Positions 1-39,107 of a stretch of 39,107 bases of DNA are shown here, piece by piece (the stretch's first letter is position 1; every line of letters begins with the position of its first letter). This DNA comes from Clostridia bacterium (GTDB lineage: Bacteria > Bacillota > Clostridia > Oscillospirales > Acutalibacteraceae), in assembly GCA_017550105.1 (NCBI GenBank), contig JAFYLQ010000010.1, positions 1-39,107 on the forward strand, given 5' to 3'. The notes under the pieces were generated by a model. That model was not told the DNA's origin and did not search any database. It was given only the letters and a program-made list of their open reading frames with translations. Both the position numbers and the translations under genes were made by a program.

Positions 1-2140
1 TTTCATTCACATAATCGTCAATCATTTTAAGGATTGTTGCGTGAATATCTGCACCGTCGAGCACCTTGTTACGCTGACCATAGATAACTTCTCTTTGCTT
101 ATTCATAACATCGTCGAAACGAAGAACATTACGACGCATTGCAAAGTTATTGCCTTCAACCTTTTTCTGTGCACCTTCGATTGTGCTTGTAAACATTTTT
201 GCTTCAACGGGCATATCACCGATGCTCTTGAATGCATTAAGGGTGTTATAGAAACGGTCACCTGCGAAAAGTCTTAAAAGGTCATCCTCTGCTGAAAGGT
301 AGAAGCGGCTTTCACCGGGGTCACCCTGACGTCCCGAACGACCGCGGAGCTGGTTGTCAATACGTCTTGATTCGTGACGCTCAGTACCGATAATGTAAAG
401 ACCGCCTGCGGCTCTTACCTTTTCGGCTTCGGCACTTGTTTGCTGTTTGTATTCTGCTTCAAGCTCACGGAAGGTTTTACGTGCATTGAGAATATCCTCG
501 TTGTCGGTTTCTGCAAAGCCTGTTGCCTCTGCAATAAGCTCATCGTCAAAATCCATTTTCTTCATCTGGGCTTTTGCCATAAACTCGGGGTTACCGCCGA
601 GGATGATGTCAGTACCACGACCTGCCATATTTGTGGCAATTGTAACTGCACCGTATTTACCTGCCTGAGCAACGATTTCTGCTTCCTTTTCGTGGAATTT
701 AGCATTGAGAACCTCGTGCTTTATGCCACGTTTTTTAAGGAATCTTGAAAGCTTTTCGCTCTTTTCAATGTTAACAGTACCAACAAGAACGGGCTGACCC
801 TTCTGGTGGCATTCAACTATTGTTTCAACAATTGCATTGAATTTTGCTTCCTCAGTTTTATAAAGAACGTCGTCGTTGTCCTTACGTGCAAGGGGCTTGT
901 TAGTGGGGATTTCAACAACGTCAAGTGAGTAAATCTCCTGAAATTCTGAGCTTTCGGTCATAGCGGTACCCGTCATACCCGAGAGCTTTTTATAAAGACG
1001 GAAATAGTTCTGGAAGGTGATTGTGGCAAGGGTTTTGCTTTCGTGCTCAACCTTTACGCCCTCTTTTGCTTCAATAGCCTGATGAAGACCCTCGCTATAG
1101 CGTCTGCCCATCATAATACGGCCTGTGAACTCGTCAACAATAAGCACCTGACCGTCCTTTACAACGTAGTCAACGTCACGGTGCATTGTGCCGTGTGCCT
1201 TAAGAGCCTGATTAATATGGTGCTGAAGTGTGAGGTTTTCGGCATCCATAAGATTTTCGATATTAAATGCCGCCTCGGCTTTTGCAATACCTGTTTTGGT
1301 AAGGGTTGCGGTTTTTGCCTTTTCGTCAACAAGGTAGTCGCCGCCTGCCTCGGCAACGATGTCCTCGGCATTCATTTTGGAGTCAAGCTCTTTAACCTTA
1401 ACCATCTTCAAACGTCTTACGAAGTCGTTTGTCATTCTGTATAAATCAGTTGAAGCATCGCCGATACCCGAAATAATAAGGGGTGTTCTTGCCTCGTCAA
1501 TAAGGATGGAGTCAACCTCGTCCACAATTGCAAAGGCGTGACCTCGCTGAACACGTTGCTCGGCGTACATTACCATATTGTCACGAAGGTAGTCGAAGCC
1601 CATTTCGTTATTTGTGCCGAAGGTAATATCCGCACTGTAGGCTTCCTTTCGCTCGGCATTGGTTTTTTCGTGAATAATAAGACCGACCGTAAGACCCATA
1701 AAGCGGTAAAGCTTACCCATCCACTCAGAGTCACGCTTTGCAAGGTAGTCGTTTACTGTAACAATATGAACACCATTGCCTGAAAGTGCATTAAGGTAAG
1801 CGGGGAGGGTAGCCACAAGGGTTTTACCTTCACCGGTTTTCATTTCGGCAATACGACCCTGATGAAGAATGATACCACCTAAAATCTGTACGGGGTAGTG
1901 CTTCATACCGAGTACACGCCACGCAGCCTCACGGCAGGCGGCAAATGCCTCGGGAAGAATATCGTCAAGAGTTTCGCCCTTTTCAAGACGGGTTTTGAAT
2001 TCGGGGGTTTTAGCCTGTAGTTGTTCGTCGGTGAGCTTTGAAAATTCCTCATCAAGAGAGAGAACCTTGTCCTTGATACCGTTGATTCTTTTAATCTCTT
2101 TAGTAGAATAGTCACCGAAAAGCTTTTTGAGTAAAGACAT
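1..2140 (-). CDS. secA: Protein translocase ATPase SecA (3' end outside window)
   Basis: SecA is the cytoplasmic ATPase motor that drives unfolded preproteins through the SecYEG channel. The reverse strand reads without interruption from ATG at 2140 to the left edge, giving about 713 residues. The N-terminus [15 protein letters not shown], the Walker A core [11 protein letters not shown], the DEAD-like [14 protein letters not shown], the TGTA motif and MAGRGTDI followed by a [13 protein letters not shown] segment are diagnostic and in the usual order. The helical wing and C-terminal tail lie beyond position 1, so a C-terminal zinc motif cannot be judged. AAAGGA about 12 bases upstream serves the start. 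The gene is transcribed away from the neighbouring sigma factor gene and has its own promoter. Confidence 0.98.
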
Positions 2141-2188
2141 TTATATTTCGGTCCTTTCATAATAGAAAATTATACATATACAAAATAC

Positions 2189-2217
2189 ATTATATCACAC
2201 TAATTCAGGCAATGCAA
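2189..2217 (-). promoter_or_regulatory. secA promoter
   Basis: On the reverse strand TTGCAT is followed by a 17-base spacer and a perfect TATAAT preceded by TG and one base (extended -10). It sits about 50 bases upstream of the secA start. Nothing else convincing is seen in the A/T-rich rest of the 2141-2430 gap apart from a short repeat relic near 2360. Confidence 0.75.
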
Positions 2218-2359
2218 TTTTTTTGTGATATTTAATTTTATATTTACATTTATCTCTAAAATTGCTACCATAAATACGTGAAAACAAAAAATATTTACAG
2301 AATTTTGCAACAAAATACAAAAATAAAAACTCTTATAAGCGGAGAGTAAAAAATTTGGA

Positions 2360-2384
2360 ATTCATAATTCGTAATGTGTAATTA
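2360..2384. repeat. Relic of an AATTCGTAATGCGTAATT-type intergenic repeat
   Basis: The stretch reads as degenerate TAATTCGTAATGTGTAATTA. A close relative (TAATTCGGAACGCGTAATGCGTAATTA-like) lies at 9605-9637. Short direct reiterations of this kind recur between genes in gut Clostridia. Function is unknown. It lies between the secA promoter and the sigma factor gene. Confidence 0.4.
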
Positions 2385-2430
2385 TAAGGTCAAGCCGATT
2401 ATAATTTGCATTTATATAGGATGTGATGAA

Positions 2431-2946
2431 ATGGAAATTGACAATACCTTACTCGTTGAACGTTCAAAACAAGGTGACACAAAGGCTTTTTCACAGCTGT
2501 ACTCTTATTATGCCGGGGATTTATTCCGTTTTGCCGTTTATATGATGGGCAATTCTCAGGACGCTGAGGATGCGGTACAGGAAGCGGTTGTTTCCGCTTG
2601 GTGCAATATACATAATCTAAAGGATGCCACGCTTTTTAAGGGGTGGATTTTCAAAATACTCTCCAACAGATGCAAAACCGACCTTATGAAGAAAAATAAA
2701 GCCCCCGACTTATTACCCGTTGAGGAGTATCAGTTTTTGCTAGAGGGGGACGATTTTTCATTCGACAGTACAGAGCTGAAAGAGGCGTTGGGCTCTCTTA
2801 CACCGCCTGACGGACAAATTATTTTGCTTTCCGTAATAGGCGGATTTAAGAGCTACGAAATAGGGGAAATTTACGGAATTCCCCCTGCAACGGTACGCTC
2901 ACGCCAGAAAAGAGCTCTTGAAAAATTGAAAGCCGTATTATCCTGA
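2431..2946 (+). CDS. ECF-type RNA polymerase sigma factor
   Basis: The 171-residue protein redirects RNA polymerase to a dedicated promoter set. Sigma region 2 covers about residues 8-80 (GDTKAFSQLYSYYAGDLFRF, then DAEDAVQEAVVSAW, the usual DAEDxxQ signature). Sigma region 4 covers about 115-170 and ends in a helix-turn-helix (YEIGEIYGIPPATVRSRQKR). Size and two-domain layout are normal for ECF factors. An upstream start at 2374 is possible, but ATG 2431 has AGGATGTG at the right distance and begins at the conserved region, so I prefer it. The stop is 13 bases before the next gene, a membrane-anchored propeller protein, which suggests a sigma/anti-sigma-like pair. The regulon cannot be read from this window. 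Confidence 0.9.
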   Translation: MEIDNTLLVERSKQGDTKAFSQLYSYYAGDLFRFAVYMMGNSQDAEDAVQEAVVSAWCNIHNLKDATLFKGWIFKILSNRCKTDLMKKNKAPDLLPVEEYQFLLEGDDFSFDSTELKEALGSLTPPDGQIILLSVIGGFKSYEIGEIYGIPPATVRSRQKRALEKLKAVLS

Positions 2947-2959
2947 AGGGAGTGTTTGT

Positions 2960-5356
2960 ATGAATAACAGTGAATTCAATGAAAAAGAATTAAACGAAGA
3001 ATTCGGCAAAATAAACGAAAAATTAAAAGAAAACGAAAATATAACCTTACCCGACACCTTAAGCCCCGAAAACATAGCAAGACAGCTTGAGGGTGTACCC
3101 CAGACGGGTGTGCCGAAGGAGGTTAAAAGGACAAGTAAGCGTAAGATAAAAAAATATATAATCAGCTCCGTGGCAACTGCGGCGGCATTTGTAATTGCGG
3201 TAACCTCCGTTATGATAATAAAGCCCTGGGAAAAAGACCCTGTAAAGCCCGTAGCTCCTGCAAATCCTACGGTGAACGCAGAGGATTACACGGAAATTGA
3301 AAATATGTTTTCCGATTATTCCGATAAATATCAGAAATATCTGGCAAAGCAGAATTTTGACGATGTTATTGACTTTTTTGCAGGCGGATATTTTGAATAT
3401 AAAGGCAGCGATGCAATAGTTATGGAGGATGCCCTTTCGGATTCGGATAGTGCTGTAAATGTAAACGGCAGTGCGGCACCCGAGGCAGGTAGCGGCTCCG
3501 CAGTTAATCAAACTACAACTGCAAATAAGGAATTCGGCAAAACCAACGAGCAGGTTGAGGGTGTAAGTGAAGCGGATATTATAAAAAATGACGGTAAATA
3601 TTTATATGTGGTTGAGCCCTCCAATGCCGATTGGGGAGTTTTCTGGGAAAATATGAATGAGGAAACTGCGGACGATTTAGAAGAAACTACCGCAAGTGAT
3701 GATGCTCAGAGCACCCCGAGTTACAACCCTAATGAAGAAATTATAACCGACCCTACCGAAAAGGTTGTTTTAGAAAAAAACAGCAAAGGTCTTCCAATTC
3801 TTCCATATGATTGTGCAATTGCGGTAATTGAGCCCGATGCTAACGGCAAAATGAAAAAGGTTGCTTCAATTAACGTGGCAAAGCCTCAGGATGAGGATAT
3901 TTACTATATGGAAATTGCCGAGATGTACGTAAAAGGTAATGACCTCATAATAATTGCCAACTGTAATAAATTTGACGAGAATACTAAAAATTATAACAGA
4001 TACTATGAATATTATTATGGGGCATACGATACGGATGTCATAATGGCAGCTTGCTTTGATATTTCAAACAAAACTGCACCCGTTGAAAAATGGCGTTTCT
4101 ATCAGGACGGTGACTATATTTCATCACGTCTTATCGGCAATCAGTTTGTAGTGCTTTCAAGCTATTACGTTGATATTACGGAAGACGAGGAAACTGTAAT
4201 CAGTAATTGTGTTCCCACCTTCGGGTACGACGATACCGAAATGAAAAGAATTGCCGCAAATGACGTGTGCGTGATGGGTGAAATAACCGACACAAGCTAT
4301 CTTTTTGCCACCACCCTTGATATTGATGATAAAAACAGCGTAAAAAATCAGGCGGTTTTAGGTGCGGGAAGTGACGTTTACTGCACGACGGAAAACCTTT
4401 ATGCCGTAAGCACAAGGTATAAAAACGAAGGTATCGTGGGCGAGGTTTTCGGTGTAACAACATACACCACGCAGGTCTACAAGTTTGACATAAGGAATTA
4501 CAATATCAGCTACCTCGGTTGCGGTGAGGTTGATGGCTTTACCCTTAACCAGTTCAGTATTGACGAGTATAACGGTTATCTTCGTATTGCTACGTCTACA
4601 GGCAGTTGGGGTGAGGATATTTCAAACTACGTATACGTCCTTGACAAGGATTTGAACGTTGTGGGTAAAATTGAAGGTATTGCCAAGGGTGAAACAATAA
4701 AATCCGTTCGTTTTACGGGTGACACGGGCTACGTGGTAACCTTTGAGCAGACTGACCCTCTTTTCGTGATTGACTTGTCAGACCCAACAAAGCCTGAAAT
4801 TAAGGGCGAGCTTAAAATCCCGGGCTTCTCAACATATCTTCACCCCGTAGGTGAAAATCTTGTTTTAGGTGTGGGTGTTGACGGTGACGAAAACGGACAG
4901 ACCAACGGCTTAAAGGTCTCACTTTTTGATGTTTCCGACCCCACAAACCCCAAGGAAACCCATAAGGTAACAATACCCGCCTCAAATTCGGAGGGTTCTT
5001 ACAGTTATGTAACCTCTGAGGCATATTCTACACACAAGGCACTTTGTTGGGATGACGCTACGAATACGATGTATATTCCTTACAAAAAAGGAACCGAGAC
5101 GTGGTATTATACGAGCGATTCGTATTCCTTTAAAAACGTATCGGGTATTCTTGCGGTTAAAGTAAACGAGAATGAAAAAACTCTTGAAAAATCACAGAAT
5201 TACACGGTGACAACTACCGACCATACATTGGAAAACGGCTTCAACCGTGCTACCTATATTGGTAATGTGATTTTCGGATATTCCTCATATGACTGTGAAA
5301 TAGTTTCTTTCAATAAAGGCACACAGAAACAACTGGATATATTGGATATAGATTAA
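2960..5356 (+). CDS. Membrane-anchored C-terminal beta-propeller protein, likely sigma-factor partner
   Basis: The 798-residue protein has a charged, Glu/Lys-rich N-terminal cytoplasmic part (1-63), one membrane helix at about 64-86 (YIISSVATAAAFVIAVTSVM) and a long outside part. From about residue 190 the sequence carries the NEQVEGVSEADIIKNDGKYLYVV signature of the secreted beta-propeller family PF09826 (COG4880), followed by repeated blades. Topology (short inside tail, one helix, large sensor outside) and the preceding ECF sigma gene fit an anti-sigma or sensor role. That role is inference, since no zinc anti-sigma HxxxCxxC motif is seen. RBS GAAGGGAG precedes the ATG. A strong terminator follows. 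A low-complexity Ser/Ala/Gly linker lies at about 155-185. Confidence 0.85.
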   Translation: MNNSEFNEKELNEEFGKINEKLKENENITLPDTLSPENIARQLEGVPQTGVPKEVKRTSKRKIKKYIISSVATAAAFVIAVTSVMIIKPWEKDPVKPVAPANPTVNAEDYTEIENMFSDYSDKYQKYLAKQNFDDVIDFFAGGYFEYKGSDAIVMEDALSDSDSAVNVNGSAAPEAGSGSAVNQTTTANKEFGKTNEQVEGVSEADIIKNDGKYLYVVEPSNADWGVFWENMNEETADDLEETTASDDAQSTPSYNPNEEIITDPTEKVVLEKNSKGLPILPYDCAIAVIEPDANGKMKKVASINVAKPQDEDIYYMEIAEMYVKGNDLIIIANCNKFDENTKNYNRYYEYYYGAYDTDVIMAACFDISNKTAPVEKWRFYQDGDYISSRLIGNQFVVLSSYYVDITEDEETVISNCVPTFGYDDTEMKRIAANDVCVMGEITDTSYLFATTLDIDDKNSVKNQAVLGAGSDVYCTTENLYAVSTRYKNEGIVGEVFGVTTYTTQVYKFDIRNYNISYLGCGEVDGFTLNQFSIDEYNGYLRIATSTGSWGEDISNYVYVLDKDLNVVGKIEGIAKGETIKSVRFTGDTGYVVTFEQTDPLFVIDLSDPTKPEIKGELKIPGFSTYLHPVGENLVLGVGVDGDENGQTNGLKVSLFDVSDPTNPKETHKVTIPASNSEGSYSYVTSEAYSTHKALCWDDATNTMYIPYKKGTETWYYTSDSYSFKNVSGILAVKVNENEKTLEKSQNYTVTTTDHTLENGFNRATYIGNVIFGYSSYDCEIVSFNKGTQKQLDILDID

Positions 5357-5362
5357 ATACCA

Positions 5363-5404
5363 AAAGCGTTGCAGTTAATTTTATCTGCAACGCTTTATTT
5401 TTTT
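5363..5404 (+). terminator. Rho-independent terminator of the sigma/propeller operon
   Basis: Perfect 12-bp stem AAAGCGTTGCAG / CTGCAACGCTTT with a 10-base loop, followed by ATTTTTTT. It begins 7 bases after the stop codon. Confidence 0.92.
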
Positions 5405-5454
5405 ATATGTGTGTGATATACTTTACCTACTATAACTTTTTAGGGGTGTTTTTT

Positions 5455-5937
5455 GTGGCAGAAAATACTTTGAGTAAAAAAGATAATATTTTACAAGCGG
5501 TTAAATTTGCGTTGTTTTCCGTTTCTGCAGGTGTAATTCAGATTGTAACATTTACACTTTTAAACGAGCTGATACCCGACGTTCAGGGTAATAACGCTTT
5601 CACAAAATGGTTTTTTGAAAGTGAGTACGGTGCATACTACCTTGTGGCATTGGTTTTGTCAATTCTTTGGAATTTTACCGTAAACCGTAAATTCACCTTT
5701 AAGTCCGCAACAAATATACCCATAGCAATGCTTAAGGTTTTCGGCTTTTATTGCGTGTTTACTCCCGTTTCAACAATTTTAGGTGAAATCGTAACACCCA
5801 AAATTCCGTGGGAATTCGGCGAGTACATTGTTCTGGGTGTAACTATGGCTTGTAATATGGTTTCTGAGTTTTTGTTCTGCCGTTTTGTGGTTTACAAGGA
5901 CAGTATGAACACCAATAATTCTGCTAAAAATAAATAA
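5455..5937 (+). CDS. GtrA-family polytopic membrane protein
   Basis: This 160-residue protein has about four membrane segments and matches the GtrA family (PF04138), small membrane proteins thought to help flip or present lipid-linked sugars for cell-surface glycans. Visible marks are KFALFSVSAGVIQIVTFTLL near the start, YYLVALVLSILWNFTVNRKFTFKS (the conserved WNFxxNRxFTF) in the middle and a final helix before FCRFVVYKDS. The reading frame is open from ATG 5407, but that ATG is in the T-tract of the preceding terminator. GTG 5455 with AGGGGTG seven bases upstream is the better start. It is 10 bases upstream of the methyltransferase gene, so the two are probably co-transcribed without being functionally linked. 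Confidence 0.85.
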   Translation: MAENTLSKKDNILQAVKFALFSVSAGVIQIVTFTLLNELIPDVQGNNAFTKWFFESEYGAYYLVALVLSILWNFTVNRKFTFKSATNIPIAMLKVFGFYCVFTPVSTILGEIVTPKIPWEFGEYIVLGVTMACNMVSEFLFCRFVVYKDSMNTNNSAKNK

Positions 5938-5947
5938 GGAAATAAAA

Positions 5948-7108
5948 ATGACACAGAAAAATATAAACAGTACACGTATCTGCCTCGTTTCACGTAAGTG
6001 CGGCGGTTGTCAGTTGATGAATATGACCTACGAGGAGCAGTTGCGATATAAACAGGCTAAGGTTGTGAAGCTCCTTTCGGGTTTTCACAGGGTCAATTCC
6101 ATAATCGGTATGGAAAAGCCCTTTCACTATCGCAACAAGGTTCAGGCGGCTTTCGGCAGAACACGTGGCGGTGAAATAATATCGGGTGTATATCAGTCAA
6201 GCACCCATAATATTGTAAAAACGGATAAATGCCTTATTGAAGACGAAAAGGCGGACGAAATTATTTTAACAATACGTAAGCTTGTTAAAAGCTTTAAACT
6301 TACGGTTTATGATGAGAAAAATTCGAGAGGCTTCCTTCGTCACGTCCTTGTAAAACGCGGTTTTTCAACTAACGAGATTATGGTTGTGCTTGTTACGGGT
6401 ACATCCGTTTTCCCATCTAAAAATGCCTTTGTAAAAGAACTTTTGAAGCTTCATCCCGATATTACAACCATAGTACAGAATATAAATAATAAATTCACAA
6501 GTATGGTGCTGGGTGACAAAGAAACAGCGCTTTTCGGCAAGGGGTATATTGAGGATATACTCTGCGGTTGCCGTTTCAGAATTTCACCTAAATCATTTTA
6601 TCAGATAAACCCCGTGCAGACCGAGGTGCTTTACGGCAAGGCGGTTGAATTTGCAGGTCTTACGGGCAAGGAGCGTGTAATAGATGCTTATTGCGGAATA
6701 GGTACTATCGGCATTGTTGCATCAAAAAGTGCAGGTGAAGTAATCGGCGTTGAGGTTAATCCCGATGCAGTACGTGATGCAAAGGTGAATGCCAAGATAA
6801 ATGATATTGAAAACATCAGCTTTTACTGTGCGGATGCAGGGGAATTTATGGTTTCAATGAAGGAGCAGGGCGAAAAATGTGACGTTCTGTTTATGGACCC
6901 GCCCAGAGCAGGTAGCGATAAAAAGTTTTTGTCCTGTGCCCTCTCACTTGCCCCCGAAAAAATAGTGTATATTTCATGCAATCCCGAAACCCAGCAAAGA
7001 GATTTGTATTTTTTAACAAAAAACGGATATAAAGTAAAGAAAATCCAACCAGTTGATATGTTCCCGTATACAAATCATGTGGAAACGATAGTGATGCTTA
7101 TAAAATGA
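5948..7108 (+). CDS. rlmD: 23S rRNA (uracil-C5)-methyltransferase, RlmD/TrmA family, short form
   Basis: S-adenosylmethionine-dependent C5 methylation of a uracil in 23S rRNA (or tRNA, since the family covers both). Seen: an iron-sulfur ligand set near the start (C12, then KCGGC, then a fourth Cys in TDKCLIEDE at about 94), FYQINPVQTEVLYGKA, the SAM-binding DAYCGIGTIGI at about 242, MDPPRAGSD at about 317 and the catalytic YISCNP at about 342. At 386 residues it lacks the N-terminal TRAM domain found in most approximately 450-residue RlmD/RlmCD proteins. It is therefore a TRAM-less member and the exact target base cannot be assigned. AAGGAA serves as the ribosome site. No clear terminator follows. 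Confidence 0.85.
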   Translation: MTQKNINSTRICLVSRKCGGCQLMNMTYEEQLRYKQAKVVKLLSGFHRVNSIIGMEKPFHYRNKVQAAFGRTRGGEIISGVYQSSTHNIVKTDKCLIEDEKADEIILTIRKLVKSFKLTVYDEKNSRGFLRHVLVKRGFSTNEIMVVLVTGTSVFPSKNAFVKELLKLHPDITTIVQNINNKFTSMVLGDKETALFGKGYIEDILCGCRFRISPKSFYQINPVQTEVLYGKAVEFAGLTGKERVIDAYCGIGTIGIVASKSAGEVIGVEVNPDAVRDAKVNAKINDIENISFYCADAGEFMVSMKEQGEKCDVLFMDPPRAGSDKKFLSCALSLAPEKIVYISCNPETQQRDLYFLTKNGYKVKKIQPVDMFPYTNHVETIVMLIK

Positions 7109-7245
7109 TTTGCCTTTGGCATGATTTGAGTTTTGAACTTATGAATCATGTTAAGACGGTATGTCTGCTTTCAAGGAAGTAGATTTGATTTGAGGTAAGA
7201 TAGTGTAGAGAAATGTCATAGGAAAAGTTTGCAGATGGTGTGTTT

Positions 7246-7638
7246 ATGAATAAAGTAATTGAAGAAAGTTTTGTAAATAGCTATATCATAAAAAATAGAC
7301 GTGAACGTCTTTTGTTTGAGTTGTGGGGGAAAAAGCGCGAGGATGGAATTGGTCGGTTTTGTCATGGGGCGGACACTCTTATAGATACTTCTAAAATCAA
7401 ACTCAAAGGGCAATACATCTTAACAGAGTTGAGAGATATGGTTGCCGCAACAAAAAGTCGAAAGTGTTACGTTATTTCTTTTTTTGAAGAGTTAGATGGA
7501 AAGGAATTTAATAAGGATGAGGTACTGGACCTTATAATAGGTTGCGGTATGCCATCAATTGCAGTTTTTGATGATTTTGCTATTATTGAAACGGAGCAAG
7601 AACAAGGACCGGCAATTAAGTATTTGCTTCAAAAATAA
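7246..7638 (+). CDS. Uncharacterised 130-residue protein
   Basis: I do not recognise this protein. It has no signal peptide and no membrane helix, and looks like a compact alpha/beta domain. It opens with a conserved-looking block (NKVIEESFVNSYIIKNRRER, then LLFEL) and continues with a GIGRFCH segment, a charged middle and an acidic C-terminus. The open frame begins at GTG 7240, but ATG 7246 is preferred. The ribosome site is weak (GGTG). The gene stands alone: the 137 bases before it are repeat-like debris (a GCCTTTGGC palindrome at about 7112-7120) and the next gene has its own promoter. Codon use is more A/T-rich than in neighbours, which with the isolation hints at recent acquisition. Some solitary proteins of this size are immunity-type proteins, but nothing here proves that. 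Confidence 0.7.
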   Translation: MNKVIEESFVNSYIIKNRRERLLFELWGKKREDGIGRFCHGADTLIDTSKIKLKGQYILTELRDMVAATKSRKCYVISFFEELDGKEFNKDEVLDLIIGCGMPSIAVFDDFAIIETEQEQGPAIKYLLQK

Positions 7639-7711
7639 TTAATCATTGTTTTTAAATTAAAGCGATTATAAAAAATCTTTGATTTGTAAAAACCTTATAT
7701 CTAAAAAAATC

Positions 7712-7740
7712 TTGACTGCAAAAAAATATAGTAATAAAAT
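7712..7740 (+). promoter_or_regulatory. ddh promoter
   Basis: TTGACT, 17-base spacer, TAAAAT, placed about 40 bases upstream of the ddh start codon. Confidence 0.7.
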
Positions 7741-7781
7741 AATTATCGTATTTTTGAATTTCCCTGAATGGAGTGATAACT

Positions 7782-8762
7782 ATGATTAAAATTGGTCTTC
7801 ATGGCTACGGCAATATTGCAAAGGGCGTTGAATGTGCCGTAAAACAGAATGAGGATATGGAGGTAACCTGTGTTTTTACAAGACGTGACCCCGAAACCGT
7901 CAAAACAATTTCAGGTGCCCCTGTGTACAGAGTTGATGATATTTTAAACCATAAGGACGATATTGACGTGCTTATTATGTGTGGCGGCAGTGCTACGGAT
8001 TTACCCGAGCAGACTCCTGCAATGGCAAAGCATTTTAACGTTGTTGACAGCTTTGATACCCACAAAAAAATACCCGAGCACTTTGCAAACGTTGATGCCG
8101 CAGCAAAGGAAAGCGGTAAAATCGGTGTGATTTCCGTTGGTTGGGACCCGGGTATGTTCTCGCTCAACAGACTTTACGGCAGCTGCATTCTTAAGGATGG
8201 TGCAGATTACACCTTCTGGGGCAAGGGCGTAAGTCAGGGGCACTCGGACGCTATCAGACGTGTTGAGGGCGTTATTGATGCAAGACAGTATACTATCCCT
8301 GTTGAAGAAGCCCTTGATGCCGTAAGAAGCGGCTCACAGCCCCAGCTTACCACAAGGCAGAAGCACACAAGAGAATGCTTTGTTGTTGCCGAAGAGGGTG
8401 CAGACCTTAAGAGAATCGAAAATGAAATAGTTACAATGAAGAACTATTTTGACGAGTACGATACAACTGTTAATTTCATTTCTCAGGAGGAGCTCGACCG
8501 TGACCATAAGGGTATTCCCCACGGTGGTTTTGTTATAAGAACAGGTAAAACAGGTCAGAATCTTGAGCATAACAACGTTATAGAATACAGCCTCAAGCTT
8601 GATTCTAACCCTGAGTTTACCGCAAGTGTTATTGTTGCATATGCAAGAGCCGCCTACAGACTTAATAAAGAGGGCTTCAGCGGCTGTAAAACAGTATTTG
8701 ATATTGCACCTGCATACCTTTCTGATAAAAGCGGCGAAGAACTCAGAAAAATCATGTTATAA
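7782..8762 (+). CDS. ddh: meso-diaminopimelate D-dehydrogenase
   Basis: Ddh makes meso-diaminopimelate directly from tetrahydrodipicolinate, ammonia and NADPH, for lysine and peptidoglycan cross-links. The 326 residues match the family length (about 320). Seen: the Rossmann nucleotide site KIGLHGYGNIAKGVECAV at the start, the VDSFDTHKKIPEHF segment, the SVGWDPGMFSLNR loop that lines the substrate pocket, and KGVSQGHSDAIRRVEGV. The frame opens at GTG 7773, but ATG 7782 with TGGAGTG upstream fits known N-termini. The stop is 11 bases before the next gene, whose ribosome site AAAGGTG lies in the gap, so the pair is an operon. This one-step route, instead of acylated intermediates, is common in gut Clostridia. 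Confidence 0.95.
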   Translation: MIKIGLHGYGNIAKGVECAVKQNEDMEVTCVFTRRDPETVKTISGAPVYRVDDILNHKDDIDVLIMCGGSATDLPEQTPAMAKHFNVVDSFDTHKKIPEHFANVDAAAKESGKIGVISVGWDPGMFSLNRLYGSCILKDGADYTFWGKGVSQGHSDAIRRVEGVIDARQYTIPVEEALDAVRSGSQPQLTTRQKHTRECFVVAEEGADLKRIENEIVTMKNYFDEYDTTVNFISQEELDRDHKGIPHGGFVIRTGKTGQNLEHNNVIEYSLKLDSNPEFTASVIVAYARAAYRLNKEGFSGCKTVFDIAPAYLSDKSGEELRKIML

Positions 8763-8773
8763 AGGTGATTTGA

Positions 8774-9583
8774 ATGTCTGAACTTTATAATTCTATTTGT
8801 ATATCATCAGTTAAAAATACTGCCTTGAAGCTTTTTGGTATTGATGAAAATCCCGATTGCGAAAAGGTGAACCCCATAGTGGATGCTCTTGCAAACCAAA
8901 AATTAGATGGTGCAAAATGCGACAGAGTGATTTTTTATAATCCCGATGCGGTAGCCCTGTGGCTTTATCAGAAATATACCGATAAATTTGCCGATGCAAT
9001 TCTTCACTCGGATATATCCGTGCCCATGCTTTCTGTTATGCCAAGTGTAACTCCCGTTTGCTTTGCTTCAATGTACACGGGTGTAATGCCCGACGTTCAC
9101 GGTATCAAGCGCTACGAAAAGCCCGTGCTTAAAACCGAAACGATATTCGATAGCTTTATAAATGCGGGTAAGAAATGCGCGATAGTTTCAACCTCGGGTG
9201 ACAGTATTTCAAAAATATTTCTCGAAAGGGAAATAGATTATTTTATCTATGATACCCCCGAAGAGGTCAACGAAAAAGCAATGAGCCTTATTGACGAGGA
9301 TAATTATGATTTGTTGGTTATCTACAACGGCAATTACGACGGCACAATGCACAAAACGGGTCCCGAAGCCCCTGAGGCTATGGCGGCACTTGATATGAAT
9401 CTTGACTTTTATTGTAAAATGGTTGATACAATAAAAGAAAAATGGAAAAATCACAATATCCTTTACGGCTTTATGCCCGACCACGGTTGTCACGAAATCG
9501 ACGGTGATTGCGGCGGTCACGGACTTGATATGGAAGAGGATATGAACGTAATTCATTTTTACGGAATTATTAAAAACGTCTGA
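8774..9583 (+). CDS. Alkaline-phosphatase-superfamily phosphodiesterase/phosphatase
   Basis: This 269-residue cytoplasmic protein has the metal-site pattern of the type I phosphodiesterase/nucleotide pyrophosphatase group. A nucleophile Thr sits in VTPVCFASMYTG (about residue 93), a second metal set in NYDGTMHKTGPE (about 191), then PDHGCH (about 237) and the final GGHG. DRVIFYNPDAVA near residue 50 likely supplies the first Asp. Family members cleave phosphomonoesters or diesters using two zinc ions; the substrate cannot be told here. It is shorter than secreted relatives and has no signal peptide. It follows ddh in an operon, but a link to diaminopimelate metabolism is not established. Its stop codon lies inside the stem of the terminator. 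Confidence 0.75.
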   Translation: MSELYNSICISSVKNTALKLFGIDENPDCEKVNPIVDALANQKLDGAKCDRVIFYNPDAVALWLYQKYTDKFADAILHSDISVPMLSVMPSVTPVCFASMYTGVMPDVHGIKRYEKPVLKTETIFDSFINAGKKCAIVSTSGDSISKIFLEREIDYFIYDTPEEVNEKAMSLIDEDNYDLLVIYNGNYDGTMHKTGPEAPEAMAALDMNLDFYCKMVDTIKEKWKNHNILYGFMPDHGCHEIDGDCGGHGLDMEEDMNVIHFYGIIKNV

Positions 9584-9607
9584 GCCACGGCTCAGGCGTT
9601 TTTTAAT
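9575..9607 (+). terminator. Terminator overlapping the end of the phosphatase gene
   Basis: Stem AACGTCTGAGCC / GGCTCAGGCGTT (one G-T wobble), very small loop, then a T-run. The left arm contains the last codons and the TGA. Confidence 0.85.
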
Positions 9608-9925
9608 GCGTAATTCGGAACGCGTAATGCGTAATTAAATGGGCACTTCGTGCCGATTATAGATTGAGTAGTTGTAACACGAAAGCTTATCATCCCTGTC
9701 TGCCTTGGCGGATAGGGAGGGGGACACCGCCGTAGGTGGGGTGGTGGGTAGTTCACTTTAGGTTAGTCTTCTGCTGGATAAAACAATGGATTACTGTAGG
9801 GGTCAGGCTCGCCTGACCCGTTTATTTTGTCGTAAACTTTTTCTTTTCGGGCTAGGCAAGCCTAGCCCCTACGGTGAGCGGCTGTTCTATCCGACCACAT
9901 TGTAAGGTACGCACCTGTGCGTACC
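9605..9925. repeat. Cluster of palindromic intergenic repeat elements
   Basis: No gene is seen between 9584 and 10095. The stretch holds an AATGCGTAATTCGG-type reiteration (9605-9637), a GGCAC-TTC-GTGCC hairpin (9642-9654), an imperfect palindrome (9692-9718), and three 20-base palindromes with 9-bp arms and 2-base centres: GGGTCAGGC/GCCTGACCC (9800-9819), GGGCTAGGC/GCCTAGCCC (9849-9868) and GGTACGCAC/GTGCGTACC (9906-9925). The first two are flanked by GTAGGGG and lie in opposite orientation, so 9795-9873 looks like an inverted pair. They resemble REP/MITE-like debris. No transposase is present. Confidence 0.75.
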
Positions 9926-10017
9926 GCTGAGATTGTATGATTTATACAAACAAACGGATGTTTGGAACATTTATGAGAAGCATATTCCACAAACCTGAAT
10001 ATTTTTCAAAAAAACTC

Positions 10018-10046
10018 TTTACTTTAGCACGTTAAAGTGCTAAAAT
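10018..10046 (+). promoter_or_regulatory. Amino acid importer promoter with a palindromic operator in the spacer
   Basis: TTTACT (-35), 17-base spacer, TAAAAT (-10). The inverted repeat TTTAGCAC-GTTAAA-GTGCTAAA occupies 10023-10044, that is, the whole spacer and the start of the -10. A bound repressor would block polymerase. The half-site TTTAGC...GCTAAA recurs in the promoter at 24917-24945. The arms resemble the CIRCE element, but the 6-base centre and arm ends do not fit it. Confidence 0.65.
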
Positions 10047-10095
10047 ACCACCACAAAATAAAAAGCGGTGTATTTCCGCTATGGAGGAAACAATT

Positions 10096-10917
10096 ATGAG
10101 TAAGAAAATTTTAGCTATCGTAATGAGCATCGTTCTCGTTTGCGGCGTTGTTTGTGCATTTGCTGCTTGCGGTAAGAATGCAGAAACAAATGATGGTACA
10201 ACAGAAGCTCCCGCAGCTGCATCAGACCTTGCATATATCAAGGAAAACGGCAAAATGATTATCGGTATCACAGAATATGCACCCATGAACTACTACGAAG
10301 GTGACAAGCTTGTTGGTTTTGATACAGAGTTTGCTGAAGCAGTTTGCGAAAAGCTCGGCGTTGAAGCAGAATTCTTCATCATTGCTGACTGGGGTATGAA
10401 GGTTAACGAGCTTGACGCTAAAACAATCGACTGTGTATGGAACGGTATGACAATTACTGACGAGCTCAAAGGTGCTATGTCAATCAGCGATCCCTACGTT
10501 GTTAACGCTCAGGTAATCGTAACAAAGGCTGAAAATGCAGAAAAGTACAAAACTGCCGAAGATTTAAAGGGCGCAACAGTTGCTGTTGAAAGCGGTTCAG
10601 CAGGTGAAGAGGTAGCTCTTGCAGCAGGTCTTACAACTATTGCTAAGGCTGCTCAGTCCGATGCTCTTCTTGAAGTTAAGTCAGGCAGTGCAGATGCATG
10701 TGTTATCGACATCACAATGGCTAAGGCTATGACAGGCGAAGGCACAAGCTATGAGGAACTCGTATACACCGGTTCTCTTTCAGAGGAATTTTACGGTATC
10801 GGCTTCAGAAAGGGCTCTGACACAGCAGTTGAAGTTCAGAAGATTATTGATGAACTCAAAGCTGACGGCACACTTGATGAGCTTGCAAAGAAGTACAACC
10901 TTACTCTTGCTGAGTAA
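10096..10917 (+). CDS. Polar amino acid ABC transporter, substrate-binding lipoprotein
   Basis: Extracytoplasmic receptor that delivers an amino acid to the permease. A lipoprotein signal peptide with lipobox FAAC places the acylated Cys at about residue 25, followed by a Thr/Ala-rich linker. The mature part is a bacterial periplasmic-binding protein type 3 fold (PF00497): MIIGITEYAPMNYYEGDKLVGFDTEF at the start, DCVWNGMTITDE and a C-terminal EEFYGIGFRKGSD block are typical. The frame opens at 10081, but ATG 10096 with GGAGG upstream gives a proper signal peptide. Substrate is likely a polar amino acid or cystine and cannot be fixed from sequence alone. It is first in a three-gene operon (receptor, permease, ATPase). 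Confidence 0.92.
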   Translation: MSKKILAIVMSIVLVCGVVCAFAACGKNAETNDGTTEAPAAASDLAYIKENGKMIIGITEYAPMNYYEGDKLVGFDTEFAEAVCEKLGVEAEFFIIADWGMKVNELDAKTIDCVWNGMTITDELKGAMSISDPYVVNAQVIVTKAENAEKYKTAEDLKGATVAVESGSAGEEVALAAGLTTIAKAAQSDALLEVKSGSADACVIDITMAKAMTGEGTSYEELVYTGSLSEEFYGIGFRKGSDTAVEVQKIIDELKADGTLDELAKKYNLTLAE

Positions 10918-10939
10918 TTTTAAAGTCTAATTTAATAGC

Positions 10940-10971
10940 TTACGGCAGAGGGCTTATGCACTCTGCCGTAA
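10940..10971 (+). promoter_or_regulatory. Intercistronic hairpin between receptor and permease genes
   Basis: Perfect 11-bp stem TTACGGCAGAG / CTCTGCCGTAA around a 10-base loop and without a T-run. Such hairpins commonly protect the upstream message and let the receptor be made in excess over the membrane parts. The role here is inferred from position. Confidence 0.65.
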
Positions 10972-10996
10972 TGTTGTGTAAAATGGAGAAAATTTT

Positions 10997-11707
10997 ATGT
11001 TCGAACGTGAAATATTAGAAACTGTAATTCCAAGACTTGCGGATGGTTTCATTGTAACTTTAGAGATATTTTTCTTAACTCTTCTCATATCGTTGCCCGC
11101 AGGTCTTATAATCAGTTTTGGCTCTATGAGTAAGTTCAAACCCTTGAAGCTTGCCACCAAAACCCTTGTTGCCGTAATACGTGGAACGCCTTTAGTGCTT
11201 CAGCTTATCGTTATATTTTACGGTCCGGGTCTTCTTGCTTCATGGGCACAGAGCGTTGAGAACCCCAATTTCTTAATTGAGTGGATAGCAACGTGGCATG
11301 TTATGGATAGATTTGTTGCGGTTATCGCATCATTCTCATTGAATTATGCATGTTATTTTTCAGAGATATATCGTGGTGGTATTGAAAGCATATCAAAGGG
11401 TCAGTACGAGGCCTGTCAGGTTCTTGGTATGACAAAAACACAGGCATTTTTTAAAGTTGTCCTGATGCAGGTTGTTAAGAGAATAATTCCCCCTATGAGT
11501 AACGAAATAATTACACTTGTAAAGGATACCTCTCTTGCACGAGTAATTTCAATTTATGAGCTTATATGGGCGGGCGAAGTATTTATTAAGCTTAACGGTT
11601 TACTGTGGCCCTTACTTGCAACGGGTATTTTCTATCTTGCATTCAATGGCTTGCTTACCGTTGTTTTCGGTAAAATCGAGAATAAACTTAACTACTATAA
11701 AACCTGA
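10997..11707 (+). CDS. Polar amino acid ABC transporter, permease
   Basis: A 236-residue inner-membrane protein with about five membrane helices. The His/Glu/Gln/Arg/opine-type permease signature is present: [22 protein letters not shown] in the first third, then the cytoplasmic coupling loop [32 protein letters not shown] that contacts the ATPase, and [16 protein letters not shown]. Only one permease gene is present, so the channel is presumably a homodimer. ATG 10997 has TGGAG upstream. It lies 79 bases after the receptor gene and 17 before the ATPase gene. Confidence 0.93.
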
Positions 11708-11724
11708 GGGAAGGAGCTTTTTAT

Positions 11725-12504
11725 ATGTCGATACTTGAAGTTAAAGATTTAAAGAAAAGCTTCGGTAAAACCGAGGTTTTAAAGGGTGTAAGCTTTAATC
11801 TTGAGGAAGGCGAGGTTTTAAGCATCATCGGTTCATCCGGTAGCGGTAAAACCACAATTCTTCGTTGTATAAATCAGCTTGAAACTGCAGACAGCGGTTA
11901 TATAAATGTAGCAGGTAACGTTTTCTTTGACGGTGGAATAAAGAAAGAGTCTGCCTCAGAGAAACGCAAAAGACAGCTTCTTGTTGGTCTTGTTTTTCAG
12001 GATTTTCACCTTTTTCCACAGTACAACGTCCTTGATAACGTAACCCTTGCAGCTAAGCTTCTTGCGAAAGAACGTGCAGATTACAAGCACAACAAGAAAC
12101 AGATTATTGCGGAAATTGAAGAGAAAGCTAAGGTGCTTCTTGCAAAGGTTGGTCTTTCTGAGAAACTCAGTAACTATCCCTGTGAACTTTCCGGTGGTCA
12201 GAAGCAGCGTGTTTCAATTGCCAGAGCATTGATTATGGAGCCCAAGGTCTTGTTCTTTGACGAGCCCACCTCAGCGCTTGACCCTGAGCTTACAGGTGAA
12301 ATTCTTAAGGTTATTAAGGGTCTTGCGGAGGATAACGTAACAATGGTTATCGTTACTCACGAAATGTCCTTTGCAAAGGCGGTTTCATCTAAGGTTATAT
12401 TTATGGATAATGGTGTTATTGAAGAAGCGGGTACCCCCGAAGAGGTTTTTGACAATCCCAAATCCGAAAGAACAAAAGCCTTTATTTCTAAATTCGAAGA
12501 TTGA
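11725..12504 (+). CDS. Polar amino acid ABC transporter, ATP-binding protein
   Basis: The 259-residue motor of the importer. Walker [10 protein letters not shown] (about 38), Q-loop VFQDFHLF (about 92), ABC signature [15 protein letters not shown] (about 155), Walker [13 protein letters not shown] (about 175) and the switch His in VTHEMSF (about 211) are all intact. It belongs to the GlnQ/HisP group. A 15-20 residue insertion around residue 70-85 ([15 protein letters not shown]) is longer than in GlnQ of model bacteria but occurs in the Clostridia branch. AAGGAG supplies the ribosome site. The operon ends at a terminator right after the stop. Confidence 0.95.
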
Positions 12505-12509
12505 TTTTC

Positions 12510-12546
12510 AGACTACGTAGCTTGTGACTGCGTAGTCTTACTTTTT
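12510..12546 (+). terminator. Terminator of the amino acid importer operon
   Basis: Stem AGACTACGTAG / CTGCGTAGTCT with one wobble, 7-base loop, then TACTTTTT. It starts 6 bases after the ATPase stop codon. Confidence 0.85.
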
Positions 12547-12585
12547 GTGTGCCGAAAATTCAATTGTTAAACTTTTGTTGTATGT

Positions 12586-12614
12586 TTGCAAAATTGATTT
12601 TGGGGTGATATAAT
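12586..12614 (+). promoter_or_regulatory. Promoter of the secreted hydrolase gene
   Basis: TTGCAA, 17-base spacer, perfect TATAAT with extended TG element. About 40 bases upstream of the start codon. Confidence 0.8.
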
Positions 12615-12654
12615 TAACACATAAAGTACTTTTGTATTAAAAGGAGTGCGTGAT

Positions 12655-14601
12655 ATGTTTAAAAAAGCTTTGGCATTAGTTCTCAGTCTTGTTCTTATGT
12701 GCTCGGTGCTTGCTACAACAGTTGGTGCGGCAGTTCAGTTCGAGGGTGCAATCAGTGACTACCCCGTTATTATGGTTGCGGGATACAGTAGCTCCGAGCT
12801 TGTTAAGGTTGAAGAAGACGGAACAAGAACCCGTATATGGGGTCTTGATATGGATTCTGTTTTAGACAGGGTTGTTAATCGCATCTATGATTTGGGCAAG
12901 GGGCTTGTGCTTACGGCAAAGGGTGATGCAGAGTATCTTGGCAGAACCCTCGGCGAAGAGATTGAAGCTGAGCTTGAATATATGAAAATTAATCCCGACG
13001 GCACAAGTAAATATAATATTCAGGTTGAAAATACTTCTGTAGAAGAAACAAATATGAAATATATCCTCGATAACGGTCTTCCCCTTGAGTATATTAACGA
13101 GGACAAAATTTCATACGAAATTGCCGAATACGTGGGTGAAGAAAATATGTTTTTCTATACCAACGACTGGCGACAGAGTGTTTATGACTGTGCGGTAGGT
13201 CTTGACGAGTATATTCAGAAGGTTAAGGAATATACAGGTAAGGACAAGGTTAATATTATTGCCGTTTCCCACGGCGGTCAGGTTTCGGCGGTGTATCTTT
13301 CACTTTTTGGTTACAAGCAGGATGTGGATAACGCCGTTCTTACCGTTCCGGCTATTGGCGGCGCAGGTATGGCTTACGATGCATTGAGCGGTGACGTGGC
13401 TGTTGATGAATATATGCTCGTGTGGTATCTTCAGCACGGCTTTGATGCGGACGGTAAATACGAATGGCTTGTTAAGGCTCAGCAGCTTGGCTTCCTTGAT
13501 GATGTTGTAAAGGCGGCGGTGCCGTACATCCATAACGTTATCGGCTATTGGGGCAGTATATGGGATTTTATCCCTCTTGAATATTATGAGGATTTGAAGG
13601 CTGAGCGTCTTGACCCTGTAGAAAATGCCACAGTTATTGAAAAGACCGATTTCGTTCATTACGAAATTATGGCAAACTACCACGAGAATCTTCAGAAATG
13701 TGTGAATGATTACGGTATTAATATAAGTATTATAGCGGGTACGGGCGTTCCCTGTGTTACAGGTCTTCGTACAAATGCAGACGCTCTTATCAGAACAACC
13801 GATTCAACGGGTGCTCTTTGTGCACCTTATGAAAAACGCTTCAATGACGGTTACACAGGTGCAGGTACTATGTGCTCAGACCCCACACACGACCACGTAT
13901 CACCGTCCTTGGAGGTTGACGCTTCAACGGGCTTCCTTCCCGAAAATACATGGTACGTTGACGGGCTTTTCCATGGAATGACCTTCCACGACCCCTATTC
14001 AAGAAGCCTTGCGCTTAAAAACCTTTTAACAGATGAAATTGTAAACGTTCACTCCAATCCCGAATATCCTCAGTTCCACGAGTCAACCAACACAAACTAT
14101 GCAGTTTCGGTCAGGTTTGACAGAAGTGCCGAGGGCTATATATCCTCAAGGGATAAAAATATTGTTATTAAAAATCTTTCGGCAAATTATTCAATTAAGG
14201 TTACCTCGGTGCTTTTTGAAGGTGCCGACCTTACGGTAAACACTATCGGTAAGAAAACCTTAGCGCCCGGTGAGGAGCTTACAATAAGTATAAAGGGCGA
14301 TATTCCAAGAGTCAGCAATGCCGTTATGCAGGTTAAGGTCAACTATGAAATGCCTGATAATGCAACCTCGCTGATAGGCGAAAGGATTTGCAAGTTTAAA
14401 ATTATGAACGGCGCCTCCGCTGTTTACGATGAATCCGAGCCGTTTGTTGATGCGGATTTAGCAACGGGCTTTGAAAAGGTAGTGGACGAGGATACAAATC
14501 AGGTGCTTGTGAACACGGGTGTTGCAGGTATCGTAAGCTTTATTTATGAATGGTTTATAACCCTTTTACAGCAGTTGGGTATAAGCGGATATCTTAAATG
14601 A
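12655..14601 (+). CDS. Secreted alpha/beta-hydrolase (lipase/acyltransferase-like)
   Basis: A 648-residue exported protein. Residues 1-26 form a signal peptide ending in TTVGAA. The mature part begins with YPVIMVAGYSSSEL, a lipase-type oxyanion strand, and carries the nucleophile elbow IIAVSHGGQVSAVYL (Ser near residue 210), as in LCAT/lipase-like enzymes that act on ester bonds. A plausible catalytic His lies in DGLFHGMTFHDP (about 445). The region after residue 470 looks like an immunoglobulin-type all-beta domain (VRFDRSAEGY onward), and a hydrophobic helix near the C-terminus (GIVSFIYEWFITLLQQLG) may hold the protein at the membrane. The frame opens at GTG 12646, but ATG 12655 has AAGGAG at ideal distance. 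Substrate unknown. No terminator separates it from the rpsF promoter. Confidence 0.78.
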   Translation: MFKKALALVLSLVLMCSVLATTVGAAVQFEGAISDYPVIMVAGYSSSELVKVEEDGTRTRIWGLDMDSVLDRVVNRIYDLGKGLVLTAKGDAEYLGRTLGEEIEAELEYMKINPDGTSKYNIQVENTSVEETNMKYILDNGLPLEYINEDKISYEIAEYVGEENMFFYTNDWRQSVYDCAVGLDEYIQKVKEYTGKDKVNIIAVSHGGQVSAVYLSLFGYKQDVDNAVLTVPAIGGAGMAYDALSGDVAVDEYMLVWYLQHGFDADGKYEWLVKAQQLGFLDDVVKAAVPYIHNVIGYWGSIWDFIPLEYYEDLKAERLDPVENATVIEKTDFVHYEIMANYHENLQKCVNDYGINISIIAGTGVPCVTGLRTNADALIRTTDSTGALCAPYEKRFNDGYTGAGTMCSDPTHDHVSPSLEVDASTGFLPENTWYVDGLFHGMTFHDPYSRSLALKNLLTDEIVNVHSNPEYPQFHESTNTNYAVSVRFDRSAEGYISSRDKNIVIKNLSANYSIKVTSVLFEGADLTVNTIGKKTLAPGEELTISIKGDIPRVSNAVMQVKVNYEMPDNATSLIGERICKFKIMNGASAVYDESEPFVDADLATGFEKVVDEDTNQVLVNTGVAGIVSFIYEWFITLLQQLGISGYLK

Positions 14602-14620
14602 AAATAAATTAAAATAACCC

Positions 14621-14649
14621 TTGACTTATTGCTTGAATAGTGATACAAT
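14621..14649 (+). promoter_or_regulatory. rpsF-ssb-rpsR promoter
   Basis: TTGACT, 17-base spacer, TACAAT, with TG upstream of the -10. It lies about 90 bases before rpsF, leaving a structured leader. Confidence 0.85.
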
Positions 14650-14653
14650 ACGT

Positions 14654-14733
14654 AATCGTCGTGGAATGTCCGCGGCGATTATTTCCTTGCTCTTAAATCG
14701 ATATCAATAAGAGCCGGAGTCCATAAGGAGGTG
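14654..14733 (+). promoter_or_regulatory. Structured rpsF leader, candidate S6:S18 autoregulatory site
   Basis: Two hairpins fill the leader. The first has an 11-bp stem AATCGTCGTGG / CCGCGGCGATT (14654-14680) with two G-U wobbles and a 5-base loop. The second is GCTCTTA / TAAGAGC (14689-14714), directly followed by CGGAG and the ribosome site AAGGAGGTG. In many bacteria the S6:S18 complex binds a leader motif with a CCG trinucleotide to repress rpsF. CCG occurs here at the base of both hairpins, but I cannot confirm the motif's internal-loop geometry. Confidence 0.5.
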
Positions 14734-14739
14734 CAAACG

Positions 14740-15021
14740 ATGTCAAACAGTTACGAAACAATCATTGTTTTCTCTTTGAAAAACGGTGAAGAGGCTGCTA
14801 AAACTCTTGCTGAAAAGTTCAAAGCAATGATGGAAAAGAACGGTGCTGTCGACAGCGTTGACGAGTGGGGTAAGCGTAGACTTGCATATCTCATCAACGA
14901 CGAAGAAGATGGTTACTACGTTCTCTATAACCACACTTGCGAAGCTGGTTTCCCTGCAGAGCTTGAACGTGTTCTCGGTATCACCGACGGCGTTCTTCGT
15001 TCAATGGTAATTAAAAAATAA
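14740..15021 (+). CDS. rpsF: 30S ribosomal protein S6
   Basis: A 93-residue small-subunit protein that binds S18 and the central domain of 16S rRNA. YETIIVFSLKNGEEAAKTLAEKF at the start, VDEWGKRRLAYLINDEEDGYYVLY in the middle (conserved WGKRxLAYxI) and ERVLGITDGVLRSMVIKK at the end are typical. The frame extends to GTG 14731, but ATG 14740 has a near-perfect AAGGAGGTG seven bases upstream. First gene of the conserved rpsF-ssb-rpsR operon, where a DNA-binding protein lies between two ribosomal partners. Confidence 0.98.
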   Translation: MSNSYETIIVFSLKNGEEAAKTLAEKFKAMMEKNGAVDSVDEWGKRRLAYLINDEEDGYYVLYNHTCEAGFPAELERVLGITDGVLRSMVIKK

Positions 15022-15033
15022 GAGGTGTGAAAG

Positions 15034-15465
15034 ATGCTTAATTGCGCAGTTATTATGGGCAGACTTACTGCCGATCCCGAACTTCGCCAGACTCCCTCAG
15101 GTGTTTCTGTTACAAGATTTACTGTTGCGGTTGACCGTGGCTACGTTAAAGCCGGTGAAGAAAGAAAAGCCGACTTCATCAACGTTGTTGCATGGCGTCA
15201 GACTGCAGAGTTTGTAACAAGATATTTCTCAAAAGGCTCTATGATTGCCGTTCAGGGTGCAATCCAGACCGGTTCTTATGAGAAAGACGGCGTTAAACGC
15301 TCCACATTTGAGATTATTGCCGATAACGTAAGTTTCTGCGGCTCTAAAAATGAGTCTTCAACAGGTGCAGCTCCCAGAGCTACCGAAACAGCAGCTACAT
15401 CTTTCTCTAACGGCAGCATTGATGATTTCGCAGCAATTGCTGACGATGATGATTTGCCGTTCTGA
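15034..15465 (+). CDS. ssb: Single-stranded DNA-binding protein
   Basis: The 143-residue protein coats single-stranded DNA during replication and repair. The OB-fold spans about 1-105 (MLNCAVIMGRLTADPELRQT, then FINVVAWRQTAEFV and GAIQTGSYEKDGVKRSTFEI). A short flexible Ser/Thr/Ala linker follows, and the acidic tail DDDDLPF is the docking peptide for replication and repair partners. All expected elements are intact. Ribosome site GAGGTGTG. It is 12 bases from rpsF and 24 from rpsR. Confidence 0.97.
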   Translation: MLNCAVIMGRLTADPELRQTPSGVSVTRFTVAVDRGYVKAGEERKADFINVVAWRQTAEFVTRYFSKGSMIAVQGAIQTGSYEKDGVKRSTFEIIADNVSFCGSKNESSTGAAPRATETAATSFSNGSIDDFAAIADDDDLPF

Positions 15466-15489
15466 TTCTAACAGGAGGAAAATATAATT

Positions 15490-15735
15490 ATGGCATACGA
15501 TAAAAGTGATCGCCGTCCCAACAAAAAAGGCCGCAAAAAAGTTTGCGCTTTCTGTGTTGAGAAGGTTGAAAAAATTGACTATAAGGATGCTGCTAAACTT
15601 CGTCGTTATACATCCGACAGAGCAAAAATCCTTCCCCGCCGTGTAACAGGTACATGTGCATACCACCAGAGAGAGCTCACAACTGCTATTAAAAGAGCAA
15701 GAATGATTGCCCTCCTTCCCTACACAGCAGACTAA
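15490..15735 (+). CDS. rpsR: 30S ribosomal protein S18
   Basis: The 81-residue partner of S6 in the platform of the small subunit. Conserved core [42 protein letters not shown] is present. The CAFC motif near residue 19 plus C54/H57 suggest a zinc-ribbon (C+) form of S18. Such forms occur in many Clostridia. Strong ribosome site AGGAGG. No conventional terminator follows immediately; the next 640 bases hold the tandem RNA-like units. Confidence 0.98.
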
Positions 15736-15771
15736 TCTTTTTCCGATATGCACGCATCTTTCTGTTTTATT

Positions 15772-15963
15772 CACTCTCACGTATCTTGATACGCTACGAG
15801 TTCATAAAATCAGAAATCTGCATACATCTCGAAAAAATCTTACAGTCAATGAGAGTGTCGAGTAATCGGCACTCTTTTTTATATGGTTCATAAAAGCGAA
15901 AATCTAAAGCACACTACAACAAAAAATACTACACAGAGACTTGGAGACAGGTCTCTGTTTTTT
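15772..15963 (+). ncRNA. Putative structured RNA, unit 1 of a tandem pair
   Basis: No reading frame of note lies here. The unit folds as a 5' hairpin (ACTC 15773-15776 with GAGT 15798-15801, enclosing CGTAT-CTTG-ATACG), a linker, a perfect 10-bp terminator-type hairpin AGAGTGTCGA-GTAA-TCGGCACTCT plus T-run (15852-15880), a spacer, and a second terminator-type hairpin CAGAGAC/GTCTCTG plus six T (15934-15963). CACTCTCA (15772-15779) is also fully complementary to TGAGAGTG (15850-15857), so two mutually exclusive folds are possible, as in an attenuator. No own promoter is evident; it may be read from rpsR. Confidence 0.55.
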
Positions 15964-16123
15964 ATTGCTCTCACGTATCTTGATACGCTACGAGCTCATA
16001 AAATCAGAAATCTGCATACATCTCGAAAAAATCTTACAGTCAACGAGAGTGTCGAGTAATCGGCACTCTTTTTTATATAGTTCATAAAAGCGAAAATCTA
16101 AAGCACACTACAACAAAAAATAC
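15773..16123. repeat. Tandem direct repeat, 157-base block twice at a 194-base period
   Basis: Block 15773-15929 recurs at 15967-16123 with only four substitutions by my count (153/157 identical). Two of the four are a compensating pair in the 5' stem. The 37 bases between the blocks are not conserved in sequence, although both copies place a hairpin plus T-run there. Confidence 0.9.
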
Positions 16124-16159
16124 ATTACAGGAGCTTGTTTTGGCAGGTTCCTGTTTTTT
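15966..16159 (+). ncRNA. Putative structured RNA, unit 2 of a tandem pair
   Basis: Second copy, shifted by exactly 194 bases. The 5' hairpin now reads GCTC (15967-15970) with GAGC (15992-15995), a compensatory change relative to unit 1. The first terminator-type hairpin is identical (16046-16074). The last hairpin has a different sequence but the same place and form (CAGGAG/TTCCTG, 16128-16153, then six T). The alternative antiterminator-type pairing is weaker here (GCTCTC with GAGAGT, one wobble). The unit ends about 75 bases before the rpmH promoter, so it does not simply lead into rpmH. Confidence 0.55.
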
Positions 16160-16232
16160 GTTATGTGAAATAGTGCCAAAAAGTAAAGGAACAAGGATAT
16201 TAATATTAAATAGTTTGTTTAAGCATTAACTC

Positions 16233-16261
16233 TTGACTTTTTCTTTGAATTTTTATATAAT
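16233..16261 (+). promoter_or_regulatory. rpmH promoter
   Basis: TTGACT, 17-base spacer, perfect TATAAT. The start of transcription would be near 16268, giving a roughly 105-base leader. TGCAAC-TGTCTT-GTTGCA (16268-16285) would form a hairpin at the very 5' end of the message, which often stabilises it. Confidence 0.88.
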
Positions 16262-16373
16262 GCAATGTGCAACTGTCTTGTTGCAGAATAATCAAATACA
16301 GGTTTTAAATTTACTACAACTTCTACTACTTCTTCGTAAATACTACCTGAATATATAGAATGGAGTAACAAAA

Positions 16374-16508
16374 ATGAAAAGAACTTATCAGCCCAAAAAA
16401 AGACACAGAAAGATGGAACACGGTTTCCGTAAAAGAATGGCAGACAGAAACGGCCGCAAGGTGCTTGCTCGTCGTCGTAAAAAAGGCAGAAAGCAGCTCA
16501 CATACTAA
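16374..16508 (+). CDS. rpmH: 50S ribosomal protein L34
   Basis: A 44-residue highly basic protein ([20 protein letters not shown] at the start, [13 protein letters not shown] at the end), full length for L34, which sits in the 50S core. It begins at ATG 16374 after TGGAG. It starts the conserved rpmH-rnpA-yidD-yidC-khpB string usually found beside the replication origin. dnaA is not upstream here. Confidence 0.97.
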
Positions 16509-16548
16509 GATTTTTTGACTGTCGGGTTAACACCCGAAGGAGAATAAT

Positions 16549-16902
16549 GTGTCAGACTTCGTCACGCTGAAAAGCAATTCCGATTTTCGTCGGTTATATA
16601 ATAGGGGCAAAACAGTTACTGATCCTGCGTTGGTTGTTTATTACTCAAAGAACCACGCGGGAATTTGCCGTATTGGTATAACTACGAGCAAAAAAATAGG
16701 CAATGCCGTTGAACGTAACCGTTCCAGAAGGCTCCTCAGGGAGGCATTCAGGAGCGTTTGTAGTGATGTTTCACCCTGCTACGATATTGTTATTGTGGCA
16801 CGTTCTAAGACGAAGTATGTCAAAAGCACCCGTCTTGCCGAAATAATGCACAGGATTTTTGAGGAAAAGGGTATGCTTAAAGGCGAGAGTGAAAGCTTAT
16901 GA
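16549..16902 (+). CDS. rnpA: Ribonuclease P protein component
   Basis: Protein subunit (117 residues) that helps the RNase P RNA recognise precursor tRNA. The RNR motif [18 protein letters not shown] (about 53-70) and the N-terminal [14 protein letters not shown] are typical. The start is GTG 16549. An ATG at 16547 in another frame closes after seven codons, so the GTG with AAGGAG (16537-16542) is the real start. A small hairpin CGGGT-TAAC-ACCCG (16523-16536) directly abuts the ribosome site and could tune translation. It overlaps yidD by ATGA. Confidence 0.96.
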
Positions 16903-17141
16903 AAAAGGCTTTAATTGCAGTCATAAGGTTTTACCAACGTCGCATTTCACCACTTTTTCCGCCCCGATGCCGTTATTATCCCACTTGCTCCCAATATGCG
17001 GTGCAATGTCTTGAGGTTCACGGATTAATAAAAGGCTCAATTCTGGCAATTTTAAGACTGATGCGTTGTAATATTTTCTTTCCCGGTGGCGTTGACCCAG
17101 TACCCCCAAAGAAGGAGAAAAACAACTCTCCCAAAAAATGA
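16899..17141 (+). CDS. yidD: Membrane protein insertion efficiency factor YidD
   Basis: An 80-residue membrane-associated protein. The signature [32 protein letters not shown] and the later [13 protein letters not shown] match the YidD family, which assists insertion by YidC. It shares four bases with rnpA and lies 15 bases upstream of yidC, as in most bacteria. The terminal Lys/Asn-rich tail is unremarkable. Confidence 0.96.
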
Positions 17142-17156
17142 AAGGAATAAAATCCT

Positions 17157-18122
17157 ATGAGAGAAATACTCGCAACACCCTTCGGTTGGGCACTCAGCGG
17201 TTTATATAACCTTTTCAACCAGATTGGCGTTGACACGTTCAGTTATATCTTAGCAATTGTGTTAATTACAGTTTTTGTTAAGCTTGTACTTTTACCCGCG
17301 TCAGTCAGCCAACAGAAGAATAGTGCTAAACAGGTACGCCTTAATACTAAGGTAAATAAGATTAAGCAAAAATATGCAGGCAATCAGCAGAAAATTCAGG
17401 AGGAAACTCAGGCACTTTATCAGCGTGAAGGCTTTGGTGCGGCAAATATGGGTTGCCTTCCCTTAATGGCACAGTTGATTGTTATGATGGGTCTTTACGG
17501 TGTTATTTACGCACCCGTTACCCACGTTTTACAGTTCAGCAAGGATAAAATTGAGATTTTAAAAACTGCGTTAAACATCACTGTTGATTCAAAAAGCAAG
17601 AGCTCAAACGGTGTAGAATTTGAAATTCTCGGTAAAATTGAAGAGGGTATGGCAGCAATCAAGGGTATTGATGCTTCCGAAATGGCAGAGTTAGTTCAGC
17701 TTAAGGACAACTTTGTGTTAAATATCGGTAATCTTGAGCTTAACTTATTGGATAAGCCCGAGTATAAAGAGCCCTCAATTCTCTGGGCTATTCCGATTCT
17801 TGCATTCCTTACTGCTATGATGTCATCAGTATTTATGTACTTTAAACAGCGTAAGCAGAATCCTCAGATGGCAAATAACCCCACTATGGGTTGTATGACA
17901 TTTATGTCACCTGTTATGTCATTGATATTTACGTTTATGTTCCCTGCAGGTGTAGGTGTTTATTGGATTATTTCAAATATTTTCGCATTTGTTCAGCAGG
18001 TATTCCTTACCTATTTCTACAGTCCCAAAAAGGTTATTGCTCAGCAGATGGTTGATGAAACTGTTGTCAGACGTTCAAAAGAAAATAACACAAAACGTCG
18101 CGTTGATATTGAGAAGAAATAA
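17157..18122 (+). CDS. yidC: Membrane protein insertase YidC/Oxa1
   Basis: A 321-residue integral protein that inserts and folds inner-membrane proteins, alone or with Sec. There are about five membrane helices. The first (YILAIVLITVFVKLVLLPAS) contains the conserved groove arginine region, followed by a charged loop of QQ/K-rich helices (NKIKQKYAGNQQKIQEETQALYQREG), then LPLMAQLIVMMGLYGVIY and the terminal pair (FMSPVMSLIFTFMFPAGVGVYW). The basic tail is typical. It lacks the lipoprotein signal seen in Bacillus homologues. A loop of about 70 residues (about 125-200) between helices is longer than in Bacillus SpoIIIJ and is characteristic of Oscillospirales. The khpB gene follows after 12 bases. 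Confidence 0.96.
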   Translation: MREILATPFGWALSGLYNLFNQIGVDTFSYILAIVLITVFVKLVLLPASVSQQKNSAKQVRLNTKVNKIKQKYAGNQQKIQEETQALYQREGFGAANMGCLPLMAQLIVMMGLYGVIYAPVTHVLQFSKDKIEILKTALNITVDSKSKSSNGVEFEILGKIEEGMAAIKGIDASEMAELVQLKDNFVLNIGNLELNLLDKPEYKEPSILWAIPILAFLTAMMSSVFMYFKQRKQNPQMANNPTMGCMTFMSPVMSLIFTFMFPAGVGVYWIISNIFAFVQQVFLTYFYSPKKVIAQQMVDETVVRRSKENNTKRRVDIEKK

Positions 18123-18134
18123 AGGTGTATTAAT

Positions 18135-19127
18135 ATGATAAAAGAAGCAATAGGCGTTGCGCCTACTATTGAAGAAGCCAGAAAAATGGCTATCGACAAT
18201 TTACATGCACCTATTGATGCAGATGTAAAAGTCGAAATCGTTACCTTCCCCAAAAAGAAAATTCTTGGTCTTTTCGGTGGTGCAGATGCTCAGGTTAAGG
18301 CATCTTATGATGACGGAGTTAAGGAAGCACCCGTAAAAGAAGTAAAGAAGGAACAGGCTCCCAAGAAAAAGGCAGAGTCAAAGCCTCAGGCTAAAAAGGA
18401 TGCTCCTAAAAAGGAGGCTAAAAAAGACGCTCCTAAAAAGGAAGCAAAGAAGGAAGCTCCCAAGAAGGAGAAGGCTCCCGAGGTTGACCTTTCAAATATC
18501 GAAGCAAAGCAGACTCCTGCAACTGAATACCTTAAGTCAATTCTTAATGGTATGGGCTTCAAAGACGTAACAGTTACCGCTAAGGAAACTGCCGAAGATA
18601 TTTACTTCGAAATCGTAAGTGAAGAGGATTACGGCAATATTATCGGCAGACGCGGTGAAACACTTGATGCTTTACAGTATCTTACAAGACTTTTTGTTAA
18701 CCGTTCTGAGGATAACAATAAGCGTGTTGCCCTTAACGTTGGTGATTACAGAAAACGCCGTGAAGAAACTCTCAGAGGTCTTGCAAAGCGTCAGGCTTCT
18801 AAGGTTGCAAAGTACGGCAGAAGCTCAGCTCTTGAGCCTATGAATCCCTACGAGCGTAGAATTATCCACACCGCAATTCAGGAAATTGAAGGCGTAACCT
18901 CACATTCAGTAGGTGAAGGTGACAGACGCCGTGTGGTTATTACTCCCGAAGGCGGCGAGAAACGCGGTAACTACAGAAACGACCGTCGCGGTAATCGTGA
19001 AAGACGTGCTCCCTATGTTCCCGAAACTCCCAAGGAGCCCCGCGAAAAGAAAATTGATGCCGCTTCATCATCACTTTACGGCAAAATTCAGCCCAAAAAG
19101 AAGGTTGAAGATAAGGTAGAAGAATAA
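18135..19127 (+). CDS. khpB: RNA-binding protein KhpB (Jag/EloR)
   Basis: A 330-residue RNA-binding protein linked to cell elongation and division, usually acting with KhpA. Order of parts: Jag_N (1-60, VAPTIEEARKMAIDNL), a Lys/Ala/Pro-rich linker (about 65-115) of repeated DAPKKEAKK units, a type II KH domain with GRRG (about 130-200), an R3H domain (YERRIIHTAIQEIEGVTSHSVGEGD, about 237-265) and an Arg/Asn-rich tail. The linker repeats may expand or contract between strains. Ribosome site AAAGGTG. It follows yidC, as in most Firmicutes. The next gene, however, is thrS and not mnmE/mnmG. Confidence 0.94.
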   Translation: MIKEAIGVAPTIEEARKMAIDNLHAPIDADVKVEIVTFPKKKILGLFGGADAQVKASYDDGVKEAPVKEVKKEQAPKKKAESKPQAKKDAPKKEAKKDAPKKEAKKEAPKKEKAPEVDLSNIEAKQTPATEYLKSILNGMGFKDVTVTAKETAEDIYFEIVSEEDYGNIIGRRGETLDALQYLTRLFVNRSEDNNKRVALNVGDYRKRREETLRGLAKRQASKVAKYGRSSALEPMNPYERRIIHTAIQEIEGVTSHSVGEGDRRRVVITPEGGEKRGNYRNDRRGNRERRAPYVPETPKEPREKKIDAASSSLYGKIQPKKKVEDKVEE

Positions 19128-19132
19128 TCCTG

Positions 19133-19161
19133 TTGACAATTTTTCGTAACAGTATTATCAT
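19133..19161 (+). promoter_or_regulatory. thrS promoter
   Basis: Consensus TTGACA, 17-base spacer, TATCAT, starting 5 bases after the khpB stop codon and leading into the T-box leader. Confidence 0.8.
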
Positions 19162-19167
19162 TAAGTA

Positions 19168-19422
19168 AATACTACTAAATCCCAGACGGAGAAATTAAGG
19201 ATTTTACCTTTTTCAGAGAGGCGTCGGTTGGTGCAAGACGTCAAAGGTGTTTCCCCAAGACCACTCCCGAGTGCGACACGAAGCGTAAGATAAGTGTTGC
19301 CGTGTGAGCCGCGTTAAGGCTTCTCGAGTGATGTAGCCCTTTTATGAGGTTGCATAATTTGGGTGGAACCGTGGAGTTAATAAGACTTCATCCCATTTTT
19401 AGTGGGATGAAGTCTGTTTTTT
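19168..19422 (+). promoter_or_regulatory. T-box riboswitch of thrS (threonine)
   Basis: The leader senses uncharged tRNA-Thr. Seen: stem I with an AGAGAG bulge and the GGTTGGTGCAAG apical motif (about 19215-19236), a likely specifier ACC at 19260-19262, the T-box GGGTGGAACCGTGG (19361-19374) and a 13-bp terminator AGACTTCATCCCA/TGGGATGAAGTCT plus T-run (19383-19422). TGGA in the bulge would pair with an ACCU end, as expected for tRNA-Thr with discriminator U. The antiterminator uses the CCC of the terminator's left arm, so the two folds exclude each other. This leader fills most of the 334-base gap before thrS. Confidence 0.95.
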
Positions 19423-19461
19423 ATTAATTAAGTAAATACACTTTATGAAAGGATGATATAA

Positions 19462-21402
19462 ATGGTAAAGATTAAACTTCGTGACGACGTAAGAGAGTAC
19501 GAAAACGGCGTAACACCTATTGATGTTTGTAAGGATATCAGTATGGGTCTTTTCAGAAATCTTTGTGCTTGTCTTATAAATGGTGAGAGTGCAGATATCC
19601 GCACCCCCATTAACGAGGATTGTGAGCTTGAATTCCTCACCTTTGAAAGTGAAGAGGGTAAGCATGCATTCTGGCACACCGCATCCCATATTCTTGCTCA
19701 GGCAGTTAAACGCCTTTATCCCGAGGCTAAGCTTGCAATAGGTCCTGCTATTGATAACGGCTTCTATTACGATATTGATTGCGAAACTTCATTCACACCC
19801 GAGCTTCTTACAAAAATCGAAGCAGAAATGAAGAAAATTGTTAAAGAAGACCTTGCTCTTGAAAGATTCCAGATGGAGCCTCAGGCTGCTATCGAAGAGA
19901 TGAAGGCTAAGGGTGAAATCTACAAGGTTGAGCTTATTGAAGAGCATGCAGGTAAAAACGAGCCCATCAGCTTCTACAAGCAGGGCGAATTTACCGATGT
20001 TTGTGCAGGTCCCCACATTCCCTCAACAGGCAGAGTCAAAGCATTTAAGCTTACTGCTTGCACAGGTGCATACTGGCGCGGTGACCAGAACAACAAGATG
20101 CTTCAGCGTATTTATGGTACTGCATTCCCCAAGAATGCAGAGCTCGAAGAACATCTGCAGAGGGTTGAAGAGGCTAAAAAGCGTGACCACAACAAGCTTG
20201 GTCGTGAGCTTGAAATCTTTACAACTGTTGATACAATCGGTCAGGGTCTTCCCATACTTCTTCCCAAGGGTACGTTTATTGTTCAGACACTTCAGCGCTT
20301 TGTTGAAGATGAAGAAGCAAAAAGAGGCTGGGTACGTACAAAAACTCCCCTTATGGCTAAGAGTGACCTTTACAAAATTTCAGGTCATTGGGATCACTAC
20401 AAGGACGGTATGTTCGTTTTAGGTGACGAGGAAAAGGATGACGAGGTATTTGCACTTCGTCCTATGACCTGCCCCTTCCAGTATCAGGCATACCTTAACA
20501 GAGCACGTTCTTATCGTGACCTTCCTATGCGACTTGCTGAAACCTCAACTCTTTTCAGAAACGAGTCATCGGGTGAAATGCACGGTCTTATCCGTGTTCG
20601 TCAGTTCACAATCTCTGAGGGTCACCTTATGTGCCTTCCTGAGCAGCTTGCCGATGAATTCAAGCGTTGTCTTGACCTTTGCATCTTTATGCTTAAAACT
20701 CTTGGTCTTTACGAGGACGTTTCATACCGCTTCTCACAGTGGGATCCCGAGGATACCGAAAAATACATCGGCACAAAGGAGCAGTGGGATGAGGCTCAGG
20801 GCGTTATGAAGGAGATTCTTGACGATATCGGTCTTGCTTACAAGGTTGGTGTTGGTGAGGCTGCTTTCTACGGTCCCAAGCTTGATATTCAGATTAAGAA
20901 CGTTTACGGTAAAGAGGATACTCTTATTACTATCCAGATTGACCAGATGCTTGCTGAAAAGTTTGGTATGGAATACGTTGACCGTGACGGCACAAAGAAG
21001 AATCCCTACATCATTCACAGAACTTCCATCGGTTGCTATGAAAGAACACTTGCTCTTCTTATTGAAAAATACGCAGGTGCCTTCCCCTTGTGGCTTGCGC
21101 CCGAGCAGTTCCGTATTCTTCCCATTTCCGAAAGACATCATGATGCATGCTTCGAGCTTAAAAACAAGCTTGAGGAAAAGGGCTTCCGTGTAACTGTTGA
21201 CGACAGATCCGAAAAAACAGGCTACAAAATCCGTGAAGCACAGCTTCAGAAAATTCCCTATATGCTTGTTCTTGGTGACAAGGAAATCGAAAACGGCGAG
21301 GTTGCAGTACGTGCAAGAAAAGCCGGTGATATGGGCACAATGAGTGTTGATGCATTCATTGAAATGGCTCAGAAGGAAGTTGACGATAAGGTTATCAACT
21401 AA
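19462..21402 (+). CDS. thrS: Threonyl-tRNA synthetase
   Basis: Class II synthetase that charges tRNA-Thr, 646 residues, full length. Parts in order: TGS domain (1-60), editing/SAD domain with HTASH (about 73) and the C-terminal Cys of its zinc-like set (CAGPHIP, about 182), catalytic core with the zinc Cys in LRPMTCPFQYQ and motif 2 FRNESSGEMHGLIRVRQF, motif 3 (HRTSIGCYERTLALLIE), and the anticodon-binding domain. Ribosome site GAAAGGATG. Controlled by the upstream T-box. It shares a two-way terminator with the convergent copA. Confidence 0.98.
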   Translation: MVKIKLRDDVREYENGVTPIDVCKDISMGLFRNLCACLINGESADIRTPINEDCELEFLTFESEEGKHAFWHTASHILAQAVKRLYPEAKLAIGPAIDNGFYYDIDCETSFTPELLTKIEAEMKKIVKEDLALERFQMEPQAAIEEMKAKGEIYKVELIEEHAGKNEPISFYKQGEFTDVCAGPHIPSTGRVKAFKLTACTGAYWRGDQNNKMLQRIYGTAFPKNAELEEHLQRVEEAKKRDHNKLGRELEIFTTVDTIGQGLPILLPKGTFIVQTLQRFVEDEEAKRGWVRTKTPLMAKSDLYKISGHWDHYKDGMFVLGDEEKDDEVFALRPMTCPFQYQAYLNRARSYRDLPMRLAETSTLFRNESSGEMHGLIRVRQFTISEGHLMCLPEQLADEFKRCLDLCIFMLKTLGLYEDVSYRFSQWDPEDTEKYIGTKEQWDEAQGVMKEILDDIGLAYKVGVGEAAFYGPKLDIQIKNVYGKEDTLITIQIDQMLAEKFGMEYVDRDGTKKNPYIIHRTSIGCYERTLALLIEKYAGAFPLWLAPEQFRILPISERHHDACFELKNKLEEKGFRVTVDDRSEKTGYKIREAQLQKIPYMLVLGDKEIENGEVAVRARKAGDMGTMSVDAFIEMAQKEVDDKVIN

Positions 21403-21411
21403 AATAAAAAA

Positions 21412-21445
21412 GGCAGTTGAGATAATCTCAACTGCCCTTTGCTTT
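21412..21445. terminator. Bidirectional terminator between thrS and copA
   Basis: 11-bp perfect stem GGCAGTTGAGA / TCTCAACTGCC, loop TAA. An A-run lies on the left (T-run for the reverse strand) and T-rich sequence on the right. It serves the two convergent genes. Confidence 0.9.
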
Positions 21446-21649
21446 TTATATACTTGCCTCGTAGCCTTCGTCTACAATGGCTTTAATTAAAATATCATTT
21501 GCCACATCTTTTGTAAGTGTAATAGTTGCAATGTTTTCCTCGTGGCTTGCGGTGGCGTTTTCAACCCCCTCAATTGCCATAAGGGCTTTTACAACGTGGG
21601 CTTCACATCTTGGGCACATCATACCTTCGACTTTAATTGTTTTTTCCAT
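21446..21649 (-). CDS. Possible internal translation product: CopZ-like copper chaperone from within copA
   Basis: An in-frame ATG at codon 782 of copA is preceded by GGAGG at complement 21658-21662, eight bases from the ATG, an ideal ribosome site. The product would be 67 residues, MEKTIKVEGMMCPRCEAHVV onward, the size and sequence start of a free-standing CopZ. This suggests either a former copA-copZ operon that lost the stop codon or deliberate dual output of pump and chaperone. Seen: the SD and ATG. Known: CopZ delivers Cu(I) to CopA. Inferred: that the internal start is used. Confidence 0.5.
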   Translation of the reverse strand: MEKTIKVEGMMCPRCEAHVVKALMAIEGVENATASHEENIATITLTKDVANDILIKAIVDEGYEASI

Positions 21650-23992
21650 ATTTACGTCCTCCGTTTTAGTTGATTCAGTCTGTTCTGAGTCAACATTTTT
21701 ATTTTCATCATTAATTAACTTTGATTTAAAAAACTTTAATCTTAAAGCATTTGTAACAACCGAAACCGAGCTTAAGCTCATAGCCGCCGAGCCAATCATC
21801 GGTGTGAGCTTTAAGCCCCACAAGGGGAAAAGCACACCTGCCGCAAGGGGAATGCCGAGACAGTTGTAGAAAAAAGCCCAGAATAAATTCATTTTTATGT
21901 TTCGCATAACCGCAAGGCTAAGCTCCGTAGCCTTAAGGGCATCTTCGAGGGAATTGTTAATAAGCACAATGTCCGCACAGTCTATGGCTATATCCGACCC
22001 CGCACCTATTGCTATGCCTATATTGGCAGTTGTTAAGGCAGGGGCGTCGTTAATGCCGTCACCAATAAAAACAACCCGTTCGCCGTTTTGTTGTAAAAGG
22101 CGGATTTCTTTTTCTTTATCCGCAGGCAATAAATCCGAAATTACAACGTCTATGCCTGTATTTTTACCCACAAAATCTGCGGCACCCTTGTTGTCGCCTG
22201 TTAGCATAACTGTCTTTTTACGAAGCCTCTTGAAGCCCTCAATGGCATTCATGCTGTCCTCACGTATGGTGTCAGAAAGGGCAATGATACCGATTATATT
22301 ATTGTTTTTTGCAAAAATAAGCGGGGTTTTACCCTGTGATGACAGTGAATTAAGCTGACTATCAAGGGCAGTACAATCAATGTCTTGCTCAGTTAAAAAA
22401 CGTTTGTTACCTGCAATGAATTTGTCTTTTTCGATTGTTGCACTAACACCCTTTCCCTGAAAGGCGTTGAAATCTGAGGCTTCGGGAATGGTAAGCTTTA
22501 GTTCCTCGGCGTGTTTTCGTACTGCTTCACCAAGGGGATGCTCACTTCCCGTTTCAATTGCACCGCAAAGGGCAATAAAATCATTTTTGGAAAGAGGTTT
22601 ATCTATAACGATGACGTCACTTACACTCATTTGACCGCTTGTAAGAGTGCCTGTTTTATCAAAAACAATAGTGGTGGCTTTGCCGAGGGCTTCAAGGGCT
22701 TCGGCAGATTTAATAAGTATGCCGTTTTCGGCGGCTTTGCCCGTACCCACCATAATTGCAACAGGGGTTGCAAGACCCAAAGCACAGGGGCATGAAATAA
22801 CCAGAACGGTAATGGCAAAGGAAAGGGCTGCTTCAAAATCCTTGCCGAAAACAAGCCATAAAATGAAGGTAACGAGAGAAATTCCCATAACTACGGGAAC
22901 GAATACAGAGCTTACCTTATCTGCAAGTCGGGCAATGGGGGCTTTTGATGAAGATGCATTTTCCACAAGCCTTATAATTTGCGAAATGGTTGTGTTTTCA
23001 CCCACCTTGGAGGCGGTCATATAAAAGGTTCCGCTTTTGTTGAGTGTTGCGGAAATAACCGTGTCACCCTTGGATTTTTCAACAGGTAGGCTTTCACCCG
23101 TAACGGCGGACTGGTCAACCGAGCCGTAGCCCTTTGTAACAATGCCGTCAACGGCAATTCTTTCACCGGGACGGATAATAATTTCATCACCGATTACAAT
23201 ATCCTCGGCTTCGATGGTGATTTCCTTGCCGTTTCTTATAACGTTAGCGGTTTTGGGCGACAAATCCACCAATTTACCAAGGGCATCACCCGTTTTGCTT
23301 TTAGAACGGCTTTCGAGGAATTTGCCAACGGTAACCAAAGTAAGAATCATTGCACTTGATTCAAAATAAAGCTGGTGTGAATAATGATGTAACTCTTCGG
23401 TGTTGCCTTCGAGCGTTGCTTTAATCATCATAATTACCGCAAAAATGCCGTATAAAAAGGCGGCAGAGGAGCCGAGGGCTACAAGGGTGTCCATATTAGT
23501 GGCACGTTTAACAAGCCCTTTAAAGCCCGAAATAAAGAATTTGCGGTTGATTATAAGCACGGGCGTTGCAAGAAGCAATTGAAGAATGCTGTTTATAAGA
23601 GGGTAATCAGTAATAAACGAGGGGAGGGGAAGCCCTACCATATTCCCCATAGCAATATACATAAGAAAAGCAAGAATAATTACAGAGCTGATAAGTCGCT
23701 TTTTCATATTGCGAACTTCTTTTAGCTCAATTTCTTTTCGTTCCTGCCATTGAGATTTTAACGAAGTGTTTTTGTTTTCGTCAAAAAGCTTTATACCGTA
23801 GCCGATATTATTAACGGCATTTATTATGTTATTTTCGTTTGTAACGTTTTCGTCGAAGGTGGCGGTTAATTGTCCTGAAAGTAAGTTTACCTCTGCAGAT
23901 GTAACCCCGTTTGTTTTAAGGGCGGCTTTTGTTACGTTAGCCTGACAAGCGGCGCAGGTCATACCCGTGACCTGAAATTTACACGTTTTCAA
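21446..23992 (-). CDS. copA: Copper-exporting P-type ATPase with a C-terminal CopZ-like domain
   Basis: An 848-residue pump moving Cu(I) out of the cell. Parts: N-terminal heavy-metal domain with GMTCAACQANV (about 10-20), membrane helices, TGES (about 299), the copper-site CPC in VISCPCALGLATP (about 397), the phosphorylated Asp in FDKTGTLTSG, SEHPLGEAV, GDGINDAPA and the final helices. After a Glu/Thr-rich linker (about 755-780) a second heavy-metal domain (GMMCPRCEAHV) fills 782-848. Start is TTG with AAGGGAG upstream. The C-terminal domain looks like a CopZ chaperone fused in frame and retains its own ribosome site (see the separate entry). A strong promoter lies at 24023-24051. Confidence 0.95.
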   Translation of the reverse strand: MKTCKFQVTGMTCAACQANVTKAALKTNGVTSAEVNLLSGQLTATFDENVTNENNIINAVNNIGYGIKLFDENKNTSLKSQWQERKEIELKEVRNMKKRLISSVIILAFLMYIAMGNMVGLPLPSFITDYPLINSILQLLLATPVLIINRKFFISGFKGLVKRATNMDTLVALGSSAAFLYGIFAVIMMIKATLEGNTEELHHYSHQLYFESSAMILTLVTVGKFLESRSKSKTGDALGKLVDLSPKTANVIRNGKEITIEAEDIVIGDEIIIRPGERIAVDGIVTKGYGSVDQSAVTGESLPVEKSKGDTVISATLNKSGTFYMTASKVGENTTISQIIRLVENASSSKAPIARLADKVSSVFVPVVMGISLVTFILWLVFGKDFEAALSFAITVLVISCPCALGLATPVAIMVGTGKAAENGILIKSAEALEALGKATTIVFDKTGTLTSGQMSVSDVIVIDKPLSKNDFIALCGAIETGSEHPLGEAVRKHAEELKLTIPEASDFNAFQGKGVSATIEKDKFIAGNKRFLTEQDIDCTALDSQLNSLSSQGKTPLIFAKNNNIIGIIALSDTIREDSMNAIEGFKRLRKKTVMLTGDNKGAADFVGKNTGIDVVISDLLPADKEKEIRLLQQNGERVVFIGDGINDAPALTTANIGIAIGAGSDIAIDCADIVLINNSLEDALKATELSLAVMRNIKMNLFWAFFYNCLGIPLAAGVLFPLWGLKLTPMIGSAAMSLSSVSVVTNALRLKFFKSKLINDENKNVDSEQTESTKTEDVNMEKTIKVEGMMCPRCEAHVVKALMAIEGVENATASHEENIATITLTKDVANDILIKAIVDEGYEASI

Positions 23993-24022
23993 AATACCAC
24001 TCCCTTAAAATTTCTTAAATTT

Positions 24023-24051
24023 ATTATATCAGTTTTTGTGTTTTAAATCAA
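24023..24051 (-). promoter_or_regulatory. copA promoter
   Basis: Reverse strand TTGATT, 17-base spacer, TATAAT. The start codon is about 30 bases downstream. Confidence 0.8.
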
Positions 24052-24061
24052 TAAATTGATT
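24046..24061. promoter_or_regulatory. Palindrome between divergent -35 boxes (candidate operator)
   Basis: AATCAAT-AA-ATTGATT overlaps the copA -35 and touches the -35 of the divergent gene. One bound dimer could affect both promoters. It does not match CopY (TACAnnTGTA) or CsoR sites. Confidence 0.45.
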
Positions 24062-24112
24062 GACAAAAGAGATTTTTGTATGATACGATTTCGGTATTAT
24101 TAAATGCCGAAA
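24060..24112 (+). promoter_or_regulatory. Promoter and initial hairpin of the 24126 gene
   Basis: TTGACA (24060-24065), 18-base spacer, TACGAT (24084-24089). An inverted repeat TTTCGGTATT/AATGCCGAAA (one wobble as RNA) follows at 24089-24112, over the expected start of transcription. It could be an operator or a message-stabilising hairpin. Confidence 0.6.
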
Positions 24113-24125
24113 GAGGCGATTTTTT

Positions 24126-24494
24126 ATGGAAAAATATGTAACTGAAGTACTTGCACCAAAGCTTCAGGGTGACGGGGGATGGGTGGAAGTTGTTCCCCAC
24201 GAAGGTGACGCGGTAACGGCTGACATAAACCGTCTCGCTCATCAATATAATACACCTCTTGTAAAAGCGGACTGTCAGTGGAACTTGCCCACATTTGAGC
24301 CTTTGTACTTACAAGCGATAAAACAAAGTGAGGACGGTACAATGACCGTTATAAGGCTTTCGGAGCAGGACGGCAAACGCGGACAGATAAAATTACCCCA
24401 AAAAGTAAAACTCCTCAATATGCTCGAAGATATTGAGGGCGAAACAGATACAATTGAATATAAGCCATTTGAAATTATTACAATTGGTGTATAA
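24126..24494 (+). CDS. Uncharacterised 122-residue protein divergent from copA
   Basis: I do not recognise this family with confidence. It is soluble, with a predicted mix of strands and helices, and has one cysteine (ADCQWNLP). The opening VLAPKLQGDGGWVEVVPHEGDAVTADI recalls the NifU C-terminal domain pattern (LxPxLxxDGGxVEL), but the CxxC cluster ligands are missing, so it cannot be a normal iron-sulfur scaffold. It sits head-to-head with copA, with the promoters only 8 bases apart, which hints at shared control. Ribosome site GAGG. A strong terminator follows. Confidence 0.7.
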   Translation: MEKYVTEVLAPKLQGDGGWVEVVPHEGDAVTADINRLAHQYNTPLVKADCQWNLPTFEPLYLQAIKQSEDGTMTVIRLSEQDGKRGQIKLPQKVKLLNMLEDIEGETDTIEYKPFEIITIGV

Positions 24495-24497
24495 GAA

Positions 24498-24537
24498 AAA
24501 TTCACTTGCCTCAAGTCGAGGTAAGTGAATTTTTTTA
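24498..24537 (+). terminator. Terminator of the 24126 gene
   Basis: 15-bp stem AAATTCACTTGCCTC / GAGGTAAGTGAATTT with one wobble, 5-base loop, seven T. Confidence 0.92.
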
Positions 24538-24553
24538 GTTCTAAAAAATTTTA

Positions 24554-24577
24554 TGTCAAAAACTGCTTGTTTTGACA
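24554..24577. repeat. Inverted repeat TGTCAAAA-8-TTTTGACA
   Basis: Perfect 8-bp arms around ACTGCTTG. On the reverse strand it is followed by TAAAATTTTTT, so it could end the XRE transcript. On the forward strand it could be an operator. Nothing else is clear in 24538-24641. An 18-codon open frame at 24602 with a fair ribosome site is too short to call. Confidence 0.5.
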
Positions 24578-24641
24578 CTATATAACAGAGAGTGAATTGA
24601 AATGAGTAAAAAAACAGAAAAAGGGGCGTTGAAAATGATTT

Positions 24642-24857
24642 TTATTTATAAGATCTTTTGGTGTCGGTGATGCCTAAAATGTAATCGATACTTACATCGT
24701 AAAATAATGCAAGCTTTATTAAAATTTCCGTGGGTATGTCCAAATCGCCACGCTCGTAATTACTGTAAACTCGTTGGCTACACATAAGAATCTGACCCAA
24801 TTCCTTCTGGGTTAAATCTTTGTCTTCTCTTAAATCGCGTATTCTTGTGTAATGCAT
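24642..24857 (-). CDS. Small XRE-family (Cro/CI-type) repressor
   Basis: A 71-residue protein made of little more than one helix-turn-helix domain: IRDLREDKDLTQKELGQILMCSQRVYSNYERGDLDIPTEIL is the classic XRE pattern, with recognition helix SQRVYSNYERG. A dimerising tail (YDVSIDYILGI) follows. It likely binds the palindromes just upstream, in the region between it and the divergent LRR-dockerin gene, and represses itself and perhaps that gene. Ribosome site AGGCGGTG. Small XRE proteins of this kind are common in gut Clostridia, both on mobile elements and as stand-alone regulators. Confidence 0.9.
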   Translation of the reverse strand: MHYTRIRDLREDKDLTQKELGQILMCSQRVYSNYERGDLDIPTEILIKLALFYDVSIDYILGITDTKRSYK

Positions 24858-24871
24858 AGTGTCACCGCCTG

Positions 24872-24895
24872 ATAATAGTATTTGATACTATTATA
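24872..24895 (-). promoter_or_regulatory. XRE gene -10 region overlapped by a palindrome
   Basis: TATAAT on the reverse strand (24890-24895) lies at the edge of the perfect inverted repeat ATAATAGTAT-TTG-ATACTATTAT (24872-24894). A good -35 is not seen. The repeat lies between promoter and ribosome site of the XRE gene and suits autoregulation. Confidence 0.55.
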
Positions 24896-24899
24896 GTTT

Positions 24900-24916
24900 T
24901 AGCGGAATATACGCTA
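24900..24916. promoter_or_regulatory. Operator O1 of the XRE/LRR-dockerin intergenic region
   Basis: TAGCGGAATATACGCTA, arms TAGCG/CGCTA. It differs from O2 at only two of 17 positions and lies exactly 25 bases from it (start to start). Confidence 0.6.
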
Positions 24917-24945
24917 TTGACATTTAGCGGAAAATCCGCTAAAAT
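24917..24945 (+). promoter_or_regulatory. LRR-dockerin gene promoter with operator O2 filling the spacer
   Basis: Consensus TTGACA, 17-base spacer, TAAAAT. The spacer is a perfect palindrome: TTTAGCGGA-AAA-TCCGCTAAA (24923-24943). Repressor binding would exclude polymerase. The architecture matches the importer promoter at 10018-10046. About 100 bases of leader precede the start codon; I see no further structure in it. Confidence 0.75.
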
Positions 24946-25049
24946 AATTTCAGGATAGTCAATAATGTTCTGATAAATAGGTTTGTTATGTCTATCTTCA
25001 CAGTAAAAACACAGATTAAACACAAAATAAAATTTATGGAGGTAATGTT

Positions 25050-28000
25050 ATGAAGATCAGAAAAATAGTTTCACTGGTACTGAGCTTTGCTATTTGCTTT
25101 AGCCTTTGCGCAAACTTCAGTATGGTAAAAGCTACGGATGTAAATTCAGAAAAACTGACTTTTACACTCAGTAGTGACGGCACTTACTATCTGGTAGGCG
25201 CAAAGGATACCTCTGTTACAGGTGAGGTTGTAATTCCTGCCACCTATGAGGGTCTGCCTGTTCGTCAGGTTAATTCTTATGGCTTTAAAGAATGTACCGG
25301 AATTACCAAGGTTACTCTGCCGGAAGGTATTGAAAGATTAAGCACGGGTGCATTTTTAGATTCGGGGCTGACAGAAATAGTTATGCCTTCAAGTTTGAAA
25401 TATATTGCAAGCTGTGTGTTCAGAGGTTGTACAAATTTAAAAAATATTGATATTCCTACTTCCGTTACTCATATAGGCGATTCTGCATTCAGCCTTTCGG
25501 GTCTTGAAAAGCTTGTAATTCCCGATAGTGTTATTTACGGAGATATACGCAATGTGGGTGGTAAAACTCCATTTGATGCACAGTGGCTTGCAAATAGTTG
25601 CGATTCTCTTAAAGAGGTAGTTTTGCCGAGTAATATAACCGAAATCGGGCAGGGTGCTTTCAGTTGGTGTATAAATCTCGAAAAAATTACGATTCCTGCA
25701 ACTGTTACAAAGATAGGTTCAGGTGTATTTAACAATTGTTCTTCGTTAAAGGAGCTTTATATTCCTGATTCGGTAGCTACAATAGATAAGGATGCATTTT
25801 TTAGTATGGAACTTGCGGTAATCAGCTTACCTGCTAACGTGCGTTTTACCGATAGTGCAATCACATACCATGATTGGTCATATAAAATAGACCATATCCT
25901 TTTCAGAGGTACTGAAGAACAGTTTAACGCAATGGTAACTGAAATGGAAATTGAAATCGATCAACATTTCGATTATAAGACAGTTCATTTCAATTGTACT
26001 GATGAAACCCCAACATTTACACATACCACAAGAGACGCGGCTAATTGCTTACAAAAATCAAAAATTTATTACAGCTGCTCCGAATGTGGTGAAAATATTT
26101 TCACCATGGGTGGAGCTTATGGTGAGCATATTTTAGGTGAAGACGGCAACTGTGTAATGTGTGCATTCCCGGCAACTGAAACTAATAAATATTTTACTTT
26201 TGCTGAAGTTTTAAATGAAGATGGCAGCGAGGTTATCGGATATAACATTACAGATTGTGATACAACTGTAAAAGGCGCTCTTTTAGTTCCCGGTGAATAT
26301 AAAGGCTTACCCGTTAAGGGAATCACCGACGGTGCTTTAGCAGGATGTAAAGATGTTAAATCCATAATTATAGGTGAAGGTGTCGAGACCATCGGAAAGA
26401 GAGCCTTCTGGCATTGTAACAGCCTTGAAGCCTTGACCATTCCCACTACATTACTCAGCATTGATGACGACCCCTTCTGGGGAACTGAAAATAAATTCGC
26501 AGACGTATATATTTCAGACCTTCAATTCTGGTGTGAAATAGACTTTTCTGATATGGGTGTAGCTAATCCCTTGGGTGAAGCGGAAAATCTGTATCATGAT
26601 GGTATTCTCGTTGAAGATTTGGTTCTTTTAGATGATGTAACAGAAGTAAAGGATACTGCGTTTTACGATTGTCAGTCACTTAAGTCCGTAACTTTTTCAG
26701 ATAAAATTGAGCATATAGGGGAATACGCATTCAATGGTTGCCCCAATCTTACCGAGGTAAACATCCCTGACGTGCCCGTTCAGATTGATATACACGCCTT
26801 TGAAAATACGCCAATATATGATGATGAAAACAATTGGGAAAATGGAGCTTTTTATATAGATAATCATCTTATAAACTTCTTGGGCGAAGCAGATGAACTC
26901 GTAGTCAGGGATGGTACCGTTGATATCGCCCAGAGAGCATTTGCAAGAACAAATTACTCGGGTGAAAAAATAATAAAGAAGATCGTTTTTCCTGATTCAC
27001 TTGTGAAAATCTGTGACCACGCTTTTCAGGATTCTGCATATCTTGAAGAGATAACCTTCGGTACGGGTCTTAAGAGTATTGGTGAATTTGCTTTTGAGGA
27101 TTGCTCACTGGTTACCGAGCTTGATTTTAAGAGCCTTGAAGAAGTAGGGGATTATGCGTTCCGCGGAGTTGATAACGTTAAAACACTTCATATACCCTAT
27201 AACCTGGTAGAGTTAAATTATTTGGCGTGCTTATTTCCGGATACCCTTGAGAAGACAACCTGTGATCCGAATAATCCCAGATTCAAAATGTGTAAAGATG
27301 GAGGATTATATACTAAGGATGACAAAGAATTGGTGTTCTTTGGAAATTCCTATACAACAAGCTACACCTTACCTGAAAAGACAACAGTAATAGCTGATAT
27401 GGCATTTTGCTGTGCAAGAGCCCTTAGTGACATAACTCTCCACGATAACGTGGAAAAAATAGGCTTCGAAGCCTTTGCCGGCACAGAATATTATTATAAG
27501 AATTTGTCAAAAGCGGACATTTATGTTGGAAAATATCTTGTTAGTACAAACTCACAGAATCTTCAGGTAAAAAGCGGTACGCTTGGTATAGCTGACGGAG
27601 TGGTGGATTACTCCATGATAAAAACAATTAAGCTCCCTGAATCACTTAAATTTATCGATGGTTCGTTTGACAAAGTTACAGCTATTGACGTTGCGTCCAT
27701 GGATATGTGGTTAAATCTTACTTTTAACAACCCCGACGGAATGCAGGGTCTGAAGGATATTTATATTTCGGTTAAGGGTACCATTCCTACTGAAATCGAA
27801 ATTCCTCGTGATAAGACTACGCTTAATTCGTATTTTTTAGGTAATTGCTCAAACCTTCAAACCATAACAATACCTGAAACAGTAACAACAATCGCGGACA
27901 ATGCTTTTTATAATTTTACTCCGGGCAGATTAAGAATATATTGTCTTAATGGTAGTGTCGCTCACGATTACGCAATAGCTAAAGGAATATTGTATAAAAC

Positions 28001-28403
28001 TTTTGATATTGTTTCAAAGGGAGTTGCCCGTGTTGACCACGCAAATAAGCGTATCTATACGGATGAAAACAACTTGTCAAATATTTATAGCTTAATTACT
28101 GTAACTGATGAAAAATCACATTTTGCCTTAGGTAGTCAGTACTCGGGAAATAAACATATTTGGGGTACGGGTTCTACAATTACCATTTACGAGGGCGAAT
28201 CCAGAACGGATTATACTCTTATTGTAAATGGCGATATTAATGGCGACAGCATAATTGATGTTCTTGACGTTTCGTATATTGAGAAAGCAATGAACGATAA
28301 TTATGAATTGAATGTGCACAGTACCGTTGCGGCTGATGTTAACGGTGATAATCAGATTACTGTTGCAGACTATCAGAAGGCACTGAATACAGCATTAGTA
28401 TAA
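25050..28403 (+). CDS. Secreted BspA-type leucine-rich-repeat protein with C-terminal dockerin
   Basis: A 1117-residue exported protein. Signal peptide 1-28 (VSLVLSFAICFSLCANFSMV). Many LRR_5 repeats follow, of the type IxxxAFxxCxxLxxIxIPxxVxxI, in at least three blocks (about 60-245, 395-610, 620-1000), with less regular stretches between; a Cys/His-bearing segment at about 325-375 (CSECGENIF, CVMCAF) may be a small zinc-like module. The last 58 residues are a type I dockerin: two calcium-loop repeats, GDINGDSIIDVLDVSYIEKAMN and ADVNGDNQITVADYQKALN. A dockerin docks to a cohesin on a cell-surface scaffold, so the LRR part is probably displayed for adhesion or binding. Ribosome site GGAGG. 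Under the twin-operator promoter. Confidence 0.9.
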   Translation: MKIRKIVSLVLSFAICFSLCANFSMVKATDVNSEKLTFTLSSDGTYYLVGAKDTSVTGEVVIPATYEGLPVRQVNSYGFKECTGITKVTLPEGIERLSTGAFLDSGLTEIVMPSSLKYIASCVFRGCTNLKNIDIPTSVTHIGDSAFSLSGLEKLVIPDSVIYGDIRNVGGKTPFDAQWLANSCDSLKEVVLPSNITEIGQGAFSWCINLEKITIPATVTKIGSGVFNNCSSLKELYIPDSVATIDKDAFFSMELAVISLPANVRFTDSAITYHDWSYKIDHILFRGTEEQFNAMVTEMEIEIDQHFDYKTVHFNCTDETPTFTHTTRDAANCLQKSKIYYSCSECGENIFTMGGAYGEHILGEDGNCVMCAFPATETNKYFTFAEVLNEDGSEVIGYNITDCDTTVKGALLVPGEYKGLPVKGITDGALAGCKDVKSIIIGEGVETIGKRAFWHCNSLEALTIPTTLLSIDDDPFWGTENKFADVYISDLQFWCEIDFSDMGVANPLGEAENLYHDGILVEDLVLLDDVTEVKDTAFYDCQSLKSVTFSDKIEHIGEYAFNGCPNLTEVNIPDVPVQIDIHAFENTPIYDDENNWENGAFYIDNHLINFLGEADELVVRDGTVDIAQRAFARTNYSGEKIIKKIVFPDSLVKICDHAFQDSAYLEEITFGTGLKSIGEFAFEDCSLVTELDFKSLEEVGDYAFRGVDNVKTLHIPYNLVELNYLACLFPDTLEKTTCDPNNPRFKMCKDGGLYTKDDKELVFFGNSYTTSYTLPEKTTVIADMAFCCARALSDITLHDNVEKIGFEAFAGTEYYYKNLSKADIYVGKYLVSTNSQNLQVKSGTLGIADGVVDYSMIKTIKLPESLKFIDGSFDKVTAIDVASMDMWLNLTFNNPDGMQGLKDIYISVKGTIPTEIEIPRDKTTLNSYFLGNCSNLQTITIPETVTTIADNAFYNFTPGRLRIYCLNGSVAHDYAIAKGILYKTFDIVSKGVARVDHANKRIYTDENNLSNIYSLITVTDEKSHFALGSQYSGNKHIWGTGSTITIYEGESRTDYTLIVNGDINGDSIIDVLDVSYIEKAMNDNYELNVHSTVAADVNGDNQITVADYQKALNTALV

Positions 28404-28410
28404 TAAAAAC

Positions 28411-28447
28411 ACGCTTGATGTTCGTTGAACATCAAGCGTTTCTTTTT
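28411..28447. terminator. Bidirectional terminator between the LRR-dockerin gene and alaS
   Basis: Perfect 13-bp stem ACGCTTGATGTTC / GAACATCAAGCGT with loop GTT. T-rich on the right, A-run on the left. Confidence 0.92.
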
Positions 28448-28450
28448 GTT

Positions 28451-31090
28451 TTATTTAAGCTTTGCTTTTACGATTTCTTCAGCCTTTTCAAGTGCTTCGG
28501 GAATTTTTGAAATATCCTTACCGCCTGCCATAGCTGAGTCGGGCTTACCGCCGCCTGAACCGCCTGCAATCTGTGCTACCTCGCGTACGATATTACCTGC
28601 GTGTGCACCGTTTGCAATTGCTTCTTTTCCGCAATAGCAAGCGAAGGAGCAAGTACCCTTGCCGCTCTGCTCTGCGGCAAAAATAACAACAATGTTGTCA
28701 CCCTTGTCCTTAGCACCGTCAACCATTGAACGTAAAGCACCTGCATCTGCCTCGCCGATGTTAGCGGTAATAAGCTTAACTGCACCGATTTCCTTGCAAT
28801 TGTCAAAGAGACTGCCTGCCTTCTGTTTTGCAATTTCTGCCTTAAGTTCTTCAAGCTCCTTTTCCTTGTTCTTAAGTTCCTGAGTAAGGGCTGAAGCTTT
28901 GTTGCTGAGCTCGTTCACGTTGCCGAGCTTCATAGCATTTGCGGTTTTATGAATAAGCTCCTCACGGTTATTGAGGTAGTTGATAACACCAAGACCCGTT
29001 ACGCCTTCAATTCTTCTTACACCTGCGGCAACGGAAGACTCGGAAACAATACGGAAAAGACCGATGTTGCCGGTATTCTTAACATGTGTACCACCGCAAA
29101 GCTCGGTTGAGAAGTCACCTGCAGAAACAACACGAACAGTATCGCCGTATTTTTCACCGAAAAGAGCCATTGCACCCTTTTTCTTTGCGTCGTCAATGCT
29201 CATTTCCTCAGTAACAACGTCCATTGCTGAAAGAATGATTTCATTAACTCTGTTTTCAATTTTTGTGATTTCATCACCTGTAAGTGCTGAGAAATGTGAG
29301 AAGTCAAAACGGACTGCATTTTCGTTTACAAGCTGACCTGCCTGCTCAACGTGTGTGCCCAGTGCCTCACGAAGTGCCGCCTGAAGAAGGTGAGCGGCTG
29401 TGTGGTTTCTCATAATAGCCTGACGGCGTGTAACGTCGATTGAAGCGGTTGACTTGTCACCAACGTTAATAGCATCACCCTCGGTAAGTGTACCATGGTG
29501 AAGGATAACGCCCTCGGCAGTTTTTGTGGTATTTGTAACTGTAAATACGTTGCCGTTTACAGTAATAACGCCCGTGTCGCCAACCTGACCGCCGCTTTCT
29601 GCGTAGAAAGATGTTTCGGAAAGTACGATAACGGCATCGGCATCAATACCTACGAAATCCACCTTTTCACCGTTAGCGGCAATTGCAAGAACCTCGCCCT
29701 CGCATTCATTTGCACAGTAGCCCTTGAAGTTGGTTGCACCGCATTCCTTAAATGAAACGTCGGAGCTCTTCCAACCCTCGGTACCTGCAACGTTTCTTGC
29801 GGCTTTAGCCTTAGCCTTAGCCTCTGCAAGGTACTGTTCAAATTCTTCGTTATTAACGGTCATACCGTTTTCTTCAACGATTTCACGTGTTAAGTCAATG
29901 GGGAAGCCGTAGGTGTCCTGAAGCTTGAAGGCATCCGCACCTGAAAGAACTGTGCCTTCGGTCTTTTTAATCATATCATTGAGAAGCTCAAGACCGCTGT
30001 CAATGGTTTTGTAGAAGCTGTTTTCTTCCATTGAAATAACCTTGATAATGTAATCCTCTTTTTCACGAAGACCGGGGTAAGCGTTTTCGTTTTCTTTAAT
30101 AACTGTTTCGCAAACCTCTGCAAGGAAGGGACGGTCGATGCCTAAAAGTCTGCCGTGACGTGCGGCACGTCTGAGAAGTCGTCTTAAAACGTAGCCTCTG
30201 CCAACGTTTGAGGGAATAACACCGTCACCAATCATAAAGGTTGTTGAACGGATATGGTCGGTAATAACACGAAGTGAAATATCGCTCTTTTCGTTTTCGT
30301 GGTATTTAACCTCTGCAATCTCCATAATGTGCTTCATAATATTCTGTACGGTGTCAACCTCGAAAATATTATTAACGTCCTGACAGATGCAAGCAAGTCT
30401 TTCAAGACCCATACCTGTGTCAATGTTGGGGTTTGCAAGGGGAGTGTAGTTGTTGTTGCCGTCGTTTTCAAACTGTGTGAAAACAAGGTTCCAGAATTCA
30501 ACGAAGCGGTCACATTCGCAACCAACCTTACAGTCGGGGCTACCGCAACCGTATTTTTCACCACGATCATAATAAAGCTCTGAACAAGGACCGCAGGGAC
30601 CCTGGCCATGCTCCCAGAAGTTATCTTCTTTACCAAAACGAACCATATGGTCGGGTTTTACGCCAACGTCCTTTGTCCAGATGTCGTAAGCCTCGTCATC
30701 GTCAAGATAAACTGAGCAGTAAATCTTTTCGGGGTCCATACCGATAGTTTCGGTACAGAATTCCCAAGCCCAGGGGATAATCTCTTTTTTGAAGTAATCG
30801 CCGAAGGAGAAGTTGCCGAGCATTTCAAAGTATGTGCCGTGACGTGCAGTAATACCAACACGCTCGATATCGGGTGTACGAATACACTTCTGGCAGGTTG
30901 TAACTCTCTTTTTAGGGGGAGTTTCCTCACCGGTGAAGTATTTTTTCATAGGTGTCATACCTGCATTGATAAGAAGAATGCTCTTATCACCCTGAGGTAC
31001 AAGGGGAAAGCTGGGGAGTCTTAAGTGCTCTTTGCTTTCAAAAAACTTAAGGTATTTTTCTCTTAATTCGTTAAGACCTGTCCATTCCAT
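28451..31090 (-). CDS. alaS: Alanyl-tRNA synthetase
   Basis: Class II enzyme charging tRNA-Ala, 879 residues, full length. The start MEWTGLNELREKYLKFFESK, the catalytic part (LINAGMTPMKKYFTGEE, then RHGTYFEMLGNFSFGDYFK), the editing domain with HTAAH (about 565) and CGGTHVKNTG (about 665), and the DHHA1-type tail with GGSGGGKPD (about 845) are in order. GGAG lies 10 bases before the ATG. Controlled by a T-box leader on the same strand and ended by the shared terminator. Confidence 0.98.
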   Translation of the reverse strand: MEWTGLNELREKYLKFFESKEHLRLPSFPLVPQGDKSILLINAGMTPMKKYFTGEETPPKKRVTTCQKCIRTPDIERVGITARHGTYFEMLGNFSFGDYFKKEIIPWAWEFCTETIGMDPEKIYCSVYLDDDEAYDIWTKDVGVKPDHMVRFGKEDNFWEHGQGPCGPCSELYYDRGEKYGCGSPDCKVGCECDRFVEFWNLVFTQFENDGNNNYTPLANPNIDTGMGLERLACICQDVNNIFEVDTVQNIMKHIMEIAEVKYHENEKSDISLRVITDHIRSTTFMIGDGVIPSNVGRGYVLRRLLRRAARHGRLLGIDRPFLAEVCETVIKENENAYPGLREKEDYIIKVISMEENSFYKTIDSGLELLNDMIKKTEGTVLSGADAFKLQDTYGFPIDLTREIVEENGMTVNNEEFEQYLAEAKAKAKAARNVAGTEGWKSSDVSFKECGATNFKGYCANECEGEVLAIAANGEKVDFVGIDADAVIVLSETSFYAESGGQVGDTGVITVNGNVFTVTNTTKTAEGVILHHGTLTEGDAINVGDKSTASIDVTRRQAIMRNHTAAHLLQAALREALGTHVEQAGQLVNENAVRFDFSHFSALTGDEITKIENRVNEIILSAMDVVTEEMSIDDAKKKGAMALFGEKYGDTVRVVSAGDFSTELCGGTHVKNTGNIGLFRIVSESSVAAGVRRIEGVTGLGVINYLNNREELIHKTANAMKLGNVNELSNKASALTQELKNKEKELEELKAEIAKQKAGSLFDNCKEIGAVKLITANIGEADAGALRSMVDGAKDKGDNIVVIFAAEQSGKGTCSFACYCGKEAIANGAHAGNIVREVAQIAGGSGGGKPDSAMAGGKDISKIPEALEKAEEIVKAKLK

Positions 31091-31121
31091 AGATTTTCAA
31101 CTCCAATCATAAAATAAAAAA

Positions 31122-31339
31122 GCACGCTTTTTTACAATACGGGACGGAAAAACCGCGGTACCACCCGAATTGTGCAAAAACGCACCACTCATAGTATCAG
31201 TTAACGCCTGAAAACGTGCCGTTTCCGACAAGGCTCAGCAAGTAGCAAACCTGCGGACAACAAAAAGCTCACACCAACCGCTTTCTCTCTGGATGTTGCA
31301 CCCGAAAATCATCTTGCGTCGTAGCCACAAAAAATATAC
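31122..31339 (-). promoter_or_regulatory. T-box riboswitch of alaS (alanine)
   Basis: Reverse strand: AGAGAG bulge with GCGGTTGGTGTGAGC apical motif (stem I), likely specifier GCT at complement 31244-31246 (followed by ACT, as in the thrS leader), stem III GTGC/GCAC, then the exact T-box GGGTGGTACCGCGG and antiterminator partner CCGTCCCG. TGGT would pair with an ACCA end, right for tRNA-Ala. Unlike thrS, no arm complementary to CCGTCCCG follows; only AAAAAAGCGTGCTTTTTT stands before alaS, a weak hairpin. Control may therefore differ from simple termination. The leader and promoter occupy the whole gap 31091-31382. Confidence 0.93.
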
Positions 31340-31345
31340 AAATAT

Positions 31346-31373
31346 ATTATATAAAAAATTTTAATAAAGTCAA
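31346..31373 (-). promoter_or_regulatory. alaS promoter
   Basis: TTGACT, 16-base spacer, TATAAT on the reverse strand, about 260 bases upstream of alaS and just after the stop of the sialidase-fold gene. Confidence 0.8.
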
Positions 31374-31382
31374 TAGATTATT

Positions 31383-32462
31383 TTAACAGTCCTTTAGCTC
31401 GTTATAGCCGATTTTAATAATTTTTGTACTGTTAAGGCAACAATCGGTGTTGTTGGAGTGGTAGTACGCTATAAGGCAATAGTCGTCACTCTCGACAATG
31501 GCAGGGTAGCAATAGCCGTTGTTAAGGTCGTCCTCAATAAAGAAAAGGTTTTCTCGTAAGAAGGTTTTGCCGTTATCATAGCTTACGGCTAAGGTGTAGG
31601 GAGTACGTCCCCAGAATTCCTCCTCATCCTCCCTTAAAATATGCTCAGGGATAGGGTTGAACACCGCAATGGTCAAATCTTTAAAGCTTTTAACAAGCAT
31701 TGGTGAAGATGGTGACGAGAAAAAGGTGTTGGGTTCAGGGCTTGACCAGGTGATGCCGTTATCTTTTGAAAAAGACTGAAACTGAAAGCCCAATCCCGTG
31801 CGTATATAGCACCACAAGGTGTTATCATTTATCTGAAAAAGTCCCGGCTCCTGAAAACCAAGAGGGTCATTGGGGAACGGACAAATTAATTCTGACGGGG
31901 ATTTCTGCCACGTTTTACCGTCATCATCGGAATAAAAAAAGCAAACCTCGCCTGCAGGAAAATCCTCGGTATCAGTATAAATTGAGTGCCTTGCGGCGGC
32001 AAAAATGATTCTGCCGTTATTGAGCTTAATAACCCTGTCGTTGTTTAAAACGTAGTAATCCTGTTTATCAAGACAATCAAGGCAGTTCACGGGTTTGCTC
32101 CAGTTTAACCCTTCGTCGGTTGAACGGACAAAAAGTAATTTATCAGTACCGTCTGCGTTTTTTTCGATATAAAAAGCACCGATATCTTCATTTCCCATTC
32201 TTAAAAATGACAACGACATTATATTCACGGCATTTTCAGATTTTTGGAATAATACACGCTTTTTGCCCCAGCTTTCACCATCGTCGTTTGACGTGAATGC
32301 GGAAATGACGGCGTTGGCTTCGTCCTCGCGATTATTGTCGATGAACTCGGTATAACCGAACAAAATCCCACCGTTTTTGAGCCTTATAAAAGAACCCTCA
32401 CCGTTACGGGTGTTATTTCCCTCGGCAGGGATGAAAAATACTTGTCTGCCTATTTTTTTCAT
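31383..32462 (-). CDS. Cytoplasmic sialidase-fold (BNR/Asp-box) glycoside hydrolase-like protein
   Basis: A 359-residue six-bladed propeller protein. At least five Asp-box turns are visible: SNDDGESW (about 58), STDEGLNW (113), SDDDGKTW (180), SKDNGITW (227) and SYDNGKTF (297). The opening block (NTRNGEGSFIRLKNGGILFGY) and QEPGLFQIND resemble exo-sialidase-like proteins. An early Arg and the Glu of QEPG could be active-site residues, but a full sialidase catalytic set is not proven. No signal peptide, so it acts inside the cell on imported material if it is an enzyme. ATG 32462 is preferred over GTG 32474 because AAAGGTG lies upstream. Divergent from the SGNH esterase gene. No terminator before the alaS promoter. 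Confidence 0.8.
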   Translation of the reverse strand: MKKIGRQVFFIPAEGNNTRNGEGSFIRLKNGGILFGYTEFIDNNREDEANAVISAFTSNDDGESWGKKRVLFQKSENAVNIMSLSFLRMGNEDIGAFYIEKNADGTDKLLFVRSTDEGLNWSKPVNCLDCLDKQDYYVLNNDRVIKLNNGRIIFAAARHSIYTDTEDFPAGEVCFFYSDDDGKTWQKSPSELICPFPNDPLGFQEPGLFQINDNTLWCYIRTGLGFQFQSFSKDNGITWSSPEPNTFFSSPSSPMLVKSFKDLTIAVFNPIPEHILREDEEEFWGRTPYTLAVSYDNGKTFLRENLFFIEDDLNNGYCYPAIVESDDYCLIAYYHSNNTDCCLNSTKIIKIGYNELKDC

Positions 32463-32479
32463 AATATCACGCACCTTTT

Positions 32480-32516
32480 ATATGGTGATTTTACCATATT
32501 TATCGGTAATTGTAAA
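32480..32516 (-). promoter_or_regulatory. Promoter and palindrome of the sialidase-fold gene
   Basis: Reverse strand TTTACA (32511-32516), 17-base spacer, TAAAAT (32488-32493). A 7-bp inverted repeat ATATGGT-GATTTT-ACCATAT (32480-32499) is centred on the -10, a plausible operator. Confidence 0.65.
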
Positions 32517-32520
32517 TTTA

Positions 32521-32549
32521 TTGAACAAAATAATAAAGTGTGTTATTAT
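32521..32549 (+). promoter_or_regulatory. Promoter of the SGNH hydrolase gene
   Basis: TTGAAC, 17-base spacer, TATTAT with TG upstream. Back to back with the promoter of the sialidase-fold gene. Confidence 0.65.
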
Positions 32550-32574
32550 AAATTTATCCAAAAGGGGTGTTACT

Positions 32575-33756
32575 ATGAGTGAAAAATGGGTACAAGCCTG
32601 GGGACAGGCACATTCAGCTCTTTCATTTTTTTATTATCCGTCCTGCGAAAAGACATACAGGATGGTTATAAAATCTGCAATTCAAGGTAAAAGAATAAAA
32701 TTAGAGCTTTCCAACGAGTGCGCAAAAAACGATGTGAAAATAGGCTCCGTTACGGTTGCAAAATGCAACAAAAATGGCGATTTCATAGAGGATTACGAAA
32801 AGATTACATTCAAAGGTGAAAAAACCTTTTGCATAAAAAAGGGTGAGGTTATAACAACCGACGTTGCTGATATTGAAGTTGAAGTCGGCGAATATTTTTG
32901 TGTTAGTATCTTCGTCGAAAAAGGTGCTCTCAGAAGCGGTAACCTTATAGATAACGTTGAACTTATTACTGTAAAAGGCGACGTTACCCAAACACCAAAG
33001 ATAGAAAACCAACGCAGAACTAGGGACGGCGTAAGAGAATTTGCATCAAAGGTTCTTAAAATGTATTTTCACAAGCCTATTCCGATTGTTCAGAGTGTTA
33101 AACTACTTAATGAAACAGATGCTAAGTCCATTATTGTTTACGGTGACTCCATAAGCCAGCAGGGTTATTGGACAAATATGTTTTCTGAGAGAATTTATAA
33201 TGAATTTCCGGGTAAGTACTCCGTTATAAATAAATCTATAATGGGTAACAGATTGCTATTTGATTACAATAAAAGATTTTTCTGTAAAGGTCTTTTCGGT
33301 ATAGGCGGAATGAACCGTATACAAAGGGATATTCTCAGTTATTCCGACTGCGAATACGTTATTTTAGCCTTGGGCACCAATGACTTTTTGCAATATAACA
33401 CCATTGCCGCACCAAAGAGCGAGAAGCCCACTGTTCAGCAGTTTTTTGATGGTGTTATTGAGTTTAATGAAAAACTAAAAAAAGATGGTAAGAAATTAAT
33501 CGTATTTAATATTCTGAATTTTGGTGAGGCAATAGATTCGCGACCAGAAAAGGAAGCAATGGTTAAAGAATTTAATCAGAAGCTTATGGAAAATAAACAC
33601 CTTTTTCATGGTGTTTATGATCAGGCAAGCCTTGTGGTGAATCCGGAAAAGCCGAATTGCACTAAAAAAGAGTATTTAGGTAAAGACTACATTCACCCCA
33701 ACAAAAAAGGCGGAAAAATAGTAGCGGATAATGTGAATTTAGATTGGTTTAGATAA
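32575..33756 (+). CDS. SGNH/GDSL hydrolase, probable carbohydrate esterase
   Basis: A 393-residue cytoplasmic protein. The N-terminal 175 residues look like a beta-sandwich (MSEKWVQAWGQAHSALSFFY onward), the rest is an SGNH esterase: block I IIVYGDSISQQG (Ser about 190), block II Gly in SIMGNR, block III ALGTNDF, and block V DYIHPN with the catalytic Asp/His. Such enzymes remove acetyl or other acyl groups, often from sugars. The frame is open from 32377, but ATG 32575 with AAAGGGGTG is clearly the start. A cysteine-rich N-terminal half is notable. Convergent with the next gene. Confidence 0.85.
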   Translation: MSEKWVQAWGQAHSALSFFYYPSCEKTYRMVIKSAIQGKRIKLELSNECAKNDVKIGSVTVAKCNKNGDFIEDYEKITFKGEKTFCIKKGEVITTDVADIEVEVGEYFCVSIFVEKGALRSGNLIDNVELITVKGDVTQTPKIENQRRTRDGVREFASKVLKMYFHKPIPIVQSVKLLNETDAKSIIVYGDSISQQGYWTNMFSERIYNEFPGKYSVINKSIMGNRLLFDYNKRFFCKGLFGIGGMNRIQRDILSYSDCEYVILALGTNDFLQYNTIAAPKSEKPTVQQFFDGVIEFNEKLKKDGKKLIVFNILNFGEAIDSRPEKEAMVKEFNQKLMENKHLFHGVYDQASLVVNPEKPNCTKKEYLGKDYIHPNKKGGKIVADNVNLDWFR

Positions 33757-33793
33757 AAAACTGTCAACTCCATTTCGGAGTTGACAGTTTTTT
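33755..33793. terminator. Bidirectional terminator after the SGNH gene
   Basis: 17-bp stem AAAAAACTGTCAACTCC / GGAGTTGACAGTTTTTT, loop ATTTC. Symmetric A- and T-runs serve both convergent genes. Confidence 0.93.
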
Positions 33794-33806
33794 GTAGTTA
33801 ATATGA

Positions 33807-35981
33807 TTAATCGCCTAAAAGACCATGATATCTACCCATCCAATAGGGAAGGAGATATACGTAGGGCATAATTGTGCCACGGGCATTTGCGCCTGTGCCG
33901 GGGAGTGTTGATGTACGGTTAACCTCTTTGCTGTTGATGTTAACAAATTCCTCGGCGCCCGAGTCACAGATGAACTGGTTGCCGTCGTAGTTAACAAGGG
34001 CACGTGATGAATATTCAACAGGATACTTTAACTGTGGGGGAATACCCTCTGCTTCCTGCTCGGTATCCCATACGATGTCCTTTCTGTAGCTGTTGAATAC
34101 GGGCCATCTGATGAAATCAAGGTTCATTTCAGAAAGGGATTTTGCAGCCTCTTCAACGTCGCACTTGTTGTGTGTAAGTGAACCGTAAACAATGTTGAAG
34201 AAGGGTGAGCGCTCAACTCTTTCGTATGCCCAATGGTGGGTAAGACCCATTTTAAAGATTTCCTTATGTGCGTTGTCGTCAGCGTAAGTAATAAGGTTAT
34301 AGATGTTTGTAAAGTCAAGCTGGTCGTCGATGTGTGCTACGTGACCGTCCTCACATTTGTACTGAATGCAGTTCATTGCGTAGTGGTGGTCCTTAATAAG
34401 CATATCGTAAACCTTGTTGTACTTTTCGTCCCCTGTAACGTGGTATGTGGTTTTAAGGAATGAAAGCATTTCAAGTGAGTTTGTGCCACGCTCGTAATAC
34501 CAACGGTCGTCGTTGTTGAGAAGCTCGGGCTCCCAGTTTGCCCAGGTTGTGGGTACACCATCAACGTCGCAAAGGTGGAAGTTATTATCGATAATATGGT
34601 CGGTAATGGTTTTTACAACCTGCGCGATTTTTTCTTTTTCCTTTTTGTCAGCAACAAGGTCATAGTAGATGCCGTATGCGAAGTAGTGACCGGTCATTTC
34701 GTCACTTGATGTTTCGCCCAGCCATTCGCAATCGGGGTTACCCTCGCATGCATGCCATTCCTCACGGTTGCCGTCACCGAAGTTTTCTTCGTTAGAGTAT
34801 CTTGTAGCTCTTGCAGTGAAACCGGGCTTGCCTGTAACCTCAGTAAGCTTAATCATTGCTTCAACTGCACGTTTTGCATTTTCCTTTGCTTTTTCGTCGC
34901 CGGTTACCTTGTAGCGGAAGCACTGGCTTGCGCAGTAAAGTCCGGTGAAAAGGCCGTCATTATCAGAGTTGGGAAGCCAACCGGATTCCATATCACCGTA
35001 CTTTTTGAGCTTTCTGTCAACCTGATATCCCTCGTTACGGGTGTAATATTTGACTGCATATTCGTCGTAGTGGTTAGCCTTCTGCTCAAGGGTCATAGTC
35101 AAGGGATTGATAACGCTGATGCCTCGGGGTGTAACTGCCGCAATAGTGCCGATATCAGAAACTGTGATGCTTGTAACTGTGGGGTGCATAAGCCATGCGC
35201 CGAAGGAGTAGTAAGAGATTTTACCTTCAATAAGTGTAATGATACCTGTGTTTGTTGCAAAGTATTTTTTGCCGTCTGCACAGAAGAACATATCGTTAAA
35301 CACGCCTGTGGGTACAGAGTAAAAATCATTACCGTTAAACCAATAATTTTTGCCGTCGTAGATATTAAGACCGCTATCTGTACCAACCCACAAATGACCG
35401 AGACCGTCAATTGCAAGACAGTTGATTTTTTTGCTTGCAACACCTGTGGTGGAGGGAAGGAGCTCTGCCCAATGACGACGCTTGCCCTTAAGTGACATAA
35501 GACCCTCAACAGTTGAACCAACGTAAACTGTTTCTGCGTATTTTGACTTGTTATCACGAGCCGCAAGGCAAACCGTAGCTTCGGGAAGGTCAACAATTTC
35601 CTGATATTCGCCGTCTTTAAGAAGGTAAAGAGCGTTTTCGGTAATAAGCCACATAGACTCGTCAAGAGCAACGGAAATGCTGACAACGGGAGCATCAAAT
35701 TCCGCAACCTTTTTAGCCTTGCCCTTTTTGATTTCAACAAGGAAGTTGCCTGAAGCGGCATAAAGCTTGCCGTTTACGGGGAAAAGCTTTGATGCTCTGA
35801 GTGCGGTCTTTTTGATTTTGCCGTCGGCATACTCAATAAGAGCATCATCCTGTGCTATGTAAAGGGTTTCACCCTCAAATGCTACGGACGTAACTTTTTC
35901 GGGTTCAATACCGTTTTCGGCAGTAATGAATTTTCTGTCGTACTGAGTAAATTCACCGAAAAGAAGAGATGTTTTTTTCAT
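33807..35981 (-). CDS. Two-domain protein: beta-propeller plus alpha/alpha six-hairpin domain
   Basis: A 724-residue protein without signal peptide. Residues 1-310 form a propeller of short blades (INCLAIDGLGHLWVGTDSGLNIYDG is a typical two-component-regulator-propeller blade; others read VSISVALDESMWLITENALY). From about 320 the sequence is helical with tandem aromatic/acid motifs (ESGWLPNSDNDGLFTGLYCASQC, HACEGNPDCEWLGETSSDEMTGHYFAYG, WANWEPELLNND), like six-hairpin glycosidases or epimerases. The acidic cluster WLGETSSDEMTGH is a candidate catalytic site. I do not know a named family. Its place next to sugar dehydrogenases supports a carbohydrate role. AAGGAG precedes the ATG. Confidence 0.75.
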   Translation of the reverse strand: MKKTSLLFGEFTQYDRKFITAENGIEPEKVTSVAFEGETLYIAQDDALIEYADGKIKKTALRASKLFPVNGKLYAASGNFLVEIKKGKAKKVAEFDAPVVSISVALDESMWLITENALYLLKDGEYQEIVDLPEATVCLAARDNKSKYAETVYVGSTVEGLMSLKGKRRHWAELLPSTTGVASKKINCLAIDGLGHLWVGTDSGLNIYDGKNYWFNGNDFYSVPTGVFNDMFFCADGKKYFATNTGIITLIEGKISYYSFGAWLMHPTVTSITVSDIGTIAAVTPRGISVINPLTMTLEQKANHYDEYAVKYYTRNEGYQVDRKLKKYGDMESGWLPNSDNDGLFTGLYCASQCFRYKVTGDEKAKENAKRAVEAMIKLTEVTGKPGFTARATRYSNEENFGDGNREEWHACEGNPDCEWLGETSSDEMTGHYFAYGIYYDLVADKKEKEKIAQVVKTITDHIIDNNFHLCDVDGVPTTWANWEPELLNNDDRWYYERGTNSLEMLSFLKTTYHVTGDEKYNKVYDMLIKDHHYAMNCIQYKCEDGHVAHIDDQLDFTNIYNLITYADDNAHKEIFKMGLTHHWAYERVERSPFFNIVYGSLTHNKCDVEEAAKSLSEMNLDFIRWPVFNSYRKDIVWDTEQEAEGIPPQLKYPVEYSSRALVNYDGNQFICDSGAEEFVNINSKEVNRTSTLPGTGANARGTIMPYVYLLPYWMGRYHGLLGD

Positions 35982-36018
35982 AATGTACTCCTTTTTGATA
36001 GGATTTTTGTCGCTTAAT

Positions 36019-36048
36019 ATTATATCACTAATAAACCAAAAAACGCAA
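36019..36048 (-). promoter_or_regulatory. Promoter of the propeller/six-hairpin gene
   Basis: Reverse strand TTGCGT, 18-base spacer, TATAAT with extended TG element. Confidence 0.7.
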
Positions 36049-36056
36049 TATAATTA

Positions 36057-36089
36057 TTGCACTTTAAGTGAAATCAAGTTATACTTAAA
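36057..36089 (+). promoter_or_regulatory. Promoter of the dehydrogenase-amidohydrolase operon
   Basis: TTGCAC, 17-base spacer, TATACT (36080-36085). An inverted repeat TTTAAGT-13-ACTTAAA (36063-36089) covers spacer and -10, a possible operator. It lies back to back with the divergent promoter at 36019-36048. Confidence 0.65.
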
Positions 36090-36118
36090 TATAGATTTTA
36101 TATTTGGAGCAGATTCAT

Positions 36119-37324
36119 ATGAAAACTTACGGTACATATTTTCAAAATGACAAGGATTTACCCATTAAATACGGTGAGATTAACCTGATAAATCCCGAGC
36201 GTCAACGTCTTAAGGGTGAAAAAGCCCTTAAGGGTGTTGAGGCTTACCCCGTTTTTCAGGGCTTTTGCGGTACTGATTACGAGCTTATGAAAATGGGTCG
36301 TGACGGCAAGCTTTCAAAGAAATTCCCCGAGGGCGAAAGCCGACTTATAAATGGTCACGAGGGCGTTGTATGGGTACCCTCAGAAAACCGCTTTGCAATC
36401 GTGCTTATCCGTGGTGGTGACAGCTACGACCCCACACGCTACACCGAGGATGAAACCTATTTTGAATATGGTTGTGACGGTGCGGACGGTCTTTTCTGTG
36501 ATAAAAACTACTTTAACCCCGAAATGCTTTTACATCTTCCTCGAAAGTACGAGGGTCTTAAAAAACTACCCCTTTCGGTAGCAAAAAGGCTTTCCTTTGC
36601 CGACCCCTATGCCTGTGCAATTTTTCAGCTTGAAAGAATGGAGGATTTGGGCTCGGCACATAATTTCAGGGTTGAAATGGCAAAGCACAAATGCTCCGAG
36701 GAGGAAGCAAGAGCCTACGCTAAGAAAAACATTTTTAATAAAACCGTTATATTTGGCCTTGGTATGACAGGACTTTTTATGGCGGACCAGATAAGAAGGC
36801 ATTACCCCGAGGCAGAAATTCTTCTTGTGGGCAGAAGCGATGAAACTTCAAAAAAGGTTGTGTTTTCAAAGGAAATTGCAAAGGCGGATTACCTTTGCAC
36901 CGCAGGACTGAGCGAAGAAGAAACCGCACAGGCTATTATTGAAAAGCTCGGTTCAAGAGCATCACTTTTCATAGGCACAAGCGGTACTAACATTGAGCAC
37001 AGAGTAGCGTTTGAACATAAGGTTTTGGGCTGTAACGGTGTTTACAACAGCTTCTCATTAGGTCCCAAGGTAACCTATGACACAATGCCCTTCGGTTTTG
37101 AAAATCACCTGATTTTTGCATCAATTAATTTCAGACAAGCACATATGGAAAAGGCTATTGAGGTGCTTGTTGACAGCCGATATGATGAGGTTGTTGAGCT
37201 TATAGATAAAAACGAATTTATAAGCGACCCCCTTGACGCTTATGAAAACAAAATTTACTGTAAGGGCGCACCCCTTAAAACGGGTGTTATCTGGGACGAA
37301 AATTATATTGAAAGGGATAAATAA
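36119..37324 (+). CDS. Glucose-dehydrogenase-type zinc-dependent sugar dehydrogenase
   Basis: A 401-residue medium-chain dehydrogenase. The catalytic zinc region is GFCGTDYELMK near residue 49 with INGHEGVV at about 78. The nucleotide site is VIFGLGMTGLFMADQIR (about 212). The C-terminal part (IFASINFRQAHMEKAIEVLVD) matches the glucose dehydrogenase C-terminal type that oxidises aldoses at C1 to lactones with NAD(P). No four-Cys structural zinc lobe is seen. Sugar specificity cannot be read. ATG 36119 with GGAG nine bases upstream. The stop and the next ATG are one base apart, so translation is coupled. Confidence 0.8.
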   Translation: MKTYGTYFQNDKDLPIKYGEINLINPERQRLKGEKALKGVEAYPVFQGFCGTDYELMKMGRDGKLSKKFPEGESRLINGHEGVVWVPSENRFAIVLIRGGDSYDPTRYTEDETYFEYGCDGADGLFCDKNYFNPEMLLHLPRKYEGLKKLPLSVAKRLSFADPYACAIFQLERMEDLGSAHNFRVEMAKHKCSEEEARAYAKKNIFNKTVIFGLGMTGLFMADQIRRHYPEAEILLVGRSDETSKKVVFSKEIAKADYLCTAGLSEEETAQAIIEKLGSRASLFIGTSGTNIEHRVAFEHKVLGCNGVYNSFSLGPKVTYDTMPFGFENHLIFASINFRQAHMEKAIEVLVDSRYDEVVELIDKNEFISDPLDAYENKIYCKGAPLKTGVIWDENYIERDK

Positions 37325-37325
37325 A

Positions 37326-38342
37326 ATGAAAGCGATTGTTATAGAAACTCCTAACAAAATTGAAATACAGGATATTCCTATGCCCGAGGTTAAAGAGAAT
37401 GAGGCTCTTTTAAAGGTCAAATGTGTGGGTATCTGCGGTGCGGACGTGGCTTCATACACGGGCAATCAGCCCTTTACCACCTATCCCAGAATTCCCGGTC
37501 ACGAGTTTTCTGCAGAAATTGTAACAATCCCCGAAAATGACAAGGGTCTGAAGGCAGGGGATATAGTAACCTGCAATCCGTATTTTAACTGTGGAATATG
37601 TTATTCTTGTGAAAGAGGGTACGTTAACTGTTGCACCGATAATCAGACAATGGGCGTTCAGCGTGACGGTGCATTTTGCGAATATATAGCAATGCCGGTT
37701 GAAAGAATTTTCCCCGGTAAGGGACTTAGTGCAGAGGAATTGGCTTTAATTGAGCCCTTCTCAATTTCGCAACACGCAGTTTCAAGGGCAACTATAAAAG
37801 AAACCGACACAGTTTTAGTTGTTGGTGCGGGTCCCATTGGTCTTTTTGCCTTGCTTGCGGCTAAGCAGATGTGCAAAAAAATCGTGGTAGCGGATATTCT
37901 TGACAACCGACTCGCTCTTGCAAAGGAATATGGTGCCGATGCGGTTGTTAACACAAAAAATCAGTCCCTTGAAGAGTTTACAAAGGAATTTACCGAGGGC
38001 AGGGGCTTTGACGTGTGCATTGAGGCTTGCGGTGCACCCGAAACCTTCCTTAATTGCATTGATTGTGCCGCATTTGCCGCTAATATTATTCTTATCGGTA
38101 ACGGCAAAAGAGAAACAAGCTTTGTTCATTCAATAATCCTTAAAAAGGAATTGAATATTCACGGAAGCCGTAATGCTCTTAATGCGGACTTTATAAACAA
38201 TATTCGGCTTGTGGCAGATAAAAAAGCGGACGTTATGAAAATGGTAAGCGGTGTTTACGATATGGAAAATGCCACCGCCGCTTTTGAAGCCCTTAAAAAC
38301 AACGACGGAACCTTAGCAAAAATTCTTATTAAAATAGGATGA
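37326..38342 (+). CDS. Zinc-dependent polyol/threonine-type dehydrogenase
   Basis: A 338-residue medium-chain dehydrogenase. Catalytic zinc ligands lie in VGICGADV (Cys about 38) and IPGHEFS (about 60). The structural zinc lobe has four Cys in CNPYFNCGICYSCERGYVNCC. The Rossmann site is VLVVGAGPIGLFALLAAK (about 160). Relatives oxidise sorbitol, other sugar alcohols, sugar acids or L-threonine. The open frame extends back to 37233, but ATG 37326 is the start, one base after the previous stop. Middle gene of the operon; the amidohydrolase ATG is 5 bases after its stop. Confidence 0.88.
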   Translation: MKAIVIETPNKIEIQDIPMPEVKENEALLKVKCVGICGADVASYTGNQPFTTYPRIPGHEFSAEIVTIPENDKGLKAGDIVTCNPYFNCGICYSCERGYVNCCTDNQTMGVQRDGAFCEYIAMPVERIFPGKGLSAEELALIEPFSISQHAVSRATIKETDTVLVVGAGPIGLFALLAAKQMCKKIVVADILDNRLALAKEYGADAVVNTKNQSLEEFTKEFTEGRGFDVCIEACGAPETFLNCIDCAAFAANIILIGNGKRETSFVHSIILKKELNIHGSRNALNADFINNIRLVADKKADVMKMVSGVYDMENATAAFEALKNNDGTLAKILIKIG

Positions 38343-38347
38343 AAACT

Positions 38348-39107
38348 ATGATTATTGATGCACATGCGCATTTGTGGAAAAAACAAGCAGGTATTGTAGA
38401 CGGCAAGCCCGTTTTTGACGTAGGTGGCGGCAGAAGTAATTTCGGCGGCGAAATTAAACAGATGATGCCCCCCTATATGACCGACGGTGAAAACAGTGTT
38501 GAGCGCTTTATTGCCAATATGGATTACGCCTGTGTTAGCGGTGCGGTTATTACTCAGGAGTATATTGACGGCAATCAGGACGAATACCTGAAGGAATGTA
38601 AAAGGCTTTACCCCAACCGTATTAAAATCTGTGCCCTTTACGAAGAAAAAGAAATGGGCGATATAGGGGATTTTGACGGCATAAAATTATGTGCAGGTCG
38701 CCTTGCGGATAAAAATCTGCTTAACCACCTTGAACCCTTCAGACTTGCAAATGAAATGGGCAAATTTATATCCATTGACCTTGCAGACGGCAACGAGCAG
38801 ACCGATGCTTTGCAGGAAATAATAAATATGTTCCCCGATTTAAAAATTGCCATAGGTCACTTTGGTATGGTGACGAGGGAAAATTGGCTCAGTCAGATTG
38901 AACTTGCAAAAAACAAGAACGTTTTTATTGAAAGCGGCGGCATAACATGGCTTTTTAACGAGGAATTTTACCCTTATAATTCGGGTGTTGATGCTATAAA
39001 TCAGGCGGCAGAGCTTGTGGGCTTTGATAAATTGATGTGGGGTAGCGACTACCCACGCACAATGACCGCAATTACCTATAAAATGAGTTTTGATTTTGTA
39101 ATTAAAA
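38348..39107 (+). CDS. Amidohydrolase-2 family protein, probable sugar lactonase (3' end outside window)
   Basis: At least 253 residues, running off the right edge. HxH metal motif in MIIDAHAHLW at the start, GKFISIDLAD, IAIGHFGM and the GSDYPR motif (KLMWGSDYPRTM, about 237) fit Amidohydrolase_2 (PF04909). Members hydrolyse lactones of sugar acids or decarboxylate. Directly behind two sugar dehydrogenases, a lactonase is the natural reading: dehydrogenase makes a lactone, this enzyme opens it. That is inference. No clear ribosome site, so translational coupling with the dehydrogenase is likely. Confidence 0.85.
   Translation, partial: MIIDAHAHLWKKQAGIVDGKPVFDVGGGRSNFGGEIKQMMPPYMTDGENSVERFIANMDYACVSGAVITQEYIDGNQDEYLKECKRLYPNRIKICALYEEKEMGDIGDFDGIKLCAGRLADKNLLNHLEPFRLANEMGKFISIDLADGNEQTDALQEIINMFPDLKIAIGHFGMVTRENWLSQIELAKNKNVFIESGGITWLFNEEFYPYNSGVDAINQAAELVGFDKLMWGSDYPRTMTAITYKMSFDFVIK

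Follow-up and report, generated by a model that had tools for sequence, protein, structure and literature searches.

Several described systems resemble parts of the locus reported here. REP elements and BIMEs, associated with RAYT transposases, are dispersed, often clustered, hairpin-forming extragenic palindromes with proposed roles in termination and a link to mobility; in the accessible part of PMC2817692, REPs are recognized by the head GT(A/G)G, BIMEs by their alternating orientation. The insertion sequence IS1272 (IS1182 family) targets inverted repeats and terminator hairpins and, according to the available text of PMC4923244 and PMC5678879, deletes or replaces its target without duplicating it, although one route in the model of PMC5678879 leads to duplication of the entire stem-loop. 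Among structured RNA candidates, the L17 downstream element (L17DE, RF01708; PMC2864571) lies in the 3′ UTR of a Firmicutes ribosomal-protein gene, and regulation by a structured cis element in a bacterial 3′ UTR is called "highly unusual" in the accessible text of that paper. A survey of the human microbiome, as summarized in the available part of PMC8040213, yielded 3161 structured RNAs with 250 palindromic candidates (230 with predicted terminators).

Here, we analyzed a 39,107-nucleotide stretch of DNA from a Clostridia bacterium of the Acutalibacteraceae (contig JAFYLQ010000010.1; hereafter, the window) and confirmed that a tandem repeat lies behind rpsR, with rpsF (TIGR00166) and ssb (TIGR00621) on its 5′ side. 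An ungapped-block search bore out the preliminary description, made from the sequence alone, in that the longest block with four or fewer differences was exactly 157 bases (15773–15929 versus 15967–16123), starting at 15773 and not at 15772 as first given. The two blocks differ by A15773G, T15801C, T15850C and G15885A; A15773G and T15801C together change both sides of a single pair, so that ACTC (15773–15776)/GAGT (15798–15801) becomes GCTC/GAGC, the compensating exchange that had been claimed. The wider homology of the two units extends over 179 nt (93%) with a spacing of 194, and within the window 97 15-mers are common at offset 194 versus one each at the next listed offsets, in agreement with the proposed unit length. 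In contrast, the unit boundaries had been drawn wrongly: the element is a hairpin with its arms and alternates with terminators, and its anatomy begins at 15736, directly 3′ of the rpsR stop codon, because 15736–15772, which had been missed, forms a left arm that pairs with 15802–15841. The features of the region are listed below; R1 denotes a covariance model built from alignment A1 of 15 rpsR units.

15490..15735, + strand: rpsR (30S ribosomal protein S18), last gene of rpsF–ssb–rpsR (NCBIfam TIGR00165, 105.7 bits)
15736..15772, + strand: left arm, copy 1, pairing with 15802–15841 (MFE fold of 15733–15845)
15773..15801, + strand: apical core hairpin, copy 1 (ACTC...CGTATCTTGATACG...GAGT) (fold; R1 75.2 bits, this copy itself being in the model)
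15802..15841, + strand: right arm, copy 1 (fold; near-identical in units of genomes G175, G313 and G311)
15851..15880, + strand: terminator hairpin B, copy 1, with T-run (fold and terminator scan)
15885..15929, + strand: right-arm-like linker, core hairpin lost (R1 29.0 bits over 15870–15929; alignment to right arm)
15933..15964, + strand: terminator hairpin A, copy 1, with T-run (fold and terminator scan)
15967..15995, + strand: apical core hairpin, copy 2 (GCTC...GAGC) (fold, R1 and block comparison)
15996..16035, + strand: right arm, copy 2, a copy without a long left arm (repeat alignment)
16045..16074, + strand: terminator hairpin B, copy 2, with T-run (fold and terminator scan)
16079..16123, + strand: second core-less right-arm-like linker (R1 27.2 bits over 16064–16123)
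16127..16159, + strand: terminator hairpin A′, copy 2, other sequence in the same place and form (fold and terminator scan)
16233..16261, + strand: promoter-like site before rpmH (TTGACT-17-TATAAT, 11/12 consensus matches), boundary of the 3′ region
16374..16508: rpmH (gene search)

Including its left arm, copy 1 is an imperfect hairpin (rod) of ~105 nt that runs from the rpsR stop codon, which abuts the element, and the T-run of terminator A (copy 1) also serves the next core as a short left arm. R1 also gave a weak match on the minus strand at 15735–15808 (15.6 bits, E 0.07). The alternative that 15736–15772 is a diverged reverse copy of the linker was rejected, as the fold identified this segment as the left arm.

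The claim of two terminator-type hairpins per unit was borne out by the terminator scan, which detected four hairpins, all on the + strand (15851–15876, 15933–15958, 16045–16070 and 16127–16154), each with the GC-rich stem and T-run behind a gene that are typical of an intrinsic terminator (at 15851, 15933, 16045 and 16127). The last of them is unlike its counterpart at 15933–15958 in sequence but keeps its place and form, again as described. Six terminator-like sites were counted in 14500–16700 versus 1.8 ± 1.3 in shuffled sequences; four are the array hairpins, and the remaining two are a single weak rpsR site detected on each strand. The fold of the 440-nt region had a z-score of −7.6 (100 shuffles). 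Consistent with the reported absence of a coding frame, no credible reading frame was found in the array among ORFs of at least 40 aa: those mostly over the array were only 48–58 aa long, and a 140-aa antisense ORF (15358–15780) covers just its first 45 bases.

Tandem near-identical units ending in terminators might represent two stand-alone, trans-acting small RNAs, each with its own terminator, as the preliminary description had suggested, and the A-rich unpaired linker could base-pair with targets. However, a scan covering σ70-type patterns revealed no promoter-like site in 15736–16159 (the scan as a whole gave five sites versus 3.7 ± 2.1 in shuffles, the nearest one 3′ of the array being that at 16233), relatives in the genus follow genes on the sense strand, and copy number and order vary between species, as described below. 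Since the array has no internal promoter-like site and the family follows genes, the small-RNA pair is unsupported, and we consider it most improbable. The other suggestion, that the units are repeated 3′ ends of the rpsF operon message, is supported by the position of the array behind rpsF–ssb–rpsR.

A covariance-model search of related genomes, which had been proposed as a check, revealed a dispersed family. R1 matches were found in 20 of the 22 genomes of the genus, with 38 in G251 and eight in the window's genome (including the model's own two units), and many of them formed tandem arrays with a period of ~100 nt. A core model, R2, built from alignment A2 (38 fixed-pattern copies and seven others, giving 45 aligned cores), matched in 28 of 245 genomes of the order (E ≤ 0.01) and in 61 of 391 genomes of the class (E ≤ 0.001), representing 38 of 223 genera; the copy numbers per genome in these R2 searches are lower limits. 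The exact core pattern occurred in at least 117 stretches of genome contigs and in none of the viral contigs, and among the matches listed (80 titles) all were Clostridia-type MAGs (Oscillospiraceae, Ruminococcaceae and others). At the DNA level, a search of 300 family genomes gave, outside the genus and among the matches listed, only chance-like stretches of 17–43 nt. Many contigs of G361, G405 and G595 end in or beside the element, and the MAG assemblies may therefore be fragmented by it and the copy numbers underestimated. The window copies are degenerate with respect to the core consensus, the core of copy 1 scoring only 13.8 bits with R2 (E 0.058). The first rpsR units of G175 and G313 scored 27.7 and 24.7 bits with this model, and the kinship of the window copies with the family runs via the rpsR units of these related species.

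At the gathering score, Rfam recognized only a T-box in the window (19174–19398) and nothing at the array, and it gave no match in 14 loci holding family copies; the sub-threshold matches obtained at relaxed E-values look like chance. Neither Clostridiales-1 (RF01699) nor L17DE (RF01708) was matched at this score in the window or the 14 loci, leaving the proposed Clostridiales-1-type RNA unsupported. While RF01708 is tied to one gene in the accessible text of PMC2864571, the element here has no Rfam match. The set of PMC8040213 could contain the element motif; the palindromic examples named in its available text are mostly or wholly from Bacteroidetes, whereas the elements here are from Clostridia. 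No description of the family was found in the literature within a partial coverage of titles and abstract openings. By its sequence features, the family appears to be of a known kind, that of dispersed palindromic 3′ repeats or 3′-UTR structured elements, with the REP features tested not found and no Rfam match at the gathering score.

The element is an imperfect hairpin of ~100 nt that starts at or just 3′ of a stop codon and has conserved internal mismatches; it consists of an apical hairpin and long, variable but complementary arms, often with a terminator hairpin at the junction. The core consensus is CC-N-CUCG-nn-GUAU-CNNN-AUAC-nn-CUUC-GGG. In the core helices of 67 distinct copies (R2 hits from 52 chosen loci in a model-fitted alignment), we counted 58 double-change cells versus 18.8 ± 3.2 in shuffled and at most 21 in slid alignments. 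One core pair was GC in 26 copies, CG in 19, UA in four, UG in one and unpaired in 15, and the loop-closing pair was UA in 46 and CG in 21. The arms also matched each other: across 82 dereplicated elements (20 rounds), the arm duplex had an energy of −22.3 kcal/mol with its own partner versus −15.7 kcal/mol with swapped partners, the own partner being among the top 5% in 34/82 elements and the single best in only 15/82. In array L089 of G251, four embedded terminator hairpins occur, by eye, in three versions with compensating stems. Thus, homologues in related genomes covary, so that the lack of covariation named beforehand as a refutation was not observed, and selection on structure, the reading originally put forward for the window units, is the best reading of the element family.

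We next consider the position of the elements relative to genes, using in-house gene calls based on ORFs and codon scoring. At 59 chosen sites in the window's genus (40 chosen R1 matches and 19 earlier arrays with one match each, a partial set in which orthologous genes recur), the nearest upstream gene was on the same strand in 56, on the opposite strand in two and absent in one. Setting aside 17 convergent pairs, in which orientation is uninformative, left a ratio of 39:2 in favor of sense, and co-directional neighbors alone gave 34:1. A second, partly overlapping genus set gave 42:0 with eight undecided, and in a named-contig set of 121 copies the upstream gene was on the same strand in 86 and on the opposite strand in seven, with no upstream call in 26 and a position inside a called ORF in two. 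The R1 match started 20–39 nt after the stop codon in 31/56 cases. The chosen genus sites involve 30 distinct upstream genes, including those for phosphoglycerate kinase (pgk), HU, GroEL, flagellin, ferredoxin, glycerol kinase, a KH-domain protein and a transketolase/DXS-like protein (NCBIfam; several of these matches, that of pgk included, are fragments below the whole-protein cut-off), and GAPDH preceded the element in one named contig (NCBIfam). The genes for pgk, HU, GroEL, flagellin and ferredoxin are of kinds that are usually well expressed. In 17 of 32 near-stop elements the far arm paired with two or three bases of the stop codon in the MFE fold, and in the other 15 it paired with fewer than two. 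As expected of a 3′-UTR cis element, the family thus lies in sense orientation directly 3′ of coding genes in the window's genus, which does not hold for G361, G405, G417 and G327, where the co-directional sense:antisense ratio was 9:11 (3:6 in the genus g171 and 6:5 in G327).

A fixed site was found at pgk. This locus was recovered in 21 of the 22 genus genomes with a readable end in 18, and in 15 of these 18 the element stood directly at the pgk stop codon, the other three having none. The 15 pgk elements were aligned (A4), leaving out G300, G301 and G303, whose ends were unmatched by the pattern, and G308, G302 and G317, which have no element. In A4, 96.8% of the cells were paired, a figure that leans toward the structure because the structure was predicted from A4 itself, and 37 double-change cells were counted versus 12.1 ± 2.4 in shuffled and at most eight in slid alignments; the count of further pair types was within that of the shuffles (270/500). 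The base of the pgk element pairs with the last codons and the stop codon of pgk. In the last two codons, the third position changes from U to C in 3/15 and from A to G in 4/15 genomes, and in each of these cases the far arm, ~100 nt away, carries the matching G or C; one mismatch, at the Lys codon position, was seen in G175. Two internal-loop oppositions remained unpaired in 15/15 elements, which makes it less likely that the matches arose through simple template correction from one arm to the other. Sequence comparison therefore establishes the family itself, its sense 3′ position in the genus, its place at pgk, the covariation of core and arms and the pairing with pgk codons.

The rpsR locus, in contrast to this fixed place, is variable across the genus. 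It was recovered in 21 of 22 genomes, and a core was present behind rpsR in ten of them (G000, G175, G313, G251, G315, G311, G309, G306, G305 and G057), with copies and terminators varying in number and order; no core was seen in the other 11, four of which were cut short or contained Ns. By eye, G308 (locus L039) has a hairpin closely similar to terminator B directly behind rpsR without an element, and G314 (locus L040) has an A′-like hairpin alone at this position. In G304 (L048), a long, nearly perfect palindrome lies directly behind rpsR, in which, by eye, the outer arms and the terminator-like stem are kept and the core hairpin is absent. Since copy number and order differ between species and lone terminators occur in G308 and G314, the window array appears to result from a recent amplification, specific to this species, of units made up of an element and a terminator. 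The absence of a core behind rpsR in 11/21 genomes and of the element behind pgk in 3/18 also indicates that the element is dispensable, that is, not essential. The lone terminators, together with the four good terminators in the array, could be taken to mean that the array came about when the rpsR terminator region underwent an ordinary duplication in tandem, and that it serves intrinsic termination only. Against this, the conserved part of the units is the non-terminator part, and the family is found behind 30 distinct genes (59 sites) and across the class, so that a duplication of this sort is, to our minds, very unlikely as the whole explanation.

In other lineages, the family showed signs of mobility. 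Near-identical copies were dispersed in genomes of g171 (G361, G405 and G417; G393 by equal scores only), and similar copies were dispersed in G327. The unit in G361, G405 and G393 is non-coding, 207–245 bp long and bounded by inverted end repeats of type AGACTGTCSAAAAAGG, with 0 for the reversed-pattern control. A local host terminator hairpin, different at each place, was present on both sides of 13 of the 14 evaluable copies in these three genomes; three of the 13 had small differences between the hairpin copies, and the right side of L242 was partial. Of the 15 copies with both ends read, L244 was unflanked, and L260 was cut by a contig end. Whole-terminator target duplications of ~20–38 bp were noted at L238, L239, L246, L249, L250, L254 and others in G361, G405 and G393. 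An exact-repeat test for terminator duplication scored 5/10 in G361 and 2/4 in G405, with 0 for swapped flanks, and 0/11 in G417, 0/20 in G327 and 0/9 in the window's genus; the named-contig set gave 8/99, with only about three (L171, L187 and L188) being clean-looking terminators. At the HU gene of G251 (L091), the order, by eye, was terminator–element–terminator–element–terminator, which fits the terminator-duplication rule. The upstream gene was on the same versus the opposite strand in 14:7 cases in g171 and 16:6 in G327, of which eight and nine, respectively, were convergent pairs; without these, the ratios were 6:7 and 7:6 (13:13 combined). This lack of orientation bias in G361, G405, G417 and G327 speaks against an RNA-only element. 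Copies L262–L273 (G417) and L274–L293 (G327) have, by eye, hairpin-shaped ends of type GGGGCTGTAGCAAAA / GRGGCTGTAAAAAA that differ from those of G361, and different end systems may therefore move the same core.

A MITE/REP-like DNA repeat that is solely mobile or parasitic would account for the near-identical dispersed copies, their inverted end repeats, the host terminators on both sides (one partly) and the unbiased orientation in these lineages. Its hairpin would be a transposition signal, its 3′ location would result from insertion into terminator palindromes, and its covariation would reflect either a requirement of mobility for the palindrome or the correction of one arm by the other through template switching. 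However, such a repeat would not be expected to show the 34:1 sense bias among co-directional sites in the window's genus or to keep an orthologous place at pgk with changes compensated against gene codons, and template-switch correction would tend to erase the internal mismatches that persist. In addition, neither an autonomous copy (no longer end-repeat pair among the matches listed, by eye) nor a common transposase (Y1 or PF05598) was seen in the genomes tested, which are incomplete. We therefore regard an exclusively mobile repeat as rather unlikely and favor, with moderate confidence, the reading that a dispersed, structured 3′-UTR element with a mobile history was amplified locally in tandem to give the window feature.

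The element can also be compared with the known mobile systems. Whereas REPs have a short characteristic head in the accessible text of PMC2817692, the element here has an asymmetric core of ~30 nt with long arms, and the 45 aligned cores lack a conserved GTAG/GTGG head; in contrast to BIMEs, neighboring copies in arrays lie on one strand (by eye, among the arrays listed). The Y1 transposase domain PF01797 was over the cut-off in 7/22 genus genomes, marginal in the window's genome (23.8 bits) and not found in G251, the genome richest in R1 matches. Identity with REP/RAYT was rejected, given the missing head, the single orientation in arrays and a Y1_Tnp domain that is not consistently present. 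Insertion at terminator hairpins is shared with IS1272/IS1182, and duplication of the whole stem-loop, a pathway included in the available part of PMC5678879, is the footprint observed in G361, G405 and G393. The elements here differ in being short (207–245 bp) and non-coding. Among six genomes tested, five of which are 84–87% complete, PF05598, a domain linked to IS1182 transposases, was absent from G361, G393, G417, G327 and G000 and present in G405.

Where the family moves, it is free in orientation and accompanied by target duplication, and where it is fixed, it is locked in orientation and compensated against the gene; the simplest reading is therefore a mobile hairpin family that became, or also is, a 3′-UTR RNA module. 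On the mRNA, the element may fold into a rod or a three-way junction, and the rod and its coupled terminators would set and protect the 3′ end of the message. As the stop codon lies within the stem, the buried codon could perhaps also affect translation termination by acting on the terminating ribosome. For rpsF–ssb–rpsR in the window, the combination of a complete rod, another core and four terminators would make 3′-end formation strong and redundant, and it would insulate rpmH; a core located after a terminator would be transcribed on read-through only. To judge from the other genera, the element probably also spreads as a mobile hairpin that is non-autonomous and inserts at terminators, duplicating them, and such spread would be one plausible source of an alternating element/terminator array. 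More tentatively, and with somewhat less than even confidence, we propose an undescribed, class-wide Clostridia 3′-UTR family that folds back onto the coding-sequence end, buries stop codons and controls message ends and perhaps ribosome termination; it would be fixed in one lineage at genes such as pgk by coding/non-coding compensation, elsewhere mobile at terminators, which it copies, and capable of being domesticated. Structured cis elements are rare in bacterial 3′ UTRs, and here a single family follows numerous genes within one genus. Should it influence mRNA ends or termination, it would constitute an overlooked layer of 3′-end control in gut Clostridia, and the lineages with apparent hopping and terminator duplication would exhibit the passage from a mobile hairpin to a fixed UTR element, making this transition testable.

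Two further features of the window were noted. A 651-aa protein is encoded at 12646–14601 (+); at E ≤ 0.001, NCBIfam links it only to a PHA depolymerase family, through a weak 46-residue match (E 8.3e-05) far below the cut-off. The T-box leader mentioned above (RF00230, + strand, 97.5 bits) is an ordinary one, located directly 5′ of thrS at 19462.
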